Source: a virus. From it: a stretch of DNA of 51,875 bases. Made by a program: the position numbers and the translations under genes. Position 1 is the stretch's first letter. The number at the start of each line of letters is the position of its first letter. The notes under the pieces were generated by a model. The model had not been told where the DNA came from and made no database searches. It saw nothing but the letters and a program-made list of their open reading frames with translations. The stretch spans positions 1-51,875 of IMG/VR virus record IMGVR_UViG_3300020109_000029, one strand, 5' to 3'. This document shows, piece by piece, positions 1-51,875 of the stretch.

Positions 1-90
1 GCCAACGCCGACGCCAACGCCCACGCCTACGCCTACGCCAACGCCGACGCCGACGCCTACGCCTACGCCAACGCCTACGCCTACGCCTGG
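1..90 (+). repeat. Tandem GCCNAC hexanucleotide repeat, left end
   Basis: About fifteen consecutive six-base units of the form GCC-NAC, where N is G, A, T or C, giving Ala-Asp, Ala-Asn, Ala-Tyr or Ala-His. The same array occupies the right end of the window. The unit is in frame with the coding sequence. Such an array is prone to slippage and would explain why assembly or linearisation broke here. Confidence 0.9.
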
Positions 91-156
91 AAGCGTCTTG
101 CGGACGGCCTGGTCGAAGCGATGAAGTGGGCCGCCGACCAGCGCGAGGCCGCGTGA
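1..156 (+). CDS. C-terminal part of Ala-X repeat protein split by the window ends
   Basis: The reading frame is open from base 1 and ends at TGA 154-156. It begins with about 29 codons alternating Ala with Asp, Asn, Tyr or His, then a non-repetitive tail of about 22 residues (WKRLADGL, then EAMKWAADQREAA). It matches the repeat that ends the gene starting at 51232, so the two are almost certainly one gene cut by linearisation of a circular genome. The stop overlaps the next start (TGATG), the usual coupling in this operon. Function unknown; the tail is helical and amphipathic. Confidence 0.75.
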   Translation, partial: ANADANAHAYAYANADADAYAYANAYAYAWKRLADGLVEAMKWAADQREAA

Positions 157-455
157 TGGCAAGCCCTCAGACCAACCCCCAATACGAAGCGTGGCAGGAC
201 GCCTGCGCTGATTACCGATCCTCCGGTGGAGAGAGCGCTTCGGACTACAGCGACGACGGTTTCAAGATTGGCGAAGAAGCCTTTCTGACTGTCGATCCGG
301 CTGGATGGCGCTCGTTCATCGACGCCGCAGCCGAGGAAGAAGGTCAGGGAAACCTCGACCGTACCCGCGTGATCGCCACGGCGGCTGAGTACGAGCTGGC
401 GACGCTGGTTGCCCTCGCCTCTGTTCAAGCTCCGGCTGTTCGGGAGGCTGCTTGA
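156..455 (+). CDS. Small early phage protein, unknown function
   Basis: A 99-residue protein starting at ATG 156, which overlaps the stop of the repeat protein by one base. It begins MASPQTNPQYEAWQDACADY and is acidic and soluble, with no membrane segment or recognised domain. The N-terminal DNA (ATGGCAAGCCC) resembles the start of the gene at 51232. The stop overlaps the next start in the same TGATG arrangement. It belongs to the rightward early operon. Confidence 0.6.
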   Translation: MASPQTNPQYEAWQDACADYRSSGGESASDYSDDGFKIGEEAFLTVDPAGWRSFIDAAAEEEGQGNLDRTRVIATAAEYELATLVALASVQAPAVREAA

Positions 456-793
456 TGGTCGTCGAACAAACCTCGGCGGGCGACTGGGCCGTCTGGAATA
501 CTCGGCGCCGGTATATCGACCGCTTCCCAACCGAAGCCGAGGCGAAGGCTTTTGCGGAAGCGAACCGCACGCAGCCGTCGAAGCGCGCCGATACCAAGCT
601 ATCGGGCCTTGAGGCGGCCGTTCTCGAATGCCTGGCGAACCTGGGCACGGTCGAATGGCCCGGCGCCAGTAAGACGGTCGCCAGTCTCGCCCGAAAGGGC
701 CTTGTGTCGGTCGAACGCCTCCCGACTGGAACGTTTCGGATCGCCGCCAAGTCACTCGCCGCCCCGTCTGTTCAAGAGCGGGGGGCTGCGTGA
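455..793 (+). CDS. Small early protein with a winged-helix-like C-terminal half
   Basis: A 112-residue protein. ATG 455 is preferred over the TTG three bases upstream because it gives the TGATG overlap seen at its neighbours. Residues 1-40 look like a short alpha/beta unit (DWAVWNTRRRYIDRFPTEAE). Residues 50-102 (from LSGLEAAVLECLANLG to TGTFRIAAKS) have the helix-helix-helix-hairpin spacing of a winged helix, which would suit DNA binding; that is inference. Its last codons lie in the repeated gene-junction cassette also found at 986. Confidence 0.55.
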   Translation: MVVEQTSAGDWAVWNTRRRYIDRFPTEAEAKAFAEANRTQPSKRADTKLSGLEAAVLECLANLGTVEWPGASKTVASLARKGLVSVERLPTGTFRIAAKSLAAPSVQERGAA

Positions 794-1005
794 TGGTCGT
801 TATGCCCGAAGTCATGACGCCAGAGATGGAGCGCGTGTGGCGCGACGCTTGGGTCAATCAAGCCTATCGCCGTCGCGGTAGCGGTCCCGTTGGCAACACC
901 CGCCGTATCAAGAACCCGGAAAGCTGTGAGCAGTTCGCCTACCGCGCCCTTCGCAAGCACATTGCGGAGACGCAAGGCGCTGCAGCCCCGTCTGTTCAAG
1001 AGCGG
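762..1005 (+). repeat. Duplicated gene-junction cassette (762-781 and 986-1005)
   Basis: The 20-mer CCCCGTCTGTTCAAGAGCGG occurs at 762-781 and again at 986-1005. Each copy encodes APSVQER at the end of one gene and is followed by a G-rich ribosome-binding stretch and the ATG of the next gene. A diverged relative (CTCTGTTCAAG) lies at 420-430 before the ATG at 455. The copies carry the stop/start region of successive genes, so they look like duplicated translation-coupling modules. Confidence 0.75.
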
Positions 1006-1020
1006 AGGGCTGGGGAATGA
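793..1020 (+). CDS. Small basic early protein, unknown
   Basis: A 75-residue protein starting at ATG 793 (TGATG overlap). It is basic and probably helical, with MERVWRDAWVNQAYRRRG near the start and a second Arg/Lys-rich stretch later (YRALRKHIAETQ). No family recognised; the charge would allow nucleic-acid contact. Its 3' end is the second copy of the repeated junction cassette, and it overlaps the next ATG by four bases. Confidence 0.55.
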   Translation: MVVMPEVMTPEMERVWRDAWVNQAYRRRGSGPVGNTRRIKNPESCEQFAYRALRKHIAETQGAAAPSVQERRAGE

Positions 1021-1397
1021 GCGACCTGATCGAACGACTGGAGAAGGCCGAAGCTGGGTCAGTGCCGCTGGATTGCGAAGTCGTGCGGCAGTTCGGCTAT
1101 CACGTTCCTGAGGGAACTTGGCAGGGGTGGCACGATCCCGACGGAAACCACATTGGCCTTCCGCCAAAGGTCACCACCTCCCTAGACGCTGCCCTGGCTC
1201 TGGCTGAGCGGGTTCTGCCAGGCCACGTCTTCTACAGCATCGATCACATGGCGGTGATCAATCTCCGCAACATCTGCGTCGCGCAAGTGTCGGGCGAGGC
1301 GGACGGCTGCGCCGGGGAGGGTGAGGCCGCAACCCCCGCCCTCGCTCTCTGCATAGCCATTCTTCGCGCCGCCAAGGCTCAGGGAGCCGAGGCATGA
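1017..1397 (+). CDS. Phage ABA-sandwich-like early protein
   Basis: A 126-residue protein with an N-terminal helix MSDLIERLEKAEAGS, then alternating strands and helices including WHDPDGNHIGLPPKVTTS and LDAALALAERVLPG, and a C-terminal helix LALCIAILRAAKAQ. This layout resembles small proteins annotated as phage ABA sandwich domain, common in early regions of phages of Gram-negative bacteria; their function is not known. ATG 1017 overlaps the previous stop by four bases and follows a strong GGAGGGCTGGGG stretch. The family assignment is by resemblance. Confidence 0.6.
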   Translation: MSDLIERLEKAEAGSVPLDCEVVRQFGYHVPEGTWQGWHDPDGNHIGLPPKVTTSLDAALALAERVLPGHVFYSIDHMAVINLRNICVAQVSGEADGCAGEGEAATPALALCIAILRAAKAQGAEA

Positions 1398-1672
1398 CCC
1401 CTCGCCCCCTGATGCAAGCCGCCCTCAAGGCGGAGGAAGCCGCTCACCTCCTGACCCTGGCCCAAGCCTACGCCGGAAGGCCGGAACAGGAAGCCTACAT
1501 CCGAAAGGCCCAGGCCCTTCTCCGCGAAGCCGATGAGCTTGCCCAGCAGGCCCAGGAAGCCGCCGACGAAGCCTCTATGGCCGACCACGAGAAGTGGTGG
1601 GCGGGCCGTCAAGCCAATTCGTCCCTGCTGAACCCGGCAGGACACCACCAAAATCAGGAGATTGCAGCGTGA
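1394..1672 (+). CDS. Small helical early protein
   Basis: A 92-residue protein rich in Ala, Glu and Gln. Residues 5-60 form a nearly continuous amphipathic helix or short coiled coil (ALLREADELAQQAQEAADEA). No domain recognised. It overlaps its upstream neighbour by four bases and its downstream neighbour by four (GTGA), so it is co-translated with them. Confidence 0.5.
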   Translation: MTPRPLMQAALKAEEAAHLLTLAQAYAGRPEQEAYIRKAQALLREADELAQQAQEAADEASMADHEKWWAGRQANSSLLNPAGHHQNQEIAA

Positions 1673-1920
1673 CTGAAGTGTCCGAAGAAAAGATCGCCCG
1701 CGACAAGGCCGCCGTAGATGCAATGCGCAATGCCAAATCCAACATGGATGCGGCTTTGGCCCGTATCTCGACGCTTGAAACAGCGCTGGCCTACGCCCGC
1801 GATAATCTAAGCCGAGTGAAAGGCTACATCAGCCCGAACGTCTACACCTACGGCGCTCAGGGCACCGTCCACGCGGCCATCGACGACATGATCGCCCATG
1901 CGGCGAAGGCGCTCGGCTAA
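1669..1920 (+). CDS. Small early protein, GTG start
   Basis: An 83-residue protein. GTG 1669 is chosen because AGGAG lies 8 bases upstream (1657-1661) and the GTGA overlap with the preceding stop is the recurrent junction type. The frame is open further upstream, but nothing supports an earlier start. The protein begins MTEVSEEKIARDKAAVD and continues with long helices; predicted coiled coil, function unknown. Confidence 0.55.
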   Translation: MTEVSEEKIARDKAAVDAMRNAKSNMDAALARISTLETALAYARDNLSRVKGYISPNVYTYGAQGTVHAAIDDMIAHAAKALG

Positions 1921-2126
1921 TGTCCCGCCCCTACGACCAAACCCTATCCTCCGACGGGGTCTATTACGCCTCTCGCCGGACGAATGAGCACAACGGGGCT
2001 GGCTGGGATTTTCGGCCTGACCGCGTCCGCTCTCGCTGGACCTTCCGTGACTGGGACTGCGCCTGCGCTCTGGTCATCACCATTATCGTCGCTGTCGCCA
2101 GCGCCTTTGCTTTCGGGGTGGCGTGA
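1920..2126 (+). CDS. Small single-span membrane protein
   Basis: A 68-residue protein with a polar, Arg-rich N-terminal half (residues 1-47) and one hydrophobic segment at the extreme C terminus (about 48-67, ALVITIIVAVASAFAFGVA). This is the topology of a tail-anchored inner-membrane protein. The start shares one base with the upstream TAA and the stop overlaps the next ATG. Early membrane proteins of phages often act on the host envelope or exclude other phages, but nothing here shows which. Confidence 0.5.
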   Translation: MSRPYDQTLSSDGVYYASRRTNEHNGAGWDFRPDRVRSRWTFRDWDCACALVITIIVAVASAFAFGVA

Positions 2127-2449
2127 TGGACCTGTCTCAGTTCTACCGTGACGACCACGCCGACGAGTTCGAGGTGACCGTCGAGGTTCGCGCCACGGTC
2201 ATAGAAACGGTGAAGGCCGCGACCGAAGAAGAGGCGCGGACGATCATCGAAAAGCGTCTCGATGACCGCGACCTCGATGTCTATGGCCCTGACATTTGGC
2301 AGGCCGACATCAGCTCGTGCCGACGCCCGGCGACAATCTACCTGATTACGCGCCCCGGAACCACGATTAGCGGCACCTCACACCCTCAGCCGGGCGACCT
2401 GCCGCGTGATCCGAAGCCGTATGAGACGGCTTGGAGGCCAGCGCCATGA
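2126..2449 (+). CDS. Small early protein, unknown
   Basis: A 107-residue acidic protein; ATG 2126 is preferred over GTG 2123. Residues 10-50 have a strand-helix-strand pattern (FEVTVEVRATVIETVKAATE then EEARTIIEKRLDDRDLDV) similar to small phage beta-alpha proteins. The C-terminal 30 residues are Pro-rich. It overlaps the next start by four bases. No function assigned. Confidence 0.5.
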   Translation: MDLSQFYRDDHADEFEVTVEVRATVIETVKAATEEEARTIIEKRLDDRDLDVYGPDIWQADISSCRRPATIYLITRPGTTISGTSHPQPGDLPRDPKPYETAWRPAP

Positions 2450-2700
2450 CCCCCGCTCAATCTCAATCCTCAACTGCCAAGGCGTCGGACCGGGCCAGTA
2501 ACCCGGCCGGCGAGGCAGTCGAATACGCCCGCGTCGAGAACGGCCAGATCATCCTCATGCTGGATGGCCGGATGCAGCGGGTCCGGCAAGGCACGGCCTG
2601 GGGAGAATGGCTCTCCGCCGTGACCTCGCCCTTTCCATCCACTCAGGAGCGCGCCCGGCAGATCAGGGCCGCGCTCGAAGAGACGGGGTTCTATCAGTGA
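2446..2700 (+). CDS. Small early protein upstream of the annealing protein
   Basis: An 84-residue protein. ATG 2446 is preceded by TTGGAGG at 2431-2437. The first 25 residues are Ser/Ala/Gln-rich, and residues 30-55 look like two beta strands (EYARVENGQIILMLDGRMQR). It lies directly upstream of, and is translationally coupled to, the recombination protein, which suggests a role near recombination; that is context only. Confidence 0.45.
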   Translation: MTPAQSQSSTAKASDRASNPAGEAVEYARVENGQIILMLDGRMQRVRQGTAWGEWLSAVTSPFPSTQERARQIRAALEETGFYQ

Positions 2701-3347
2701 GCTTCACCCCTGAACAGAAGGCGGCGCTCCAGGCACCTTTGAGCCAGGCGCACGTCGCCTCCCGTCAACAGGCGGGCCAGACCCTGTCCTACGTCGAGGC
2801 GTGGCACGTCATTGCCGAGGCCAACCGCATCTTCGGCTTCGACGGCTGGGCGCGCGAGACGATCGACCTGCGCCAGCTTGGCGAGCCGAGGGAGAAAGAC
2901 GGCAAGTTCCGCGTCGGCTATTCGGCCCGTGTCCGCGTGACTGTGACGGCCGGCGACCGTGTTGTGGTGCGCGAGGGGTGTGGCTTCGGCCAGGGCATCG
3001 ACCGCGATCCCGACCAGGCCCACGAAAGCGCACTCAAGGAAGCCGAGAGCGACGCCATGAAGCGCGCGCTGATGACCTTCGGCAATCCCTTCGGCCTGGC
3101 GCTCTACGACAAGAGCAAGGCGAACGTGGCCGAGGTCGGCAATGCCGCCGTGGACTTCGCCATCGGTCAGCTCCGCTGCTGCAAGACCGGCGACGAGTTC
3201 AAGGACTTCTGGGCCAAGAACAAGGATGGCCTGAAAGAGCAACTGACCCCGCGCGAATACGCGACGGTCGTCACGGCCATGCAGGAGGAGGCCAAGCGCT
3301 TCGCTCCGCCGGCCGAAGAACCCACCCCATTCGACAAGGCCGCCTGA
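2697..3347 (+). CDS. Rad52/Rad22-like single-strand annealing protein
   Basis: A 216-residue protein starting at GTG 2697 (GTGA overlap). Residues 18-130 carry the Rad52-fold signature: LSYVEAWHVIAEANRIFGFD, GWARETIDL, a beta hairpin with RVRVTVTAGDRVVVREG, GCGFGQG, then the helix AHESALKEAESDAMKRALMT and FGNPFGLALYD. Proteins of this fold form oligomeric rings on single-stranded DNA and promote annealing, the role RecT or Red-beta plays in other phages. SSB, a coiled-coil protein and NinB follow immediately, so this is the phage recombination module. The C-terminal 70 residues are variable and probably bind partners. Confidence 0.9.
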   Translation: MSFTPEQKAALQAPLSQAHVASRQQAGQTLSYVEAWHVIAEANRIFGFDGWARETIDLRQLGEPREKDGKFRVGYSARVRVTVTAGDRVVVREGCGFGQGIDRDPDQAHESALKEAESDAMKRALMTFGNPFGLALYDKSKANVAEVGNAAVDFAIGQLRCCKTGDEFKDFWAKNKDGLKEQLTPREYATVVTAMQEEAKRFAPPAEEPTPFDKAA

Positions 3348-3348
3348 C

Positions 3349-3768
3349 ATGAAGAATCTGACCATTGCCGGTCGTCTGACCAAAGACGCCACCACCCGCG
3401 ACGCCGGTTCGGATCGCGTCACCGGGTTTTCCGTCGCCGTCGACGACCGCCAGGGCAAGGACAAGTCCACCCTGTTTTTCGACTGCTCGATGTGGGGAAA
3501 GCGCGGCGAGGCGCTGGCTCAATACCTCATCAAGGGTGCGTCGGTGACCGTCTCCGGCGACCTCGGCACGCGGGAGTACGAGGGCAAGACCTACCTGACC
3601 CTCCGCGTGAATGACGTGACGCTCCAGGGCGGGAAACCCACACGGGACGAACACGATCAGCGGCCGGCGGGTGAACGGGGAGGGTCGTCCAGCGGTCAGC
3701 CCGCCGGCGGCTACGACCTGTCGGACGATATCCCGTTCGTGAGGGTGGCGGGAGATTTCGATGTCTGA
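3349..3768 (+). CDS. ssb: Single-stranded DNA-binding protein
   Basis: A 139-residue protein with an N-terminal OB fold (residues 1-103: MKNLTIAGRLTKDA, VTGFSVAVDDR, DCSMWGKRGEALAQYLIKGA, VTVSGDLGTREYEGKTYLTL). A Gly/Ser-rich linker and an acidic end containing DLSDDIPF follow; the DDIPF motif is the partner-binding tip of bacterial SSB, though here nine residues lie after it. It would coat replication and recombination intermediates and recruit host proteins. It starts one base after the annealing-protein stop. Confidence 0.93.
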   Translation: MKNLTIAGRLTKDATTRDAGSDRVTGFSVAVDDRQGKDKSTLFFDCSMWGKRGEALAQYLIKGASVTVSGDLGTREYEGKTYLTLRVNDVTLQGGKPTRDEHDQRPAGERGGSSSGQPAGGYDLSDDIPFVRVAGDFDV

Positions 3769-4180
3769 TGATCTCGAAGTTTGGCGCGCAATCCCGTCTC
3801 TGCCTGACTACATCGCGTCCTCTCACGGTCGGCTGATGCGGCTGCCTTGGGGTGGGCGGATGCCATATGGCGGAAACCGGCCCTACGGCGGAAAGCCCAC
3901 ATTTGGTGCCTGGTCTGAAGGCGACCGGCGGTTCGTTCTGCCGTATCGCGGAAAGACCTACCGCGTAGCGAGACTCATCTGCGAGGCCTTCAACGGCCCG
4001 GCCCCTGCGGATCGGCAGGTCTGTATGCACATCGATGAGAACAGCCGAAACAATCGGCCCGAAAATCTCGCATGGGGCACACAGAAAGAGAACCTGAACG
4101 CGCCCGGTTTCCTTGCGTACTGCTCGTCTGAAAAGCGGAAGGCGTCGCTCCGAGCTGCTCGGGAGGCGAAAGCCGCATGA
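3761..4180 (+). CDS. HNH homing endonuclease with NUMOD4-like N terminus
   Basis: A 139-residue protein. Residues 5-35 (VWRAIPSLPDYIASSHGRLM) match the NUMOD4 module that starts many phage homing nucleases. Residues 66-110 contain the HNH_3-type core: VARLICEAFNG, then MHIDENSRNNRPENLAWGT with catalytic His and Asn. It nicks or cuts DNA to spread itself. It overlaps the SSB stop by eight bases and the next start by four, so it is well fitted into the operon. One of six HNH-type genes in this genome. Confidence 0.85.
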   Translation: MSDDLEVWRAIPSLPDYIASSHGRLMRLPWGGRMPYGGNRPYGGKPTFGAWSEGDRRFVLPYRGKTYRVARLICEAFNGPAPADRQVCMHIDENSRNNRPENLAWGTQKENLNAPGFLAYCSSEKRKASLRAAREAKAA

Positions 4181-4911
4181 GCGCCCAGCCCATCCATCTG
4201 GCGAACGAGCCTAGCCCCTTCGACGCCCTGCGGATCGACATCGACGATCTGCTGCTAGAAGCGAAGAACTGGTGCGACGGCGAGGCCGCCAAGACCCAGG
4301 AGCAGGTCGACGAGATCGCGCGCCTGATCGACGAGCTGAACGACCGCGCCAAGCTGCTCGACGCCGAGCGCGTAGCGGAGAAGAAGCCACTCGACGAGCA
4401 GATTGCCGCCATCCAGGACCGCTACAACGTCTACCTCGCCCCGCTGAAAAACAAGACGCCGGGCAAGGTGCCGATGGCGCTGGACGCCCTCAACGCGGCT
4501 AAGCGTCCGTTTCTGCTGGCGAAGGAGGCCGAGCTAGAGGCGGCGCGGGAGAAGGCCAGGCTGGAGGCCGAAGAGAAGGCCCGCGTTGCCCGCGAGGCCG
4601 CACAAGCCGCCGCCGCGAACGACCTTGCGGCGCGCGAAGAGGCGGAAGCCAAGATCGCCGAGGCCGAAGCCGCCGCGACCGCCGCTCGCGTGGCGGATCG
4701 TCAGAAGGCCCACGCCCACGGTGGGGGGCGCGCTCATGGCCTTCGCACCCGCGTCGTGGCCGAGATCACCGACCTCAACGCGGCGGTGAAGCACTACTGG
4801 ACCGAAGACCCCAAGCCGTTCCGCGAACTGGCTCAGCGCCTCGCCGATCAGGACGCGAAGGCCAACCGTCGTGTGGCGGCCGGCGTCACCTTCCGGGAGG
4901 AACGGTATTGA
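4177..4911 (+). CDS. Coiled-coil protein of the recombination module
   Basis: A 244-residue protein. Residues 20-100 are helical (EEQVDEIARLIDELNDRAK-type heptads), and residues 115-185 form a long Ala/Glu/Arg coiled coil. A C-terminal domain (RTRVVAEITDLNAAVKHYW to TFREERY) follows. This arrangement recurs in phage genomes between an annealing protein and replication or exonuclease genes, but no activity is known to me. No nuclease motif is visible. Start overlaps the HNH stop; stop overlaps the TTG of NinB. Confidence 0.65.
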   Translation: MSAQPIHLANEPSPFDALRIDIDDLLLEAKNWCDGEAAKTQEQVDEIARLIDELNDRAKLLDAERVAEKKPLDEQIAAIQDRYNVYLAPLKNKTPGKVPMALDALNAAKRPFLLAKEAELEAAREKARLEAEEKARVAREAAQAAAANDLAAREEAEAKIAEAEAAATAARVADRQKAHAHGGGRAHGLRTRVVAEITDLNAAVKHYWTEDPKPFRELAQRLADQDAKANRRVAAGVTFREERY

Positions 4912-5330
4912 GCCGCAACCTCCTTCGCCTCACCCCTGGCGCGCGCCAGCAGGCCCACGCGTGGGTCGAAAAGGCGCTCACCATGTGGTCGCCCGGCAAG
5001 CCCTGGCTGCTGGAGATACGAGAGCCGAAGCGCACCGACGAACAGAACGCCGCCATGTGGGGGCTTCTGGCGCAGATCACGAAACAGCGCCCGGTGCACA
5101 ACGGCCGGCAGATGAACTCTGACCTCTGGAAGGCGGTGTTCATGGACGCCTTAGGCCATGAGGTGGATTACGTCGGCAGCCTGGACGGTAAGCGGGTGTT
5201 TCCGCTCGGGCATCGGTCGTCGCACCTCAACAAGGCGCAGATGTCGGATCTGATCGAGCTGATGCTCGCGTGGTCCGCAGAGCAGGGCCTGACCATCGAG
5301 CACTTCGACGACGAAAGGCTGGCCGCCTGA
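4908..5330 (+). CDS. ninB: NinB-family recombination protein (lambda Orf-like)
   Basis: A 140-residue protein matching NinB/Orf length and layout: a strand RNLLRLTP, a long helix, EIREPKRTDEQNAAMWGLLA, then LWKAVFMDALG and a C-terminal helix MSDLIELMLAWSAEQG. Lambda Orf/NinB binds single-stranded DNA and SSB and can replace RecFOR functions in Red recombination. TTG 4908 is chosen because GGGAGG lies just upstream (4895-4900) and the overlap pattern fits. Its position after the annealing protein and SSB supports the call. Confidence 0.88.
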   Translation: MSRNLLRLTPGARQQAHAWVEKALTMWSPGKPWLLEIREPKRTDEQNAAMWGLLAQITKQRPVHNGRQMNSDLWKAVFMDALGHEVDYVGSLDGKRVFPLGHRSSHLNKAQMSDLIELMLAWSAEQGLTIEHFDDERLAA

Positions 5331-5746
5331 TGCAGCGCAAGGCCCTGACCAGAACCGAGATCATCCTGCTCTGCCAGCGTCAGGCGACCGGCCCGATCCT
5401 GTGCGGCTGCGGCTGCGGTGAACCGCTGGATCCGGTGTCAGAGCAGGTGATCGACGAGCATGTCCTGCCCCGCAAGCTGACCGAGGTTGGCTGCGAGGCC
5501 GAGCGCGACGTGCTGGAGAACCGCGCCTTTCTCCGCAAGCCCTGCGCCCTGGAGAAGACCCGCGCCGATCTGGCCGTGATCGCCAAGGCGAAGGCCCAGG
5601 GCGGAGAGACAGGACAATACGCCCGCCGCCAGAAGCGAGGGGAGGGGTCGATCAAGTCCCGCCCGAACTGGCTTCCGAAGGGCTCAACCAAATGGCCGAA
5701 GCGCAAGCTTGGCTCTCAGAAGAAGGGAACCGACCATGTCGGGTGA
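5330..5746 (+). CDS. HNH-like nuclease with zinc-binding cysteines
   Basis: A 138-residue protein. Residues 22-35 carry clustered cysteines (PILCGCGCGEPLDP) and IDEHVLPRKLTEVG follows, which fits the strand and His of an HNH core. ENRAFLRKPCALEKTRADLA holds the last Cys and helix. The C-terminal third is very basic (KRGEGSIKSRPNWLPKGSTK), suggesting DNA contact. In other phages a small HNH or NinG-like nuclease often sits next to NinB, so a Holliday-junction or homing role are both possible. Confidence 0.7.
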   Translation: MQRKALTRTEIILLCQRQATGPILCGCGCGEPLDPVSEQVIDEHVLPRKLTEVGCEAERDVLENRAFLRKPCALEKTRADLAVIAKAKAQGGETGQYARRQKRGEGSIKSRPNWLPKGSTKWPKRKLGSQKKGTDHVG

Positions 5747-5754
5747 GAAGTCCC

Positions 5755-6195
5755 ATGACTAGCCCCCATTCCGGCCAGACGGCCTCCATAGGCGACCACC
5801 AACTTTCTTTCACCAACAGAAGAGGAGCGGAAAGCCACGACCCGCGCGCGAAAGCGTCTGGGTGTGATCAGGGAGGGGGCGTCGTCACGCTTGGCGGCTC
5901 CCCCGCTGTTCAGACCGGCGTGGGCTTCCTTCTGAGGTCCGCCCATTCTGCACGCGGGACCGGCGCGATCCACGGCCACACCTACGAAGTCGTTTGCTGG
6001 TTTCCGGCGGGAGACGACGCTGAAGAGTTGCAGGCGAAGTGCGAACGGTCTTGCGCGGACCTAGACCACGCAATCCTTCCGGAAGAACTGGCCTGGGCTG
6101 AAGCCCTGGTCGCCGAAATCATGCGCCGCACCGGAGCAGAAGACGTCGAGATCAGACGGCCCCTTGAGCGTCTTTACGCGAGGCCGCGCCGATGA
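5755..6195 (+). CDS. QueD-like T-fold protein (6-carboxy-tetrahydropterin synthase family)
   Basis: A 146-residue protein. With start ATG 5755, residues 62-146 match the QueD/PTPS T-fold: SAH (His 64) and HGHTYEV (His 73 and 75) supply the three zinc ligands, LDHAIL (104-109) is the conserved Asp-His, and RRPLERLYA carries the substrate Glu. The catalytic Cys normally found just before HGH is absent (TGAIHGH), so it may not make 6-carboxytetrahydropterin. Residues 1-57 are low-complexity, and GTG 5920 would give a 91-residue protein starting at the fold itself. It overlaps the DpdA-like gene by four bases, pointing to a shared 7-deazaguanine role. Confidence 0.7.
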   Translation: MTSPHSGQTASIGDHQLSFTNRRGAESHDPRAKASGCDQGGGVVTLGGSPAVQTGVGFLLRSAHSARGTGAIHGHTYEVVCWFPAGDDAEELQAKCERSCADLDHAILPEELAWAEALVAEIMRRTGAEDVEIRRPLERLYARPRR

Positions 6196-6966
6196 CCGAC
6201 CTCCTGTTCTATCCCGGCACCCACCAGGTCGGCGACGCCAAGCACTTCGACCGCGTCTGCATCAGCCGTAATCGCCTCGTCGGGCGCAAGAAGCCGGTCG
6301 AGTGCGACGATGTCCTGCTCGACTGCGCCGGGTTCACGACCATCGAGAAGCACGGTGGCTATCCGCACCCCCCGGAAGAGTGGGCGCGCGAGGTGCATCG
6401 CCTGAACTCGAACGGCATCCTCAAAATCACCGTCGTCGTGGCACAGGACTACATGTGCGAGCCCTGGATGCTCGCCAAGACCGGCCTGACGATCGAAGAC
6501 CATCAGCGCCTCACAATCGGCCGCTTCGACGCAGTCATTGCCGAACTGCACCGTCTCTACGATGGGCCGCCGCCCTTCGAGGTCATGCCGGTTCTGCAAG
6601 GCTTTGCGATCAGCGATTACCTTCGCCATATCGAAATGTATGGTGACCGCCTCACCCCCGGCATGTGGGTTGGCGTCGGCTCTGTCTGCAAGCGCCAGGG
6701 CGACCCGGCGATCATCGAGGACTTGCTTCTAGCCATTGCAGGAGTGCGGCCGGACCTCCGGCTGCACGGCTTTCGGTGTGAAGCTGACGGCACTCCGCAG
6801 TCCCATCGTTCGCCGGCTGCTCTACAGCGCGGACAGCATGGCCTGGTCCTTTGCAGCTCGGAAGCAGGGCCGCGACGGCAACGACTGGCGCGAAGCCAAG
6901 GCGTTCGAGGCGCGCGCTCTCGTCCCCAGTCGCGAGCCCGAGCAACTGCGATTGTTCTCGGCATGA
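6192..6966 (+). CDS. dpdA: DpdA-like DNA 7-deazaguanine transglycosylase, read through a +1 frameshift
   Basis: The first 194 codons encode a TGT-like barrel related to DpdA (MTDLLFYPGTHQ, LLDCAGFTTIEKHGGYPHPP, PVLQGFAISDYLRHIEMYG, WVGVGSVCKRQGDP, LRLHGF). DpdA enzymes exchange guanine in DNA for a 7-deazaguanine such as preQ0, protecting phage DNA from restriction. After GGC TTT at 6768-6773 the family sequence continues only in the +1 frame (GVKLTALRSPIVRRLLYSAD, ending EQLRLFSA at 6966), giving 257 residues. Unshifted translation runs to 7016 with an Arg/Ser-rich end. Either a one-base insertion or programmed +1 shifting on TTT CGG is involved. Confidence 0.75.
6771..6777 (+). promoter_or_regulatory. 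Candidate +1 ribosomal frameshift site in the DpdA-like gene
   Basis: The zero-frame codons are TTT CGG, and slipping one base forward gives TTC with GGT next, restoring the conserved HGFGVKLTAL reading. tRNA-Phe (anticodon GAA) pairs better with TTC than TTT, which favours the shift. The arrangement resembles the UUU CGU site of the influenza PA-X +1 shift. No stop codon sits in the A site. A simple sequencing or mutational insertion of one C is the alternative. Confidence 0.45.
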
Positions 6967-7012
6967 TCTCCACCAACAAACAGGTGGCCCCGCAAAGCGG
7001 CGGAGAGGGGCG

Positions 7013-8530
7013 ATGAAACCCAAGCTCCTCGACCTTTTCTCAGGCATCGGCGGCTTCAGCCTGGGCCTTGAGCGCGCAGGCTTCGAAACCGTGGCGTTTT
7101 GCGAGATCGCACCGTCGCCTCGTCACCTTCTGGCGACTCACTGGCCGAACGTCCCCTGCTTTGAAGACATCACGACGCTGACCGCTGAAATGGTTGGGCC
7201 TGTCGACGCAATCTGCGGCGGCTTCCCCTGTCAAGACATTAGCTTCGCCGGGAAGGGGGCGGGTTTGGCCGGCGAGCGCTCCGGCCTCTGGAGAGAATAT
7301 GCACGATTGGTTCGCGAGCTACGACCCCGCTACGTCATCGTGGAAAACGTCGCAGCGCTCCTTGGTCGAGGACTTGGAGACGTTCTCGGAGACCTGGCCT
7401 CGCTCGGGTACGATGCGTGGTGGGATTGCATACCAGCTTCCGCCGTTGGCGCCCCTCACCGCCGCGACCGGCTCTGGATTGTTGCCTACCCCGGAGGCGA
7501 GCAACACGAAGGCTACGGCGATGCGCTCCGGAGGGAGATCGCCGCGGGACTTTCTCGCGCCGCTGCCCTCGTGGCCCACACCGACGGCAATGGACGGCCG
7601 GCGCGGGAACAAGCCCCCGAGACCGTGGGATGCGGGAGTCTATTTGCCGCAAGCGGTAGCGATGTGGCCCACGCCGCGAGCGACAGACGGCTCAAAGGGC
7701 GGTCCAAACCAGAGAGGCAGCAAGGGCGACCTTGCCCTGCCGGCGGCGGTGCATCGCTGGCCTACTCCGACGTCCAGCATGGCGAAGGGGTCGTCTCCGG
7801 CGTCACTGACGAGGAAGGACGGACAGGACCGTTCGAACGATCGGTTGGACCACGCCATGCAGGCCCGCGAGGGCAGTGGTCAGCTGAACCCGACGTGGGT
7901 CGAACTCTTGATGGGTTTTCCCGCTGGCTGGACGAAACCTATGGAGACCCGGAAGCCCATAAGGTAATATTGGCTTATGCCAATGCCTCGGAGGCCGGAC
8001 CCCGAAAAGCACTGCGAGACCTGCGGGACCGCATTCGTGCGGAAGATGACCGGCGGGCGGCTGGAGGACCGGTCAGTGTTTCTCCGTCGGAGGTTCTGTT
8101 CGCTTTCGTGCGCGAACACGCGCGGCGAGCTGAAGAAGGGCTCACATCACTGGAGGGCGCGGCGCCACCGTCTGACGGCGTGCGAAGCCTGCGGGGAACG
8201 AAGGGCGCTGCACGTCCACCACTGCGACCAGGACGAGACGAACAACGAGCCGGCGAACCTTCAGACCCTCTGCAAGTGGTGTCACAACTTCTGGCACGCC
8301 ACGCAGAAGCGGCTTGGATTGCCTATCGCTGGCCGGATGCCCGCGCTTCGCAGCCTTGGGTCCACGGATGGGAAGACGGGGTCGGCCGCGTAGCGACCGC
8401 AGTGCCGGCCCGCGTCGACAAGCTCCACGGGCTGGGAAATGCCGTGGTTCCACTCATCCCGGAAATCCTAGGCAGAGCCATCCTAGCCGCACAGGAATCC
8501 ATCACCACCCCCCAATCGAGAGCAGCCTGA
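7013..8530 (+). CDS. C5-cytosine DNA methyltransferase with an internal HNH insertion
   Basis: A 505-residue protein; ATG 7013 follows GGAGAGGGG at 7002-7010. Visible motifs: I (DLFSGIGGFSLGL, 7-19), IV with catalytic Cys (GFPCQD, 70-75), VI (ENV, 111-113), VIII (RRDRLW, 150-155), and at the far end IX/X (VPARVDKLHGLGNAVVP, ending at about 480). A segment WSAEPDVGRTLDGF near 290 and another HGWEDGVGRVATAVP near 455 belong together in related enzymes but are separated here by about 140 residues, where an HNH gene lies in the +1 frame. The methyl frame stays open throughout. It would modify phage DNA against restriction. Confidence 0.85.
   Translation: MKPKLLDLFSGIGGFSLGLERAGFETVAFCEIAPSPRHLLATHWPNVPCFEDITTLTAEMVGPVDAICGGFPCQDISFAGKGAGLAGERSGLWREYARLVRELRPRYVIVENVAALLGRGLGDVLGDLASLGYDAWWDCIPASAVGAPHRRDRLWIVAYPGGEQHEGYGDALRREIAAGLSRAAALVAHTDGNGRPAREQAPETVGCGSLFAASGSDVAHAASDRRLKGRSKPERQQGRPCPAGGGASLAYSDVQHGEGVVSGVTDEEGRTGPFERSVGPRHAGPRGQWSAEPDVGRTLDGFSRWLDETYGDPEAHKVILAYANASEAGPRKALRDLRDRIRAEDDRRAAGGPVSVSPSEVLFAFVREHARRAEEGLTSLEGAAPPSDGVRSLRGTKGAARPPLRPGRDEQRAGEPSDPLQVVSQLLARHAEAAWIAYRWPDARASQPWVHGWEDGVGRVATAVPARVDKLHGLGNAVVPLIPEILGRAILAAQESITTPQSRAA
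7194..7967 (+). CDS. Overlapping +1-frame protein nested in the methyltransferase gene
   Basis: A 257-codon frame lies wholly inside the methyltransferase gene. It contains SYDPATSSWKTSQRSLVEDL, ETWPRSGTMRGGIAYQLPPL, repeated LPTPEAS/WPTPTAMDG/WPTPRATDG/WPTPTSS units and LNPTWVELLMGFPAGWT. From memory, proteins with this motif set are widespread in phage annotations next to or over cytosine methyltransferases, without known function. ATG 7194 is the first start; ATG 7299 with GGAGAG at 7290-7295 is an attractive alternative giving MHDWFASYD. Because the DNA is GC-rich, long chance frames are common, so the motifs, not the length, are the evidence. Confidence 0.5.
   Translation: MGLSTQSAAASPVKTLASPGRGRVWPASAPASGENMHDWFASYDPATSSWKTSQRSLVEDLETFSETWPRSGTMRGGIAYQLPPLAPLTAATGSGLLPTPEASNTKATAMRSGGRSPRDFLAPLPSWPTPTAMDGRRGNKPPRPWDAGVYLPQAVAMWPTPRATDGSKGGPNQRGSKGDLALPAAVHRWPTPTSSMAKGSSPASLTRKDGQDRSNDRLDHAMQAREGSGQLNPTWVELLMGFPAGWTKPMETRKPIR
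7977..8393 (+). CDS. HNH endonuclease embedded in the methyltransferase gene
   Basis: A 138-residue protein with two zinc sites and a clear HNH core: CETCGTAFVRK and CSLSCAN (residues 13-45), then CEACGERRALHVHHCDQDET, NNEPANLQTLCKWCHNFWH (69-107). The catalytic HH, Asn and final His are all present. It is in the +1 frame of the methyltransferase, nine bases after the stop of the overlapping frame at 7967, and ends inside the region encoding methyltransferase motif IX. It looks like a homing nuclease that landed in the variable region without closing the host frame. Confidence 0.8.
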   Translation: MPMPRRPDPEKHCETCGTAFVRKMTGGRLEDRSVFLRRRFCSLSCANTRGELKKGSHHWRARRHRLTACEACGERRALHVHHCDQDETNNEPANLQTLCKWCHNFWHATQKRLGLPIAGRMPALRSLGSTDGKTGSAA

Positions 8531-9109
8531 ATGACCGAGACAATGAAATCCGTAGAAGGTGGGGAGAAGCTTCAAACGCGCGAGCAAATGCTCGTCGACC
8601 TTTCCGCCCCCTCAGCCCAGCCCAGACCCCTAGAGCGGGGGGAGTTGGCGGAAGTCGGGCCGGAGACTTTCACCGTCGATGAACTGGCCCAAGAAATCCG
8701 GAGGGTGGACGGCAATCACGACCTTGGCGCGGGGGCCTTGGCCGAGGCTCTGACACCGTTCCTGCTCACCAAACTCGTGGCGTGTCGAAAGCTAGAGCGG
8801 ACATCAGTCCTAGCCGCCCTCGCCACCCAAGAGCGGGGAGAGCCATTCGGCTACTGGGTCCAACATACAGCGGCCGAGCCGGTCTTCCTGCGCCCGCCTG
8901 CTCACATTCCGTCGGGACCGAACTACCACGTCACGCCCCTCTACACCCACCCCGTCCAAGAGAGCCGGGGGGAAGTGGTCCTCGACGCTGCGGCGGTATA
9001 CCTGAGAGAGACCTACGGAAATTCCTATGGTCTAGACCATCCGGCCGACCGGGCCCGCATTTTCGCCGCCCTTCAGGACACCCCTCAAGCGTCGGAGGCG
9101 GGACGGTGA
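8531..9109 (+). CDS. Early phage protein, Ea22-like C-terminal motif
   Basis: A 192-residue protein starting directly after the methyltransferase stop. Residues 48-85 form a helical unit (FTVDELAQEIRRVDGNHDLG). Residues 102-143 carry GEPFGYWVQHT, then AEPVFLRPPAHIPSG and YHVTPLYTHPVQ, a short module that recurs at the ends of Ea22-type and related early phage proteins. A C-terminal helical stretch (DAAAVYLRETYGNSYGLDH) follows. Function unknown; it probably arose by shuffling of small modules. Confidence 0.55.
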   Translation: MTETMKSVEGGEKLQTREQMLVDLSAPSAQPRPLERGELAEVGPETFTVDELAQEIRRVDGNHDLGAGALAEALTPFLLTKLVACRKLERTSVLAALATQERGEPFGYWVQHTAAEPVFLRPPAHIPSGPNYHVTPLYTHPVQESRGEVVLDAAAVYLRETYGNSYGLDHPADRARIFAALQDTPQASEAGR

Positions 9110-9414
9110 CCATGCCTGACAAAGCCTATGGGGAGTTGATCGAGCGGTTGGAACGTCTGGTGCCCATACCCTCGACGCCTAGCCGAAGCGCATTCGGAAA
9201 GTTGGTCAATCCCGACGGCCCCGAAGCCGTCGCCGCCCTCCGCCAACTGAACGAGGAAGTCCGGGTTCGCGACCGCATCATCGCTCGCCTGGTGAACTGG
9301 ATCACCGAAGAGGCCGGCGCAGAGCTTCCCTTCACGGAGGGCGATGAAGCCGACGAAGCCTTGGCCGAACTGATAACCGCCCGCGAGAACCTCAAGGAGA
9401 CCTCCCATGGCTGA
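9106..9414 (+). CDS. Small early protein, unknown
   Basis: A 102-residue protein. GTG 9106 is chosen because GGAGG (9094-9098) is seven bases upstream and GTGA overlap is frequent here; ATG 9112 is the alternative. The sequence YGELIERLERLV resembles the N-terminal helix of the protein at 1017. A second helix (VAALRQLNEEVRVRDRIIAR) may form a coiled coil, and the C-terminal third is acidic. No function assigned. Confidence 0.55.
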   Translation: MTMPDKAYGELIERLERLVPIPSTPSRSAFGKLVNPDGPEAVAALRQLNEEVRVRDRIIARLVNWITEEAGAELPFTEGDEADEALAELITARENLKETSHG

Positions 9415-10288
9415 CGCCACCAACAGCGCCCCCGGTGTGGGGGAGGCCGCGAAGAACCTCGCCGAGATAGCAGCAGCAGTCGAGTTCGCTCCGGGCGACG
9501 GCCTGTCATTCCGGGAGGTGGGCGCGGTCAAGCTGGCCGCTGACATTCGCGCTGTCCTAGCCGCTCTCTCCCGCCCCCAGCCAGGGCCTACGAGGGAGGC
9601 TCTGAAAGCCGCTCTCGGCTGCATTCAGCCGAGGATCATTCCTACGGGCCGAGGCGGCGTGACGATCGGACTTGGCATGGATGGCGTGGATGAGGCGGCG
9701 GATCGTGTGTTTGCCCTCTTCTCCCCTCTAGGAGATCAGCCGACGGATTTGGGTGCATTCCGGGCTGACGCGCTCCATACCCAGCCGGGCGCCGAACAAG
9801 CTGTTCTAGGCTTGGAGGCAATCGCGCGTCAGGTGGAACGCTGGGCCTCCTTCGACCGCGAGGCTCGCGACCGAGAAGGGCTGACGACTACCGACGACAC
9901 GCACATCGTCGCGCCGCCGGTTTGGCCGACGCACGGTCAACTGCGGAACTGGGCGGGGCTTCTGCGCGAAGTCGGCTCGCGCCTGTCCGCCCTCAATCCC
10001 ACCGAGCGTGAGGACGGGCCGTGGGTAGGATGGCAGCCGATTGAAACGGCTCCGAAGGATGGGACGCGAATCTTCGTCTGGGCGGACGGCTACGAATGGC
10101 CGGAGGTAGTCGAGTGGCTGCCCTACGACGCCCGGATTGCCGAGGATGCGGGAGAAGCCGGATTCTGGACCTACGCCGAGACCTTGCTTGCTGATGCCAC
10201 AGATAGCTGCGGGTCGGAATATTGGAGCCACTGGATGCCCCTGCTCCCCGCCCCCTCCGCATCCCCTTCACCAGAAGGAGGGCGGTAG
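9407..10288 (+). CDS. Multi-module early protein with C-terminal DUF551 domain
   Basis: A 293-residue protein. The C-terminal 75 residues match DUF551: VGWQPIETAPKDGTRIFVWA, a variable middle, EYWSHWMPLLPAP. Two helical units precede it (VKLAADIRAVLAALSR at about 45-60 and LGLEAIARQVERWASF at about 132-147). DUF551 is common in phage early regions and has no established function. The gene end contains the first copy of an 18-base stem-loop/ribosome-binding repeat (10263-10280). Confidence 0.7.
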   Translation: MADATNSAPGVGEAAKNLAEIAAAVEFAPGDGLSFREVGAVKLAADIRAVLAALSRPQPGPTREALKAALGCIQPRIIPTGRGGVTIGLGMDGVDEAADRVFALFSPLGDQPTDLGAFRADALHTQPGAEQAVLGLEAIARQVERWASFDREARDREGLTTTDDTHIVAPPVWPTHGQLRNWAGLLREVGSRLSALNPTEREDGPWVGWQPIETAPKDGTRIFVWADGYEWPEVVEWLPYDARIAEDAGEAGFWTYAETLLADATDSCGSEYWSHWMPLLPAPSASPSPEGGR

Positions 10289-10498
10289 ATGGCTGATCTC
10301 AAGACGAGCGGACGCATCGAGGGCCTGAGAACGAAGATCGCGGCAATCATAGAACCCTCTGCCTTCCAGAGCCAACGCTGGCGTGGGCACCGCGCGATCA
10401 TGTTGAGGTATCAGGAAGACGCTCTCGCCAAGGCGGACGCCATCCTCGCCCTCTTCTCCCCTTCACCAGAAGGAGCCAAGCAAAGGGAAACAGAATGA
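10289..10498 (+). CDS. Small early protein, unknown
   Basis: A 69-residue basic helical protein starting directly after the DUF551 stop, with AGGAGGGCGGTAG upstream of ATG 10289. Residues 30-58 (WRGHRAIMLRYQEDALAKAD) suggest a helix pair. The segment AKADAILALFSPSPEG resembles FALFSPL in the preceding gene, hinting that the two share a duplicated module. It overlaps the next ATG by four bases. Confidence 0.5.
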   Translation: MADLKTSGRIEGLRTKIAAIIEPSAFQSQRWRGHRAIMLRYQEDALAKADAILALFSPSPEGAKQRETE

Positions 10499-10683
10499 GC
10501 GACAACACAGCCGAAGCCGTGGGGTTCGAGAAAGGCGAACTTCTTCGGAGGAAGAGCGGCGGGCTTTACACCTTCCTGCGCCCAGGGAGGCCTGGCTTTG
10601 TGTACGCGTTTTGCCATGAGCACCAATGCGAAGAGGCGTGGCCGGCCGACCATTTCACCCCCAAGCAAGGCGAAACAGAATGA
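10495..10683 (+). CDS. Small early protein, unknown
   Basis: A 62-residue protein with a compact beta-rich core (GELLRRKSGGLYTFLRP, GFVYAFCHEHQCEEAWPADH). It has one Cys-x-x-His and a second Cys that could bind metal. Its end (KQGETE) and its start (MSDN) lie in repeated junction elements. Coupled to both neighbours by ATGA overlaps. No function assigned. Confidence 0.5.
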   Translation: MSDNTAEAVGFEKGELLRRKSGGLYTFLRPGRPGFVYAFCHEHQCEEAWPADHFTPKQGETE

Positions 10684-10895
10684 GCGACAAGGCAGCAGAA
10701 GCCGTGGAGGTGATGAAACCCTGTCCGTTTTGCGGAACGACAGCGGGGCTTTACTTAGCTAGCCGGAGCCTCGGCGACGGAAAGCCCTATGCCATCGACT
10801 GCGTGGGCTGCGGCATAGAGTTCACGCCTCGCGACGGCATGGACGTAATCTCCGCATGGAACCGACGCACCCCCACGGAAGGGGAAACAGAATGA
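10680..10895 (+). CDS. Lar-like restriction alleviation family protein
   Basis: A 71-residue protein with the Lar-family pattern: KPCPFCGTTAGLYL, IDCVGCGIEF and a final helix DVISAWNRR. Two Cys-x-x-Cys pairs form a zinc ribbon. Rac-prophage Lar modulates host type I restriction; most phage members have no proven role. ATG 10680 sits in the repeated GAAACAGAATGAGCG junction. Confidence 0.75.
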   Translation: MSDKAAEAVEVMKPCPFCGTTAGLYLASRSLGDGKPYAIDCVGCGIEFTPRDGMDVISAWNRRTPTEGETE

Positions 10896-11089
10896 GCGCG
10901 GCGAACGACAACGGAGCGAAGATCTCGTACTCGTACCGTGAGGCCGTGGCCGCTACGGGCGCCAGCCGGAACACGCTCTCCAGAATGGTCGCGGCCGGTG
11001 AGATCGAGGCACGTCACCGCGGCCGGCGGGTTTTCATTCCGAGGGCCGAGCTGGAGCGCCATTTCGGGCCAATCGAAAGCGCTGCTTAG
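10892..11089 (+). CDS. Excisionase-like MerR/HTH_17 protein
   Basis: A 65-residue protein with a winged helix-turn-helix of the excisionase type: SYREAVAATGASRNTLSRMV, then AAGEIEARHRGRRVFIPRAE and a short C-terminal helix. Such proteins bend DNA at the attachment site and turn the integrase toward excision. It lies 265 bases upstream of the integrase start, with the attP-like region between them, supporting a Xis role. The stop codon (TAG) itself lies in the first TTAGGGCG repeat. Confidence 0.75.
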   Translation: MSAANDNGAKISYSYREAVAATGASRNTLSRMVAAGEIEARHRGRRVFIPRAELERHFGPIESAA

Positions 11090-11305
11090 GGCGCGATTTA
11101 GGGCGGGGCAGGGAAATGGCCCTCAAACGCCCGCCAACACTGATTACTTCGAATCCCCCCCTCTCCGCCACAGCCTTGCCTCTGAATGTCACCCCTTGCA
11201 CCCCAGCCCCCAGGCTGCGCAAGGATTTGCGCCTGAGGCCCGCCACGTCAGGGTTTCAATCGAGCCCGAGCTTTTAGGGCGGGATTTAGGGCGGCTTTAG
11301 GGTGG
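11086..11305 (+). repeat. TTTAGGGCG direct repeats flanking attP (candidate integrase arm sites)
   Basis: TTAGGGCG-type repeats occur at 11086-11093 and 11097-11106 on one side and at 11273-11282, 11285-11294 and 11296-11305 on the other. Adjacent copies are spaced 11-12 bases, about one helical turn. They flank the tRNA-Ser-like core at 11146-11170, as arm-type integrase sites flank the core in lambda and P4-type attP. Binding is inferred from position. Confidence 0.65.
11146..11170 (+). other. attP core matching a tRNA-Ser 3' end
   Basis: The bases ACTTCGAATCCC...CTCTCCGCCA match the T-loop, T-stem, acceptor strand and CCA of a bacterial tRNA-Ser, but no tRNA body lies upstream. Phages that integrate in a tRNA gene carry such a 3' fragment to restore the gene. 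Its place between excisionase and integrase, inside paired arm repeats, makes it the attachment core. One unbroken core shows the genome is in the excised or virion form. Confidence 0.8.
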
Positions 11306-11354
11306 CGACCGTTTCTGTCGTGCCTGTATGTTCTCCCTTCGTTCCGAGGGAGAC

Positions 11355-12539
11355 ATGGCGCGCAAGGTCGATCGACTTAACTGGAAGCAGGTCCAAGGCC
11401 TGAGGGAGCCGGGGCTTTATGCCGACGGCGCCGGCCTCTACCTGCGCATCGATCAGACCGGCTCACGCCGATGGGTCTGGATCTTCCAGTATGCGGGTCG
11501 GCGGCGGGAAATGGGCCTAGGAAGCGCCGACGGGCAGAAGTTGGCCGAGGTCCGCGAGAAGGCCGACGAGGCGAGAGCGGTGCTGAAGCAGGGTCTCGAC
11601 CCGATAGCCGAGCGCCGGAAGGCCAACGAGCCACCGCCGGACAATCGGTTCAGCACCGTGGCGACGGCCCTCATGGACAACCTGCAGGAAGGCTGGAAGT
11701 CGCCGAAGCAGCGAGGGCAGTGGGAGGCCTCCCTCAAGCAGCACGCGCCGAAGATCTGGGATGCAGACGTGCGGGCCGTTGATACGGAGATGGTCCTGGC
11801 TGCGCTCAAGCCGATCTGGTCGAAGAACCGGGAGACCGCTTCTCGGGTCAGGTCGCGGATAGAACGGGTGCTGAGCGCGGCCAAAGCTAGAGGCCTGAGG
11901 GAAGGGGAGAACCCGGCCCTCTGGCGCGGACACCTGGACCAGCTATTGACCCGCTCGAAGCAGGAGAAGGGTCACCATGCGGCCATGCCCTATGGCGATG
12001 TGCCGGGGTTTCTCGTGCGCCTGGCTGAGCGCGACAGCATATCGGCCAATGCGCTCCGCTTCCTGATCTTCACCGCCGCTCGGTCTGGAGAGGTGCGTGG
12101 CGCCACGTGGGACGAGATCGATGGAGACCTATGGGTCGTGCCGGCCGAACGTATGAAAGGCGGCCGAGAACATCGCGTGCCGCTGAACGAGGGCGCGCGG
12201 GGTGTCCTGGACGAGATCGACGAGACTCTGCGGCGAGGCCTGATCTTTCCCGGGCTGAAGGGACCGTTGTCCGACATGGCCTTGGCGATGGTGATGAGGA
12301 AGCTGGGAGTGGTTAACGCCACGCCGCATGGGTTTCGGTCGGCCTTCAAGGACTGGGCCGTCGATTGCACGTCGTTTTCCGACGAGATCAGCGAGGAGGC
12401 CCTGGCCCATACCGTCGGGTCGAAGGTCCGCCAGGCCTACCGCCGCGGCTCGGCCATGGAGAAGCGCCGGCTCCTGATGGCGGCATGGTCGGATCATTGT
12501 TTCGGCCGGGTCGGCAACGTCGTTCAGTTGAAAGCCTAG
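11355..12539 (+). CDS. int: Tyrosine integrase, P4/DUF4102 type
   Basis: A 394-residue recombinase. Residues 1-95 are the DUF4102-type N-terminal domain (YADGAGLYLRI, RRWVWIFQYAGRRREMGLGS). The middle is a SAM-like core-binding domain, and the C-terminal half holds the catalytic residues: Arg in TAARSGEVRGATW (about 242), HGFR (about 323-326), His in LAHTVGSKVRQAYRRG (about 351) and the Tyr in the same motif (about 361). ATG 11355 has GAGGGAG upstream; an in-frame ATG at 11328 lacks one. It integrates at the tRNA-Ser site. Confidence 0.93.
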   Translation: MARKVDRLNWKQVQGLREPGLYADGAGLYLRIDQTGSRRWVWIFQYAGRRREMGLGSADGQKLAEVREKADEARAVLKQGLDPIAERRKANEPPPDNRFSTVATALMDNLQEGWKSPKQRGQWEASLKQHAPKIWDADVRAVDTEMVLAALKPIWSKNRETASRVRSRIERVLSAAKARGLREGENPALWRGHLDQLLTRSKQEKGHHAAMPYGDVPGFLVRLAERDSISANALRFLIFTAARSGEVRGATWDEIDGDLWVVPAERMKGGREHRVPLNEGARGVLDEIDETLRRGLIFPGLKGPLSDMALAMVMRKLGVVNATPHGFRSAFKDWAVDCTSFSDEISEEALAHTVGSKVRQAYRRGSAMEKRRLLMAAWSDHCFGRVGNVVQLKA

Positions 12540-12540
12540 A

Positions 12541-12831
12541 ATGTCAGGCCGTCTCTGGTTCAAGCCGTCTCAGGTCGCGGACACGACGTTGGTCCAGGCC
12601 GTCTGCACGTCTCCGAGTTGCCTGGCGCGGCGAACGCTGAACATGCAGGCGATGGCGGCCGAGAGCTTCGACTATCCGCTGATCCAGATAGAGAAGAAGC
12701 TACGATGCAAGGGTAGGGGGCTGTGCGGGACCAAGCTGGAGTGTGGTGCGGCCGTTGAAATCTTCGTCTGGGCGCCGCCGTGTGACGGACCCGACGGGAT
12801 CCAGGAGCGCCGGCCGGTTCTGAAGTCCTGA
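12541..12831 (+). CDS. Small zinc-finger-like protein downstream of the integrase
   Basis: A 96-residue protein starting two bases after the integrase stop. Two cysteine pairs could bind zinc (CTSPSC near 22-27 and CKGRGLC near 56-62). The last third is Pro-rich. No family recognised. Its place in the lysogeny region suggests it may be made with the integrase, but no promoter is evident between them. Confidence 0.5.
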   Translation: MSGRLWFKPSQVADTTLVQAVCTSPSCLARRTLNMQAMAAESFDYPLIQIEKKLRCKGRGLCGTKLECGAAVEIFVWAPPCDGPDGIQERRPVLKS

Positions 12832-12834
12832 TCC

Positions 12835-13110
12835 ATGGGCATGAACCCACGCTTCCGCTTGTGGCGGAGGGAAGATTGGCAAGGATACTGCCCCACCATC
12901 GGGGAGATGGCCCGGCGCGGCTGGAGGCTGACCGCTCACTGTGATCGGTGCGGTCTGACCATGGCCGCCAATGTCGCGACAATCATCGCGGCGAAGGGCC
13001 GGGGCTGGTCTCCGTGGGGCGAAACAGCCCGATGTCGTCGGCTTCATTGTTCAGGCCGGATGAAGTTCAAGGCCTACTGCCCGAGGTCGAACGAGAAGAT
13101 TGAGGTTTAG
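12835..13110 (+). CDS. Small zinc-ribbon-like protein
   Basis: A 91-residue protein starting at ATG 12835 (an in-frame ATG at 12841 is the alternative), with Cys pairs in TAHCDRCGLTMAAN and CRRLHCSGRMKF. The spacing fits a four-Cys zinc ribbon. The region between them (VATIIAAKGRGWSPWGET) has the helix-turn pattern of small phage zinc ribbons. The stop overlaps the converging ribbon-helix-helix gene by four bases. Function unknown. Confidence 0.55.
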   Translation: MGMNPRFRLWRREDWQGYCPTIGEMARRGWRLTAHCDRCGLTMAANVATIIAAKGRGWSPWGETARCRRLHCSGRMKFKAYCPRSNEKIEV

Positions 13111-13259
13111 GCGTCGCGCTTCAGCTTCTCTTCGATGGCCTCGCGGATGAAACGAGACCGGCCGTAGCTTCCAACCTGCTTGTCGATGCGGGCCAGAAGC
13201 TCCTCCGAAAGCTGAACCTTCGTCGGCCGGATCGTCATCGGTAGCGGCGGTTTGCCCAT
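13107..13259 (-). CDS. Ribbon-helix-helix repressor
   Basis: A 50-residue protein with a canonical ribbon-helix-helix: strand TKVQLSEELLARIDK, then GSYGRSRFIREAIEEKLK. ATG 13259 is chosen; the frame also reaches a TTG at 13295, and ATG 13238 would keep only the core. Such dimers bind short palindromes. The gene points away from a promoter covered by two adjacent 18-base palindromes (13324-13359), which are the natural candidates for its operators. No toxin partner is seen nearby. Confidence 0.75.
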   Translation of the reverse strand: MGKPPLPMTIRPTKVQLSEELLARIDKQVGSYGRSRFIREAIEEKLKRDA

Positions 13260-13315
13260 CCGTCCCGCGTTAGCGACTGGCAGTGGATTCGACAACGGAA
13301 AGGGGCCTGTTTTTG

Positions 13316-13359
13316 TTGACGCGATAAACGGTGCCGTTTATATAAACAGGGCTGTTTAT
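13316..13359 (+). promoter_or_regulatory. Sigma70-like promoter covered by two tandem 18-bp palindromes
   Basis: A -35 box TTGACG (13316-13321), a 17-base spacer and a -10 box TATATA (13339-13344) are visible. Two directly abutting palindromes cover it: ATAAACGGTGCCGTTTAT (13324-13341) and ATAAACAGGGCTGTTTAT (13342-13359). Their outer six bases are identical and only the centres differ. A repressor on them would block polymerase. The gene at 13369 is the target and the ribbon-helix-helix gene upstream is the likely regulator. Confidence 0.8.
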
Positions 13360-13368
13360 GGAGGCAAC

Positions 13369-13602
13369 ATGTTTTGCAGCACGCGCATGGTTCTCGACAC
13401 GCGATGGGGATACGTCTCTCGCGAAGAGAGTTGCGATTACACCCGCCGCGAAGACGTTCCGCTTAAGGTCAAGCTGAACCCCCTTCGGTATGAAATCGGG
13501 ATCGGGCGGCGACGCCCGTGCCGCATCCGCATCAACAAGGGCAAGCGCGCGTGGCTTGTCGTCGCCAATGCGATCTACCGGCTGCGGCGGCTCGCCCGAT
13601 GA
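13369..13602 (+). CDS. Small basic protein under the palindrome-controlled promoter
   Basis: A 77-residue Arg-rich protein. ATG 13369 follows GGAGG at 13360-13364. It contains MVLDTRWGYVSREES, a stretch RREDVPLKVKLNPLRYEIGI and a basic C-terminal end (IRINKGKRAWLVVANAIYRL), suggesting a small beta-rich nucleic-acid-binding protein. No family recognised. Expression is probably controlled by the repressor at 13107. Confidence 0.6.
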   Translation: MFCSTRMVLDTRWGYVSREESCDYTRREDVPLKVKLNPLRYEIGIGRRRPCRIRINKGKRAWLVVANAIYRLRRLAR

Positions 13603-13949
13603 GCGTCACTCGTCAGATGCGGCGCCACCAGGAGCGCATGGCGAGGAAGGGCAAAGTGCCGCTGACGCGGGGGAGCGCCTACGCGCCAGGGCCGACAACC
13701 GAGCGCCTTGTCGAGTGCGCCCTTATCGACCGGGACGGTGCGCTCCATCACGGGTTCAAGTCTCACTACGATCTTCGCGCTAGCCTCGGCCGGTCTCATC
13801 CCCATCAGCAGGATGTCGACGACACGTACGGCTTCTGGACCTCGGCCAAGCGGTTCGTCGACCGCCGCGAGGGCAACCCCATCGCCGCCGTGTCCGGCCA
13901 GTGCGTGCTCCTGCAGCGCGAAATGCTCTCAGCTGACGTCGACTGGTGA
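13599..13949 (+). CDS. Small protein, unknown, end of rightward arm
   Basis: A 116-residue protein overlapping the preceding stop by four bases (ATGA). The N-terminal 45 residues are very basic (MSVTRQMRRHQERMARKGK). The rest contains ECALIDRDGALHHGFKSHYD and NPIAAVSGQCVLLQREMLS, with a pattern of small phage proteins of unknown function. Last gene of the rightward arm before the convergent terminators. Confidence 0.55.
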   Translation: MSVTRQMRRHQERMARKGKVPLTRGSAYAPGPTTERLVECALIDRDGALHHGFKSHYDLRASLGRSHPHQQDVDDTYGFWTSAKRFVDRREGNPIAAVSGQCVLLQREMLSADVDW

Positions 13950-14007
13950 TCGCCTAGGCCTGACCACCTTCCCACTTGGACAGGTGTCATGTTGGGCGCG
14001 AACATAA

Positions 14008-14112
14008 GAAAGGCCCCCGACGCGGCGGGGTGGACGGTGGCCCACTACTCCGCGCCGTCCGCTAATCTCCAGACAGCAAAAAGGCCCCGCCCGGCGTCCC
14101 GGACGAGGCCTT
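14008..14112 (-). terminator. Two minus-strand intrinsic terminators at the convergence point
   Basis: The first has stem 14081-14086 (AAGGCC) with 14107-14112 (GGCCTT), a GC-rich inner arm, and the A-run at 14078-14082 that becomes the U-tract on the minus strand. The second has stem 14015-14019 (CCCCG) with 14026-14030 (CGGGG), followed on the minus strand by CCTTTCTT. They lie downstream of the spanin genes and end the long leftward transcript; the first may also work rightward. Confidence 0.75.
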
Positions 14113-14170
14113 CATCAAGACAACCCCCAAGCAAGGGCGTCTATCGAATATCGGATTGGAGGTTGAAGGT

Positions 14171-14500
14171 CTAGCCGGGCGCGAGTCGTCTATACCACGG
14201 CCGCGTCTGTCGGATAGCCGCCTGGTCTCGCGCCTCGCAGCGTCGGATCGTCTCGATGGCGTCGGCCTTGTCCCGGTTGGCGATGCTCAACTGGCCGGTC
14301 TGGGCGATCCCGAACACCTGCCAATCCAGCGCCGCGTCTCCGCTGTTCTCCAGCACCGCCGAGGGGACGGGTTCAGCCCAACGGCCGGCGATAAGGGTCG
14401 AACAGCCTTCAGCGGGCGCAAGCACCTGGATTGAGCCTGCACAACCGGCGACGGGCAATAGCGTCGCGCTCAGCAGGATCAGTTTCGTTGCGGACAGCAT
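14171..14500 (-). CDS. Outer-membrane spanin lipoprotein (Rz1-like)
   Basis: A 109-residue protein with a lipoprotein signal peptide (MLSATKLILLSATLLPVAGC; lipobox ending at Cys 20). It begins inside the inner-spanin gene in another frame, the classic Rz/Rz1 overlap. O-spanins join the inner-membrane partner and fuse the membranes in the last step of lysis. It is longer than lambda Rz1 and not very Pro-rich, so the call rests mainly on lipobox and gene layout. Confidence 0.75.
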   Translation of the reverse strand: MLSATKLILLSATLLPVAGCAGSIQVLAPAEGCSTLIAGRWAEPVPSAVLENSGDAALDWQVFGIAQTGQLSIANRDKADAIETIRRCEARDQAAIRQTRPWYRRLAPG

Positions 14501-14735
14501 CGGTGGCCTCCTTGACCTCGTTGCGGGTGGAAGAGTTGGCCGCGTCGTTGGCGTCGCGGACCTGGCTCGCGTCCTGGGCGGCGGCTGTGCGGCCGTCGGC
14601 GATGGTCCGGCTGGCCCGTTCGGCATCGAGGCGCTTACGGTCGCTGCACCACGACAGGACGACCAGGATCAGGACCAGCAGGCCGATCAGGGCGCCGATG
14701 GTCAGGACGGTGCGGAGGGTGAGGCGGGGGGTCAT
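14409..14735 (-). CDS. Inner-membrane spanin (Rz-like)
   Basis: A 108-residue protein with one N-terminal membrane span (about residues 9-29, RTVLTIGALIGLLVLILVVL) and a periplasmic helical domain rich in charged residues (SDRKRLDAERASRTIADG). That is the i-spanin topology. ATG 14735 gives a four-base overlap with the upstream stop. The outer spanin starts inside its 3' half. It follows the endolysin in the same direction. Confidence 0.78.
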   Translation of the reverse strand: MTPRLTLRTVLTIGALIGLLVLILVVLSWCSDRKRLDAERASRTIADGRTAAAQDASQVRDANDAANSSTRNEVKEATDAVRNETDPAERDAIARRRLCRLNPGACAR

Positions 14736-15097
14736 GCGTCTCGTCCCGCTGGCCACTCAGGCAGAGGAACGGTCTGGCCGGCCATCTCGTGCGTGCAATC
14801 CCCTAAGAATTGGATTTGCCCGTCGGTCACGAACGAGTGGCAGACATCGCATGTGAATGACGGCTTCCGCCCCGTGCGGGCCTCGAAAGAGCACCAGCAA
14901 TCGCCGGTGTGGCCGGGCACATGGTGTCCGCTGCGGACGAGGACGGACGGGGTGAATGTCGGTCGATCAGCGTTTCCGTTAAATCCCCAGGCACCCGGGC
15001 CCTCCACACGCACAGCGTGGGCGCCTTCACAGCCGGGGCACCAGAACATCACGAGCCCGCCTTCCACGCGGCGCAGGATTGGACTTTCGACGCTCAT
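14732..15097 (-). CDS. DUF6527-family phage protein
   Basis: A 121-residue protein with a conserved metal-ligand pattern: MFWCPGCEGAHAVRV, WGFNGNADRPTFTPSVLV, CDVCHSFVTDGQIQFLGDCT, then HEMAGQTVPLPEW. This matches the DUF6527 family, frequent beside lysis genes; activity is unknown. The cysteines and histidines suggest zinc. Start and stop overlap both neighbours by four bases. Confidence 0.75.
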   Translation of the reverse strand: MSVESPILRRVEGGLVMFWCPGCEGAHAVRVEGPGAWGFNGNADRPTFTPSVLVRSGHHVPGHTGDCWCSFEARTGRKPSFTCDVCHSFVTDGQIQFLGDCTHEMAGQTVPLPEWPAGRDA

Positions 15098-15570
15098 CGG
15101 ACCAACTCAAAGTGAGGGCCATCAAGAAAGGCGGACTTGCCCGCCTTGCGCCGCTGGGCCGCGTAGGTGTCGACGGCCGCCTTCATGGCCGCCGCGGTGC
15201 CCATCTTGATGTTCGCGAGGCTCGACCAGTTGCCGCCCCAGCGAATCGGCACGCCCAGCTCTTTGCTGGCCTGCCAGACGGCGGCGGCGATCGGGTAGAT
15301 CGCGGGCCATTCCCACCGCATCTTGCCGTTGATGAAGGGGACCAGGTCCACGGCGTGACCGAATCCGTCCGACTGCTGTCGGTGCATCGAGTTCATGGTC
15401 TTGGACGCGCCAGCCGCGACGAGTCGCTTTTGCTCTTCCAGCGTGCGGAGCCCGTCGTGAACGCTGAAGTCCTGCGACGTGATCTGGATAGCGCGCTCGA
15501 CCACTTGAACGAGGTCGGGATGCACGCCCTTAAGCTCGGCACGCGACTTGGCGCCAAGGACATAGCCCAT
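15094..15570 (-). CDS. Peptidase M15 endolysin (L-Ala-D-Glu endopeptidase type)
   Basis: A 158-residue protein of M15C type: VHDGLRTLEEQKRLVAAGAS, then MNSMHRQQSDGFGHAVDLVP with zinc ligands His and Asp, IRWGGNW, and a terminal DGPHFEL with the third ligand. These enzymes cut peptidoglycan stem peptides. No signal peptide, so it needs a holin; candidates lie at 19080-20138. Spanin genes follow downstream. Confidence 0.9.
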   Translation of the reverse strand: MGYVLGAKSRAELKGVHPDLVQVVERAIQITSQDFSVHDGLRTLEEQKRLVAAGASKTMNSMHRQQSDGFGHAVDLVPFINGKMRWEWPAIYPIAAAVWQASKELGVPIRWGGNWSSLANIKMGTAAAMKAAVDTYAAQRRKAGKSAFLDGPHFELVR

Positions 15571-15721
15571 GGTGACGTTTCCTGTTGGTTGTGTCAGATT
15601 TCGCGGATGCCGTGGCCTGACGAACCGAACAGCGCGCCGATCTCCCGCAGGGACGCTTGGGGCGGGATTGCTTGGCGGGTGCTGGGCTTCGGCTTCGTCG
15701 CCTGGATGGTCTGGATGGTCG
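15571..15721. other. Gap with coding-like minus-strand frame but no usual start
   Basis: Between the endolysin and the gene at 15722, the minus strand has an open frame ending at TGA 15594-15596 and reading TIQTIQATKPKPSTRQAIPP then QASLREIGALFGSSGHGIREI. It looks protein-like but has no ATG, GTG or TTG in a suitable place. On the plus strand the same DNA could encode a 41-residue single-span peptide (from ATG 15607). Neither is certain. Confidence 0.3.
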
Positions 15722-16045
15722 TTACCGGCTGACCACGGGCACGACGATGCGGGCCTGAACCTTTTGCCCTCCCGCCGTCTCTGCGGTGAGCAGTATGCCG
15801 AGGTTAAACCCGACGGGTCCGCCCTCTCCGACAGTGAACGTCGACACGCCTTCGTCCGGCGAGCCAGGGAGGCCGGTTATCTCGACCTCGGGCGTATCGC
15901 CGTCGAAGGCTTCAAGCTCATAGGCGACATCGCCGTCGATAGTGTCGGCACTCTCTCCCGAACCGAGCTGCGGGTTCCAGTCGAAGACGTGGGTCAGCTT
16001 TTCCCCGACCAGCTTGGCGGGGGCGTAGATTGTGCGCTGGGTCAT
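15722..16045 (-). CDS. Small beta-rich structural protein near the fibre
   Basis: A 107-residue protein predicted all-beta (QRTIYAPAKLVGEKLTHVFD, YELEAFDGDTPEVEITGLPG, FNLGILLTAETAGGQKVQAR). It looks like a small fibre- or tail-associated subunit or fibre chaperone. It lies nine bases downstream of the large fibre gene in the same direction. No family recognised. Confidence 0.55.
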   Translation of the reverse strand: MTQRTIYAPAKLVGEKLTHVFDWNPQLGSGESADTIDGDVAYELEAFDGDTPEVEITGLPGSPDEGVSTFTVGEGGPVGFNLGILLTAETAGGQKVQARIVVPVVSR

Positions 16046-16054
16046 GGACGCGTC

Positions 16055-18586
16055 CTAAAGGGCTCGGGATAGGCGCAGGGCGGCCAGGGAGCGATCCTGG
16101 GGCATGCCTTGGAGGTCTCGGGTCTGGTGGGCGCCGATCATCACGCGGGAGGCCTCGGCGCCCTCCAGGGAGCGATCCCGGGCTTGGCCGGAGAGTTGGC
16201 GAGCGGGGATTGGCTGGAAGGGGCGAACAAAATAGCCAGACGCCGCGCCAACGACCGGGGAGAGACCGGCGAGGGTGGACGCCGTGATCGGAAGTCGGCC
16301 AGCCAGCGACGTTGAGACGGGACCAAGGCTGACTGTCGCGGACGCCGAAACGAACAAGACGCCCGTCGCTGCGCCGGTGAGGTGGCCAAGCTGACCTGAG
16401 GTCCGTCCGCCAGCCTGTAGTGAGCCAGCGCCCGCGCCGGTGGCGTGATCTAGCGTGAAGGACGCGGAGCCGCGAACAAGCAGGCCGCCCGTCGATGCCC
16501 CAATCAGAGAGCCAAGAGTACCGCTGGCCTCTCCGGTCGCCGTTTCTCCGAACGATCCGGAGCCTAGCCCGGTCAGGGGGCCAAGGGGCGCCGAAAGGGT
16601 GGCAGAGATTGGAAGGTGGCCGGAGGCGGAGAGGGTGAGCGGTGACAGGGCCGCGGCGGCGTCGCCGTCTATCGGCAGGTCGCCCTCGGCCATCGTGGTG
16701 ACGAAGCCGAGGGCAATGCTGGCCTGAGCCGCGATGCTGAGCGCGCCCGCGCCGGAACCCGTGAGTATCTCCAGGGTGACGTTTCCGATCCCGGAGACCG
16801 GGAGGGACGCCGCCGATGCCCCGCCAAGGCTTCCAAGCGTCGCGTCGGTCGCTCCGCCGATCTGGAGCGACCCGACGCCGGCAGCGGTTGCCGCCCCGAG
16901 CGCGGCGCTTGCCATCGCCTTGACGGTGAGCGAGCCGGTCCCCGAGGTCGTGGCGACACCCAGCTTCGGGGCGCTCGTGGCCTTGATCTGGAGAGAGCCC
17001 GCCCCCGAGCCTGTTGCTGCCCCGAGGGTGACGCTGGCGGCTCCGGTGATGGCCCCGCCGCTGTCGACGACCTTGAACGCCGCGACCGCCATCGCGTGAC
17101 GAGCAGAGGCCGATGCCGTGACTTGCACTGTCCCCGTCGCGCCGGCGGAAGACCGGATAGCGTCCGCTACGGCGAGGGCCGCGTCCGCACCGGTCGTGGT
17201 CCCGCTGTCCGCCCGCTCTATCCAGGTTCCCGACGTGGGAAGGCTGGTCATGTTGGTGGCGCCGGAAGCGGTCGTAGGATCGGTGGCCGCGTCGAAGGCG
17301 GTGGCGGTGACGTTCCGGGCTCCAAACAGCGCGGCGAAGATCAGCGATCCGGCCGTGGTGGTCGTGACGCCGGCCGTCGTGACGGTCGTGGAGGCGGTCG
17401 GGAGAGTGTTCGAAGATCCCGTGTCGAGACTGATCGTGCCCGGCGCGTCGTAGCGATAGGCCAGCGCCCGTCCTATGCCGACATCGCCGCCCGTGCGGGT
17501 GAAGGTGTAGGACGGGGCGGAGGAGCCCCGGATGCAGTAAGCAATCAGACCCCCACCGATCGATCCGGTGCCGTTGGCCGTCGTGTTTCCACCGGACTGC
17601 TGGGTTGCCGCAAGTTGCCAGCCGCCGGTGGATGGCAAGGCGAACGCGACGTTGGATCGGAAGCTGATCGGGACGACGATCAGGTCGCCCTCTGCCGCGC
17701 CAGAGGGCTCGGTGACGGTGATGTTGCCGCTGGCGACCGTGACAGCCCCGCCGATCAGGGGGGCGGACCAGCCTACGTCCGTGACCGTGACGGCGATCGT
17801 CTGATCGGTCGTGTTGCTCGCGCCGTCGGTCGCCCGGACCGTGACGACGTAGGCGTTGTCGCCGTCCGCATCGGCCGGGCTCTCGTAGTCCCGCGTCCCG
17901 TTGCTGGCCCAGCGGAGTGTAGAGCCGCTGATTTCGAACTGCGCCTGATCCGCACCGCCGATTATCGACCAGGTGACGGCCTCGTTCGCCGTCAGGCTGT
18001 GGGCGAGGGTGGCGTTCTCAGCGACCGAGGCGGTGTTGGCACTCGTGATCGTAGGGGGCGTGACGTCGGGGCCGCCAGCCTCGTAGGTGATCGAAAGCTG
18101 GGCGCAGTTGGTCGTGCTGGTGGAATAGTCCACCCACGCCATGAGACCCGTAGCTCCGGCAGGATCGCCGGCGAAAGCGATTGCATTGCCCGGCGCCCAA
18201 CCTGTCCGGTTGATGATCTCCTGAACCTGGGCGGTGACGTCTATCCGCTGAGTCGCCCCGTCGGCTATTGCGGTTGATGCCGTGGTTTTGGGTGCAGCGC
18301 TCGGGTTGGTAACACTCCAGACCGGTGCGTTATCAGTCGCTACACCCTTAATCGCGCCCCAACTTCCTGCCGTGGAGTTCGCCCCATCCTTCACGAGGTC
18401 GATGTAGGCCTCGCTTATGGTGGAGCCTTGGGGCGGGGCTGAGCCGTCCGTCGGGAAACGCAGCCCTACAAAGTAGCTAAAACCGCTTGCGGTACCGGCC
18501 GCGACGTTGGTCGAGATAATCCCAAAACCGGGAGCAAAAAAGACATCATCCGCCGTATTGGCGATGCCATAGGAGACTGTCGGCAT
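16055..18586 (-). CDS. Large tail fibre/adhesin with cadherin-like domain and 21-residue repeats
   Basis: An 843-residue protein. Residues 1-170 are a beta domain that may attach to the tail. Residues 178-272 look like a cadherin-type Ig domain (VAENATLAHSLTANEAVTWS, TRDYESPADADGDNAYVVTV). Residues 275-515 form another beta region. From about 520 to 795 there are about thirteen repeats of 21-22 residues with the pattern LG-x(3-5)-G-x-G-x-L-x-I, suggesting a solenoid stalk. The C-terminal 50 residues are basic and not repetitive. Likely host-surface binding. Confidence 0.75.
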   Translation of the reverse strand: MPTVSYGIANTADDVFFAPGFGIISTNVAAGTASGFSYFVGLRFPTDGSAPPQGSTISEAYIDLVKDGANSTAGSWGAIKGVATDNAPVWSVTNPSAAPKTTASTAIADGATQRIDVTAQVQEIINRTGWAPGNAIAFAGDPAGATGLMAWVDYSTSTTNCAQLSITYEAGGPDVTPPTITSANTASVAENATLAHSLTANEAVTWSIIGGADQAQFEISGSTLRWASNGTRDYESPADADGDNAYVVTVRATDGASNTTDQTIAVTVTDVGWSAPLIGGAVTVASGNITVTEPSGAAEGDLIVVPISFRSNVAFALPSTGGWQLAATQQSGGNTTANGTGSIGGGLIAYCIRGSSAPSYTFTRTGGDVGIGRALAYRYDAPGTISLDTGSSNTLPTASTTVTTAGVTTTTAGSLIFAALFGARNVTATAFDAATDPTTASGATNMTSLPTSGTWIERADSGTTTGADAALAVADAIRSSAGATGTVQVTASASARHAMAVAAFKVVDSGGAITGAASVTLGAATGSGAGSLQIKATSAPKLGVATTSGTGSLTVKAMASAALGAATAAGVGSLQIGGATDATLGSLGGASAASLPVSGIGNVTLEILTGSGAGALSIAAQASIALGFVTTMAEGDLPIDGDAAAALSPLTLSASGHLPISATLSAPLGPLTGLGSGSFGETATGEASGTLGSLIGASTGGLLVRGSASFTLDHATGAGAGSLQAGGRTSGQLGHLTGAATGVLFVSASATVSLGPVSTSLAGRLPITASTLAGLSPVVGAASGYFVRPFQPIPARQLSGQARDRSLEGAEASRVMIGAHQTRDLQGMPQDRSLAALRLSRAL

Positions 18587-18608
18587 GGGTCAGCCTCCCG
18601 GCAGAGGC

Positions 18609-19016
18609 TTAGGCGTTGGCGTCGGTTAAGGAAAACGCCGTGACAGAGAAGGCCTGGCCCGCTGCGAAAACGACGTTGTCGAGCTGCATGTCGGCTCCGC
18701 CGCCGGTTGCGCTGACCGTCCCCTGAAGGCCGCAGGTCGTGCCGTCGGAGGCGTAGAGACGGAAATGGCCGGCCGTGCCTGCCGCGTCGGCAGAGCTATC
18801 ATCCCAGGTGCCGCTCTTGGCCTTCGACCCGCCTGAGGCGGCCGCCATCCAATCCGAGGGCAGGTTGACGGTCGCAAGGACCGTTCCGGTGTCAGAGGCG
18901 GCGCAGTTGGCCGGGGCCGCGCCGCTGCGAATCTTCAGAACGGCCGACGTGCCGATCTGGGCCTCGATTGCGTCGAGACGGGCGTTGCGAACGGCGGTGC
19001 TGAGTTGAATAGCCAT
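18609..19016 (-). CDS. Conserved phage structural protein of the tail region
   Basis: A 135-residue protein of a type very common in phages of proteobacteria: MAIQLSTAVRNARLDAIEAQ, GTSAVLKIRSGAAPA, a central LPSDWMAAASGGSK, GTAGHFRLYASDGTTC and GGGADMQLDNVVFAAGQAF. Members sit with tail-fibre genes and are thought to be virion proteins; no activity is known. Here it is just upstream of the long fibre. Confidence 0.7.
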   Translation of the reverse strand: MAIQLSTAVRNARLDAIEAQIGTSAVLKIRSGAAPANCAASDTGTVLATVNLPSDWMAAASGGSKAKSGTWDDSSADAAGTAGHFRLYASDGTTCGLQGTVSATGGGADMQLDNVVFAAGQAFSVTAFSLTDANA

Positions 19017-19079
19017 GAGTCATCTCCTCGGCATGGCGAGTTTCCGGCCGGAGCCGTGGGGGAGGGTGGTGGAGGGGTG

Positions 19080-19427
19080 TTAGGCGGTTGGTTCGACGGG
19101 GACCGGCTTGTCAAGATCGTTGACGACCTCGACGGGCTGGGGCTGGCCGGGCGCTATCGACGCAGCGGCGGCGTCGATAGCGCGATAGGCCATGTCCTGC
19201 TGCCCCGCGTTCACGACCTTGGCGAAGTAGAAGCCGAGGATCAGCAGCATGCCGTCCTTAAACAGGCCCGCCATCGTCATGACGGCTTCTCGGTAGTCGG
19301 GCAGAATGTAGCGCCCCGTCACCGCGATCATGGGCGTGAATAAAAGGCAGCCGGCGAGGAAGCCCAGAGCCAGCAGCGTCGTGGTCTGCGGCAGGGGCGG
19401 GATGCGGATCACAAACGGCAGCCTCAT
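19080..19427 (-). CDS. Two-span membrane protein, holin candidate
   Basis: A 115-residue protein with two hydrophobic segments (about 16-38, TTTLLALGFLAGCLLFTPMI; about 50-72, containing FKDGMLLILGFYFAKVV) and a charged C-terminal tail. That is a class II holin-like topology. It is one of three adjacent membrane genes before the lysis cassette. The identity of the true holin among them cannot be settled by reading. Confidence 0.55.
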   Translation of the reverse strand: MRLPFVIRIPPLPQTTTLLALGFLAGCLLFTPMIAVTGRYILPDYREAVMTMAGLFKDGMLLILGFYFAKVVNAGQQDMAYRAIDAAAASIAPGQPQPVEVVNDLDKPVPVEPTA

Positions 19428-19858
19428 TGGGTCGCTCCCTGGATCGCGGCGCCGTGGGTCGCAGCCTTCTCAGCCGCTTCCACGCGGGCCTGGCGCTCGC
19501 GCATGTCCTTGATCTTGACGATGTGCTCAGCCGCCTTGTCGGGGGCGGCCTCAAGCAGCAGGAGCAGGGCGTCGAGGCATTGGGTCAGGTTGTTGATCCG
19601 GTGCCGGTCGATGGACCGCTCAGCCTCGTGACGCGCTCGCTCACTGTCCAGCCGACGCTCCAGCTCATCGACCCTGTGCTTGAGGTCGGCGTTGTCAGCG
19701 GCGCGAGCATCCAGAAGTGTCGCCTCTCGCTTGGCGGCCAACTCCGCCATGAGCGGCCGCATCTTGACGACAGCCGCGATGAGCAGAGCCAGGATGCCCC
19801 AGCCCCATGGCGCACGGGCGAAGCTACCGCCGAGCGCGGCCACAAGGGTTTCAAACAC
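19424..19858 (-). CDS. Membrane-anchored coiled-coil protein
   Basis: A 144-residue protein with one N-terminal membrane span (about 17-33, GWGILALLIAAVVKM) and a long charged coiled coil (DADLKHRVDELERRLDSE-like heptads, residues 50-140). It overlaps both membrane-protein neighbours by four and eight bases. Possible roles are lysis control or holin partner. Confidence 0.55.
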   Translation of the reverse strand: MFETLVAALGGSFARAPWGWGILALLIAAVVKMRPLMAELAAKREATLLDARAADNADLKHRVDELERRLDSERARHEAERSIDRHRINNLTQCLDALLLLLEAAPDKAAEHIVKIKDMRERQARVEAAEKAATHGAAIQGATQ

Positions 19859-20138
19859 GCTGGCCCCTTCCGTACGTCTTGGCGACGTAGAGGGTGAACC
19901 CCGCCACGCAGATGGATGCGATCAGCAGGGCGATCATCGAGAGGTCGGCCGTAACCTCGCCGCGGATCAAGCGTCGGCTCAGGAAGCCGATCATCAGCAA
20001 CGAAAACAGCGCGCAAACCAGCCTCGCAGGATCGCCATGCCTCCCTTGCGAGACGTAGAGCGACCAGAGGGCGGGGACCATGTACGCGGCCACGGCAAGC
20101 CAACTTGCAATGGCGAGAGAGATCAGGGCTGCAATCAT
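19851..20138 (-). CDS. Three-span membrane protein, holin candidate
   Basis: A 95-residue protein with three predicted membrane spans (about 2-24, 39-56 and 66-86) and a short basic tail (KTYGRGQRV), the class I holin topology. ATG 20138 is preferred; the frame extends to a TTG at 20171 without a good ribosome-binding site. First of the three membrane genes in transcription order. Confidence 0.55.
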   Translation of the reverse strand: MIAALISLAIASWLAVAAYMVPALWSLYVSQGRHGDPARLVCALFSLLMIGFLSRRLIRGEVTADLSMIALLIASICVAGFTLYVAKTYGRGQRV

Positions 20139-20229
20139 GCGGTTCTCGTCTAGAAACGGGGGCCGATACAAGGCAGCCGACGAGGCGGCTTGGGTTGCCG
20201 GAGAATTCGCGGCGAGGTAGCGTTCAGGG

Positions 20230-21240
20230 ATGGAAGCTTCAGCCCTTGGGATTGCTCTCGACCGCTGGTTGGCTCGTTCGCTGCCCGGCGACGCTCTGAA
20301 GGACCTTTACACGCGAGGGATGCGAAGGGTCGCCGAGACCACACCGTTCAAGGGCCGGAACGTGATGAGGACGCGCTACGGCTTCGACATCGAAGTCGAT
20401 CGGTTCGACGCCCTCAAATGGTGCCTTCACTACTTCGGGGCCTTTGAGCCGCAGATATCAGAGGCGTGGACGAAGCTCATTCGCCCTGGCGGAACGGTCG
20501 TCGATCTTGGCGGGAACGTCGGCTATCACGCCATGCTCGCCGCCAGTCTCGTAGGCCCCTCTGGACGTGTCCTCACGTTCGAGCCCTGCCGTGCCGTCTT
20601 TGATCAGCTCGTCGCCAACGCGGAACGCAATGGTTTCTCGCAGATCACGGCCACCCAAGCCGCCGTCTGCGACGAGGTAGGGTTCGCCGATCTTCACTGC
20701 CTTGGGGATAATGAGCAGGCCCAAGGGTCACTCTCTTGGCGCGATGGCGTCCACCGCCTCGAACGCGTCCCGACCATCACCTTCGATCAGGCGGCAGAGA
20801 TGGTGGACACCCGCGAAATCGACCTGATCAAGCTGGACGTCGAGGGGGCCGAGGATCGCATCGTTCCGATCATGTCGCGCCACGATTTCCGCGACGACTG
20901 CGTCATGTTCATCGAGATCGGCCCGCAGAACGTGGGGACCGAAGTTCTCGCGCCGCTGCTTGCGCGAGGCTTCCACGGCCGGCGCATCGGCAACACCTAC
21001 GACACCCGCTTTTATCGCAGCTCAGGAGAGGCCACGCTGGAGCCCTTGGCTGAAGGCGGCGGGATCATTCAGGACGTGGTGCTAAGCCGAGACCTGCGAG
21101 TGTTCGATACGATCCTCGATCAGGCGTCGATTGCGCCGAACGCCTTCCATGTCCCCGGTGAGCCGCCCGTCGTACAGACCCAGCCAACCTTGCCGCTGGG
21201 TGCCGGCGCATCGTTGAGCCAAATCGCGCCGGCTGCGTAA
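20230..21240 (+). CDS. FkbM-family methyltransferase, plus-strand moron in the tail module
   Basis: A 336-residue protein. The SAM-binding fold is clear: GGTVVDLGGNVGYHAMLAAS (about 93-112), VLTFEPCRAVFDQLVANAER, an acidic loop, and EIDLIKLDVEGAEDRIVPIM (about 197-216), all FkbM hallmarks. Members O-methylate sugars of surface glycans or small molecules. It is the only plus-strand gene between 14 and 35 kb, and its last 121 bases overlap the 3' end of the tailspike gene. Independent expression in the lysogen and change of host surface sugars is a reasonable inference. Confidence 0.88.
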   Translation: MEASALGIALDRWLARSLPGDALKDLYTRGMRRVAETTPFKGRNVMRTRYGFDIEVDRFDALKWCLHYFGAFEPQISEAWTKLIRPGGTVVDLGGNVGYHAMLAASLVGPSGRVLTFEPCRAVFDQLVANAERNGFSQITATQAAVCDEVGFADLHCLGDNEQAQGSLSWRDGVHRLERVPTITFDQAAEMVDTREIDLIKLDVEGAEDRIVPIMSRHDFRDDCVMFIEIGPQNVGTEVLAPLLARGFHGRRIGNTYDTRFYRSSGEATLEPLAEGGGIIQDVVLSRDLRVFDTILDQASIAPNAFHVPGEPPVVQTQPTLPLGAGASLSQIAPAA

Positions 21241-22673
21241 GTTCCGGTCGTGGGGGCCGCTGAGCCCGCGCCGAGAATGCCCGATTGCGCGCTTCCACCC
21301 GTGGTGAAACCTTGCGGGAGGTGCGGACGGTCTACCGCAAGGTTGCCGGCGAACGCCGAATTGGGGAAGCGGATCGCGGCTGAACCGTCCACCACAAAGT
21401 CGGTGTAGTTGACGCTCAGAACGCCACTCAGGGACACGCGCTTACTGGCCGCCGACGCCTTGAACTCGAAGCCCTCGTCGCCTGACCGCCAATACGATCC
21501 AGCGTTGGGAGCCTCCCCCTTGGCGTTGGCGATGTTGATACTTGAGGCGACCGAATAGGCCTGCGTGGAAAAGGCGTCACCGTTCGGGAGCGCGGCGAAC
21601 ACCACGCCCCCGGCACTGCGCTCAAAGCCGTTGCCGCTCGGGTCGCCAATCCTGAGGCAGCGCGCGTTCAGGTCGTAGTAGGTCGGGGTCTCGGAATAGC
21701 AGCCGAAATAAACCGACCGGATTGCCTTGGTCTTCTCAGCCCAATAGCCGCCGTCACCGTTCGCGTCGGCCTCACAGGCGATGTACGTGTTCCCGAGGCC
21801 GCTGTCGTCGTAGAAGCCCCAAGCTCCGTTTTCGAAGGCGTGGCAACGGTTCAGCAGGCACGCGTTCGCGTTGATGCCCGCGAGGTAGAAGCCCGATCCG
21901 CCGTTGTAAATCGCGATGCAGTTGGTGAAGACGCAGCCGTTCGCGATGCCGTCGATACTACTTGTGGGCGCCGACAGAATGTTGAAGCCGTCAGACGGGA
22001 AGCCCTCGACGCGAACCTCATAGGCGTAGATCGGAGTGGTGGTGCAAAGCCCGCGCAGGCCGGCGGGAGCGCCCGCCTGGCAGAATACCGTTAGGCCCGA
22101 GACAACGCTACGGCGGGCATCGCCGGAGAAGCCCGTAATGGTCGTCAGGAAGTGCACAAACAGCATGGCGACGCTTTGTCCGCTGCCGATGCTCAGGTAG
22201 GTCCCGTCAGAGGCGAAGATGAGCTTGGTTTGCTCTTGCGAGCCGCCGCGAATGTTGATCGGCTTCTCGAACACGAGGCTTTGCGAAAGCAGGAAGCTGT
22301 ACCCGTCACCGAGGTAGAGCGTTCCACCCGAGCGCAATGCCTCGATCGCGGCGAGGAAGGCCGCTGTGTCGTCGGTGACGCCATCGCCTACCGCGCCGAA
22401 GTCGAACGGAGTAACGCGCTCGCGAAGCTTGTCCTGGACGGATCGCACGGACGAGCCGGATCCGGCGGCTTGGAAAGTCACCGACCCGCCGCCCTGCACC
22501 TCGCCAGCGTTCGCCAGGATGTCGGCGATGGACTGCTCCGCCGCCTCTGCTCGGTCGGCATAAGGCGCGGCTGCAGCAGCCGCGGCGGCCCCCGCTAGCG
22601 CCGCCACCAGCGGCCCCCCCGCAACTGAGACCCGGACCTGGTGATCAATGACCTTCAACACACGATCAGCCAT
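21120..22673 (-). CDS. Tailspike with pectate-lyase-like beta-helix
   Basis: A 517-residue protein. Residues 1-85 form a helical head-binding part with an Ala-rich run. Residues 86-110 carry the typical spike entry VTPFDFGAVGDGVTDDTAAF. Residues 110-390 form a right-handed beta-helix with repeated short strands (GCVFTNCIAIYNGGSGFYLA). The C terminus (SAAPTTGTYAAGAIWLNDAP and GWVCTTGGSPGTWKAFG) is a distinct tip unit common in phage spikes. It probably binds and perhaps cleaves a surface polysaccharide. Confidence 0.87.
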   Translation of the reverse strand: MADRVLKVIDHQVRVSVAGGPLVAALAGAAAAAAAAPYADRAEAAEQSIADILANAGEVQGGGSVTFQAAGSGSSVRSVQDKLRERVTPFDFGAVGDGVTDDTAAFLAAIEALRSGGTLYLGDGYSFLLSQSLVFEKPINIRGGSQEQTKLIFASDGTYLSIGSGQSVAMLFVHFLTTITGFSGDARRSVVSGLTVFCQAGAPAGLRGLCTTTPIYAYEVRVEGFPSDGFNILSAPTSSIDGIANGCVFTNCIAIYNGGSGFYLAGINANACLLNRCHAFENGAWGFYDDSGLGNTYIACEADANGDGGYWAEKTKAIRSVYFGCYSETPTYYDLNARCLRIGDPSGNGFERSAGGVVFAALPNGDAFSTQAYSVASSINIANAKGEAPNAGSYWRSGDEGFEFKASAASKRVSLSGVLSVNYTDFVVDGSAAIRFPNSAFAGNLAVDRPHLPQGFTTGGSAQSGILGAGSAAPTTGTYAAGAIWLNDAPAPSGKVGWVCTTGGSPGTWKAFGAIDA

Positions 22674-23055
22674 TTTGGGTCGCTCCGGCGCGGATATTGA
22701 AAGAGCCCTCCATCCAGCGGACCTTTCCGAGTCCGGCCGTGGTGATGTGGAGGTCGTAGACGAGCTTCACGTCCTCACCTGGGTTGACCAGCAGGCTTTC
22801 CAGCGTGGTCTCGTTGATCCTGATCTGGACTGACGACACGTCCTGGCCATCGACCTCGGCCACCGACACCGACACACCTTGGGCGTTGCTGGCAGCGTTC
22901 GTGAGCGAGAGTAGGGGGCTCCCCGGCGCGTCGCGGTAGAGCCGAACCTGCATCGCGAACGTCGCCGCCGACAGGTCAAACCCTTCGATAGCGGTGATGT
23001 CGACGAACGGCGTCCATCGCTGGGCGACAAGGTCAACCCTGGCAGGCGTGATCAT
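22666..23055 (-). CDS. Small tail structural protein upstream of the spike
   Basis: A 129-residue protein starting at ATG 23055, predicted all-beta (TPFVDITAIEGFDLSAATFA, MQVRLYRDAPGSPLLSLTN, VQIRINETTLESLL). It overlaps the spike start by eight bases. In related phages such genes between tail tip and spike encode small baseplate or adaptor subunits. No named family recognised. Confidence 0.6.
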   Translation of the reverse strand: MITPARVDLVAQRWTPFVDITAIEGFDLSAATFAMQVRLYRDAPGSPLLSLTNAASNAQGVSVSVAEVDGQDVSSVQIRINETTLESLLVNPGEDVKLVYDLHITTAGLGKVRWMEGSFNIRAGATQNG

Positions 23056-23069
23056 GTGCGAGACCTCAA

Positions 23070-25271
23070 TCAGGAGTCGGTCAGGTAGAAGCCGCCGTCG
23101 CCACCGTCGCCGCCCCATCCGGGAGGCGGGGGAGGGGACGGGGTGTAGGTTCCGCCGTCGGAGGTGCGAGCCCAGCCGACGAAGACCCAGCGACCTGTCG
23201 TCATGTGCGTCGTCGACGGATAGAGTTCGACTTCGTAGCCATCGGCCGCGCGCCAGAAGACGCCGTATTGCGAGCCAGCCGTCAGACCGGTCACGGTGTC
23301 CGCCGGCAGGCTTTCGGTGGAGCCGTCCTCGAAGGTGGCGGTATGGGCGACCATGGTGATGGTCGTGTCCGTGGTGCCGCTGATCGGGATAGCCGAACGG
23401 CTGAGCGGGCGGCGGGCTCCGGGGCCGACGACGATTATGTCTCCAGCCGTTACCGGGCCGAGAACCAGGCGATCGCTGATCCGGTTACCCGTCCGATAGG
23501 AGACCGCGCCCTCATAGGAGGTGCCGCTCGTGACCGTCGAAACTTCCTTGCGGATGACGTTCGGGTCCTCGACGCCAGCCCCCGCCCATGGGCGCTCAGG
23601 GGTGTCCACCACCCGATATTCGAAGATCACCTGTTCCGCTCGGGCGTTCTGCACGTCACCAGAGAAGACCAGGGCCGGAATAGTGCCGAGCCCCTCGGTC
23701 AGGGCCTCGGAGGCCAGCGACCACTCTTCGGACGTTGGGGGACTGACGGTGTAGTCGACCGGCGTGAGTTCGGGGGCCTCGGGCGGCGTCGGGTCCAAAC
23801 CCAGCGCGAAGTCGTACTTGGCGTCGGTCTCGCTGACGAATGAGACCCTGACCACGCCCGTCGAAGGGTCATAGTCGGTGTTCAGGCAAAGGCATTTGAG
23901 CCCGTCGAGGACGAAGCCCGCCTCGGTGATCGTGAAGGCGTCGCCCGGTCGGATGCGCTGAAGGTGCGGCTTGAGCGGGATGACGCCAGCGATGCCCTCG
24001 CGGGTGTCGGCGATCTGAAGCGCCGCCAGCTGCCCCGCCTGCCGGGCGTTGGACACGAACGGATAGTCGATACCCCGTGTCCGCTTGCCCCCGTCGGCCG
24101 TCACATAGGCCGAGGCGGTGACCTCATCCATCGCCGTGAGCTGCCAGCGATGCGCGGGGCTCCAGAAGCGGGGGCGGAGGGTGTTGATGCGATCGATGCG
24201 GCTAGCCGCCGTGTCGATCTCCAGCGGCCCGGCAGTGTCCTTGGCCGAGATCGTGACGATGCTCGTCCGCGGGGCCGCACGCTGGATGCAGCTGATCTTG
24301 CCCGCGCGCTGGGAATAGACGCACCCGCCGGCCTGAAGGAACGCCTGCAGTACCTGGTGCTTGTCGTCGTCCGTGTTTGGGTAAGCGGCGACGGTCCACC
24401 CATTCGCGTCCGCAATGTTGGCCGCTGACACGAAGGCTGGAACGTCAATGCCGGAAAGCTTGGCGCCGATCCCGCCGACCTGGAAATCGACATGGGGCGC
24501 GCCCTTGCCGGTCGGACCCTCCCAAAGGCCGAGCGACCACTTCAGCGCCCAGATGATCGGATTGGTCGAATACACCCACGTGGCCGGATTATCGAGACGG
24601 CAGGAACCGGCGCCGCCAGGATAGGTGCCGTCCAGCCGAGGGTCCCAGACCTTCAGGCCCCGGAAGCGAACGATCGGCTTGACCTCGCCGGTCGGGAAGG
24701 CCGTGCCCTTGGAGTTCTCCCCCATGACCAGCATGTACGCGGCCTTGCCAGAGAGCTTGTGATTGGTCGTCCAGCCGGGGAGGGATGCCCCGTTCTTCAA
24801 CCCGGTGGGCGAGGTGATGGCGCTGGAGGGCTGAGCGCCGAGAGAATGCTTGAACCAGAGTTCGCCCGCGTACTGGCTTGAGGTCGCCTTGCCGGTGCTG
24901 TCCCACGTGACAGCTTCCTCGTCGGCCGTCAGCGAGACAATCCCATCGATAGGCCCGGCCCCCGACAGGACCGACACCACCCCGAGGTACATGAGGTCGG
25001 GACCGAAGGTGTCGCGGTGGATCACCGACCCGGCCACACCCACCTCGCCGGCCGCGAAGGCTATCGGGCCGTCGGGATCGATGACCCATTCGAACGTCCG
25101 CCCGGCCTGGCCCACCTGGGGTTGGAAGGCCGACATCACCGACGAGATCGCGAGATTGGTCAGGGCGTTGAAAGCGACGGTCTTCAGCGTCGTCATCAGC
25201 GTCGCCTTGGCGACAACGGCAGGGGCGGCGGCAGCAACGGCCGTCGCGGCGGCCGGGAGGGCGAACGGCAT
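23070..25271 (-). CDS. Tail tip / host-specificity protein
   Basis: A 733-residue protein. It has a hydrophobic N-terminal stretch (MPFALPAAATAVAAAAPAVV), then a hub-like region (NPIIWALKWSLGLWEGPTGK, QAFLQAGGCVYSQRAGKISC), a middle part (IRPGDAFTITEAGFVLDGLK) and beta domains. The end is Pro/Gly-rich (PSPPPPPGWGGDGGDGG). This matches the central tail-tip proteins of siphophages in the lambda gpJ position. It lies downstream of tape measure and hub genes, as expected. Confidence 0.82.
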   Translation of the reverse strand: MPFALPAAATAVAAAAPAVVAKATLMTTLKTVAFNALTNLAISSVMSAFQPQVGQAGRTFEWVIDPDGPIAFAAGEVGVAGSVIHRDTFGPDLMYLGVVSVLSGAGPIDGIVSLTADEEAVTWDSTGKATSSQYAGELWFKHSLGAQPSSAITSPTGLKNGASLPGWTTNHKLSGKAAYMLVMGENSKGTAFPTGEVKPIVRFRGLKVWDPRLDGTYPGGAGSCRLDNPATWVYSTNPIIWALKWSLGLWEGPTGKGAPHVDFQVGGIGAKLSGIDVPAFVSAANIADANGWTVAAYPNTDDDKHQVLQAFLQAGGCVYSQRAGKISCIQRAAPRTSIVTISAKDTAGPLEIDTAASRIDRINTLRPRFWSPAHRWQLTAMDEVTASAYVTADGGKRTRGIDYPFVSNARQAGQLAALQIADTREGIAGVIPLKPHLQRIRPGDAFTITEAGFVLDGLKCLCLNTDYDPSTGVVRVSFVSETDAKYDFALGLDPTPPEAPELTPVDYTVSPPTSEEWSLASEALTEGLGTIPALVFSGDVQNARAEQVIFEYRVVDTPERPWAGAGVEDPNVIRKEVSTVTSGTSYEGAVSYRTGNRISDRLVLGPVTAGDIIVVGPGARRPLSRSAIPISGTTDTTITMVAHTATFEDGSTESLPADTVTGLTAGSQYGVFWRAADGYEVELYPSTTHMTTGRWVFVGWARTSDGGTYTPSPPPPPGWGGDGGDGGFYLTDS

Positions 25272-25697
25272 TCAGACCCTCCAGGCGGCGACGAACTGGT
25301 GGGGGATCATCGGCTCGATCAGCCCAGACGCCGCGTTCAGGCCGAGCACTCGACCGTTATCCAAGGCCACCGCCAGCGAGCATCCGAAAGGCGAACCTTC
25401 TTCAGCGGGAAGGCCGACCAGATCCCCCGGCAGAGCAGCGGCCGGCGGTATGCGGTCCAAGCCCATACCGTCGACTAAGGATGGCAGGTCCGCGAAGCCC
25501 TGCTTTTGGATGTAGCGAAAAGCCGACGCCCACGTCCTGCCCTTCCAGCCGTTCAACAGCTTCGCCGACCGACCCATCTGGTGGAGGTCGTGCGAGCCGA
25601 GGTTTCGGCAATCCCGCACCCCCGGCTCGACCGGTTTGAAGGCAAAGCGGTCCATGCAGGCCTGCGTCGCCGCAGCCCGTCGGATCATCGGGTTCAT
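25272..25697 (-). CDS. DUF6950-family tail protein
   Basis: A 141-residue protein. Layout fits DUF6950: FKPVEPGVRDCRNLGSHDLH, an alpha-helical middle, AALPGDLVGLP, and a C-terminal AVALDNGRVLGLNAASGLIE then AAWRV. Family members occupy the place of the NlpC/P60-type tail peptidase (lambda gpK) and share the Asp-Cys pair. A role in tail tip assembly or wall entry is inferred. ATG 25697 was chosen as the first start in the conserved region. Confidence 0.68.
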   Translation of the reverse strand: MNPMIRRAAATQACMDRFAFKPVEPGVRDCRNLGSHDLHQMGRSAKLLNGWKGRTWASAFRYIQKQGFADLPSLVDGMGLDRIPPAAALPGDLVGLPAEEGSPFGCSLAVALDNGRVLGLNAASGLIEPMIPHQFVAAWRV

Positions 25698-25705
25698 GCG
25701 ATGCC

Positions 25706-26335
25706 TCAGGAAAGCGGGATTAGGGACTTCAGGATGCGCTTGAACACGCCGGGGTTCTCCGGCCGCGAACGCCATTCCTTTTTGCGAGTGACGCCGTCCA
25801 CGTACTGAAGACCAAGCTCTCCAGGCCAGATCAGCCGGTGAAAGGCGTTGTTCAGCCGCCAGTCCGCATTCGGCTCCAGCTGGCGCTCGGCCTGGGTGCC
25901 GCATTCCAGCGTCAACACCCATCGATCACCAACACTGAACCGGGCCTTGTCCAGTTCACCATCGAACTTGAGCTCTGGGTTGCCGATCAAATGGCCGGTC
26001 GCCCTATCTATCGCGCCTTCCCACCACTGGACCCGCACGCCCTGGATCGAGGGCGAGGCGAGGGCGGCGGCAGCCACGTCAGATGCCGGCAGGATAGCGA
26101 AATCGATCCGGGTCGTCTGAGCCTCGGCCCCGTCCCTGGCGTTTCCGATGCTATCGATGGTTCCGTAATCGGGATGGCGGCCGATGTAGGTTTCAGGACC
26201 CTCGCCTTCGCCCGCGTCGTAGACAACGAACCCCCCGTCGGTCAGGCACGCCGCGCCGCCCGGAAGATCAAGGCGCACGAGACTCGCCTTGGTGGGCGCC
26301 GGCTGTTGAAGGGCGGTGACGAGCGCGGCGTCCAT
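25706..26335 (-). CDS. Tail hub protein, DUF2163-like
   Basis: A 209-residue protein with features of the hub family that follows the distal tail protein: MDAALVTALQQPAPTKASLV, RLDLPGGAACLTDGGFVVYD, a central QTTRIDFAILPAS, VRVQWWEGAIDRATGHLIGN and a terminal RPENPGVFKRILKSLIPLS. It starts at the stop of the preceding gene. Domain assignment is by gene order and general pattern. Confidence 0.65.
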   Translation of the reverse strand: MDAALVTALQQPAPTKASLVRLDLPGGAACLTDGGFVVYDAGEGEGPETYIGRHPDYGTIDSIGNARDGAEAQTTRIDFAILPASDVAAAALASPSIQGVRVQWWEGAIDRATGHLIGNPELKFDGELDKARFSVGDRWVLTLECGTQAERQLEPNADWRLNNAFHRLIWPGELGLQYVDGVTRKKEWRSRPENPGVFKRILKSLIPLS

Positions 26336-26922
26336 TACTCGCGCTCCCGCACCGTGAACTTCAGCCCCACCAGACGATCAACCCCAACCGACCATTCATC
26401 GAGATCGCGAACGAAGCCCTCGATGACGGGCTGGGCAATCTCGACCACATCGTTGTCCGCAGGCGGGCGGCGCAGCATGCTTTCCAACGGGACGAGTGCC
26501 TCACCGTCCGCGTTCGCCACCACGGTCTCCGCGACGCAGTAGAGGAAGCGCTGGCCTTCGGTGATGACGGACAGAAACTGGCCCTGTCGGATGATGTAGT
26601 TCGGCGTGAGCCCGTCCACCGCGAGGAGCGAGCCGGCCTGGCCCGCGCCCTGCACCCGATTGGCGGAACCGGGCACGCCGATATCGAAACCCGGCTGAAA
26701 CACCTGCATGGCGACCAGCACGCCCTTCCTGCGAAGCGTACTCCAGGCCATCGCGGTCTCGTACCGCATCGGCGGCATCTGGAAGGTCAGGGCGTAGCGC
26801 GTGCCCTTCCTCAGCAGCTCCTGGTCGTCCCCTCCGAAGTCAGGGCTCAGGATGTTGTCGGTCGAGACGACGCCGATCGTCATCCGCGACGGGGCCGGCG
26901 TCAGCGGCAGGGCGACGCTCAT
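26335..26922 (-). CDS. Distal tail protein candidate
   Basis: A 195-residue protein immediately after the tape measure gene, the usual position of the distal tail protein. It is predicted beta-rich (YALTFQMPPMRYETAMAWST, GQFLSVITEGQRFLYCVAET, VDRLVGLKFTVRERE). It overlaps the tape measure stop by four bases. The function follows from order rather than from a diagnostic motif. Confidence 0.68.
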   Translation of the reverse strand: MSVALPLTPAPSRMTIGVVSTDNILSPDFGGDDQELLRKGTRYALTFQMPPMRYETAMAWSTLRRKGVLVAMQVFQPGFDIGVPGSANRVQGAGQAGSLLAVDGLTPNYIIRQGQFLSVITEGQRFLYCVAETVVANADGEALVPLESMLRRPPADNDVVEIAQPVIEGFVRDLDEWSVGVDRLVGLKFTVRERE

Positions 26923-29177
26923 CGCAGGCTATAGCGATCTGCACGGGCCATATCGGCCGGGACGGTCTGACGGGCGCCCTGATAGGCGCCTTGGCTGTAG
27001 CTCTGGGCCATCGGAGCCGCCCTCCCATCGACGTAGGCGTTGAAGCGGTCGTCGTTGACGCCGACGGTGACCATGACGCGCTGGGCCGCGGCCGAAGCGA
27101 CGGACGCGAGACCCGACCCGAAGGAGGGGAGGGACAGCCCCCTGAACCCGCCCGAGAACATGTTCCCGAGCCCCGACAGCCCGGCGGAGAACAGCCCCCC
27201 GAAGCCGCCCCCACCCGCGCCCTGGCCGGACTGACCGAACAGAGCATTGGCGAGCGGCTCAGTGATGCCGCGCCGCACCGAGATCGACAGCAGATCGGCG
27301 AGGATCTGCTTGGCGACGTTGGAGAAGACCTCGCCGAGGGAGCGGGTGTTCATGATCGCGTCGACCAGGCCCTCATTCAGGCTGTCGAGGCCACGGGCGG
27401 CGATGCTCTCGTAAGCCTCGCGGACCTCCGCCGCCGACTTCAGTGAGGCGTCGCGCCACTGATCCAGCGGCCCCATATTACGACGATTGGCCGCCGCTGT
27501 TTCCAGCTGATTGATCCTGTCGTTTGTGGCCAGCGCCGCAGCGCGCTGTTCGGGTGTCAGGGACGGATTGCGATCGAGTTCAAGCTGAAGCGCCGCACGT
27601 CGCTGGCGTTGGGTTATCTCAAGCAGTTCGAGTTCGAGGCGCCGGCGCTCTTCTGCCGTGCGAGCTGCGCCTACCTGAAGGGACACCAAGTCCGCCGTGA
27701 GGCTCGAAAGTAGCCGCTCATTGGCTAGTCGTTCGTCTTGAATCTCGCGGAATGCGGTGTCTGCCAGCACCCGATCTTCAAGAGCGTCGGCTTCAGCGTG
27801 AGCCGCCTCAAGCGCTCGGCGCTCGGCATCGTTGATCTCGCCTCGCGTTGCTTTGCTCTCGATCTCTGCATCCCGTGCCTGACGATCCATATCCAACTGC
27901 TGCTGGGCGAGGTCGAACCGCTGTTGGGCTGTCAGTTGCTCTTGGTCGACTACATCGAGCAGCCTTTGCCGGGCGCGGAAGATTTCCTGCTCTACTCTCT
28001 CGGCACGCCTTGCCTCCCGTTCTGCCTCCCGATCAGCGCTGTTAACCGCTCGGCGGGACCGCGTCCGTTCTGGGGGCAGGATGAGCCGGCGCCCGCTGCC
28101 GTCTTCCACTCCCCGGTCTGCACCAGCTCCGCGCGCAATGCTTGCCCTCGCGCGCTCGGCGATCTCGGCATTGACAGCGTCCAGCTGTCGCTGCGTGTTA
28201 ATCGCCTGGTTTCGGACAGCAACGGCATCCGCCCCGCCGAATCCCGGCCGGTTCATCGCGGCGAGATTTGCGGTGAGTTGGCTCTGTAGCCGGGTGCTGG
28301 CTGCAGCGAGCCCGGCGTCGCTCTTCTGATCTGCACTCCGGATGCTGTCGGCTAGATTGCCAAAAGCTCGGGCCAGCTTCGACACCAGATCAAGCAGACC
28401 GAGAAGCACGGGCGCGAGGTCTACCAGGGCGCTCTTCAGTTGGATGTCGATGATCTGGGACAGGTCGTCGAACTGCTTCTGGGCCTGAGAGGCCCGACGA
28501 ATCAACTCGGCGTCCATGACGAAGCCGAGCGAGATTGCCTCATCTCTTAGCCGGGCTACCTCCTCACTTCCGACGGCCAGGGCGCCAGAGAAGGCATCCA
28601 GGCCGAGCCGATCGGCAATAGCAGCACGATCAGCGGCGCTTCCTAACTCGCCGATCCGGTCGATGACGTTCTCAAGGCCCTCCTCGACCGAGCCAAATCC
28701 GCGAAGGTCTTCGGGCTTGAAGCCGAGCGACCGAAATGAGGCCAATGACTCTTTGTCCAGTCCTGACGCCGCGCCGGCCAGCTTGCGGCCGAAACTATCG
28801 AGAGATCGGTCGGCGTCGGCTGCATCACGCCCGGTGGCCTTCGCTACAGCTCTGAACTCCTGCAGGGCGTCGGTCGATACGCCTACCCGCTTCGCAGCGT
28901 CCGAGATGTCGTCCGCCATGCGAAGTGCGGCGAAAGAGAATTCGAATGCGCTCTTTGCGGCGAGGGCGATGACCGCCGCTACGGCAAGAAAGCCGACCTT
29001 CAGTTGTGCTGCGATGCCGCCTAGACCGGTCCCAATGTTAGACCCTGCGTCATTGAGGTCGCGCTCCGCCCTACCGGCAGTCTGTTTGATGTCTCTTTCA
29101 GCGGCGTCGAGGTCGCGCTTTAGCTGATCGCGGGACGCACGCAGTTCGAACTCGGCCGAGCCGATTACGTCAGACAT
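26919..29177 (-). CDS. Tape measure protein
   Basis: A 752-residue protein; ATG 29177 is preferred over the TTG three bases upstream, with GGAGAG just before. Long heptad stretches alternate with hydrophobic segments: ELRASRDQLKRDLDAAERDI, KVGFLAVAAVIALAAKSAFE, and a long Arg/Glu/Gln coiled coil around 380-560. The C-terminal part is Gly-rich (GAGGGGFGGLFSAGLSGLGN). It sets tail length and crosses the envelope at infection. At about 1.5 angstrom per residue it predicts a tail of roughly 110 nm. Confidence 0.9.
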   Translation of the reverse strand: MSDVIGSAEFELRASRDQLKRDLDAAERDIKQTAGRAERDLNDAGSNIGTGLGGIAAQLKVGFLAVAAVIALAAKSAFEFSFAALRMADDISDAAKRVGVSTDALQEFRAVAKATGRDAADADRSLDSFGRKLAGAASGLDKESLASFRSLGFKPEDLRGFGSVEEGLENVIDRIGELGSAADRAAIADRLGLDAFSGALAVGSEEVARLRDEAISLGFVMDAELIRRASQAQKQFDDLSQIIDIQLKSALVDLAPVLLGLLDLVSKLARAFGNLADSIRSADQKSDAGLAAASTRLQSQLTANLAAMNRPGFGGADAVAVRNQAINTQRQLDAVNAEIAERARASIARGAGADRGVEDGSGRRLILPPERTRSRRAVNSADREAEREARRAERVEQEIFRARQRLLDVVDQEQLTAQQRFDLAQQQLDMDRQARDAEIESKATRGEINDAERRALEAAHAEADALEDRVLADTAFREIQDERLANERLLSSLTADLVSLQVGAARTAEERRRLELELLEITQRQRRAALQLELDRNPSLTPEQRAAALATNDRINQLETAAANRRNMGPLDQWRDASLKSAAEVREAYESIAARGLDSLNEGLVDAIMNTRSLGEVFSNVAKQILADLLSISVRRGITEPLANALFGQSGQGAGGGGFGGLFSAGLSGLGNMFSGGFRGLSLPSFGSGLASVASAAAQRVMVTVGVNDDRFNAYVDGRAAPMAQSYSQGAYQGARQTVPADMARADRYSLR

Positions 29178-29237
29178 CAACTGCTCTCCAGTCGGGCGGC
29201 GCGCAAACCAACGTGCGGCCTGCCCCAGGAGCCGCCG

Positions 29238-29723
29238 TTAAAGTTTCGGAGGAGCGCCTTCGCGCTTACTGTACGAGATGCCTAGGCTTCGAACGCCGAG
29301 GGCGTCGAAGAGACTGAGTTCAATCTTCCTGTCCGGCCAGCGCCACTCACAGCTTTGTCCGAACTGCCCAACCTCACATGCGAAGGGCTCGCCGTAGATT
29401 TCTCGTAGATCCGTTAGGGTCGGCTGGAACAGTCCCGACGCCGCACTTCGTTCAGCCTCATCGAGCCTGATGGTGACGCGCTGTAGGCCGTCGGCGGCGA
29501 AGTAAAAGCCAGCCGTCCATGAGCGGCCAGCAATTTCTAGCCCGGGCCGTACCACGTCTAGCGTCAGATTGTCTTCCTTCGCGCCGTCGGAAGCACTTGC
29601 TCCATCGACGGTCTCGACGACCTCTTCGGGCGTCATGCCCGCTCGAGCCCCCTGCCAAAGCTCCTGCGCCAACGCGGGAGCGGGAAAGACTAAAACGGCT
29701 AGGCCTAAGGCGATACGGAGCAT
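29238..29723 (-). CDS. Secreted protein of unknown function (likely moron)
   Basis: A 161-residue protein with a clear Sec signal peptide (MLRIALGLAVLVFPAPALAQ, cleavage after ALA). The mature part has WQGARAGMTPEEVVETVDGA, a beta-rich core, and two Cys that could form a disulfide (FACEVGQFGQSCEWRWP). The pattern resembles bacterial periplasmic proteins of the small SmpA/OmlA-like kind, which is tentative. It sits between tail chaperone and tape measure genes, where such a gene is not needed for assembly; probably cargo acting in the host periplasm. Confidence 0.65.
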   Translation of the reverse strand: MLRIALGLAVLVFPAPALAQELWQGARAGMTPEEVVETVDGASASDGAKEDNLTLDVVRPGLEIAGRSWTAGFYFAADGLQRVTIRLDEAERSAASGLFQPTLTDLREIYGEPFACEVGQFGQSCEWRWPDRKIELSLFDALGVRSLGISYSKREGAPPKL

Positions 29724-29756
29724 GCCGCGGACGCTACCCTCAAGAGCCAGCGCGGA

Positions 29757-30611
29757 TCAACCGGAAGGGTCGCCGCTATCGTCAGGCTCAGACCCTAACT
29801 CAACGTGCCCATGGTAGCCGGTGATCTTATAGACAGCTGCGCGGCCATTCAGCCGGTCCACAGTGACATCCACGTAGAAGCCGAGGCGGAACGATCGTCC
29901 CTCTTTCAGGGCAGTCTTAATGGCGCTCTTCGCCAACATAGACACCCAATGCACCGCAAGCGGACGGCGACTACCGGTGGCTTCGATTATCGCCTTCTCG
30001 CCTGACTTGTCAGCGTCAGACAGATTCGGTTGGAAGAACGTCATCAGCACGTTCTTCAGGTCGTCGCCTTCGCGCTGGCTTAGTTCAGCCTCGTGCTGCG
30101 CAATCTCTTCACGCGCGACCCGGGCTTGGGCGGTGTCGAATTTGAAAACGATCTCTTCCTTAAGAAGCCCCTTTGTCGATCGGGCCTCTAAGAGCAGAGA
30201 GCCATTCGAGTCGTTTGCGACTGCCTCGACGACATCTGCAAAATCTTTGAGGTCTTTCTTCGTCGCGGCCGGTGCCCGACCGCCTCGCTTGAAATACTGA
30301 CCGATGCCCACAACAAGAAGCTTGATAAAACCCTGCACGATCAGGGCCTCGTCCATGAGCTTGATCATGTCGGCAGCAGCCGGGAACAGTTCGCCCTCGA
30401 TGCAGCCGGGCCTTATCTCCTTGATGTAGAACTGTCCTTCGGACGCTTCCGAGGGGAAGTTCTGCTTGGCGTAGGCCTCATATTGCGAGGAGATAGCGCC
30501 CAAGAAGGACACGAAGTCCTTCAGCTCAACCGGATCGTGAAGGTCCAGCTTGAAATGAAGGTGGCCGTTCGCATCATCCATGGTGGCATCATTGCCAAAC
30601 TTGGTGATCAT
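29757..30611 (-). CDS. Large unknown protein inserted in the tail operon
   Basis: A 284-residue protein. ATG 30611 is the first credible start. Residues 10-75 are alpha/beta (HLHFKLDLHDPVELKDFVSF, IKEIRPGCIEGELFPAA). A hydrophobic helix follows (ALIVQGFIKLLVVGIGQYF, about 88-106), then an alpha-rich middle. The C-terminal beta part is SFRLGFYVDVTVDRLNGRAA and YKITGYHGHVEL. I do not recognise a named family, but the layout resembles chromosomal proteins of unknown function, so it may be host-derived cargo or a defence-related gene. Confidence 0.6.
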   Translation of the reverse strand: MITKFGNDATMDDANGHLHFKLDLHDPVELKDFVSFLGAISSQYEAYAKQNFPSEASEGQFYIKEIRPGCIEGELFPAAADMIKLMDEALIVQGFIKLLVVGIGQYFKRGGRAPAATKKDLKDFADVVEAVANDSNGSLLLEARSTKGLLKEEIVFKFDTAQARVAREEIAQHEAELSQREGDDLKNVLMTFFQPNLSDADKSGEKAIIEATGSRRPLAVHWVSMLAKSAIKTALKEGRSFRLGFYVDVTVDRLNGRAAVYKITGYHGHVELGSEPDDSGDPSG

Positions 30612-30627
30612 TGACCATCCACTCACG

Positions 30628-31041
30628 CTACGACACATCGGGGAGCGGCAGATCGCTCGGAATGTCCTCGACCTCCAGCCCCCAGCCGGCCGCCATACGG
30701 GTAAGCTCGGCCTCTGCCATGGCTTCGGACAGTTCGGGATTGGGCTGGCTGTCCAGGAACTCGGCCACGTAGTGCTGCGGGCCGCGAAGTTCCTTCTCGC
30801 GTGCGAAACGCTCCGCGAACCAGCCGGTGAAGAGAGCCTGTTCGACCTGACGTCGGCCACGTTCCTGAAGGACGACGCTTAGACGATACGGCGTCAGTCG
30901 CCAGAAGTCGGCTTCGTCTACCCCCGCCCGCGTTGCCGCCCGAAGAGCGTGCTCCACCGGGTCCGCCGACGGCTCTGCGGAGGGTTTTCGGCGCCGTCCT
31001 CGGCTGGCCTCCCTTGCGGGCCGTATTGGGCGATCTCCCAC
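30628..31041 (-). CDS. Tail assembly chaperone, C-terminal frame (gpT-like part)
   Basis: This frame overlaps the 3' end of the upstream gene and lies in its -1 frame. Its useful part starts near codon 20 and includes GVDEADFWRLTPYRLSVVLQ, ALFTGWFAERFAREKELRG and LEVEDIPSDLPLPDVS, resembling the C-terminal part of tail chaperones. Its nominal start is GTG 31041 with no good ribosome-binding site, so it is more likely made by -1 frameshifting on C GAA AAC at 30990-30984. The fusion would be about 228 residues. Confidence 0.65.
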   Translation of the reverse strand: MGDRPIRPAREASRGRRRKPSAEPSADPVEHALRAATRAGVDEADFWRLTPYRLSVVLQERGRRQVEQALFTGWFAERFAREKELRGPQHYVAEFLDSQPNPELSEAMAEAELTRMAAGWGLEVEDIPSDLPLPDVS

Positions 31042-31313
31042 GCGGACCAGCAGGCCTTCATGGCGTGGCCGAGAGGGTAGGCGGCCGCCGGGGCAGCGTT
31101 CACCTCAGCCGCCGTGATCGCGCCGCCGCTTAAAACCTCGAGCAAGTCAGCGAGAGCGCTCGCCGAACCTGGCTTGCCCTTCTGGACGGCCCGGAAGCTG
31201 TCGAGCATCCATTGGTGCCCGCGGGCGTCGAGCGCCGCGTAGGTCAACTGGAGGGCAACAGACCGCCCGTCCGGCAGATCAAGCCGCACAATGCCGAAAC
31301 GGGCGTCATTCAT
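30918..31313 (-). CDS. Tail assembly chaperone, N-terminal frame (gpG-like)
   Basis: A 131-residue protein directly downstream of the tail tube gene (ATG 31313 is next to its stop). It has RFGIVRLDLPDGRSVALQLT, WMLDSFRAVQKGKPGSASAL and LADLLEVLSGGAITAAEV. Position, size and the overlapping downstream frame fit lambda gpG, which loads on the tape measure. The last 22 residues after the slip site (PPQSRRRTRWSTLFGRQRG) are Arg-rich and unlike the rest, supporting the shifted product as the functional long form. Confidence 0.7.
   Translation of the reverse strand: MNDARFGIVRLDLPDGRSVALQLTYAALDARGHQWMLDSFRAVQKGKPGSASALADLLEVLSGGAITAAEVNAAPAAAYPLGHAMKACWSAWEIAQYGPQGRPAEDGAENPPQSRRRTRWSTLFGRQRGRG
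30984..30990 (-). promoter_or_regulatory. Candidate -1 frameshift heptamer C GAA AAC
   Basis: On the minus strand, codons 109-110 of the chaperone are GAA AAC. Shifting one base back gives CGA AAA and enters the downstream open frame at CCC. The heptamer CGAAAAC is a moderate rather than ideal slippery site. The GC-rich sequence that follows could fold. Tail chaperone frameshifts at this gene position are widespread in long-tailed phages. Confidence 0.5.
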
Positions 31314-31732
31314 CAGGAGATCGTCGCCCGGACGGCGGCAGCCAGCGGAGTCAGGCTCAGGCCATAGGTGACCTTGCCAGCGACCGGAGCGCCGAGGGTG
31401 AGCGAGGGGACCGCGCTAAACACGGTGCCCTTGGTGCCCGCCTTGATGCGGAACTTCTTCGCCGTGTTGGCGGCCTCGGCGGTGAACAGGATTTCCTGCG
31501 TCGCGTTGCCGGGCTCGTAATGGAGATCGGCCGTGAAGGGGCTGTTGCCGCGGGGTCCGGGGATGGACTCGGTCGAGCCCGCCGGGGTGTCGAAGTCGGT
31601 GGCGTCGATGTCATTTGCCGGGCGACCTCCGCCCGCGACATTGGTCACGCCGGGGACGTTCACCCAAGTGGGCGTTTCTGTCTCGCTGGTGTCGATCTCC
31701 AGCTTCATGAAGCCTTGGACGAGGACGGCCAT
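31313..31732 (-). CDS. Major tail tube protein
   Basis: A 139-residue protein with the tail-tube beta pattern: VQGFMKLEIDTSETETPTWV, VPGVTNVAGGGRPANDIDAT, PFTADLHYEPGNATQEILFT and AAEAANTAKKFRIKAGTKGT. Size and place just before the chaperones and tape measure agree. Forms stacked hexamer rings around the tape measure. GAGGATT-type purines are not strong, but ATG 31732 is the only suitable start. Confidence 0.83.
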   Translation of the reverse strand: MAVLVQGFMKLEIDTSETETPTWVNVPGVTNVAGGGRPANDIDATDFDTPAGSTESIPGPRGNSPFTADLHYEPGNATQEILFTAEAANTAKKFRIKAGTKGTVFSAVPSLTLGAPVAGKVTYGLSLTPLAAAVRATIS

Positions 31733-31734
31733 GG

Positions 31735-31926
31735 TCAGTTCTCCTTCGAGGATTTGGCGGGCGCGTCCGCCTTAGTGCGTTCGGCGAGACCGGCGGCCTC
31801 AAGTCGGTTGGCGATCTCAGCCGACGGAGCGGTAAAGGGGGCGTTGGCCGCCACCCCGCCGCGAGGGTCGCCCTCGGTCCTCAGATCGGGGTCGCTGAAC
31901 CCCACCAAAGCAGTCATTCGGACCAT
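31735..31926 (-). CDS. Small protein between connector and tail tube genes
   Basis: A 63-residue protein; ATG 31926 follows AGGAG and is one base past the preceding stop. It contains MTALVGFSDPDLRTEGDPRG, a short helix (AEIANRLEAAGLAERT) and a Lys-rich end. Similar tiny genes with a helix that looks like the end of a head-tail adaptor are common at this spot. Function unknown. Confidence 0.55.
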   Translation of the reverse strand: MVRMTALVGFSDPDLRTEGDPRGGVAANAPFTAPSAEIANRLEAAGLAERTKADAPAKSSKEN

Positions 31927-31927
31927 G

Positions 31928-32356
31928 TCAGGTCTCCTGGAGTTCGAGGCGGAGCGTGACGCGCCGGCCAATGAGCGAAGGGTCTGTCGTGGGGGCGCCG
32001 GTCGGGCCAGTAGCGGTAGAGGCGATGCACTTCCCGCCCGTGACGGTCAGGCTGTCCTGCTGGTTGTCGAAGGCGTCGCGAACGTCGCGGGCGAGGGCAT
32101 CAATATCGGCGGAGGAGCCGTCGTCTCGGCCATAAATGCGGATCGCCTGGCCGATGACCCTGACCCGCTCGGTGAAGGTGCTTCCATCCAGGTCGCTGTC
32201 GGGCGCCCCGATGACGATCGCCGCTTCGGAACCGAACACGAAGTCATCCGGGGCGCGGTCGTTGAAGATGGCCGGCTCGCCGTTCCTCACGTCCAGGGCA
32301 TCGGTGATGGCGGTTTGCGACTTCAGCCGGGCGAAGATGGTCGCGGTGCTGTTCAT
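31928..32356 (-). CDS. Tail completion protein, DUF3168 (tail terminator type)
   Basis: A 142-residue protein with IFARLKSQTAITDALDVRNG, AAIVIGAPDSDLD, RIYGRDDGSSADIDALARDV, then RRVTLRLELQET. This fits DUF3168 proteins that cap the tail and join it to the head. Overlaps the gp10-like gene by four bases. Confidence 0.82.
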   Translation of the reverse strand: MNSTATIFARLKSQTAITDALDVRNGEPAIFNDRAPDDFVFGSEAAIVIGAPDSDLDGSTFTERVRVIGQAIRIYGRDDGSSADIDALARDVRDAFDNQQDSLTVTGGKCIASTATGPTGAPTTDPSLIGRRVTLRLELQET

Positions 32357-32751
32357 TCCCGCGCTCCGTCAACGAATGCCCGCTGGAGGTCGTCCCGATG
32401 GTCGGTGGCCAAAAGGCCGAGGAACGGGCGGGCGGCGATGCGTTCGGTCCCCCGCTCCAGAGCCGAGGCTTGAGCCGAGTTCGCGACGATCCGGCCGGTG
32501 ATATCTTCGCCGTCAGGCTTCAGATCAGGATCAGCGTTCGTGTTTGCCCGAAGCGAGCCGGTGTCGGGAGCAGGGGGCTCGCCAGGGGCCGAGGCCCGGT
32601 GCTTGCCGTACTGGCGGCCCGTGCCTGGCCGGTTGAGGATGTCGCCCTTCAGAAGCTCTTCGCCCTTGCCAAGCGCGCCCCTAAGGCCGGCCTCGGCTGC
32701 TTTCGTCGTCATCCTATCGAAGGCCTGGAGATCAACCCTGACCGTCGCCAT
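32353..32751 (-). CDS. HK97 gp10-like neck protein
   Basis: A 132-residue protein of HK97-gp10 type: VDLQAFDRMTTKAAEAGLRG, KHRASAPGEPPAPDTGSLRA, ALERGTERIAARPFLGL, then a C-terminal helix. The APGEPPAPDTGSL and RPFL signatures are typical. It acts at the head-tail interface with the DUF3168 protein. Confidence 0.85.
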   Translation of the reverse strand: MATVRVDLQAFDRMTTKAAEAGLRGALGKGEELLKGDILNRPGTGRQYGKHRASAPGEPPAPDTGSLRANTNADPDLKPDGEDITGRIVANSAQASALERGTERIAARPFLGLLATDHRDDLQRAFVDGARE

Positions 32752-33125
32752 CAGCGGACTTGCAGCTTGTATAGGGCGCTTGCCGGATCTCCGGACTTGG
32801 CGATGACCTGGAAGGTTCCCGGCTGACCGCCTTTGCTGGGGTCGGGAGCGGTGAGATCATGCCCGGCGGCCGGCACGACACCAGAAGGAAGGCTGGCGGC
32901 CAGGACGAGCGCCTGACGGTCGGTCGCTGGGATGCCAAGAGCTTGCCTCCGGTAGTCGGAGTAGTCGGTGATCAGAACCTTGCAGGGATGAGGAGTCGGC
33001 GTGCCTGCCGTGAAGCCGCCCTGGCCGTCACTGACACCCTCGCCGGGCATGAGCAGCACACCGTCCCGAAAGTCCCCACCGAAGTCTTTGAGCGCCTGTT
33101 CAGCGGCGCCGTCCAGCATGCTCAT
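32751..33125 (-). CDS. Head-tail connector / stopper protein
   Basis: A 124-residue protein with GVLLMPGEGVSDGQGGFTAG, PCKVLITDYSDYRRQALGIP and a final beta pair (GTFQVIAKSGDPASALYKLQ). The size, predicted beta barrel and place between the minor head and gp10-like genes fit a head-closure stopper. The family call is by order and size. Confidence 0.68.
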   Translation of the reverse strand: MSMLDGAAEQALKDFGGDFRDGVLLMPGEGVSDGQGGFTAGTPTPHPCKVLITDYSDYRRQALGIPATDRQALVLAASLPSGVVPAAGHDLTAPDPSKGGQPGTFQVIAKSGDPASALYKLQVR

Positions 33126-33133
33126 CGGTCACC

Positions 33134-34156
33134 TCAGGCGGCGCGCTTGATCTGGATCGTCTCGTCGCACCGGCACGCGATGATCTCGGCGGCCGGGGCT
33201 CCAAGGCTGGTGTCGCCGGGATAGCGCATCAGCGCCCCGCTGGAGCTCTGGAAGGGCTGGTCGAGCCCTCTGACCTGTTGCCCGTTCATATCCGCGTGCG
33301 TGTCGCGGGTGCGGCTGTCGCCTACCGCCGACCAGCCCCGAACGATGTCTTGCGCAGTGACGCGGCCTTCGTCGACCAGCTGCTGATAGGCCTCGTGCTT
33401 GGCCGCTCGGATGGCTGGCAATGCCTCAGTCCGGGCGATGACCTCGCCGCGAAGCGTCAGAAGTCCGTTTTCATAGTCGATCAGAAGGCGGCGAGCAGTT
33501 GCAGCATCCACCTTGCGCCCCTCGGACAGCGCCTTGGTGACAACCCTGTCGAGTTGCTTGTTTCGCCGCTTACGTCCGAGGTAGTTCTTCAGCCCCTTCG
33601 GATCTGGCGATGCCAACTCTCGCCGCGCTTCTTCGATATAGACCCGCTGCGGCGGCGATAGGCCGATTAGACCGCCCTCTCGACGCCTTGTGACCCGATT
33701 GACCCGCCCGACTAGATCCAGCGCCACAGAGCGCGGATGACGGCCGGAAGCCATACCCTCGGCGAGCAACGCCCGAGCCTGTTCACGTTCGTTTTCGACT
33801 AATCCGGTGATCAAACGGCCCGCCATCGCGCGTATGATCTGAGCGGCCCTCTGATTGCCGGGGTCGAACCGGAAGCCGATCGACACCGCAGCGGGCATGG
33901 TCGCAACGGCCCCGCGCCCCCCGGCGATGAAAGCTTCGTTGATCTTGGTCTCTAAGCCTGAGAAGGCGGCCCGGTTGATGTGCAGCGCGTCCAGCGCGGC
34001 GCTGAGGTCGCCCTGCCGAATGGCCGCGACCAGCCGTTGAAGGTCGACGCCCGACCCCAGCTCGGCGATGGCCTCCCGGAAAGCCTCGGCGACCTCCAAG
34101 CCGAACTTCGCCGCCAGCTCTCGAAAGAACTGTCGTTGCGTCGGGCGTCTCGCCAT
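33134..34156 (-). CDS. Minor head protein, MuF/SPP1 gp7-like
   Basis: A 340-residue protein. The C-terminal 100 residues carry the MuF signature: VIARTEALPAIRAAKHEAYQ, RGWSAVGDSRTRDTHADMNG, SSSGALMRYPGDTSLGAPA, EIIACRCDETIQ. The first 240 residues are helical. MuF proteins are packaged with DNA or help ejection. In many phages it follows the portal; here capsid genes and an HNH gene intervene. Confidence 0.88.
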   Translation of the reverse strand: MARRPTQRQFFRELAAKFGLEVAEAFREAIAELGSGVDLQRLVAAIRQGDLSAALDALHINRAAFSGLETKINEAFIAGGRGAVATMPAAVSIGFRFDPGNQRAAQIIRAMAGRLITGLVENEREQARALLAEGMASGRHPRSVALDLVGRVNRVTRRREGGLIGLSPPQRVYIEEARRELASPDPKGLKNYLGRKRRNKQLDRVVTKALSEGRKVDAATARRLLIDYENGLLTLRGEVIARTEALPAIRAAKHEAYQQLVDEGRVTAQDIVRGWSAVGDSRTRDTHADMNGQQVRGLDQPFQSSSGALMRYPGDTSLGAPAAEIIACRCDETIQIKRAA

Positions 34157-34160
34157 GTGG

Positions 34161-34427
34161 CTAAGGCTCTTGCGCCAGCGTCTGCGTGGCGGCGCGCGCC
34201 ATGAGGTTCAGATAGCTCTCGGCGTGGGCCATGCCGGCGGCGTGGAGCCTGGCCTGATCTTCGGGCGGATCGCCGCGAACGATGGACCGCTGAAGCTCGT
34301 CGGCCGCCGAGGTGATGTCCTGAAGCGCGTTCGTCGCCAGCGCCATCGCGATCTTGTGCGGGGCGTCGCTCTCTTCGACGGGCTGATAGAACTCGCTCAC
34401 CGGCGAGACAGTCGCACAACCGGACAT
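34161..34427 (-). CDS. Small helical protein in the connector block
   Basis: An 88-residue protein. ATG 34427 is chosen because it lies next to the preceding stop. It begins MSGCATVSPVSEFYQPVEES and has two helices (KIAMALATNALQDITSAADE and AHAESYLNLMARAATQTLA). It looks like a short structural or adaptor subunit. No family recognised. Confidence 0.5.
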   Translation of the reverse strand: MSGCATVSPVSEFYQPVEESDAPHKIAMALATNALQDITSAADELQRSIVRGDPPEDQARLHAAGMAHAESYLNLMARAATQTLAQEP

Positions 34428-34428
34428 G

Positions 34429-34914
34429 TCAGCCAACCGCCCACAGGCCGAAAGCAGCAACGCCATCTGGCTTAAGGAAGGGGGCAAGCATGCTCTCGAC
34501 GAGAGGGAGGCGGACACGCGCGTCGGCCGCAGCATCACCGGACCCCTCGAAATACTCGGTCTCAAGCACGTCGATCTTCTTGCGCTTGATCGCGCCGGCC
34601 TGGGTTGCCGATGGGCTCAGCGAGCCTTCGTTATTCGCCTCATGCCAGGCGGCGGCATAAGAGGCGTTGACGATGGCAATAGGGATGGTGGCGGGGTCGA
34701 TGGTCTGGCCGCGAACCACGGCGCCAGTGCGGCCCCAGGCGCGCTCTTGGTCATACCCAGCAGTCCGGACGCCGTGGAAGCGGTCTTCAAACCCGTCGAC
34801 GTAGTCGGAGCCCCGCTGACGCAGGACGGCAGGGGACGGCGCGGACACGGGCAGCTGATGGCCGTTACTGACCAGCCAAGCCGAGAATCCCGCGTCCGAA
34901 CCATATCCCGCCAA
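34429..34914 (-). CDS. DnaT-like head-tail adaptor
   Basis: A 161-residue protein of the phage DnaT-like type: SDAGFSAWLVSNGHQLPVSA, PAVLRQRGSDYVDGFEDRFH, a central IPIAIVNASYAAAWHEANN, and KRKKIDVLETEYFEGSGDAA before the end domain. Despite the name, genes of this family lie in the connector block of phages and serve as head-tail adaptors. Confidence 0.8.
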   Translation of the reverse strand: MAGYGSDAGFSAWLVSNGHQLPVSAPSPAVLRQRGSDYVDGFEDRFHGVRTAGYDQERAWGRTGAVVRGQTIDPATIPIAIVNASYAAAWHEANNEGSLSPSATQAGAIKRKKIDVLETEYFEGSGDAAADARVRLPLVESMLAPFLKPDGVAAFGLWAVG

Positions 34915-34919
34915 GTGTC

Positions 34920-35237
34920 TTACTCCGCCGGCTTGGCGTCGGCCACGAACGCGGCCTTGTCTTCATCCGACAGTTCGTTGAAGGCGTCGGCGTCGGCCTT
35001 GGACAGGCCCGACTGAACGACTTTCTCGCCGCGGGTGATGTTGAACTTGCCGCCGCCGTGGTGCTCGGCCTTGAGGCCGTCGTTGGTGACGGCGGTCTTG
35101 CCCTTGCCGTCGCCCTCGATGGTCTCGAAGCGGCCGGCCCAGGCCGTGGGCTCTTCCTTGACGGTCAGCTCGGTGCCGACCGGGATTTCCTGGCCCTTGC
35201 CGTCGTAGATGCCGCCACCAGTAATACGGATACGCAT
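34920..35237 (-). CDS. Small capsid-region protein
   Basis: A 105-residue protein. Residues 1-45 are beta (MRIRITGGGIYDGKGQEIPV, GTELTVKEEPTAWAGRF). A His/Gly/Lys-rich middle follows, then a helical acidic tail (LSDEDKAAFVADAKP). Such proteins follow the major capsid gene in several phages and may be minor head components. Not otherwise recognised. Confidence 0.55.
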   Translation of the reverse strand: MRIRITGGGIYDGKGQEIPVGTELTVKEEPTAWAGRFETIEGDGKGKTAVTNDGLKAEHHGGGKFNITRGEKVVQSGLSKADADAFNELSDEDKAAFVADAKPAE

Positions 35238-35330
35238 CGCAGTTCCTTTCTAGTGCCGCCGGTCGATATGACCTATTTTCATGGCACGTTTCGCGCTAAG
35301 CTGGCCGGACCACCAGCGAGGATTTTTGGG

Positions 35331-35909
35331 ATGTCCGAGACGCCGATTTGCTCAGTCAAAGACTGCGTCCGGCCGGTGAAGTTTCGTGGCCTTTGCCGGC
35401 CTCATTACCGACGCTGGAAGGCGCACGGCGAGGCGACGGCTGGTGGCGCATCGCCCGCTATGCGTCTTGCTTTTGTAGATCAGGCCGTGGTCCACGCTGG
35501 ACCTGACTGCTTGATCTGGCCTTACGGACGAAATGGCCGAGGGTATGCCGAGATCAAGAGCAAGGGCCGGTCGACGGGGGTCCACCGGATAGTCTGCGCT
35601 CGGGTCCATGGAGCCGCTGGCCCAGGAATGGAAGCGGCCCACTCTTGCGGGCGAGGCCACGAGGGCTGCGTAAGCGGCGGTCACCTGTCTTGGAAGAGCA
35701 GGATGGAAAACCAGCTCGACCGGGTCGATCACGGAACTTGGCCTATTGGCGAACAGTCGCCCAGAGCGAAGGTTACCGACGACGATGTACGCTCGATCCG
35801 GGCGGCCGCGTCCACAGCCACCCAAGGCGAACTTGCGAGGGTATACGGCGTCTCACGTCAGCAGATCGGAAACATCCAGTCCCGCAAGTCATGGGGGCAT
35901 ATCGATTGA
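35331..35909 (+). CDS. HNH homing endonuclease in the capsid region (plus strand)
   Basis: A 192-residue protein. Residues 6-27 are a zinc knuckle (CSVKDCVRPVKFRGLCRPHY), residues 65-130 an HNH-type core (DCLIWPYGRNGRGYAEIKSK, HSCGRGHEGCVSGGHLSW), and the C terminus is a helix-turn-helix (GELARVYGVSRQQIGNIQSR). The domain order is the same as in the minus-strand gene at 38966, so the two are paralogues. It runs against the late transcript, so it must use its own promoter or be silent in late infection. Confidence 0.85.
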   Translation: MSETPICSVKDCVRPVKFRGLCRPHYRRWKAHGEATAGGASPAMRLAFVDQAVVHAGPDCLIWPYGRNGRGYAEIKSKGRSTGVHRIVCARVHGAAGPGMEAAHSCGRGHEGCVSGGHLSWKSRMENQLDRVDHGTWPIGEQSPRAKVTDDDVRSIRAAASTATQGELARVYGVSRQQIGNIQSRKSWGHID

Positions 35910-35949
35910 GGATGAGGGAAGGGCCCGGCCAGAGCCAGGCCCCGCCGCC

Positions 35950-37017
35950 TTAGTTGATCACCGTGGACGCGAACACGCCGCTCTTGCCCGCATAGTCACC
36001 GCGGACTTCAATGCCCATGGCTCCCATTACAAGAAACTGATAATTATCAGTAGGATTGAGCCGGGTGATCGCCGTGGTGTTGACCGCCATGCCGATCAGC
36101 GGGCGCACATACCGGGCGTTCGGCACGAAGCCGAAGAACTGGTTGCCCGAGAGCTTCCAGGTCACCTCGATCTTGGCGATCCGACGATTGCGGGCGACGA
36201 ACTCACGCACCGTGCCGGTCTTGAAGCCTTCCGCCGTGGAATAGGAGCGATCCCACGACCGGGCGATGTCCGGCGAGATGTAGAGGTTGACGGCCTCGGT
36301 GATCAGGTTGGCGTCCAGCATGGCGCCGAACGGCCCCACGAAGAACGCTTCCAGCTCATCCGGAGTGGCGGTCGTCAGATCGATGTTGGCGCCGCCCGAG
36401 CCGGAACCGAGGTTGATCAGCTTCGTCAGCGGCGAGTTGCGCACGCCGTAGGCGGTGTAGCCCTGGAACTTGATGTTCGCATCGCCGTCCAGCGCGTAGT
36501 CCGCCATGTTGCGATTGATCTTGTCCAGCGAGCCTTCCTGATCGTCCGCCAGGGCGTCGAAGTTGGCGGCCTGCAGGGTGTTCCATTCGCGCCATTCCCG
36601 GCCGTAGGCGTCCGAGAAGATCGGCACGACGGTGCCCCGGTAGTCATAGACCGTCTTGTCCATGGCGACCGGCACTTGGCCCGACAGCGAACGGACGACC
36701 GGGTTGTTGGTGTCCGAGGCGACGCGGGTCAGGTGGGCCATGGTGCCGATGTTCACCGGCTTGGCCAGGGCCATCAGGTCGCGCATGAAGGGCTGACCGC
36801 CATCGTCCCGCATGACGCGGGTGGTGATGGTGTCCAGCTCCAGCCAGGCGTCGCGCGGCAGGACGGCTGAGGCGTTGGTGACGCCGGCCATCTCGCCGTA
36901 GAGGGCGGCGTGACCGTCCTCGACCCGGTGGAAGTGCTCGCGGGCCACGCTCAGTTCGCCCCACCATTGCTGGTGCGGACGCGAGTTGGCGACGAGCTGT
37001 TCGTCGAAGTAGCGCAT
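35950..37017 (-). CDS. Major capsid protein (DUF6260 type)
   Basis: A 355-residue protein of the DUF6260 capsid type: MRYFDEQLVANSRPHQQWWG, ASAVLPRDAWLELDTITTRV, DYRGTVVPIFSDAYGREWRE, DYALDGDANIKFQGYTAYGV, ADNYQFLVMGAMGIEV-like end. Forms the HK97-fold shell. GGAGG (37023-37027 on the minus strand) precedes ATG 37017. Decoration and protease/scaffold genes are directly upstream. Confidence 0.87.
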   Translation of the reverse strand: MRYFDEQLVANSRPHQQWWGELSVAREHFHRVEDGHAALYGEMAGVTNASAVLPRDAWLELDTITTRVMRDDGGQPFMRDLMALAKPVNIGTMAHLTRVASDTNNPVVRSLSGQVPVAMDKTVYDYRGTVVPIFSDAYGREWREWNTLQAANFDALADDQEGSLDKINRNMADYALDGDANIKFQGYTAYGVRNSPLTKLINLGSGSGGANIDLTTATPDELEAFFVGPFGAMLDANLITEAVNLYISPDIARSWDRSYSTAEGFKTGTVREFVARNRRIAKIEVTWKLSGNQFFGFVPNARYVRPLIGMAVNTTAITRLNPTDNYQFLVMGAMGIEVRGDYAGKSGVFASTVIN

Positions 37018-37030
37018 GGTCCGGGCCTCC

Positions 37031-37480
37031 TTAGGCGACGGCCGTGTTGCGACGAGCCACGCGCGCACGCACGAGCTGGTCGGAACCGGTGTTGTTGTTG
37101 AAGGCCTCTTCGGCGACGACGGCGACGTTCTGGCCGGTCGTCGCCAGGACGAACTTGCCCGAGGCGTTGGTGGCCAGCTTGGCGCCGCGCGCGACGTTCA
37201 CGCCCGTGGGAACGCGGACGTTGAAGAACTGCTCGTCCAGCGCTTCCATGCCGATGACGGTGTCGCCGGCGGGCCAGGCGTCATCCACGCCCTTGAGGGC
37301 GAGATAGTTGTCCTGGACGATGTAGAGCTTCTCGCCGCTGTTCGCTCCAGCCTGAGCGAAGTTGGCGCCGGACTCCACCAGGGCAGTGCCGGGCAGGACC
37401 GCGGCGGCGCAGATGCGCTCCTGGACCTGCGGCGTCGGCTCCGTCACCGGGCCGGCGTAGATCTTGTTGAAGCGGGCCAT
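37031..37480 (-). CDS. Capsid decoration protein
   Basis: A 149-residue protein between scaffold and capsid, the place of lambda gpD. It has an N-terminal arm (MARFNKIYAGPVTEPTPQVQ), then beta strands (KLYIVQDNYLALKGVDDAWP, GVNVARGAKLATNASGKFVL, VAVVAEEAFNNNTGSDQLVR). Trimers probably stabilise the mature shell. The family is inferred from position and length. Confidence 0.72.
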   Translation of the reverse strand: MARFNKIYAGPVTEPTPQVQERICAAAVLPGTALVESGANFAQAGANSGEKLYIVQDNYLALKGVDDAWPAGDTVIGMEALDEQFFNVRVPTGVNVARGAKLATNASGKFVLATTGQNVAVVAEEAFNNNTGSDQLVRARVARRNTAVA

Positions 37481-37483
37481 GGA

Positions 37484-37864
37484 TCAGCCCTCCTTCTTGG
37501 CGGCGGCCGGCAGCTTGAAGCTGGGCTTGGTGTCGCCGCCCGGCAGCTTGAAGCCGCTGTTGGCGATGGGGGCCGCTTCCTTCGGCTCGGCCTGCTTGGC
37601 CAGGGCGCGGGCGGCGTTGATGGTGAGTTCGCCGGCGGCGGCCTCGTCCATCAGGTTGGCCTTGACGATCTTGCCGCGCAGCTCGGTCAGTTCGGCCTCA
37701 TCCTTGGCCTTCTGGTCGTTCTGCAGGGCCGTGAGCTGGTCAGTGACCGGCTTCAGGGCTTCCGCGACCACGTTGCCGATCGCCGCAGCGATGGCTTCGG
37801 GCTTGGTGCTCTCCGAGAGGGCGTCAACCTTCTGGGAAAGCGCGTCGAATTGGACCTTGTCCAT
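37484..37864 (-). CDS. Nested in-frame scaffold protein (internal start)
   Basis: ATG 37864 lies inside the protease gene and would produce the last 126 residues (MDKVQFDALSQKVDALSEST onward), a coiled-coil scaffold. GAGGAC lies seven bases upstream. The arrangement copies lambda C/Nu3, where the scaffold is translated from an internal start. The acidic linker before it (NTKDEDD) marks the domain junction. Confidence 0.6.
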   Translation of the reverse strand: MDKVQFDALSQKVDALSESTKPEAIAAAIGNVVAEALKPVTDQLTALQNDQKAKDEAELTELRGKIVKANLMDEAAAGELTINAARALAKQAEPKEAAPIANSGFKLPGGDTKPSFKLPAAAKKEG

Positions 37865-38905
37865 ATCGTCCTCGTCTTTCGTATTGTTGGTGGAGGGTTG
37901 TGGCCGCCCGCTGCCCGAAAGGGCCTCGATGAGAGCCGTCTTGACGCGCTCTAGCCACGACGCACGTTCGCGCCGGTCCAGAGCCTGGGCGAGGTGTTCC
38001 AGCGCCCAATCGACCCCGCGCTCAGCATCCTCGGTGAGGGTGCTGTTCACGACGCCGATCTCTTCGCCCGCCGAGTTGACCATCATGCCGACGCCCTGTT
38101 CCGGGGTGGCCGCGCCGTCTTCGTCCAGAAGGATGGCGTCGTGGTCGAACTCGATGTCGCGAGCGGTGAACTTGTAGGGGACATCGCCATTGGCGGCGTC
38201 CAGCATGGCCAGCAGGCCGGTGGAGGTGTGGACCGGATCGCCCTTGTCGATCGCGTTCAGGACACGCTTGCCGCCCTGGCACTGGTTGGCGCGCTCCACG
38301 TCGATGACCTTGTCCAGAAGGACGCGGCCCTTCTCCTGGCGGACGTTCTCGTTCCAGGCGCCGATCCAGCCCTGGTTCAGGCCCTCGGGATCACGGGCGG
38401 ACAGGAACTTGCCGTTGACCGACGGATGGCCCAGCGGGGCCGGGGTGCGCTCCAGCGACTTGAACGACTTCGCGATCTCGGCCGCCGGATACAGGATGTC
38501 GTTCATCACGACGTCGTCCGGCAGGGTGGCGGAGGGGACGATGATCACGTCCCGACCATTGCGCTTCTCCCGGCGGATCGCCGCCGAGTTGGCCAAGGTG
38601 CGGATGTTGACGCGGACCTGTGCTCCGGCAATGAGGGCCTTGTTGACGCGGACGGCATCATTCATGGACGCCATGTCACCGCGAGACGATGACTCGCCGG
38701 TCAAGGCGCTTAGTGCCTCGACCATCATGTCCATCATCGCATGCTGCGATTCCTCACCGGCTGCGCCTGTAGTGGGGGCCGTGCCGTTCATATGTTTCTT
38801 GTGAAGAGCAATCGCGTCCTGCAATTTGGCTTTGGCCAGCGCGATATCTTTCGTCCGATCCTTGTTCACGACGAACGTGCGGGCGTTCACGTCATGCTGT
38901 TGCAC
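37484..38905 (-). CDS. Prohead protease fused to scaffold (DUF2213-like)
   Basis: A 473-residue protein. Residues 80-310 resemble DUF2213 proheads proteases: RDVIIVPSATLPDDVVMNDI, TPAPLGHPSVNGKFLSARDP, STGLLAMLDAANGDVPYKFT, FDHDAILLDEDGAATPEQGV. Residues 345-473 form a scaffold-like part with a coiled coil (DKVQFDALSQKVDALSESTK). The start at 38905 gives an extra N-terminal segment of low similarity. It matures the prohead; an internal start can make the scaffold alone. Confidence 0.82.
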   Translation of the reverse strand: MQQHDVNARTFVVNKDRTKDIALAKAKLQDAIALHKKHMNGTAPTTGAAGEESQHAMMDMMVEALSALTGESSSRGDMASMNDAVRVNKALIAGAQVRVNIRTLANSAAIRREKRNGRDVIIVPSATLPDDVVMNDILYPAAEIAKSFKSLERTPAPLGHPSVNGKFLSARDPEGLNQGWIGAWNENVRQEKGRVLLDKVIDVERANQCQGGKRVLNAIDKGDPVHTSTGLLAMLDAANGDVPYKFTARDIEFDHDAILLDEDGAATPEQGVGMMVNSAGEEIGVVNSTLTEDAERGVDWALEHLAQALDRRERASWLERVKTALIEALSGSGRPQPSTNNTKDEDDMDKVQFDALSQKVDALSESTKPEAIAAAIGNVVAEALKPVTDQLTALQNDQKAKDEAELTELRGKIVKANLMDEAAAGELTINAARALAKQAEPKEAAPIANSGFKLPGGDTKPSFKLPAAAKKEG

Positions 38906-38965
38906 GCGCGCCTCCTTCGGATTGTGGATGTGGTCAGGACTCGGCGGCCGGGTCGTCTTCGGGGG

Positions 38966-39553
38966 CTAAGTCAGCCAAGCCCAAGTCGCGCCCGATGAGA
39001 TCAGGCTGATAGTTGCTCTGGCCACGCCGAAGCGTTCGGCAATGGCTTCGTGCGTCATAGTGCCGAAGAGACGCCGCACCTCGCGAACGTCATCCTCTGT
39101 CAGTCGAGAGTTGGCGTGGTCCGAACCGACAATCAGCGTGCCGTGCGCCTTCTTGTCCGCCTCGTTCTCAGCGTGCGTCTTCCATGACAGGTGAGCCGGA
39201 GCGACGCATCCCTCATGACCGCGCCCGCAGGAGTGAGCGGCTTCGTGACCGGACGTCGGCGGTGCGCCGTGCGCGAACTCACAGATGATCCGATAGGCTC
39301 GACGAGACCGGTGCGCTGGGTGACCGCCGTTGGCGTAGCCGTTCTTGTCGCGGGCAAAGGGCCAGATCAGGCAGTCGCTGCCGTCGTGCTTCAGAGCGAC
39401 TTCGTCGATCCATTCTTTGACGGCGCCGTTGCGTGTTCCACCCGCCAGTTCGTCACCGTGTCGGCGCCAGCGCCGATAGTGGGATTCACACCAGCCACGC
39501 GCCAAGTGCGGCTTGCCGCAGCCGTCGATTTTGCATACCGCAGGGGTAGCCAT
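38966..39553 (-). CDS. HNH homing endonuclease, paralogue of the 35331 gene
   Basis: A 195-residue protein: zinc knuckle (CKIDGCGKPHLARGWCESHY), core with DCLIWPFARDKNGYANGGHP and HSCGRGHEGCVAPAHLSWKT, and a C-terminal helix-turn-helix (MTHEAIAERFGVARATISLI). ATG 39553 is preferred over ATG 39565 as GAGG precedes it. It sits between portal and protease genes in the direction of the late operon. The shared HSCGRGHEGC block links it to the plus-strand copy. Confidence 0.85.
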   Translation of the reverse strand: MATPAVCKIDGCGKPHLARGWCESHYRRWRRHGDELAGGTRNGAVKEWIDEVALKHDGSDCLIWPFARDKNGYANGGHPAHRSRRAYRIICEFAHGAPPTSGHEAAHSCGRGHEGCVAPAHLSWKTHAENEADKKAHGTLIVGSDHANSRLTEDDVREVRRLFGTMTHEAIAERFGVARATISLISSGATWAWLT

Positions 39554-39624
39554 GGCGAACCTCATCCGTTCGTTGTGGTTAGGCTCGGCGGGGCGCTTCC
39601 AACACCTCGTCGAGCCGATATACC

Positions 39625-41025
39625 TTAGCTTCTTTCGCGCTTCCCCCCAAGCACATCAGCGTCATCGTCAGGCGACCCGAGCGCGTCTCGCTCCTCATCT
39701 TCCGAGACCTCATCCCCGAACTTATCGGCGTCGCTGAGCGGCTCGCGCCCGACTTCCGAGCGCATCTCATCGCCAGTGAAGACCAACTCATTGGAGGCGC
39801 GCATCTTGTCGTTGACGGCAGCCATTCGTTCGACCCGCTCAAGCATTTCATTCGGGGAGGGGTCGAGCAGGCTCTTCCAGTCCAAGAACCAGTCCTTCGC
39901 CGGCAGGATGCCGAAGCGCTCCAGGCGGTTTACGAAGCCCATGATCGACGGGATCGCCTGATTGGTCCGCCGGGCCATGTTGACCTTGGCCCATTCCTCG
40001 CTGTCCTCGGTCGAGGCGCGTTCGCCGGTCTGGGAACCGATCAGCACCTTCATCGGGATCGAGAACGATGCCGCGAACGATTGCGCGGCCACCGCGAAGA
40101 AGTGCTCAGGGGAGGGCAGGGTGACCTGCATCGGGGTCGCCTTGATGCCCTGCAGAAGCAGCGACTTGTCGAAGCCGGCGTTGAAGCCCTCGACCTGCTC
40201 GTCGATCTTGTCCACGACCTCCGTGACTGGCACGCCCATGGTGGCGGCCATGTTCTCGACCTTGGCGTCCTTGTCGATCTCCAGAGACAGGCCGGACTTA
40301 GCGTTTTTCCAGAAGCCCTCGCCGCCGCCGCCCCGGATCTTCTCCATGTCAAGAAGGGCGTTGTATCCGGGCTCCAGGGCCGACCGACCGTTCAGCGTCC
40401 CGTCCCGCGACCAGATGACGACCCTATCGGGGTGGATCTCGAACTGGCGCGGCTGCTTTTGCTGACCGACGGCGCTCTCACTGAACTGGAACATCAGCGG
40501 CTGGCCGTAGGTCTTGGACCGTTCGTCCGTGTCCCACTGGCTGACAGTCAGTTGGCCCTCCCATGCCGGGATGACCTCGACCAGGCCCTCCAGGCCGCCG
40601 GGCACACGCTCCACAGGCTCCTTGAACTGCCGGCTGTCAGCCAAGCGCAGGATCAGCCCCGAATAGGCGCCGACCAGACCGCGGCGGTCGCACTCGGCCA
40701 GATGCTGCCAGACGCGAAGATCACCGAAGCGCTGGCGGATGTCCGCCTCGACCATCGTCTCCCCTTGGTCGCCGCTTTCGGTGCCGTCCCGCTGGTACTC
40801 CTGCAGGAAGGGGTTGTCTTCCCAGGTCTTGCCGATGGTTTTGTCCACCGCCGCCCGAGCCAGAGGATTGCGGCAGTAGGCGTCGAACGCCAGGGGAAAC
40901 GTGACCTGATCGGGATAGCCGAAGTCGGCAGCATGGTTGTGCTTCTGGGCCCCGAAGAAGTAGCCGGGGAACATGGCCTGCAGCGAGCGGCTCGCGACGT
41001 TGGCCAGAAGGTGACGCGCGCTCAT
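39625..41025 (-). CDS. Portal protein (DUF1073 type)
   Basis: A 466-residue protein: FPLAFDAYCRNPLARAAVDK, GLVGAYSGLILRLADS, HPDRVVIWSRDGTLNGRSAL, FNAGFDKSLLLQGIKATPMQ, SFSIPMKVLIGSQTGERAST and DWKSLLDPSPNEMLERVERM are typical of DUF1073 portals. Twelve copies form the packaging vertex. The start overlaps the large-terminase stop (TGATG). The last 50 residues are acidic. Confidence 0.88.
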   Translation of the reverse strand: MSARHLLANVASRSLQAMFPGYFFGAQKHNHAADFGYPDQVTFPLAFDAYCRNPLARAAVDKTIGKTWEDNPFLQEYQRDGTESGDQGETMVEADIRQRFGDLRVWQHLAECDRRGLVGAYSGLILRLADSRQFKEPVERVPGGLEGLVEVIPAWEGQLTVSQWDTDERSKTYGQPLMFQFSESAVGQQKQPRQFEIHPDRVVIWSRDGTLNGRSALEPGYNALLDMEKIRGGGGEGFWKNAKSGLSLEIDKDAKVENMAATMGVPVTEVVDKIDEQVEGFNAGFDKSLLLQGIKATPMQVTLPSPEHFFAVAAQSFAASFSIPMKVLIGSQTGERASTEDSEEWAKVNMARRTNQAIPSIMGFVNRLERFGILPAKDWFLDWKSLLDPSPNEMLERVERMAAVNDKMRASNELVFTGDEMRSEVGREPLSDADKFGDEVSEDEERDALGSPDDDADVLGGKRERS

Positions 41026-42335
41026 CAGCGGTGGCGCTTCGAAAGGAACATGGCGACGGTCGATTGCTCGCCCAGCATCAGTTCAGTCAGAGCCCAGACC
41101 AAGGCATCGGCGCGGTCAGGCGATCCTTCGCCGACGAAGCCAGCGGCAGTGAAGTTGCACATCTGGTCCTCCAAGTCGGGGAAGTCGCCGACATGCGAAA
41201 CGAGGCCTTGCTCGTAGAGAGCGGACACAGGCTCGGCCCGGACCACCTTGCCCCGGCTGGCCTTCACGTCGTGGTAGGCAACCAGCTTGTCCGCCGTCTG
41301 GACGACGAACCTAACCATGTCCCCGCCGAAGTTGGATTCGCCGACGATCCGATCGGCGTTGAACTCTTTGTAGGCCGTCACCGCCATGCGGCCCCAGCCG
41401 TCCGGTGATAGCTGGCATGTCCGATCCGCCAGGATATACGCCCGGCCATCGACGCCCTTGCCGGCGACCACGATGCCGATGTCATCCCCGCCGCCATCGC
41501 CCTTCGTGCCGGAGGGGTCCACCGCGACCACGATGCGCTGCATGGCCGGTGCGGCGTCCTCGGCGATCCGCGTGCTGTCGATGCCCGGCATCACCCGGCC
41601 ATCTGGCGCCAGACGATCTTCCAAGGTCCACAGCGCTCCGTTGACCTCTGACGCCCACTCGCCGCGCTCAAACCGCTGCCGCTTCGCCGCGGACATCCCC
41701 GCGAGGATTTCGAAGTACTTCGGCGGAAGGTTCGCCTCGTTGTCCCTCGGGTTCACCAGCATCTCGACGTAGTCGTCGGGGTCGGGAAGCGCCTCTTTCG
41801 TCCCGGGCTTCAGCTTGAGGCGGAAGAGTTGGAACGACCAGTGCAGTTTGGATGGCGGGTTGCAGTCGAAGTAGGCCTTGAGAGCGAGGCCGCTGTTCTC
41901 AGCCAGGCGGGACATCGCCACTTCGATGGAGGACCAGGGGATCTGGCTGCTCTCGTTGAAGTAGATGGTCGAGTACTCGCCGCCGAGTATCTTCTCGACC
42001 CGAGCTTTATCGTCCAAGCCGCCGAGGATCAGCTGCGACCCGTTCGGAAAGGTCGCAACCAGGTCAGTCTCGTTTAGGTCCAGCGGCACGTCCGGAAAGC
42101 AGAGCCGCATCACCTTCGGAAAGGTGTCCTTCCAGATCGACGCCTTCGCATGATTGAATCGGAAGCGAAACACAGCGTGCTTGCTATTCGCCGCCTTCAT
42201 CGCGCGGATGCACATCGCCCGGATAATCAGGAACGTCTTGCCAGAGCGCGACCCGCCCCGGAGCATGATGTTCGTCGCCTTGCTGGCGAGAAGCCTATTC
42301 GCCTCCCGCTGCTTCGGCGTCAACGAGAACGCCAC
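41025..42335 (-). CDS. terL: Large terminase subunit
   Basis: A 436-residue protein. ATPase: Walker A GGSRSGKT (27-34), Walker B STIYFNESS with catalytic Glu 128. Nuclease: VVAVDPSG (about 268-275) with the first Asp, GESNFGGDM, and DRADALVWAL with the last Asp. It packages DNA through the portal and cuts it. It follows the small subunit by one base. Which packaging mode is used (cos or headful) cannot be decided by reading; the permuted break hints at headful. Confidence 0.93.
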   Translation of the reverse strand: MAFSLTPKQREANRLLASKATNIMLRGGSRSGKTFLIIRAMCIRAMKAANSKHAVFRFRFNHAKASIWKDTFPKVMRLCFPDVPLDLNETDLVATFPNGSQLILGGLDDKARVEKILGGEYSTIYFNESSQIPWSSIEVAMSRLAENSGLALKAYFDCNPPSKLHWSFQLFRLKLKPGTKEALPDPDDYVEMLVNPRDNEANLPPKYFEILAGMSAAKRQRFERGEWASEVNGALWTLEDRLAPDGRVMPGIDSTRIAEDAAPAMQRIVVAVDPSGTKGDGGGDDIGIVVAGKGVDGRAYILADRTCQLSPDGWGRMAVTAYKEFNADRIVGESNFGGDMVRFVVQTADKLVAYHDVKASRGKVVRAEPVSALYEQGLVSHVGDFPDLEDQMCNFTAAGFVGEGSPDRADALVWALTELMLGEQSTVAMFLSKRHR

Positions 42336-42336
42336 C

Positions 42337-42774
42337 CTAAAGCTCGGCGTCGTCCGGCGAGATGTTGATGCTGATGCCGCCGCCGAGGTTCAGGTCAACC
42401 TTGTCGCCGTACCGCTTCGGGTCCCACTTCGCGAGAAGCTTCAGCCGGGTCTCGATCCGGAGCTTGGCGCGCTGGACAAACTCGGTGTTGCAGACCTCGT
42501 GTTCGTCTCCAACAACTCGCACGTCGCCCGATTTGTCGTCGGCGATGTCAAGGCACTCAGCCGCCAGGGCGTCAAAACCTTCCTCGCGCGCGCGGGCGAT
42601 GCTGGCGGAAAAGTCGGAACGGGCCTCTCGCCAATCCCCCACGGTTCTAACCGCGGGCATTCTTTCGTCACGGCAAATCGAGGCCATCGGCTCACCCTTG
42701 GCCAGCCGCTCGCAAATCTCCTTGGCGATAGCTTCGGTGAACTTGCTGGGCCGGCCTATAGGCTTCTTCGCCAT
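42337..42774 (-). CDS. terS: Small terminase subunit
   Basis: A 145-residue protein with MAKKPIGRPSKFTEAIAKEI, a helix-turn-helix (MASICRDERMPAVRTVGDWR), AREEGFDALAAECLDIADDK and RIETRLKLLAKWDPKRYGDK. The last motif is typical of this terminase family. It selects the packaging site. ATG 42774 is chosen; the frame extends upstream without a good start. Confidence 0.9.
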   Translation of the reverse strand: MAKKPIGRPSKFTEAIAKEICERLAKGEPMASICRDERMPAVRTVGDWREARSDFSASIARAREEGFDALAAECLDIADDKSGDVRVVGDEHEVCNTEFVQRAKLRIETRLKLLAKWDPKRYGDKVDLNLGGGISINISPDDAEL

Positions 42775-42932
42775 GCTGGCCTCCAATCTCCGCCGGTTCT
42801 TGGCCGCCTTAGCCGCAAGCAATGAGAACCCGAGCCAGCACGGCTTTACCCTATGCGGGAGGCGGTCCTTCGCACCCCGTGAACTCGGCAAGGGAGTGTT
42901 GAGAGAGCCGGTCGGGTGTAGGTATCCGCGCC

Positions 42933-43205
42933 TCAGCGCCGCTCTAGTTCAAGCTGTCGCTGTGGATCGATGTTGTCGGCGGGGCGCGGAATGGGGTCAT
43001 GCGGGTCGGACGCTACTCCGACGAGGGTGCGGGTCGGTTCCCATTTACCGGCGCTCGCCGATCTGCGCCGATCCTCTTCCTGACGGGCAGTCAAGGGCCG
43101 CCTGGCCGCCGCATGATAGGCTTCACAGTGGCCGGGCTTGATACCGGCTAAACCACAGAGCAAGGCACAGTTAGCGCAAGGCTCTAGGTCTGTGGTCGGG
43201 GCCAA
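42933..43205 (-). CDS. Small Cys-containing protein upstream of terminase
   Basis: A 90-residue protein with clustered cysteines (CANCALLCGLAGIKPGHCEA), a His, then a charged Pro-rich remainder. It could bind zinc through its N terminus. It lies alone between non-coding stretches, after a conspicuous inverted repeat. Might be an HNH-related or packaging helper, but no family recognised. Confidence 0.5.
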   Translation of the reverse strand: MAPTTDLEPCANCALLCGLAGIKPGHCEAYHAAARRPLTARQEEDRRRSASAGKWEPTRTLVGVASDPHDPIPRPADNIDPQRQLELERR

Positions 43206-43409
43206 TCTAGCGCCGGGTCGCTATCCCGACTGATCCACCAAAAGGCCCGCGCGCTTCCTTCAGCGCCGCACTGTGAACTCGCGTGGCCCGAAGGCCGAAA
43301 CTCTCTGCTGCTCCCGCCTCTAGCCCCCTGGCGCACCGCAGGACATAGGGTGGTTTCGGTGACGCGCTATGCGTCAGCATAGCGAATGTCCCCTACTTCG
43401 GATTAATCG
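43206..43409 (-). promoter_or_regulatory. Intergenic region with overlapping inverted repeats, candidate late promoter or packaging site
   Basis: This 204-base gap separates replication genes from the packaging/head operon. It holds an eight-base perfect inverted repeat CGCTATGC-GTCA-GCATAGCG (43365-43384) and an overlapping shorter one, GACGC-GCTAT-GCGTC (43361-43375), which cannot form at the same time. On the minus strand a TTGACG-like -35 lies at the end of the upstream gene, with a weak -10 about 17 bases on. Role not certain. Confidence 0.45.
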
Positions 43410-43967
43410 TCAAGCCGCTTGCTTGCGCGGACGTTCGATTTCTCCCTTCACGAACAAGAGGGCTTCACAGGCGGCGCGGACGCGAGCACCCTGGGCTTGG
43501 TCGTTCACCTCGCCGGTGATGGCGCGGACCTGCTCACGCCAGCGGGTGAGTAGGGCCGCATCGGGGCGCAAGAGCGCGTGCAACAGACTCCATTCCCACG
43601 GCCTCAGGCCAGCACGAACCACCTGGAGGGCGCGGCTGGCGTCGATCATGGCCTGGCTTACGTTCTGCCCCGGCGCACCTTCGCCTGTGGCGCGGATGAA
43701 GTCCGGGGTCCGCTCGACCGAGTTCTCGCCAGCGGCCGTCCTCATCAGATCCTCCAGCCAATCCACCGCGCCTTGTTCCCGCTGGTGGTTGTGGCGGAGG
43801 AGAAGCTGGAAGCAACTGGGGCGCCAGCGAGCGGTGATCGTTTCGTCCCTGGGGTCTATGTTGACCGCGATCCCGCGCGACTCCAACTCCCGACGTTCAG
43901 CGCGGCGGGCGGCGATCTTCGACTGCTCGGCCGGGTCATGGGGCTTCTGCCGCTTCTTGCGGGCCAT
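43410..43967 (-). CDS. Unknown protein between replication and packaging blocks
   Basis: A 185-residue protein. The first 30 residues are very basic (MARKKRQKPHDPAEQSKIAA). Further on are RPSCFQLLLRHNHQREQGAV, then helices (AMIDASRALQVVRAGLRPWE, WSLLHALLRPDAALLTRWRE). The basic N terminus suggests DNA binding; it could be a late regulator since the late operon follows directly, but no known family is recognised. Confidence 0.55.
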   Translation of the reverse strand: MARKKRQKPHDPAEQSKIAARRAERRELESRGIAVNIDPRDETITARWRPSCFQLLLRHNHQREQGAVDWLEDLMRTAAGENSVERTPDFIRATGEGAPGQNVSQAMIDASRALQVVRAGLRPWEWSLLHALLRPDAALLTRWREQVRAITGEVNDQAQGARVRAACEALLFVKGEIERPRKQAA

Positions 43968-44389
43968 CAGATTTCTCCAGGGGTGTAGGTGTCGACACCA
44001 TCGCCGCAGGTAACGACAAGCTGACAGGCGATTTCGCAGGCCTCGTCGGCAGTCTTTCCGGCGGCCATAGCGCCTCGCGCTATCTCAGCGCCGGAGCCGA
44101 TAGCGCAGGGGGCTGTTAACATCGTCGCCTCGCCAGAATGCAGCCAAAGGGCGTGACCGCCGACCAATGCGAAAGCATCCCCCTTGAATGGCAGGTCGCC
44201 GCGCTGCCCCTCGGCGAGGCGCTCAAGCGTCTTTTCGATCGTTTGGTCCGAAGCCGACTCTCCGCAGTGCGCGATGGCTCCCGCGGCCCGTGAGAGGATT
44301 TTGCATTCGGGCGCGAGAAGCACGTCACCGCCGCTCGTGACGCGCCGATCCGCTGCCAAGGTCTTTCCGTCGTAGGCGATTACGGTCAT
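43967..44389 (-). CDS. Proteasome-like Ntn hydrolase (HslV-like fold)
   Basis: A 140-residue protein starting M-TVIAYDGKTLAADRRVT. After Met removal Thr2 would be the N-terminal nucleophile, as in HslV and proteasome beta subunits. KILSRAAGAIAHCGE, DAFALVGGHALWLHSGEATM, CAIGSGAEIARGAMAAGKTA and DEACEIACQLVVTCGDGVD follow the HslV order (AIGSG, helix, helix, final strand). ATG 44389 has the initiator overlap. Phage copies exist, but substrates are unknown. Confidence 0.78.
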   Translation of the reverse strand: MTVIAYDGKTLAADRRVTSGGDVLLAPECKILSRAAGAIAHCGESASDQTIEKTLERLAEGQRGDLPFKGDAFALVGGHALWLHSGEATMLTAPCAIGSGAEIARGAMAAGKTADEACEIACQLVVTCGDGVDTYTPGEI

Positions 44390-45387
44390 GCAGCTTTGTC
44401 CTGAGTGGGGGCGGGGAGGGTGTCGGCTGGGGCGATGCTGAACCGCCACCGTTCGGAGAGGGCGGCGAGGTCTGACCTTAGCCGGGCGCCGGCGAAGTCG
44501 TTGGCCGGGATCAGGGCTCGGTTCGGGCCATCCCATCGACAGGGGTCTAGGTAGGTTCGGGCGTAGGGCTCGCCGTGGGAAGTGACGACGGCCTCCCTGA
44601 GTTCGGCGGGCCCGGCGAAGATCGGGGCGTCGCTTGGGACGGAGCCGGCTTGGGCGTCAGGCTTCGGGCCGTAGAAGCCCTCCAGCAGCCGCCGCCAGGA
44701 CTTGGGCTGACAGACGAAGTCGATGTCTGCTCGCCAGCCGCGGTCGTTCTCGCCCCGGCAGTGTGGGCTACGCTCGACTGCCTCCAAGGCTTCGCGCCAC
44801 GCCGTCATCCCGCCTTCAGCTAGCCGGGCGCGGATCGCGGCCCTCCGGGTCTTGTCCACCGTTCGGGCTGCCGGGAGGCCCAGGCGCTTGGCGAGGTCAT
44901 TCCACTCGGAAACAGCATCCTCGGGTCGCGCTCTCGGCGCGGCCAAAGAGACTGACGGTTCCTCTAACGGTTCCCCTGACGGTTCAAACGTAGTGAGCCC
45001 GGAAGCTGCTTCCGGTTGGATCGACGCAGATTTCCGGTTGGATTGGCGTAGATTTCCGGTTGGCCTAGCGGAAACCTTTTCCGGTTGGCCTTCCGGCAAA
45101 TGCTTCCGGTTGGGTTCGGCGAAGGCGGTCAGCCGGATTTCGTCCGACGAGCGAGATCCGTCCCGGCGCTGGCGATGGGTGCGGGATATGACGCCCCGCG
45201 CCTCGAAAGAGGTCAGCACGGCTCGAACGGTGCGGTCAGAGCACGCCGCCTGGGCCGCGATGCTGTCTTGACCGGGCCAGCACACACCTTCGCCGTCCGC
45301 ATAGTTGGCCAGGACGAGCAGAATGGCCTTTTCGGTCGCGCTGGCGACGTCGAAGCCCAAGGCCCAGGTAATCGCTTGGACACTCAC
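44386..45387 (-). CDS. Replication initiator with winged-helix domain (lambda O-like)
   Basis: A 333-residue protein; GTG 45387 overlaps the DnaB stop (GTGA). Residues 3-85 are a winged-helix DNA-binding domain (ATEKAILLVLANYADGEGVC, QDSIAAQAACSDRTVRAVLT, FEARGVISRTHR). Residues 90-130 are encoded by DNA repeats that look like iterons. The C-terminal part has RLGLPAARTVDKTRRAAIRA, ADIDFVCQPKSWRRLLEGFY, a domain seen in phage helicase-loader or initiator proteins. It probably binds the repeats in its own gene and recruits the adjacent DnaB. Confidence 0.75.
   Translation of the reverse strand: MSVQAITWALGFDVASATEKAILLVLANYADGEGVCWPGQDSIAAQAACSDRTVRAVLTSFEARGVISRTHRQRRDGSRSSDEIRLTAFAEPNRKHLPEGQPEKVSARPTGNLRQSNRKSASIQPEAASGLTTFEPSGEPLEEPSVSLAAPRARPEDAVSEWNDLAKRLGLPAARTVDKTRRAAIRARLAEGGMTAWREALEAVERSPHCRGENDRGWRADIDFVCQPKSWRRLLEGFYGPKPDAQAGSVPSDAPIFAGPAELREAVVTSHGEPYARTYLDPCRWDGPNRALIPANDFAGARLRSDLAALSERWRFSIAPADTLPAPTQDKAA
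44955..45113. repeat. Iteron arrays inside the initiator gene, candidate replication origin
   Basis: The 10-mer TTCCGGTTGG occurs at 45010-45019, 45032-45041, 45054-45063, 45079-45088 and 45104-45113 (steps of 22, 22, 25 and 25). A second set, ACGGTTC, occurs at 44955-44961, 44967-44973 and 44979-44985 (steps of 12). The 10-mers fall in all three frames of the gene, giving PNRK, QPEK, PTGN, SNRK and QPEA, so the conservation is at DNA level. Lambda and its relatives place the origin inside O in the same way. Confidence 0.75.
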
Positions 45388-46799
45388 GCCGCACCGCCGT
45401 AGCTGTAGCGAGGCGTGCCGCTGACCTGCTCCAGCGGCTTGGCGAGATTGCCGAACCGGGTCAGGTCGCTGTCGAACGCCAGATGCACCGTGCCGATGGG
45501 GCCGTGCCGCTGCTTGCCGACGATGACCTCGGCCTTGCCCATCACCTTGGACATGGCCTCCTGCCACTCGTAGTGTTTGGGGGTGTTTTCCGGCGGCTCG
45601 GTGCGGCCTAGGTAATACTCGTCGCGATAAACGAACATCACCACGTCGGCGTCCTGCTCGATCGATCCCGACTCGCGGAGATCGGACAGCATGGGGCGCT
45701 TATCCTCTCGGGCCTCGACCTGACGCGACAGTTGCGACAGGGCCAGGACCGGCACGTTCAGTTCCTTCGCTAGGGCCTTGAGCGCGCCGGTGATCTGGCT
45801 GACCTCCTGAACCCGATTGCCGCCCTTGCCGGCGTCCGTGGTGATGAGCTGAAGGTAGTCCACCACGATCAGGTCCAGCCCGGTCTTGCGGTGCTGGCGC
45901 CGGGCGCGGGCGCATAACTTGGCGATGTGGATTCCGCCGGTGTCGTCGATATGGATCGGCAGGGACCGGAAGTGGTCTCGCGCATCCTCGACAGACGAAA
46001 GCTCGTCGCGCCTGACCATGCCCTTGCGGAGCCGGTCGCCCGACACGTTGGCGAAGTCGGCAAGGGCGCGAAGGCCAAGTTGGCCCTTGCTCATTTCCAG
46101 CGAGGGGAAGAACACACGCGCGCCAGACTTGGCGGCGTTGATGGCGATGTTCAGGGCCAGGGCCGTCTTGCCCATCGAGGGCCGGCCGGCGAGGATCAAC
46201 AGGTCGGACGGGTGCAGCCCACCCAGCTTCTGGTCCAGGTCAACCAGACCCGTCGTGATTCCGGTCAGACGGCCATCGCGGGCGAAGGCGGCGCGGGCTT
46301 GCTCCGCCGCGTCGTCCAGAGCCTCCGCGAACGTGGCGACGGGGCGTTCCTTCGAACCGGTCTCGGCCAAGTCAAACAGGAGGGCCTCCGCTGCCGTGAG
46401 ATGGTCGGCCGCGGCGGATGTCGTATCGGGCGCCTGGGCTGCAATCTCACCGCCGATGCGGATCAGGTCACGTCGCAGGGCCAAGTCTATGACCTCGCGC
46501 GCATAGCCCGCCGCATTGGCCGAAGGGGGAGCGCGATCAACGAGGTCCGCGAGATAGCCGAGGCCGCCATATTGCTGGAAGGCGGGGTCGGATTGGAAGC
46601 TGCCGGAAAGAATGGTCGGGTCGGCAAGCGCGCCGGTCATGATGGCCGAGCGGATGGCGTCGTAGAGACGCTGGTGGAAGGGCTCGTAGAACATCGAGCC
46701 GACCAGACCCTCAGGAAGGCGCTCAAACACGCCGGCATCGAACATCAGACAGCCTAGCAGGGCCTGTTCGGCCTCTAGGTTATTGGGAAGGCCGCTCAC
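45384..46799 (-). CDS. dnaB: Replicative DNA helicase
   Basis: A 471-residue DnaB-type helicase. N-terminal domain: LPNNLEAEQALLGCLMFDAG, GYLADLVDRAPPSANAAGYA. C-terminal RecA-like motor: Walker A GRPSMGKTA (205-213), VFFPSLEMSKGQLGLRALAD, Walker B LDLIVVDYLQLI, QITGALKALAKELNVPVLAL, SQLSRQVEAREDKRPMLSDL, then RESGSIEQDADVVMFVYRDE. GTG 46799 is chosen by the GTGA overlap with the preceding stop. It works with the initiator just downstream, so the phage brings its own helicase. Confidence 0.93.
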   Translation of the reverse strand: MSGLPNNLEAEQALLGCLMFDAGVFERLPEGLVGSMFYEPFHQRLYDAIRSAIMTGALADPTILSGSFQSDPAFQQYGGLGYLADLVDRAPPSANAAGYAREVIDLALRRDLIRIGGEIAAQAPDTTSAAADHLTAAEALLFDLAETGSKERPVATFAEALDDAAEQARAAFARDGRLTGITTGLVDLDQKLGGLHPSDLLILAGRPSMGKTALALNIAINAAKSGARVFFPSLEMSKGQLGLRALADFANVSGDRLRKGMVRRDELSSVEDARDHFRSLPIHIDDTGGIHIAKLCARARRQHRKTGLDLIVVDYLQLITTDAGKGGNRVQEVSQITGALKALAKELNVPVLALSQLSRQVEAREDKRPMLSDLRESGSIEQDADVVMFVYRDEYYLGRTEPPENTPKHYEWQEAMSKVMGKAEVIVGKQRHGPIGTVHLAFDSDLTRFGNLAKPLEQVSGTPRYSYGGAA

Positions 46800-47026
46800 G
46801 GCTGCACATCCCACGCGAGGACGCGTATCTGGCCCACGACGGGGTCTTCCGGGTTTTGCTGCGCGGCGACGACCACGGCCTGACGAAGCACCTTGCGGGC
46901 GATTTCCGCCCGGCGGTGCTCGGGGAAGGCCCGGACGATCTGCTCAACCTCGCGACCGAGGCGGGCATATTCAGCCGCTTCGCTATGGGCGGGCTGGACA
47001 GGGAAGGGGGTTACGGTCGCGGTCAC
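46796..47026 (-). CDS. Small protein upstream of the helicase
   Basis: A 76-residue protein. GTG 47026 gives the GTGA overlap with the HNH stop. An ATG at 47152 in frame lies inside that gene and is not needed. After a Pro-rich start there are two helices: [20 protein letters not shown] and [20 protein letters not shown]. Function unknown; perhaps a helicase accessory protein, from context. Confidence 0.55.
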
Positions 47027-47439
47027 AGGCGGCTCCGCTCGCGAAAGGCGGCCGTTCGCAGCGCAGCGCATTTCCGGCAAACTCTCGTGACTCGCCCGCG
47101 CGATCGACCCTTCCCGAGGTTCGAGCCGGAAAGCTCGTGACCACGACGACATGAGGTCTTCAGGGTGTTTTGGTTTTCCCTCCGACCCTTCGAATCCATG
47201 TCGCGGACGTTGTCCCGCTGCAGCCCGACAAAAAGGTGGTCGGGGTTCACACAGGGCGGCGTGTCGCACTTGTGGCAAACCACGTGCCCGCTCGGGATGC
47301 TTCCGACAAATCGCTCGTAGAACAGACGATGAGCAAGCACCGAACGGACGCGACCGTAGCCGTCTTTGTTAGGCGCGCCCTCCCACAGCCAACATCCGGT
47401 ATTCGGATCTGCCTGGTAACGATTAAAGACGGGCGTCAT
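47023..47439 (-). CDS. HNH homing endonuclease in the replication block
   Basis: A 138-residue protein of HNH_3 type: [71 protein letters not shown], and a C-terminal zinc knuckle with [11 protein letters not shown] and CRKCAA. The catalytic His pair and Asn are visible. Overlaps both neighbours by four bases, so it is translated as part of the operon. Stop and start overlaps suggest long residence. Confidence 0.87.
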
Positions 47440-47597
47440 GCGCGCACCGCCTTTCCATCCCTGACGACGCAGTCCGAACCGGCCGGAATCTGTTCGGCGG
47501 CCACAGCCTGGCCCAACCCGCCGTCCGGCTTCCGATAGACGGTCAGGTATTGCTCATCCCGGCGGAGGGAGCAGGTGATTACGGTGGAGGGCTTCAT
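47436..47597 (-). CDS. Small 53-residue protein between HNH and GcrA-like genes
   Basis: A short minus-strand frame, ATG 47597 to TGA 47436, starting [20 protein letters not shown] and then [20 protein letters not shown]. It overlaps both neighbours by four bases (ATGA), the standard coupling in this operon, and fills the gap exactly. Predicted small beta protein. Function unknown. Confidence 0.7.
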
Positions 47598-48253
47598 GCG
47601 GCGTCCCTTCCCTCGTCCCAGATCGAGACGGGCTTGGCGTGCGGCACGCCCTTGCCGTTGCGCTCGTAATGGTCCTCGCGCTCGTGCCTCGTGTAGTAGA
47701 TCGCCTGGCTCTCGATGTGAGAGTAGGTTCCCAGCCGCGCGCCAGCTCTCGTCCGCTTCGGAGGGGCTTGATCGTATCCAACGGCCGCATGGCCGGCGCA
47801 GAACGAGCCGCGCGCGATCGGATTGCAGCAGGACTGGATCGCACCCCGCTCACCCAGGGGCCACTTGCACTCGCCAGCCCGCCGCTCCATCCATGGGCGC
47901 GCGTTGGGGCTCTCGACCTCGCTCAGTTCCACAGCGCGGATCGCCGCGTCTCTGGCCTCGCGGGCTTCACGGCGCTTCCTGGCGAGAGCCTCGCCCTCCG
48001 ACAGGGTCACATAGGCAACCTTCGGCGTTACTCGCTTCCGAGCGGCCTGCTTGTTACGGGTCGACGTGGCGGCCTTGGCGCGCTCGGGTCGGTCACGGTC
48101 CGTGTGCTTGAGGCGGTGGAGCTTGCCGATCACCGCATTGCGCGTGAACGATCCGCCAAGAGGTTTCAGGCCCCGGCTGATCTCGCTGGCGCTGCGGCCT
48201 TCCTTCCACCAGGTGACGGCCTGGGTGGTCAGGGCTTCGGTCCAGCCGCTCAC
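47594..48253 (-). CDS. gcrA: GcrA-family cell-cycle transcription regulator
   Basis: A 219-residue protein. Residues 3-50 match the GcrA DNA-binding domain (WTEALTTQAVTWWKEGRSAS, EISRGLKPLGGSFTRNAVIG then KLHRLKH). Residues 127-162 match the sigma70-binding zinc end (ECKWPLGERG, CNPIARGSFCAGHAAVGYDQ). Cellular GcrA activates promoters with CcrM-methylated GANTC by binding RNA polymerase. An extra 50-residue tail (YSHIESQAIYYTRHEREDHY) is not part of the cellular protein as I know it. GTG 48253 was chosen by the GTGA overlap. It could redirect host polymerase to phage promoters or link lysis/lysogeny to the cell cycle. Confidence 0.85.
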   Translation of the reverse strand: MSGWTEALTTQAVTWWKEGRSASEISRGLKPLGGSFTRNAVIGKLHRLKHTDRDRPERAKAATSTRNKQAARKRVTPKVAYVTLSEGEALARKRREAREARDAAIRAVELSEVESPNARPWMERRAGECKWPLGERGAIQSCCNPIARGSFCAGHAAVGYDQAPPKRTRAGARLGTYSHIESQAIYYTRHEREDHYERNGKGVPHAKPVSIWDEGRDAA

Positions 48254-48429
48254 CGCTTCACCCCCGCCGCAGTCGGCTTGAGGCTTTCGGTGCGGAGGCA
48301 CTTCACCGCATCATCGATTTGGCGAACCGCCTGCATGTCGCAGCGGGCGGCGGCGTTAGCGCGGAGCACCTTGGCGATGCGGGTGACGCCTTGGAGAGGG
48401 TCGCGGTCGGGGCGGCGGAACAGCAACAT
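48250..48429 (-). CDS. Small protein upstream of the GcrA homologue
   Basis: A 59-residue protein, ATG 48429, with MLLFRRPDRDPLQGVTRIAK and two helices (VLRANAAARCDMQAVRQIDD). It shares one base with the upstream stop and overlaps the GcrA-like start by four. No family recognised. Confidence 0.5.
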   Translation of the reverse strand: MLLFRRPDRDPLQGVTRIAKVLRANAAARCDMQAVRQIDDAVKCLRTESLKPTAAGVKR

Positions 48430-48617
48430 TAGCCCCGCTCCATCGCTTTGCGGTGAAGGCGAGCGACGGCCCACGCCATGATGGTGGCGCCGGCCGACTC
48501 CACACCCCATCCGAGGCGGTTAAGGCCCTTCCCGACCCAGAAGGCTGCCCAGGTGACGGGCGCGGCTCTCCATCTGGCGAACGCGTTCGCGCTCCCAGGT
48601 CCGTTGCTCTTGGACAC
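48429..48617 (-). CDS. Small hydrophobic protein, uncertain
   Basis: A 62-codon frame with GTG 48617, overlapping the upstream gene by 98 bases. It contains ANAFARWRAAPVTWAAFWVG and GVESAGATIMAWAVARLHRK, moderately hydrophobic helices. The large overlap lowers confidence, but the stop abuts the next ATG exactly, as for real genes here. A shorter form from an internal GTG is possible. Confidence 0.4.
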   Translation of the reverse strand: MSKSNGPGSANAFARWRAAPVTWAAFWVGKGLNRLGWGVESAGATIMAWAVARLHRKAMERG

Positions 48618-48912
48618 GGGTTTCTCTTTCGATGACGGTTTGCAGGTGTTCGGAGTAGGAGTGCCCGATCAGCTCTTTCCCGAGCTCGGCCCACAGCGCC
48701 CATCCCTCGGCTTGAACCACCTTCTCCAGGGTGGTGACCGACAGGTGGCCCTTGCGCAGGTTTTCCGCCGTGCCGGGGTCGATCCCATAGGTGCGGGCGA
48801 TCTGCTTGGCGGTCGAGTGACGCTGGTTCAGCAGAGACGCGAGCGCATCCGCCATCCGGCGCGGGAAAAGTTGACGATCGAGCGGCATGTATCCGGTCAG
48901 CTCCTGGGTCAT
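48520..48912 (-). CDS. Helix-turn-helix protein, first gene of the leftward arm
   Basis: A 130-residue protein. Residues 18-65 hold a helix-turn-helix (ADALASLLNQRHSTAKQIAR, TYGIDPGTAENLRKGHLS). A helical C terminus (HLQTVIERETRVQEQRTWER) may dimerise. Gene position suggests an early leftward regulator. Not closely like CI or Cro. Confidence 0.62.
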   Translation of the reverse strand: MTQELTGYMPLDRQLFPRRMADALASLLNQRHSTAKQIARTYGIDPGTAENLRKGHLSVTTLEKVVQAEGWALWAELGKELIGHSYSEHLQTVIERETRVQEQRTWERERVRQMESRARHLGSLLGREGP

Positions 48913-48965
48913 GAAGAAGACCTCAGGTGCAGCCGACAGGGCTTGCCGGGGTTGGAGACTAGAAG

Positions 48966-49145
48966 ATGGGCGAATTGATCAGCGTGGACTTCCGGGCAAG
49001 GAGGGTGCTGATCAGCCGCGACGAATGGCTGGCAGGGGCAAGGCGTTGCAGCGCCGAAGCCGACCGACAGCCGGAAGAGATTGCCGCCACGCTTAGGCGA
49101 TGTGCGGCCAAGTACAGACAGAAGGCGAAGGGAGCGGCGATCTGA
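48966..49145 (+). CDS. Short plus-strand gene facing away from the leftward arm
   Basis: A 59-residue frame from ATG 48966 to TGA 49143-49145: MGELISVDFRARRVLISRDE, then WLAGARRCSAEADRQPEEIA and a basic end. GGAG lies upstream in TTGGAGACTAGAAG. The gap to the divergent gene is only 53 bases. A GC-rich palindrome follows downstream, as expected of a terminator. Small and basic, unknown function. Confidence 0.5.
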   Translation: MGELISVDFRARRVLISRDEWLAGARRCSAEADRQPEEIAATLRRCAAKYRQKAKGAAI

Positions 49146-49171
49146 AAGGGTCGCCGTTTTCATTTGGCCCA

Positions 49172-49208
49172 CCCCGGCCGGGGTTAGGGGAGGGGTTCCC
49201 GGCCGGGG
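49172..49208. repeat. Two GC-rich palindromes between converging genes
   Basis: CCCCGGCCGGGG at 49172-49183 is a perfect 12-base palindrome, and CCCGGCCGGG follows at 49198-49207. They lie between the converging genes ending at 49145 and 49268. No T-run follows, so they are not classic intrinsic terminators. They could form hairpins or a cruciform. Confidence 0.5.
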
Positions 49209-49267
49209 GTCCAGCGCGCTTATCCTGCCAAGGGGTCGGCGCGATCTGGTGGGGGAGGGAAGCACGC

Positions 49268-49468
49268 TTAGGCCGCCTTATCCGCGGCAGTTCGCCGGGG
49301 CTTCTCGGGCATGGGCCAGGCCGAAACCGGAATGCCCAGCTTTTCCTCGATCTCGCGTGCTTTCTTCAGCGAGGGCGAGCGATAGCCATTTGCCAGATCG
49401 TAGGAGTAGCCGACGGCGACGCCGATCGATTGAAGCCGTTGCGCGATGGAAGGTTGCTGTTCCGCCAT
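49268..49468 (-). CDS. Cro-like small regulator
   Basis: A 66-residue protein, ATG 49468, with a Cro/XRE-like HTH: SIAQRLQSIGVAVGYSYDLA, NGYRSPSLKKAREIEEKLGI, then PVSAWPMPEKPRR. It is divergent from the XRE repressor across the operators. No Shine-Dalgarno is visible upstream, and a -10-like sequence lies about six bases before the ATG, so the mRNA may be leaderless. It is likely the antagonist of the repressor. Confidence 0.68.
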   Translation of the reverse strand: MAEQQPSIAQRLQSIGVAVGYSYDLANGYRSPSLKKAREIEEKLGIPVSAWPMPEKPRRTAADKAA

Positions 49469-49477
49469 GCGCGATAA

Positions 49478-49561
49478 ATCGCAGAATGCGAGGAATGTTG
49501 CAAGCCCTGTTCCTCGCACAATCGTCGGCGACGCGAAAAGCCGTTCATCGCAAAATGTGCG
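49478..49561. promoter_or_regulatory. Three operator-like palindromes between Cro-like and repressor genes
   Basis: Sites at 49478-49492 (ATCGCAGAATGCGAG), 49513-49527 (CTCGCACAATCGTCG) and 49547-49561 (ATCGCAAAATGTGCG) fit the consensus CTCGCAaAATGCGAG. Starts are 35 and 34 bases apart. The outer sites lie just before the two divergent start codons. This is the plan of lambda OR, with three sites between cI and cro. Confidence 0.8.
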
Positions 49562-49562
49562 G

Positions 49563-49889
49563 ATGCCGAGACCATCAGTAAAAGCCGCCGCCAACCACCT
49601 TAGGGCCTGGCGCGAATTCCGTCACCTGACCCAAGACGATCTGGCGGCCGAGGTTGGCACAGCCGGCAATGTGATCGGCCTGCTTGAAAGCGGCGAGCGC
49701 GGGCTTTCGCAGAAGTGGCTCAACAAACTCGCCCCGGCGCTCGGAACAACGCCCGGCTTCCTATTGGACCACGACCCAAACGATCTTCCCACGGCCGTAC
49801 TTGATGTTTGGGCCGCTATTCCTGACGAAAATCGGGCTCAGGCTCTAGCGGTCCTGGAAACCTTCAAGCGGACGGGGACTAACGGATGA
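49563..49889 (+). CDS. XRE-family phage repressor (CI-like)
   Basis: A 108-residue protein. Residues 10-65 are an XRE helix-turn-helix: LRAWREFRHLTQDDLAAEVG, TAGNVIGLLESGERGLSQKW, LNKLAPALGTTPGFLL. There is no LexA-type peptidase domain, so induction would not go through RecA self-cleavage. ATG 49563 follows the third operator directly without a Shine-Dalgarno; a leaderless mRNA, as for lambda cI, is possible. It overlaps the next ATG by four bases. Confidence 0.8.
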   Translation: MPRPSVKAAANHLRAWREFRHLTQDDLAAEVGTAGNVIGLLESGERGLSQKWLNKLAPALGTTPGFLLDHDPNDLPTAVLDVWAAIPDENRAQALAVLETFKRTGTNG

Positions 49890-50281
49890 TCGAGGCCATA
49901 GCAGCCATCGCTCTGCAATCCGCGCTCCAGCGAGACGCGCCTCAGCTTATCCAGCAGGCCGCAGACCACGTGTTCGAGTCGACCGAGCGGCTGGCGTTCA
50001 TGATCGGAAAGTGCTCGGCCGTCTTGCCGACAGGTGGGTCTCTTCCGTCCGTTCTGGGCGTTGGCGAGCCCCTGGCGGAGCTGGGAAGCCGAGAGATCAA
50101 CGACGGCGTTGCGGAGATAGCGGCCATTGCTTACGCCGAAGGGCTTAGCGAAGCCGATGATAAAGCCCTGACCATTCGCGGCTGCGCGGCGGACATCAAC
50201 GACGCCGCCGCTGAGGCTCGCGTCCATGCCGATGGCATTCTGAGCCTGGCCGAGACGATTGAGCGCGACGCCCGCGACTAA
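49886..50281 (+). CDS. Protein co-transcribed with the repressor
   Basis: A 131-residue acidic, Ala-rich protein. It contains helices IEAIAAIALQSALQRDAPQL and LAFMIGKCSAVLPTG, then NDGVAEIAAIAYAEGLSEAD. Fused to the repressor stop by an ATGA overlap, so made with it in the lysogen. This suggests a lysogenic role such as superinfection control. Not recognised. Confidence 0.55.
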   Translation: MIEAIAAIALQSALQRDAPQLIQQAADHVFESTERLAFMIGKCSAVLPTGGSLPSVLGVGEPLAELGSREINDGVAEIAAIAYAEGLSEADDKALTIRGCAADINDAAAEARVHADGILSLAETIERDARD

Positions 50282-50297
50282 GGCCTTAGGAGGCGTA

Positions 50298-50522
50298 ATG
50301 AGTGATCAACGTCCACCGGACGACCAGGTCGTGACATGGGGCGAGCTACGCGCGGTTGTGGCCCTTAGCACCCAGTATCACATGCACCTGATGCTTATGT
50401 CACTGTCGGGAATGTTGCCCGGAGATAAGGGGCGCGAACAGAACGAGCAGTCCACAAGGGCGATAGAGGCCCTCGGAAAAGAGCTTGAACGCATCGCACC
50501 AGGGTCGACCGGTGCAAAGTGA
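50298..50522 (+). CDS. Small lysogenic-region protein
   Basis: A 74-residue protein with a strong TTAGGAGGCG before ATG 50298. It has VVTWGELRAVVALSTQYHMH, LMLMSLSGMLPGD and a charged helix at the end. No family recognised. It overlaps the next gene by 11 bases if that starts at GTG 50512. Confidence 0.5.
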   Translation: MSDQRPPDDQVVTWGELRAVVALSTQYHMHLMLMSLSGMLPGDKGREQNEQSTRAIEALGKELERIAPGSTGAK

Positions 50523-50814
50523 TCTCGTAAACCTCGCCGCCCTTCGTCGCCTGCAAGAGGCATTGAAATCCGGCGACGGTGGGCCCACAATTGATGGCAT
50601 GGAAGAGCGCGTCACCCGCCTAGAGACGCATTTTGAATACGTCCGGCGCGACCTGGACGACATCAAAACCTCGCTCAAGAAGCTCGACGAGCTCCCGACG
50701 AAGCGTGACCTCGCCAACTACTGGATCGCGAGCATCACCGTCGGACTGGCCATTCTCGCCATCACCGTCGGCGGCATAGTCGGCGGCCTCGCTTGGCTTG
50801 ATCGCGTTACCTAA
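50512..50814 (+). CDS. Coiled-coil protein with C-terminal membrane anchor
   Basis: A 100-residue protein from GTG 50512 (ATG 50599 would give a shorter form, MEERVTRLETHFEYVRRDLD). A coiled coil precedes one membrane span at the end (ANYWIASITVGLAILAITVG and GIVGGLAWL). Proteins of this layout are frequent in phages beside repressors or lysis genes. Superinfection exclusion is one possibility. Confidence 0.6.
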   Translation: MQSDLVNLAALRRLQEALKSGDGGPTIDGMEERVTRLETHFEYVRRDLDDIKTSLKKLDELPTKRDLANYWIASITVGLAILAITVGGIVGGLAWLDRVT

Positions 50815-51080
50815 GCCGCGTGGTGCATCCAGTCCTGGCGCTCGTCGTCGGATAGCGGCGGGACCGCGCCAAACGTCTCGAGCATGACCGGCTCTTCCCA
50901 GAGATCCTCATCTGGATGACCCTGGACCGAGAATATCGCTACGCCAGCGTTCCCGGTCAGTAGCGCCTCAGCACCGCGCCGCGCGCGCTCCTCAGTGTGG
51001 AAGCGGTAAACCTCGCCCCCGACTAGGCGGTGTCCGCGCGCCCAGAACGCTTGAGCGCAGTAGATCGTTTTCCGGGCCAT
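50811..51080 (-). CDS. Small minus-strand protein, unknown
   Basis: An 89-residue protein, ATG 51080 with GAGG upstream in the sequence AAGGAGGCC. Features: YCAQAFWARGHRLVGGEVYR, FHTEERARRGAEALLTGNAG, VAIFSVQGHPDEDLWEEPVM. It is a compact alpha/beta fold of a kind seen in phage hypothetical genes. Its stop shares bases with the stop of the converging gene. It faces away from the operators at 51150. Confidence 0.6.
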   Translation of the reverse strand: MARKTIYCAQAFWARGHRLVGGEVYRFHTEERARRGAEALLTGNAGVAIFSVQGHPDEDLWEEPVMLETFGAVPPLSDDERQDWMHHAA

Positions 51081-51149
51081 TTGGCCTCCTTCCCATCACC
51101 GCCGTGAGCATGGACTGCGCCTACGACAAAATCGGTCGCACGATAAAAC

Positions 51150-51198
51150 CTCGCAAAATGCGATTTTTTGTGTTGCGCCATTCCTCGCAAAATGCGAG
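51150..51198. promoter_or_regulatory. Two operator-like palindromes before the rightward early gene
   Basis: CTCGCAAAATGCGAT (51150-51164) and CTCGCAAAATGCGAG (51184-51198) match the consensus of the immunity region, and their starts are 34 bases apart, the same interval. The second is a near-perfect palindrome and sits 33 bases before the GTG at 51232. They should let the repressor silence the rightward early operon. I could not identify clear -35 and -10 boxes. Confidence 0.8.
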
Positions 51199-51231
51199 TG
51201 TCATCCCATCGAACGAGATGGAGCCGACCCA

Positions 51232-51875
51232 GTGGCAAGCCCAACCCTTTCCCTAGTGACCACGGCCCAAGAAGCCGCCGAGCGCTACAATGCCTTCCTC
51301 GCCAGTGATGCGCTGATTCAGAACGGCTGGCATGACGAACAGGACGGCCGACAGCTAGCCTGCGCCCTGGGCGTCCTCGGGGAGGAGGTCGAGGGGGCTA
51401 AAGATTGTCCTGCCACGGTCATGCCGCGCTGGCTGGCGCAGATGGTTCCGGGCTTCTTCGACTGCCAACGGTTTGAGGACGCGAAGGACTGGGGCCGGCG
51501 TTTCTACGAACAACTGGCCCGTCTTGGAGGCGACGTGCCGTTCAACGTCGTCCACGACTGGCAGGCCCATACGGTCGGACCCCTCGCTGTAGAGCTCGCC
51601 GAAAAGCGGGGTCGCGACGTCGAGCCTCACAAGGCCTTGGCCGAAATGCAGCGGAAGGCCCTCACCGGCCAGAAGTTCACTGCCGATGAGTGGCGCCCGA
51701 TCTTGAAGGACGCGTTTTACGACATCTACCTGTGTCGCTACGACGCCGACGCCGACGCCGACGCCAACGCCGACGCCGACGCCTACGCCTACGCCAACGC
51801 CAAAGCCGACGCCTACGCCTACGCCGACGCCAACGCCTACACCAACGCCGACGCCGACGCCTACGCCTAAGCCAA
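51232..51875 (+). CDS. N-terminal part of Ala-X repeat protein, first gene of the rightward arm
   Basis: Starts at GTG 51232 (MASPTLSLVTTAQEAAERYN). Residues 1-170 form a non-repetitive domain: NGWHDEQDGRQLACALGVLG, PRWLAQMVPGFFDCQRFEDA, DVPFNVVHDWQAHTVGPLAV and EWRPILKDAFYDIYLCRYD. From residue 171 the Ala-X repeat runs. A TAA at 51868-51870 interrupts it just before the window end, where bases of the hexamer pattern are missing, so it is probably an end artefact. The gene then continues at base 1. Function unknown. Confidence 0.7.
51744..51868 (+). repeat. Tandem GCCNAC hexanucleotide repeat, right end
   Basis: About twenty units of GCC-NAC, with Asp, Asn and Tyr codons and single Lys (AAA) and Thr variants. 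The segment from 51762 (Ala-Asn-Ala-Asp-Ala-Asp-Ala-Tyr) repeats a segment at 37-75. The hexamer register breaks in the last ten bases. Confidence 0.9.

Follow-up and report, generated by a model that had tools for sequence, protein, structure and literature searches.

Probable +1 ribosomal frameshifting in a DpdA-type transglycosylase gene paired with a QueD-fold gene in a temperate phage

How might a complete DpdA-type transglycosylase be made from a phage gene whose two parts stand in different reading frames? The locus lies in the 51,875-base virus record IMGVR_UViG_3300020109_000029 (GC content, 65%), the whole of which was analyzed and is called the window here. A preliminary description had placed in it a two-gene 7-deazaguanine DNA modification block (positions 5755 to 6966), with a QueD-like open reading frame (ORF; 5755 to 6195) overlapping a DpdA-like gene. 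Both genes were recovered, as was their overlap of 4 bases (ATGA, with the dpdA ATG at 6192). The reading of dpdA as one open frame did not stand, as 6966 is the stop codon of the +1 frame and the frame opened at 6192 runs on to 7016 (Table 1). The two parts of DpdA fall in different frames because of an extra base at 6774. The preliminary description had the outline right but gave the wrong reading frame, and the frameshift escaped it.

Table 1. Features of the T-fold/dpdA locus and selected other genes of the window
Feature	Positions	Strand	Remarks
Rad52-type gene	2607-3347		
NinB gene	4908-5330		
QueD/PTPS-fold (T-fold) protein	5755-6195	+	core at approximately residues 54-146 (5914-6192)
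dpdA, zero-frame part, residues 1-194	6192-6773	+	PF23859, E 1.6e-28 (open frame); phrog_1279, E 4.2e-54
Predicted RNA hairpin, 10 bp, 4-nt loop	6741-6764	+	ends 3 nt before the shift site, directly upstream of GGC_UUU
Predicted +1 frameshift site GGC_UUU_CGG (E, P, and A codons)	6768-6776	+	extra base C at 6774
Unshifted zero-frame continuation	6774-7016	+	unrelated sequence after Phe194; dN/dS approximately 2 versus L002
dpdA, +1-frame part, residues 195-257 and stop	6775-6966	+	last barrel strand with invariant D214
C5-cytosine DNA methyltransferase	7013-8530	+	PF00145, E 8.8e-40
Tyrosine integrase	11328-12539		

The gene starting at 6192 encodes a DpdA-type transglycosylase, as the preliminary description had proposed, and we hold this assignment with more assurance than the frameshifting discussed below. 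The missing C terminus of DpdA, with ADSMAWSFAARKQGR, was found in the +1 frame up to position 6966, and when TTTC is read as a single Phe step, an uninterrupted DpdA of 257 amino acids results. Joining the two parts raises the match to PF23859 from 100 bits for the zero frame to 132 bits (curated cutoff, 27). The AF2 model of the joined product is a full barrel (pLDDT, 93.4; pTM, 0.90) that matches the archaeosine TGT 1iq8 (Z score, 18.3) and the DNA preQ0 insertase DpdA 7ui4 (Z score, 18.2) along almost its entire length. Two invariant aspartates, D44 and D86, are encoded in the zero frame, and a third, D214, which is invariant in a 63-row alignment and sits on the last strand, is encoded 3' of the frame break and only in the +1 frame. 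The three residues can come together in one product only by +1 frameshifting, and the unshifted product lacks D214, which by analogy with TGT would be the nucleophile. The gene thus shares its sequence family and TGT-type barrel with known phage DpdA (Hutinet 2019, PMC6884629; PF23859; and 7ui4) but differs in that the window and two relatives need a +1 frame change for a complete barrel, a need for which we found no report in the literature that we looked at.

The frame break was followed through 124 distinct dpdA loci. These came from phage records and from scans of viral contigs, two of which used DpdA queries, one a motif, and one the C terminus. The gene is in frame in 119 of the 124, and in three an additional base follows the same Phe codon; the remaining two are a Microcystis phage pair, counted once, with its break elsewhere, and L024, the frame of which was not resolved. 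The insertion recurs in three lineages, namely, the window (GGC TTT CGG), L047 (representing L002 and L003; GGC TTT CGG), and L171 (representing L090 and L163; GGC TTT TGG), whose N-terminal parts are 62 to 69% identical to each other. Widening the motif scan of viral contigs brought in only L090/L163, none of 33 matches from a motif scan of genome contigs encoded DpdA, and a search for DpdA in 385 genomes of the class to which a presumed alphaproteobacterium (G001) belongs gave no match and was uninformative. The Microcystis phages Mwe-JY07 (L031) and Mwe-JY25 (L169) were left out of the trio, as their dpdA break lies elsewhere, further on (near CGG AGG C), and it is the ADSMAWSF part that falls in the +1 frame. 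An assembly or sequencing error in the window, a concern with any contig of an uncultured virus such as this one, is most improbable, as the same insertion is present in contigs of at least two other data sets at 62 to 69% identity.

Comparison of the window with L002 indicates which frame is maintained. The +1-frame C terminus is 87% identical between the two, versus 69% for the N terminus, and dN/dS is lowest in the +1-frame C terminus (0.068), followed by the N-terminal part (0.128), and reaches 2.0 in the unshifted continuation. To judge from these substitution patterns, selection acts on the +1 frame, and the unshifted continuation is not conserved as a protein. In all three members of the trio the unshifted frame is open past the true stop, as it is in 20 of 76 in-frame relatives (P = 0.022). 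The overlap of the zero-frame stop with the next start codon was given no particular weight, a similar ATGA being found in 14 of the 76 in-frame relatives. In L090, the +1-frame C terminus carries an in-frame insertion of approximately 30 or more residues between AARKA and DPNDWREA.

In an alternative reading, DpdA is split, with the C-terminal part separately started in the +1 frame and joining the N-terminal part as a second chain. Possible starts in the +1 frame are an ATG (ATGGCTTTC) just 5' of the shift site in L002 and a TTG at 6736 in the window. At the position of the L002 ATG, however, both the window and L090 have ACG, the conservation starts exactly at the shift junction, and the break between the chains would lie within the barrel, between its last two strands. 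We therefore regard separate initiation as quite improbable and favor a change of frame during translation.

At the shift site, the trio has the motif UUU_YGG (UUU_C or UUU_U), which would allow re-pairing in the P site. The Phe codon is TTT in all three loci, versus 26 of 78 in-frame relatives, in which TTC is commoner (P = 0.043). UUU_Ynn is especially prone to +1 frameshifting in bacteria, with no stop codon needed (PMC5009743), and influenza PA-X is made by a shift on UUU_CGU (PMC3498833). The site in the window resembles the UUU_Ynn/UUU_CGN sites of influenza PA-X and Yersinia YopN-TyeA (PMC3498833 and PMC5009743) in the type of slippery tetranucleotide and in the direction of the shift; it differs from them in lying in a phage gene, in the gene concerned, and in its conserved upstream hairpin.

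This GC hairpin is present in all three loci, where it ends 3 nt upstream of the site, with 10 bp in the window and L171 and 8 bp in L047. In the window, the 27-nt stretch ending just before GGC has a folding energy of −19.7 kcal/mol, the strongest among the 124 dpdA loci, and the trio takes ranks 1, 2, and 5 of 124 in a test designed after the hairpin had been noticed. When the same 27-nt test was slid over 181 positions of the gene, the trio stood out most at the shift site, which lessens but does not remove the bias of an after-the-fact test. Synonymous recoding reached the hairpin stability of the trio members in 0.1%, 0.45%, and 1.45% of trials. Similar hairpins also occur in some in-frame relatives (L175, L149, and L023). 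Downstream of the site, no convincing stimulatory structure was found (z scores, approximately −1.2 to 1.6), and CGG is not a rare codon in the window phage (22.6 per 1,000 codons). A precedent comes from yeast, where +1 shifting on a CGG-containing site is stimulated by a hairpin lying upstream of it (PMC3639245).

From these features we infer that full-length DpdA is likely made by programmed or compensatory +1 ribosomal frameshifting. With CGG waiting in the A site, the tRNA-Phe in the P site would slip from UUU to UUC, and the GC hairpin, re-forming directly upstream, would help the slip. Ribosomes that did not shift would make an inactive barrel without the last strand and Asp214 and would terminate at the start of the next gene, a methyltransferase gene whose ATG (7013) is overlapped by the TGA of the unshifted dpdA frame. 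The case for frameshifting comes from three independent loci only, all of them uncultured contigs. With the in-frame L093, the trio forms one clade (support, 99/95), and L093 is the nearest sister of L047; because of this position of L093, the shift is either dispensable or was gained more than once.

The same position of L093 has a bearing on a different account, in which the insertion has inactivated dpdA, leaving a pseudogene in decay whose C terminus seems conserved merely through the recency of the mutations; on parsimony, separate recent insertions formally do no worse than one gain plus one loss. Under that account, however, two or three insertions must have struck one codon of approximately 257 in the same direction, every one of them yielding UUU_Y behind a strong hairpin, and no other disabling change is present in the window, L047, or L171, where the +1 frame runs without interruption to the usual C terminus. 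We consider decay of the gene unlikely and retain frameshifting as the reading that fits these loci.

The product of the gene upstream of dpdA had been called a QueD-like T-fold protein in the preliminary description. The start of this gene is uncertain (ATG at 5755 or GTG at 5920). The sequence alone gives a weak Pfam PTPS match (E value, 0.098), and no homologues in viral contigs were found with the window sequence alone as the query. Searches for relatives of the T-fold homologue of the Caulobacter phage DMCA gave 15 further viral loci, and a 14-member family alignment reaches solved QueD/PTPS chains (E value, 8e-8). The fold itself was borne out: structure prediction of both proteins, which the preliminary description had named as a check, gave the TGT barrel for DpdA and a T-fold for its partner (pLDDT, 89.8), the latter with matches to PTPS/QueD structures at Z scores of 11 to 12.6. 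HGH and the Asp-His pair are kept in all family members of the 14-member alignment, and the first His is present in all 14 except the trimmed L093 row, placing the protein, as a T-fold with His zinc ligands, in the PTPS/QueD superfamily. The catalytic Cys before HGH is absent from all 14 members, and the score against the TIGR03367 QueD equivalog is 15.6 bits, below the cutoff of 89.25. Because it lacks the catalytic Cys and falls below the equivalog cutoff, the product of 5755 to 6195 is a QueD-superfamily T-fold protein and not a member of QueD, so that the fold named in the preliminary description was upheld and an identity as standard QueD was not. In common with QueD and 6-pyruvoyl tetrahydropterin synthase, the protein has the T-fold, the zinc-site histidines, and the Asp-His pair; unlike them, it is shorter, is without the catalytic Cys, and is encoded by a gene coupled to DpdA.

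A DpdA/TGT-type gene lies directly 3' of the T-fold gene in most of the loci examined, with some of the compared stretches ending inside the second gene and with the second gene starting slightly further on in L037 and L038. The partner is of the PF23859 type in the window, L002/L003, L093, and L035; in DMCA and the majority of the other T-fold loci examined, it belongs to a second TGT-like family. Further T-fold matches were found in L250, L217, L118, and L208, loci that had been fetched through dpdA. In DMCA (PQ480021, DMCA_035c/034c), the T-fold protein is 41% identical to that of the window and its gene directly overlaps a TGT-family gene, as in the window, but the DMCA TGT gene is of the phrog_887 type and in frame, whereas that of the window is of the PF23859 type. 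The two DpdA subfamilies did not match each other when their sequence profiles were compared, and they are linked by the phrog_887 annotation (queuine tRNA-ribosyltransferase) only. No Cellulophaga phage was among the matches of a QueD search. In the Sinorhizobium phage phiLM21 (L030), a YhhQ/Vut_1-type transporter gene (6777 to 7304; E value, 5e-14) lies directly 3' of dpdA.

The window and L003 have a common gene order (Rad52, SSB, NinB, HNH, T-fold, and dpdA), despite which their T-fold proteins are only 23% identical. The cytosine methyltransferase gene that the preliminary description had placed next door is indeed there, and two base modifications in one phage are possible; because L003 has a different ORF in its place, the methyltransferase is not a conserved neighbor of the cassette. 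Within the methyltransferase gene there is a second conserved frame (frame B; 7194 to 7967, plus strand), which matches 361 phage records; between the window and L033, the overlap is 55% identical in frame A and 58% in frame B, a pattern that may reflect dual coding. An HNH-endonuclease-like ORF (7977 to 8393, plus strand; Pfam HNH matches weak) also overlaps the methyltransferase ORF. The host virus of the cassette is a temperate phage, with its packaging and tail block on the opposite strand, and no tRNA genes were found in the window. Its large terminase (41025 to 42335, minus strand) is 74% identical to those of the Synechococcus phages Yong-M4-211 and Ssp-JY42, of which Yong-M4-211 carries a gene of the GcrA type, usually alphaproteobacterial. 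The contig ends in a simple tandem repeat (approximately 51700 to 51875) read as low-complexity ORFs (ADADA.../GVGVG...).

The absence of FolE, QueE, and QueC noted in the preliminary description was confirmed, with no match to QueC, FolE (GTP_cyclohydroI), or radical-SAM proteins anywhere in the 51.9-kb record and with positive controls detected. Because none of these genes is in the record, the substrate is likely a host-made 7-deazaguanine. Phages that encode DpdA but few or no precursor genes have been described before and are not uniform in their modification state (PMC6884629). The cassette probably puts a modified guanine of the 7-deazaguanine type into DNA, DpdA being the enzyme that would exchange it for guanine, and the T-fold protein would probably tailor or supply the host-made precursor before insertion, a role that we hold with less assurance than the frameshifting. 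DpdL, reportedly put forward by Cui in 2023 as a predicted 7-carboxy-7-deazaguanine decarboxylase, would fit such a role, as a small tailoring enzyme beside DpdA with a host intermediate as its substrate; this likeness in role makes a DpdL-like decarboxylase a possible lead. The QueD-like fold and the zinc-site histidines would suit a divergent QueD that is still active and supplements the queuosine pathway of the host, an alternative to which we give little weight in view of the lack of a catalytic Cys in 14 of 14 family members, the TIGR03367 score of 15.6 versus 89.25 bits, and the position of the gene next to DpdA-type genes without FolE, QueE, or QueC here. A tailoring or supplying role is preferred.

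A more far-reaching proposal, which we offer only tentatively, is that a dedicated +1 frameshift cassette, made up of the upstream hairpin and UUU_YGG, balances active DpdA against translation of the gene that follows and that the QueD-fold partner without the catalytic Cys is a new enzyme that tailors 7-deazaguanines for two distinct DpdA/TGT subfamilies. To our knowledge, internal +1 frameshift sites without a stop codon have rarely been documented in bacteria and phages, and they are hard to spot. If the proposed shift is real, a conserved site in a DNA modification gene would mean that phages dose the enzyme at translation and that gene callers would misannotate such genes as truncated. 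The recurring T-fold/DpdA pair is a candidate for an uncharacterized step that would connect the queuosine pathway of the host with the modification of phage DNA.

Follow-up and report, generated by a model that had tools for sequence, protein, structure and literature searches.

A probable +1 frameshift at a UUU_C site in the catalytic core of a phage DpdA-like enzyme

We analysed a 51,875-nucleotide stretch of viral DNA (IMG/VR record IMGVR_UViG_3300020109_000029, referred to below as the window) and found that the coding sequence of its dpdA-like gene changes frame by +1. The gene quite probably encodes a DpdA-type DNA-guanine transglycosylase, an enzyme of base exchange in DNA, the active form of which would require a +1 frameshift at a UUU_C tetranucleotide. 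The coordinates of the gene, its parts and its neighbours are collected in Table 1.

Results

The reading frame changes inside the dpdA-like gene

Frame 0 of the gene forms an ORF of 274 aa (6192-7016), and from a defined point the protein homology carries on in the +1 frame. Direct reading of the junction gives CTG CAC GGC TTT CGG TGT GAA, with TTT at 6771-6773 and CGG at 6774-6776; an in-frame TTTC is present in the gene at this junction only. Taking TTTC in one step leads to a product of 257 aa that ends at the TGA at 6964-6966. Both lengths agree with those given in the initial annotation. Its statement that the conserved C-terminal region is readable in the +1 frame only was confirmed by profile searches. 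Against the Pfam DpdA family (PF23859, curated cut-off 27) the frame-0 product scores 100 bits over residues 24-198 and the shifted product 132 bits over residues 24-225. PHROG 1279 is matched by each frame separately, at profile positions 4-197 and 194-227.

Since the +1 frame of the window is open from 6733 only, the shift has to lie between 6733 and Gly195. Within this interval the switch point proposed earlier, TTT CGG with a slip of tRNA-Phe to TTC, offers the sole good re-pairing: UUU is able to re-pair as UUC with tRNA-Phe GAA in the +1 frame. This makes UUU_C the obvious site, because tRNA-Phe pairs better with UUC than with UUU, an argument already made for influenza PA-X (PMC3498833).

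It had also been noted that the two frames stay open past the site, which is correct. The stop codon of frame 0 (TGA, 7014-7016) overlaps the ATG of the next gene at 7013 (ATGA, 7013-7016), and frame 0 reaches the start of the next gene in both of the shift-bearing phages described below. We rejected this openness as a sign of selection, as 27 of 121 intact relatives (22%) are also open past their true stop in the frame equivalent to frame 0. The run into the next start could couple translation of the two genes; we did not count it as evidence, because that share of the intact relatives is open so far by chance.

Table 1. Features of the dpdA-like gene of the window and of its surroundings
Feature	Position	Strand	Remarks
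QueD-like ORF, stop overlaps the dpdA start (ATGA)	5692..6195	+	Weak: TIGR03367 E 0.074, PTPS E 0.041-0.13
dpdA-like gene, whole	6192-6966	+	DpdA/TGT-like; ATG start at 6192
dpdA-like gene, frame-0 part, residues 1-194, ends at conserved ...DLRLHGF	6192..6773	+	PF23859 100 bits; PHROG 1279 184 bits; dN/dS 0.13 vs L001
Candidate stimulatory RNA hairpin GUGCGGCCGG-ACCU-CCGGCUGCAC	6744..6767	+	Ends 3 nt (E-site codon GGC) before UUU
Putative +1 slip site UUU_C, tRNA-Phe UUU -> UUC; frame-0 A-site CGG 6774-6776	6771..6774	+	Direct reading; identical junction in L001/L002; TTY GGN in intact relatives
Frame-0 continuation, 80 unconserved residues, stop TGA 7014-7016	6774..7016	+	Without conservation in L001
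+1-frame part, residues 195-257 and stop TGA 6964-6966; contains GVKLT and ADSMAW with D214	6775..6966	+	88% identity to L001; dN/dS 0.06-0.07
C5-cytosine DNA methyltransferase, downstream gene	7013..8530	+	PF00145 1e-39; PHROG 363 6e-80

The junction separates two conserved aspartates

Of the two candidate catalytic Asp residues, one is found on each side of the junction. D44 (LLDCAGF/DSGAF motif), located before it, is kept in all of the 124 relatives, and D214 (ADSMAW motif), located after it, in 123 of them. From what is known of TGTs, we take these two residues to be the general base and the nucleophile. An intact relative (L128) was modelled in place of the shifted window protein, with a mean pLDDT of 94. 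This model has a TGT-like fold and, along practically its entire length, matches the solved preQ0 insertase DpdA 7ui4 (Z 18.4) as well as TGTs (Z ~17). The unshifted product of the window lacks the last strand-helix elements together with D214, and is presumably inactive.

In family, fold, conserved Asp and neighbouring queD-like gene, the window gene is like phage and bacterial DpdA (PF23859; PMC6884629; PDB 7ui4) and TGT. It is unlike them in its reading frame: apart from the shift carriers and the phages Mwe-JY25 and Mwe-JY07, the DpdA family members read here have one continuous frame across the site.

The gene is situated in the left arm of the window, among plus-strand early genes for a Rad52-like recombinase, an SSB, an exonuclease-like protein, NinB, the QueD-like ORF, the dpdA-like gene itself and the C5-cytosine methyltransferase, with an integrase further on. 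The profile matches of the QueD-like ORF are weak; its positional counterpart in the related contig L002 matches PTPS at 1.6e-8. This ORF is probably a gene for a 7-deazaguanine precursor, co-transcribed with dpdA. A QueD-like gene overlaps dpdA or sits just 5′ of it in the window (5692-6195), in L002 (2555-2986) and in an intact relative, L041 (2046-2393). Among the neighbours examined in these three, no other preQ0 synthesis genes were seen, so the host may supply the remaining steps. No phage-encoded tRNA was found in the window phage.

A second phage carries the same junction

We aligned 124 distinct relatives of the gene. Nearly all of them are continuous and read HGF-G[VIL]K, where GGN comes right after TTC or TTT. 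Over the shift-bearing half, the closest relative is found on two IMG/VR metagenome contigs, L001 and L002, which are identical over this stretch. Their junction reads CAT GGC TTT CGG CGT GAA and has the same one-base offset as that of the window. The check for a TTT C arrangement in related phages, suggested in the initial annotation, therefore returned an identical TTT CGG junction. Across several genes, L002 shows synteny with the window at 69-82% DNA identity; the two phages are related but clearly different.

An exact-motif scan of the collection returned the L001 and L002 contigs and no others. Further carriers of the site were found neither in viral contigs and genome contigs nor in 385 alphaproteobacterial genomes, plasmids and 399 phage records, which leaves two distinct sequences with the site and no third. 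In the genome contigs, all 15 relatives are continuous. A pattern search of bacterial genomes gave 3 matches, which we attribute to chance, as a reversed control also gave 3 and the genomes concerned have no dpdA match. We found no report of a frameshift in dpdA in the open-access literature (subscription papers were outside the scope).

Relatives with one continuous frame had been named as grounds for refuting a programmed shift. Such a frame is present in about 120 distinct relatives, but is absent from the relative nearest to the window in the shift-bearing half. That most relatives are continuous places the shift in a single lineage and says no more than that.

Purifying selection acts on either side of the junction

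Silent sites of the window and L001 have diverged strongly, with dS of about 1.5-1.9. In the N part of the gene the two sequences differ at 45, 38 and 105 sites by codon position (dN 0.25, dS 1.88, dN/dS 0.13). In the C part, translated in the +1 frame, the corresponding numbers are 10, 8 and 31 (dN 0.11-0.13, dS ~1.8, dN/dS 0.06-0.07). When frame 0 is used for this C stretch instead, the ratio exceeds 2. Thus, by these codon comparisons, purifying selection is acting on both sides of the junction, and downstream of it in the +1 frame only. The 63 residues of the C part in this frame are 87-88% identical to those of L001/L002. Compared with 2712 pairs of relatives of similar N-part divergence, the C-part identity of the window and L001 (0.89, against a mean of 0.66) is at the top of the range. 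An excess of codon conservation upstream of the site was not significant gene-wide.

The history of the gene differs between its two halves. A full-length tree grouped L001 with the intact L041. When the alignment was split, residues 4-125 of L001 again grouped with L041 (support 99), and residues 126-257, which include the junction, grouped with the window (support 90). In 20-residue windows, L001 is 70-95% identical to L041 over residues 4-125 and 80-100% identical to the window over residues 126-257. The grouping of the 3′ half with the window is unstarred, and constraining L001 with L041 there was not rejected (p-AU 0.21). The full-length and split trees speak against the window and L001 being plain sisters over the whole gene. 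In L001/L002 the dpdA gene (2983-3766) is a mosaic of an L041-like 5′ half and a window-like 3′ half with the shift site. Most likely, the shift-bearing 3′ half traces to one ancestor and, in one of the lineages, acquired a different 5′ half. It would then, again most likely, have diverged to a dS of ~1.5-1.8 with its function kept.

The slip site and its possible stimulators

Several features of the site are known from other systems. In bacteria, UUU_Ynn is especially prone to +1 shifts even without a stop codon (PMC5009743), and UUU_CGN is the proposed +1 site of plant amalgaviruses (PMC5052127). The likeness to the UUU CGU of PA-X, pointed out previously, holds in so far as PA-X and the amalgaviruses use UUU_CGN. 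The CGG codon is not independent evidence, being forced by the C together with the conserved Gly codon GGN. For that reason, and since CGG is not rare in the phage, the A-site codon adds little. With a usage figure of 19.6 per 1000, CGG is common in the window phage, which means that decoding at the A site is not necessarily slow.

We saw no suitably positioned SD-like sequence near the site, the best match to the anti-SD being ~30 nt upstream, and no downstream RNA structure common to both phages stood out in the folds. Immediately upstream there is a stem of 9-10 bp, which is a suggestive candidate for a stimulator. In the window, the 30-nt MFE of this hairpin is -20.9 kcal/mol, the lowest of 121 (synonymous-codon null, p=0.0024); for the upstream hairpin of L001 it is -14.0 kcal/mol (p=0.016). 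The stem is paired at 10 of 10 positions in the window and 9 of 10 in L001, and both are among the top four of 120. The intact relatives L036 and L152 form the same hairpin, L152 with 9 of 10 pairs, so we regard it as suggestive and not as proof. In a 70S system, a stable hairpin in this upstream position stimulated +1 shifting ~60% as much as an internal SD did (PMC6321510).

These observations suggest the following course of events. Ribosomes would translate 194 codons in frame 0, tRNA-Phe would slip from UUU to UUC at UUU_C, and decoding would restart at GGU (Gly195). This would yield the enzyme of 257 residues, complete with its conserved C-terminal strand-helix elements and with D214, the likely nucleophile. 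Unshifted ribosomes would make the 274-residue product that lacks D214 and would terminate where the next gene starts. The GC-rich hairpin could re-form immediately behind the ribosome, next to the E-site codon, and probably promotes the forward slip in a way comparable to the internal Shine-Dalgarno duplex in prfB. If the shift is regulated, it may serve to set the dosage of the enzyme.

Other explanations of the junction

The same +1 slip might also be tolerated without serving any purpose. A one-base insertion would then have occurred at a naturally slippery UUU_C, with enough slippage for the gene to survive, no regulatory role and no evolved stimulator. The site has no conserved SD, pseudoknot or adjacent stop, its CGG is forced, the hairpin stem is present in intact relatives, and ~120 relatives manage without a shift, all of which is in keeping with tolerance. 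Nevertheless, the arrangement outlasted a dS of ~1.5-1.8 and a recombination event even though a frame-restoring change would be easy, and in both shifted genes the upstream hairpin is among the first few of ~120. We therefore consider mere tolerance unlikely, while noting that a regulated and a merely tolerated shift, as well as the efficiency of the shift, are not separable from sequence.

It is much less plausible that the gene gives two separate polypeptides, an N and a C part, which then assemble, the C part being made from its own start codon. Potential starts in the +1 frame do exist, namely a TTG at 6736 in the window and an ATG at 3566 in L001. They are not homologous and have no SD at proper spacing, the ATG of L001 being ACG in the window, and the break would fall inside the conserved HGFG.K segment. 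A separate start for the C part was rejected, as no start is conserved.

A broken gene or an assembly error, in which one extra base means that no enzyme is made, would fit the continuous frame of most relatives and is strongly disfavoured. Separately assembled contigs of a different phage show the same junction, the site contains no long homopolymer, and dN/dS in the +1 frame is 0.06-0.07. An error or a dead gene is thus unlikely, given a junction shared with a diverged relative and purifying selection on either side of it. Between the two options of the initial annotation, a programmed shift or a broken gene, the identical site in the second phage and this selection favour a +1 shift that is used; calling it programmed, in the sense of regulated, goes beyond the sequence evidence. 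We give hardly any credence to transcriptional slippage restoring the frame in some mRNAs, for which nothing speaks beyond the need for a one-base correction. The site contains just three Ts and lacks an A/T run such as those known to make RNA polymerase slip (PMC3711429).

Discussion

The +1 frameshift at UUU_C that we favour shares features with several known systems. As in influenza PA-X and the plant amalgaviruses (PMC3498833, PMC5052127), P-site tRNA-Phe would slip from UUU to UUC with CGN in the A site and no stop codon. Those sites belong to eukaryotic RNA viruses, work at about 1-2% efficiency and have no upstream hairpin described, whereas the window site lies in an enzyme gene of a dsDNA phage, where the shift appears to be needed for the active site. 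In prfB (RF2) the shift is likewise required for an active protein, and a duplex just 5′ of the slip codon is the proposed stimulator. The layout of the prfB-type site (SD, 3 nt, CUU and a stop) is different from that of the window, where CGG occupies the A site and the best anti-SD match is far upstream.

The bacterial UUU_Ynn shift of Y. pestis YopN-TyeA (PMC5009743) involves the same class of tetranucleotide without an adjacent stop. It fuses two gene products, whereas the shift in the window cuts one enzyme domain inside its catalytic core. Programmed +1 frameshifting in tailed phages is also represented by the Listeria phages PSA, A118 and A500 and by SPP1 (PMC5009743, PMC3498833). The Listeria phages slip at CCC (proline) codons, and the products in these phages and SPP1 are structural proteins with optional C-terminal extensions.

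The phage +1 frameshifts known to us all yield such optional extensions of structural proteins. What is new here is the place of the probable +1 recoding site, itself of a kind known in bacteria and phages: the catalytic core of a phage DNA-modification enzyme. As this enzyme appears to need the shift for its active site, ribosome slippage would gate DNA hypermodification and restriction evasion. A bacterial virus would also be using the UUU_CGN site of eukaryotic RNA viruses, with the Shine-Dalgarno duplex replaced by an upstream hairpin. A shift-dependent dpdA would offer a compact system to test what makes +1 slippage efficient. Automatic annotation would overlook such a DpdA or label the enzyme as truncated.

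Observations on other dpdA-like genes

A different +1 disruption of dpdA was observed in the Microcystis phages Mwe-JY25 (PP438417.1, 2492-3262) and Mwe-JY07 (PP395639.1), ~45 nt after HGFG. It falls between ...LQNLAVRRRL and YSADSMAW, just before the catalytic motif, and the two records are identical there. The sequence GTTCGGAGGCGTCTTCTAC (CGGAGG-CGT-CTT-C) has an RF2-like layout of GGAGG, a 3-nt spacer and CUU_C, and the strongest anti-SD match of the gene sits 3 nt before CUU. Among the relatives searched, no diverged one shares this disruption, which may therefore have arisen recently or be an error. The gene has a high GC content, and its nearest relatives are in alphaproteobacterial phages and prophages; for this reason the stated Microcystis host may not be the true one.

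One may speculate that phage dpdA genes acquired +1 sites at least twice between HGFG.K and the catalytic Asp (UUU_CGG with a hairpin, and GGAGG-CGU-CUU_C). These would control the dosage or timing of DNA hypermodification and deliver unshifted ribosomes to the next start codon. We regard this generalization as doubtful.

Two further dpdA-like genes deserve mention. In one relative (L254, 1501-2130) the frame stops just after SADS in the catalytic motif, and the gene is possibly truncated or broken. In the Rhizobium phage RHph_TM3_3_3 (MN988468.1), an annotated attL (2665-2679) lies inside the dpdA-like gene.

Follow-up and report, generated by a model that had tools for sequence, protein, structure and literature searches.

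Does the long second frame that runs inside a phage DNA methyltransferase gene encode a protein of its own and, if so, what does that protein do? The window, i.e. the whole stretch of DNA analysed (a 51,875-base virus record), contains a cytosine-5 DNA methyltransferase gene at 7013–8530 and an ORF at 7194–7967 in the +1 frame relative to this gene. The methyltransferase frame, open from the ATG at 7013 to 8530, is referred to as alpha, and the second frame (alpha+1) as beta; their features are listed in Table 1. The ORF of 257 aa carries SYDPATSSWKTSQRSL, four PTP units, and LNPTWVELLMGFPAGWT, i.e. the motif series that an earlier note on this DNA had quoted for the frame is present. The start of the methyltransferase gene is overlapped by a DpdA-like gene (7-deazaguanine DNA modification; Pfam DpdA, E 1.6e-28; window 6192–7016 and 6736–6966), the C-terminal part of which carries on in another frame from about 6770 (CGGCTTTCGGTG); this gene looks frameshifted through sequence error or mutation.

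Table 1. Features of the alpha/beta locus in the window
Feature	Position	Strand	Description and basis
Alpha	7013..8530	+	Cytosine-5 DNA methyltransferase, predicted catalytic subunit, 505 aa; motifs I–VIII and X, without IX
Alpha motif IV, GFPCQD	7220..7237	+	Sequence; reference point for relative positions
Probable beta start, GGAGAG (7290–7295) and ATG (7299–7301)	7290..7301	+	Sequence; onset of lowered alpha-synonymous change
Beta	7299..7967	+	222 aa, alpha+1; predicted target-recognition/motif IX subunit; PHROG match, shuffle test, codon-position test, alignment with contiguous methyltransferases
Beta N-terminal domain, SYDPATSSWKTSQ...WPRSGTMRGGIAYQLPPL	7299..7480	+	Overlaps alpha motifs V–VIII; constraint in both frames
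Beta PTP units, LPTPEAS, WPTPTAMDG, WPTPRATDG, and WPTPTSS	7482..7790	+	Predicted target-recognition region
Beta motif IX, LNPTWVELLMGFPAGWT	7884..7934	+	Sequence; PDB matches of the profile are C5 methyltransferases only, aligned there
HNH endonuclease ORF	7977..8393	+	Shares the frame of beta but not that of alpha; phrog_1271, E 9e-13
Second IX/X junction copy, alpha version VGRVATAVPARVDKLHGLGNAVVP and motif X	8381..8452	+	Beta frame closed by a stop

In the window gene alone, the openness of beta has a P value of 0.02 when the codons of alpha are shuffled synonymously, a modest surprise in a GC-rich gene. For this reason, relatives were collected, among the matches listed, by the non-overlapping part of alpha only (7013–7297), a query that cannot directly favour an open beta; matches to this upstream part are present in at least 599 stretches of viral contigs. 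Of 79 loci with GC contents of 0.40–0.70, 77 have a +1 frame that runs without a stop for at least 100 codons, counted from the position at which the window frame starts; none has such a +2 frame. The two exceptions are a locus in which the contig ends (L189) and one with a single in-frame stop, in which both halves of beta are still recognizable (L172). In the less GC-rich relatives L175, L144, L173, and L014, zero shuffles remain open as long as beta. With a beta profile trained on other, alpha-derived loci, the window frame scores 193 bits; 1000 alpha-synonymous shuffles with identical alpha protein and codon usage average 40 bits and never exceed 90. In each of seven genes (the window and six others), none of 1000 shuffles reaches the beta score (z 8.6–12.7; 12.7 in the window).

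The substitution pattern changes along the gene accordingly. Among relatives pre-filtered for a beta motif (WPRSG-like; the openness counts given above are unfiltered), the synonymous divergence of alpha is mostly 0.5–0.7 up to 25 codons past motif IV, with its lowest value (0.43) around PCQ, and falls from 0.65–0.70 to 0.24–0.5 from codon 26, which is the position of the window's ATG 7299. At codons 56–61 past motif IV, the third position of alpha, which is the second position of beta, is the least variable of all. Comparison with the five nearest kin revealed changes at 38–52 of 90–94 alpha third positions in 7013–7298 but at only 1–13 of 61 in 7299–7480 (Fisher p 1.6e-10 to 1.7e-4); against L010, for example, the counts are 46/94 upstream and 3/61 in 7299–7480 (Fisher 1.3e-9), and the four other kin are similar. 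In a codon-position test on pairwise, beta-anchored alignments of relatives, the third position of beta varies most in the PTP region (0.62 vs 0.48 and 0.45) and in the motif IX region (0.36 vs 0.19–0.20), whereas beyond motif IX the third position of alpha varies most (0.40 vs 0.16–0.17). These patterns indicate that both frames are coding at about 7299–7480, mainly beta at 7480–7940, and alpha again afterwards.

Could the +1 frame be a mere shadow, conserved in appearance only through a conserved, GC-rich alpha? Alpha motifs V–VIII are strongly conserved, some beta motifs fall on conserved alpha residues, and openness in the window by itself is the modest surprise mentioned above. Shuffles that keep alpha exact nevertheless never attain the beta score, in codons 56–61 past motif IV the third position of alpha is the most conserved one, and the beta pattern dominates in the target-recognition domain (TRD); moreover, some beta homologues are ORFs across which no alpha-type frame is open, and others share their frame with motifs IV and X within contiguous enzymes (described below). 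We assign a very small probability to a shadow frame: the codon-shuffling and codon-position tests reject it, and only gross errors in the alignments could rescue it. On the decisive evidence of the family, beta is a protein frame under selection.

The earlier note had proposed that a long region is dual-coding and that the second frame is not open by chance, and had named closure of the frame by stops in relatives as an observation that would speak against it; the counts of open frames and the shuffles bear out the proposal. Its further suggestion that both frames are under constraint, to be checked by synonymous-site analysis, holds only for about 7299–7480, because substitutions follow beta only at about 7480–7940 and alpha only past the end of beta; the coding constraint also begins at about 7299 and not at 7194. 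The zero-frame sequences VAHTDGNGR and WSAEPDVGR, cited there as methyltransferase sequence, are present as the same bases as WPTPTAMDG and the motif IX region but show no strong constraint of their own. The alpha sequence VAHTDGNGR only seems conserved because its DNA also encodes WPTPTAMDG in beta, and both zero-frame sequences look like shadows of beta.

Alpha shows the features of a cytosine-5 methyltransferase, i.e. motifs I, IV (PCQ), VI (ENV), and VIII in order and a catalytic-domain fold, and matches Pfam DNA_methylase (E 8.8e-40) and phrog_363. Its similarity to M.HhaI and M.HaeIII extends through motif VIII only: phmmer aligns M.HhaI with residues 4–159, and Foldseek (E 1e-12 to M.HhaI/M.HaeIII) covers about 162 residues on M.HhaI. 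In the AF2 model, pLDDT is 85–98 for residues 1–160, 30–50 over residues 200–297 and 380–470, and 87–96 in the motif X helix; the model of alpha is thus confident for the catalytic core and for the motif X helix, and the region between them is disordered. Motif X is located in alpha in 74 of the 79 loci, while motif IX is found in alpha in none and in beta in 53. In a one-chain C5 methyltransferase, motif IX and the TRD lie between motifs VIII and X of the same polypeptide; here, their absence from alpha and presence in beta point to a split form rather than a one-chain member.

Beta carries motif IX (LNPTWVELLMGFP; LNPTWVELLMGFPAGWT), which has no counterpart in alpha. A PDB search with the beta profile returned three matches, weak (E 0.14–0.87) but all to C5 methyltransferases and all aligned at motif IX. 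The clearest link between alpha and beta, as judged by alignment, is L082, a contiguous single-frame methyltransferase of 436 aa: alpha residues 8–160 align with its residues 39–220 (E 1e-28), beta residues 89–247 with 237–394 (E 4e-16), and alpha motif X (467–480) with 403–416. Thus placed, the WPTP segment of beta sits at the position of the TRD of the contiguous relative. A second contiguous methyltransferase, L076, aligns in the same manner; in both enzymes, the TRD and motif IX of beta are in frame with motifs I–VIII and X, and the beta unit PTPRATDGSKGGPNQRGSKGDLALPAAV is near-identical to theirs. The database search that the earlier note had suggested for this frame gives a match to phrog_1008, 'DNA methyltransferase' (E 1.4e-36), and relatives of beta were found in 361 phage records. 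The note's statement that the motifs are widespread in phage proteins was correct as to spread, but the protein is not one of unknown function: by these alignments, it is the TRD/motif IX part, missing from alpha, of the same cytosine-5 methyltransferase. Taken together, the alignments argue that alpha and beta are two parts of one enzyme, the alpha frame giving the catalytic core and the beta frame the part that probably recognizes the target.

Beta might instead be a separate regulator or anti-restriction protein that merely overlaps the methyltransferase gene and stands outside the enzyme. The N-terminal domain of beta (SYDPxTSSW...WPRSG) has no recognized fold and the model of isolated beta is poor (AF2, pLDDT 61, pTM 0.27), which speaks for this alternative. 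We nevertheless consider it quite improbable, given that beta holds the motif IX missing from alpha, that its TRD and motif IX are joined in frame to the remaining motifs in L082 and L076, and that the beta ORF also holds motif X in phage Samy, L024, and L047.

The start of beta was examined with the same relatives. As the earlier note had suggested, ATG 7299 behind GGAGAG is probably the start in the window, on the basis of the local sequence and the onset of constraint; a conserved start codon was rejected, as ATG occurs at that codon in only 12 of 65 relatives and is local to the window's branch, and a few relatives lack ATG, GTG, or TTG near that point. The beta start thus differs between relatives. 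In most of them, the open frame of beta reaches well 5' of the region under constraint. The unconserved start codon and this upstream openness are also what would be seen if beta were reached by programmed ribosomal frameshifting, yielding a fusion of alpha (motifs I–IV) with beta and not a separate subunit. Such a product would, however, be devoid of motifs V–VIII; inspection by eye revealed no conserved slippery sequence near the onset of constraint, the good GGAG-ATG of the window sits exactly at this onset, and standalone second beta ORFs exist. Frameshifting is, in our assessment, unlikely, and internal initiation at ATG 7299 is taken as the most likely origin of beta in the following.

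We consider it highly probable that the locus encodes a naturally split C5 methyltransferase whose subunits share DNA, with catalysis and motif X contributed by alpha and the TRD and motif IX by beta in one assembled enzyme. Alpha would fold as the catalytic domain, with AdoMet binding, the PCQ motif, and ENV, and would supply motif X from its far C-terminus, while its middle, which encodes the recognition region of beta, would be mainly a tolerated linker. Beta would provide its N-terminal segment together with motif IX and the target-recognition region that contains the WPTP units. Once assembled, the two proteins may act as a single enzyme that methylates phage DNA at a specific cytosine site, and this methylation would probably protect the phage DNA from host restriction.

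Alpha and beta most likely form a heterodimeric enzyme like M.EcoHK31I, a YGGCCR cytosine-5 methyltransferase of two polypeptides. The smaller polypeptide of EcoHK31I is, as Lee et al. reportedly described in 1995, coded in another frame inside the gene of the larger one; in the window, likewise, beta (7299–7967) is coded in another frame inside 7013–8530. Both split and overlap would therefore already have a precedent in M.EcoHK31I, as far as its overlap is as reported. M.EcoHK31I is also the experimental precedent for a two-polypeptide C5 methyltransferase (PMC3404938; PMC3439449), with motifs I–VIII and X in the larger polypeptide and motif IX in the smaller one (PMC3404938). The window has the same distribution, with motif IX only in the small subunit, the likeness being one of motif layout. 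The TRD of EcoHK31I has been assigned to the large subunit, whereas the substitution pattern and the contiguous relatives place that of the window in beta; also unlike EcoHK31I, the arrangement in the window is spread over hundreds of phages and contains a mobile HNH insertion. M.AquI, a two-polypeptide enzyme for CYCGRG, is split after motif VIII into a catalytic subunit and a TRD/IX subunit (PMC3404938). Motifs IX and X both lie in the small subunit in L004, L024, and L047, and the M.AquI layout is shared by L024, L047, and phage Samy, in the last three of which the beta ORF holds both motifs; the window differs from M.AquI in having motif X in alpha and beta nested inside the alpha gene.

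Other layouts were found among the relatives. In several Streptomyces loci and a plasmid of Ca. Megaera, +1 still encodes the PTP region but motif IX belongs to the alpha frame, and the division of labour between the frames is thus not uniform. The Ca. Megaera polyxenophila plasmid (L221, 1239–2267 and 1552–2082) has dual frames in a stretch of 36% GC, with PTP in +1 and both IX and X in alpha. Even when the alpha frame encodes the PTP region together with IX and X, a short +1 ORF keeps the N-terminal domain of beta (WNPxxxxWE...PYSETLPTSGMTRSG) over alpha motifs VI–VIII, namely in phage Babsiella (L006, 1777–2280 within 966–3281), L076 (2636–3037), and L082 (2732–3016). Two loci contain a second beta-type ORF after the first (L047, 3749–4549; L097, 3668–4537), each of which has an N-terminal domain, PTP units, IX, and X of its own, and the alpha-type frame is not open across either of them, which implies that beta can be a separate polypeptide. 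The gene content of these loci suggests that a single catalytic subunit is served by two specificity subunits. Methylase genes that adjoin or overlap each other are present in phages Samy, Andrew, and Sebastisaurus, and the annotated methylase genes overlap in Andrew, Sebastisaurus, and Babsiella. In phage phiBT1 (L201; NC_004664.2, 27120–28137), gp9.1 (27120–27620) bears the annotation DNA methylase with the remark 'may be inactive', and this annotation covers the motif I–VIII part only; the beta-type ORF region (27415–28137), which is 53% identical to the second beta of L047, extends beyond gp9.1 and is unannotated. Beta of the window matches the group named 'DNA methyltransferase' in PHROG (1008) and 'DNA methylase domain protein' by SEA-PHAGES, of which Babsiella gp55 and Samy gp50 are members or relatives. 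In the records examined, these names do not describe a TRD and motif IX subunit, and some genomes, such as that of phiBT1, leave the beta ORF without annotation.

The HNH ORF of the window starts 9 bases past the stop of beta, in the frame of beta. The window has two IX/X junctions, one on either side of the HNH ORF, whereas kin without HNH have one. In the 5' copy, motif IX of beta is kept and the VGRVAxGVPxRVD of alpha is lost; in the 3' copy, the alpha version and motif X are kept and the beta frame contains a stop. A homologous HNH is located at the same place in L156 (82 identities over 128–129 aligned residues), where the 3' copy still reads EWLMGFPLGWT in the beta frame; among the few loci compared, the element is present in the window and L156 and absent from the nearest kin, L008–L011. 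A different HNH is found in L023, with its ATG directly after the TAG of beta (TAG ATG), and in L137 a LAGLIDADG-type endonuclease ORF (AAGLIDGEGCIS) lies in the beta frame directly before the N-terminal domain of beta, between alpha motifs IV and VIII and inside the open alpha frame. In L012, the ends of beta and alpha are partly separated where alpha terminates: a short stretch of the junction is duplicated there, and no HNH ORF accompanies it. This may be the scar left when an element was lost, or else an intermediate.

The ShiLan domain (PMC11855218) is comparable: it is an HNH endonuclease hidden out of frame within the methylase of a mycobacteriophage. In both cases, an HNH lies in another frame of a methylase gene, the host frame has no stop, and the start of the insert resembles the sequence just 3' of the insert. 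The ShiLan host ORF has a DPPY motif (amino-methyltransferase type), by which membership in the family of alpha, a cytosine-5 enzyme, was rejected; unlike ShiLan, the window repeats the terminal part of the hidden beta gene, and its HNH follows beta in the same frame. We favour, with some reserve, a reading in which homing endonucleases exploit the hidden gene: the HNH would have inserted within alpha at the 3' end of beta and brought its own copy of the motif IX end of beta, leaving beta intact upstream while alpha reads through to the original copy with motif X, so that the overlap is split and each junction copy decays in the frame in which it is not needed. If this is true, the insertion is a natural experiment showing both frames to have been required.

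No description of a phage alpha/beta overlap was found in the literature searched, which lay mostly outside subscription papers. As far as that literature shows, what is new is how widely the arrangement is spread among phages, that the substitution pattern places the TRD in beta, and that homing elements lie at the ends of beta. Overlapping-frame coding of two parts of one enzyme is rare among characterized systems, and here it would characterize a very large family. Because annotation usually retains one frame, many phage methylases would be recorded incomplete. If our reading is true, alpha cloned alone would be a dead enzyme that co-expression of beta should rescue, and beta would be the unit that sets specificity, with two betas per alpha at some loci (L047 and L097).

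Follow-up and report, generated by a model that had tools for sequence, protein, structure and literature searches.

The DNA analysed here, hereafter the window, comprises the 51,875 bases of a virus record and has genes for phage head, tail, portal, and terminase proteins and for a DnaB-like helicase. As the preliminary description of this DNA had recognised, 1.5 kb of it encode three proteins in two reading frames (Table 1): frame A, the putative large chain of a C5 DNA methyltransferase; frame B, which overlaps A at +1 and encodes its probable small chain; and a complete HNH nuclease, which begins nine bases after the stop codon of B in the same frame and across which frame A stays open. 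Elsewhere in the window, a DpdA-like gene upstream of A (6192-7016, + strand) is frameshifted, through mutation or assembly error, and matches phrog_1279 positions 4-197 in one frame and 194-227 in another from about 6770; an 843-aa ORF near the tail genes (16055-18586, - strand) is without a PHROG match at E 1e-5.

Table 1. Features of the methyltransferase-HNH locus, in window coordinates
Feature	Position	Strand	Details
Frame A, putative C5 methyltransferase large chain (motifs I-VIII and X)	7013..8530	+	505 aa; stop-free across HNH
Frame B (frame A +1), probable small chain	7194..7967	+	257 aa, start uncertain; phrog_1008 'DNA methyltransferase', E 1.4e-36
Left copy of dual-coding segment	7887..7934	+	frame B NPTWVELLMGFPAGWT; frame A PDVGRTLDGFSRWLDE
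Motif IX equivalent in frame B	7896..7934		WVELLMGFPAGWT; upstream of HNH
Insert relative to uninterrupted relatives	7904..8389 (ends approximate)	+	486 nt = 162 codons
Gap from B stop to HNH start	7968..7976	+	nine bases; B TAA 7965-7967, HNH ATG 7977
HNH nuclease ORF (frame A +1)	7977..8393	+	138 aa; stop at 8391-8393; phrog_1271, E 9e-13
Right copy in frame A	8390..8452	+	RVATAVPARVDKLHG then LGNAVVP (motif X, 8432-8452)

The overlapping frames and the nested nuclease gene

Frame A is matched by Pfam PF00145 over residues 4-162 (E 8.8e-40) and by phrog_363 over residues 1-499, the latter using only 270 profile positions (52-321), so that the profile jumps a large stretch of A. In an AF2 model of A, confidence is good over residues 1-190 and about 480-498 and low between them; a scan for relatives of the 276-aa C-terminal part of A found none. 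By the conventional motif names, A holds motifs I-VIII and X. The segment of A that follows the HNH ORF had been labelled motif IX in the preliminary description, a label that must be moved: this segment leads into motif X, and the motif IX equivalent lies in frame B.

B is a PTP-repeat, target-domain-like protein whose C-terminal end forms that equivalent. An hhalign comparison (probability 95, E 3.2e-8) pairs its C-terminus with LSPAFVEWLMGLPAGHVTDVPG, a segment that the single-frame enzymes of other phages have directly ahead of motif X; hence the assignment of a motif IX equivalent to B and of motifs I-VIII and X to A. The PTP repeats are located in B, and we call this part target-domain-like only, the AF2 model of B (mean pLDDT 57) being too poor to confirm a fold. 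That B is a real overlapping gene under synonymous constraint is clear from codon usage among 55 distinct uninterrupted loci, in which same-residue codon identity is mostly 0.35-0.44 along the first 60 residues of frame A, where A alone is encoded, rises to 0.5-0.75 over most of the overlap with B, reaches 0.99 and 0.82 at the dual segment EPNVGRVAHGVPARVD, and falls to 0.47 and then 0.33 past the end of B, a profile that is the signature of a second coded protein.

The zinc cysteines of the window HNH, and likewise its HH, N, and H residues, are intact and are invariant among six relatives. Against PDB sequences it found nothing better than E 0.034. An inverted repeat, ATTGGC-TTAT-GCCAAT, surrounds its start codon (7969-7984) and also occurs near the HNH start of a related locus, L127; an RNA hairpin at this position was considered and rejected, since folding of the region is within the ordinary range (z -1.4 for either sequence).

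Taken together, A and B probably constitute a two-chain C5 methyltransferase, of presumed activity, made from overlapping frames. The likely counterpart is M.EcoHK31I, whose chains are reportedly also encoded in overlapping frames. In that enzyme the large chain carries motifs I-VIII and X and the small chain motif IX (PMC3404938), the same division as between A and B. The placing of the target domain may differ between the two systems, being predicted for the large chain of M.EcoHK31I, whereas the PTP-repeat, target-domain-like part here lies in B; the window in addition has the nested HNH, the passages of PMC3404938 consulted describing none.

Insertion into a dual-coding segment and its duplication

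Scans with B and with the N-terminal part of A each yielded 80 loci. In 77 loci, representing 63 distinct sequences, the NP.WVEWLMG.P of B starts exactly 59 nt before the LGNAVVP (motif X) of frame A, and the intervening DNA is near-invariant; these loci were selected by motif pattern, which constrains the amino-acid level by design and leaves the synonymous level free. The corresponding distance from WVEWLMGFP to LGNAVVP in the window is 545 nt, as opposed to 59 nt in the uninterrupted loci, indicating an in-phase insert of 486 nt. An insertion separating methyltransferase segments had been proposed in the preliminary description and stands, although its size, put there at about 140 residues, is 162 codons; likewise, the HNH had been located correctly, whereas the insert starts near 7904, about 45 nt before the 7950 given. 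The further proposal that the last 20 HNH residues use motif IX DNA fails: sequence that can be aligned to uninterrupted relatives resumes only at about 8384-8390, immediately before the HNH stop codon, leaving an overlap of a few codons at most.

Relatives with and without the insert, which had been suggested as the means of defining its ends, both exist. When the 80 nearest methyltransferase relatives retrieved are compared, the spacing is exactly 59 nt in 50, three carry an HNH (L087, L127, and L162), two have another arrangement, and 25 have no B motif recognisable by the pattern searched; the nearest methyltransferase, L084 (on the same contig as L006), is 90% identical in its N-terminal part and uninterrupted. 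With uninterrupted forms so abundant, the idea that the HNH region is an ordinary part of the methyltransferase, named beforehand as the outcome that would speak against an insertion, was rejected.

The insertion point can be placed at ACGTGGGTCGA^GTGGCTCATGGG, that is, GTCGA^GTGGCT. The codon after WVE specifies Trp in 64 of 65 uninterrupted forms and Leu, Ala, or Lys in the family-1 nested forms that have this motif, with the exception of L185, which keeps Trp, and L189, in which Ser replaces Glu and Trp follows. To the left of the insert, the motif IX of B is retained and followed by a stop; to the right, the RVA.GVP.RVDRL..LGN of frame A is retained, with L127, L174, and L001 additionally retaining GAGTGGCTNATGGG. 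A segment once shared by both frames is thus now present twice, one copy serving each frame. The right copy of the window has drifted, and the right junction of the insert is therefore approximate. Beyond what the preliminary description had noticed, then, B is a real overlapping gene with its own motif IX, and the insert lies within the dual-coding segment, which it duplicates.

A second HNH family (L162, L250, and L019) is found at nearly the same position. The host of the HNH in Staphylococcus phage CUB-EPI_14 is a single-frame enzyme, and the HNH stands just before its motif IX. At the same site, L020 (3589-3810) and L008 (3760-3900) have an extra 157 and 75 nt without an HNH, which could be scars of lost elements; motif X of L020 is in frame B. 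L182 (about 2980-3460) has its HNH elsewhere, downstream of motif VIII in A; here too the flank is doubled, GAPHRRERIWIV occurring to either side of the HNH, and frame B stays open through the nested gene.

Three loci (L001, L033, and L173) carry out-of-phase insertions, their excess over 59 nt (451, 367, and 454, respectively) leaving a remainder of 1, and in them frame B spans the HNH and contains motif X. The closest HNH-less methyltransferase relatives of L001, namely L034 (77%) and L048 (76%), have a motif X-like segment in frame A, which suggests that the out-of-phase insertion made motif X, formerly of the large chain, part of the small one.

Openness of the host frame across the nested family

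Scans based on the HNH, which imposed no methyltransferase selection, placed almost all of its close relatives within C5 methyltransferase genes, and recovered again the three loci (L019/L087, L127, and L162) first met through methyltransferase- or B-based scans. After removal of duplicates there are 38 nested loci, comprising 28 together with L177, L181, and eight genomic loci (L252-L257, L259, and L260). All 38 keep the frame that runs into motif X (in L182, the one that runs into the rest of B) open across the HNH, which in every case is at +1 to this read-through host frame. No host-frame stop occurs within the HNH ORF in 27 of the 28 loci tested, the single stop in L164 falling after motif X, while every one of the 28 has one or more stops in the third frame. 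Free-standing phage HNHs (phrog_1271 and relatives) have the zinc cysteines in common with the window HNH and, unlike it, have stops in the equivalent frame, which is open in 0 of 58; the two open cases among an initial 60 controls, L177 and L181, proved to be contig-truncated nested loci and were reclassified. The genomic locus L258, also free-standing, has 8 stops. An out-of-frame HNH inserted without closing the methyltransferase frame, the central claim of the preliminary description, is therefore supported and recurs in many phages and prophages.

How far such openness could arise by chance depends on whether one locus or the family is considered. When the codons of the window HNH are permuted synonymously, frame A is open in 1.1% of shuffles (P 0.011, mean 3.5 stops), or with P 0.043 with GC3-matched codons, so that openness in the window alone, a 1-4% event, is only modest evidence. 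Own-codon permutation gives P 0.09 for L033, 0.0006 for L127, and less than 2e-4 for several loci, including CUB-EPI_14 (35% GC, 11.1 stops expected). Across the nested family, the pattern is overwhelming. These statistics ignore kinship among the nested loci, whose summed probabilities are thus not independent, and the mean AT content of the controls exceeds that of the nested HNHs. A dead methyltransferase, or one of which only the N-terminal part matters, with an open frame that merely reflects GC-rich DNA, would accord with the modest window value and with the many alternative-frame ORFs present in the window. We regard it as highly improbable given that all 38 nested loci, AT-rich ones included, are open as against 0 of 58 controls, and that frame A, beyond the insert, has a conserved motif X preceded by a conserved lead-in.

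Openness, rather than the sequence read through, appears to be what is selected. In 14 divergent family-1 pairs (HNH identity at most 63%), frame-A similarity inside the HNH gives z values of -1.6 to 2.2, with a mean of about 0, against a codon-permuted, stop-free null; the window-L127 pair was excluded, its flanking DNA also being alike. Comparisons of L174 with L171, L187, and L173 (63-65%) give z 0.3-0.9. The higher values for window-L127 (z 4.4) and for close pairs (3.9-6.3) are as predicted from shared codons, and the positive z of a third group is expected, motif X falling inside the HNH ORF there. A conserved read-through domain was accordingly rejected, divergent-pair similarity being what HNH conservation alone would produce.

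Removal of the insert at the RNA or translation level, by an unrecognised intron or by ribosomal bypass like that of T4 gene 60, is a further conceivable reading, and bypass and homing endonuclease genes can be neighbours. We consider this the least probable reading of all, for only about 69 nt of the insert lie outside the HNH ORF, and removal would not demand an open frame, whereas every locus maintains one. The check for introns and inteins called for in the preliminary description points the same way: no Rfam family matched at E<=1, so that no catalytic intron RNA was detected; a group I intron was rejected on this ground and for want of sufficient sequence outside the HNH, and an HNH intein because the HNH is out of the host frame.

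The distribution of the HNH among methyltransferase relatives is patchy, and the nested arrangement occurs in isolated phages of Komagataeibacter (phiKX1) and Staphylococcus (CUB-EPI_14) as well as in contigs labelled Burkholderiales, Nitratireductor, Tianweitania, Stenotrophomonas, Gemmatimonadaceae, and Spirochaetes. HNH and methyltransferase similarity correlate, albeit partially (Mantel r 0.53, p 0.0018, for n=14 of 27 loci, 13 having been dropped with a methyltransferase match of at most 120 residues or none); L174 and L187, for example, are 63% identical in the HNH and 40% in the methyltransferase. The correlation being positive, part of the history is vertical or co-inherited. Such a correlation, like the near-constant residence of the close HNH family within C5 methyltransferase genes, might be expected of a compact restriction-modification unit in which the HNH is the restriction nuclease, A and B are the protecting methyltransferase, and nesting keeps the two together. 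This alternative seems unlikely to us, as most of the closest methyltransferases are without an HNH and a restriction gene would need no fixed position, whereas one exact site, a duplicated flank, and a second HNH family nearly there fit homing better.

Proposed mobility and translation, and known parallels

The reading that we favour, and hold to be probable, is that a homing-type HNH element, neither intron nor intein, has entered a two-chain C5 methyltransferase gene with overlapping frames at its dual-coding segment. Use by the two frames at once explains why this segment, where uninterrupted, hardly varies, and would make it a good target for cleavage and homing. On insertion, the element would supply its own end for frame B, with motif IX kept, then a stop, and then the HNH in the same frame. 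By avoiding codons that give stops in the underlying frame and by having a length that is a multiple of three, the insert would allow the large chain to be read through the HNH DNA into motif X, at the cost of some 162 extra, probably floppy, residues. That a homing endonuclease gene can interrupt a protein gene and not be spliced out has a reported precedent in Aeromonas phage Aeh1, in which nrdA is said to be split by mobE ('genes in pieces'); the host gene there is reportedly divided into two proteins, whereas in the window the host frame would be read through.

The closest published parallel is provided by the hidden out-of-frame HNHs of actinobacteriophage methylases such as that of ShiLan, for which no splicing was reported and the question of translation was raised (Arsenault, Gosselin, & Gogarten, 2025; PMC11855218). 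The two arrangements share an insert in a phage methylase with an HNH encoded out of frame, a stop-free methylase frame, the failure to find an intron or intein, a patchy distribution, and an insert start that resembles the sequence after the insertion site (PMC11855218). They differ in methylase class, ShiLan gp65 being an N6/N4 methylase (PF01555) and the window enzyme a predicted C5 methyltransferase; in register, the methylase frame being H+1 of the HNH in ShiLan and H+2 in the window; and in the HNHs themselves, which have only the generic motif in common (16 bits). The window element is thus not of the same family, and its arrangement is best viewed as the published kind with a different methylase class and register. 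For an overlapping-frame phage C5 methyltransferase with an HNH, the open-access literature yielded no description beyond PMC11855218, its predecessor PMC9957025, and an announcement, PMC12613952, nor did we find there an account of the C5, two-chain, +1 family, its duplicated segment, or its coupling to B. Hidden HNHs, reported for a few mycobacteriophage methylases, thus also occur in a second class of methylase, with different HNHs, in the opposite register, and over a wide range of hosts.

The genetic code itself may explain the strict register seen here. With the HNH at +1, host-frame stops arise only where a T-ending HNH codon precedes a codon starting with AA, AG, or GA, and such stops can be removed at the wobble base with the HNH residues unchanged; in the other register, ATG before an A-starting codon creates an unavoidable TGA. 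As the ShiLan element uses the opposite register, +1 is a preference and not a law.

How a hidden HNH is translated may find a possible answer in its position behind B. Leaderless initiation has been suggested for the ShiLan kind (PMC11855218), whereas the window HNH starts nine bases after B stops and shares its frame, an arrangement from which translational coupling by termination-reinitiation is probable. Going upstream from the HNH in its own frame, the first stop encountered terminates an ORF of 100 codons or more (B) in 24 of the 38 nested loci; in 22 of these 24 the first start codon follows that stop within 0-12 nt, often as TAAATG or TGAATG, and in two the gap is larger. The stop does not end a long ORF in the other 14 of 38, which include three apparent HNH-B fusions (L162, L250, and L255); for 16 of the 38 loci, then, coupling does not hold or is uncertain. 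Some loci seem to have a ribosome site of their own, as with GGAGGAGAT in L174 and L163.

A broader synthesis, to which we give somewhat less than even credence, would join these features: a family of non-splicing homing endonucleases may persist by overprinting, homing to the dual segment of methyltransferases with overlapping genes and duplicating it, so that the genes are un-overlapped, with wobble positions keeping the host frame stop-free and the HNH read as the next cistron after B; out-of-phase insertion, as in L001, L033, and L173, would re-cut the subunit boundary. On our favoured reading, the locus illustrates that a selfish gene can live inside another gene without splicing, why dual-coding DNA makes a good homing target, and how overlapping genes may be pulled apart.

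Such nested genes can be overlooked in annotation. The deposited record of Komagataeibacter phage phiKX1 shows short hypothetical proteins at the locus (L164, 2998-3516), and that of CUB-EPI_14 one 601-aa methyltransferase (L163, 3001-3480), the nested HNH being annotated as such in neither.
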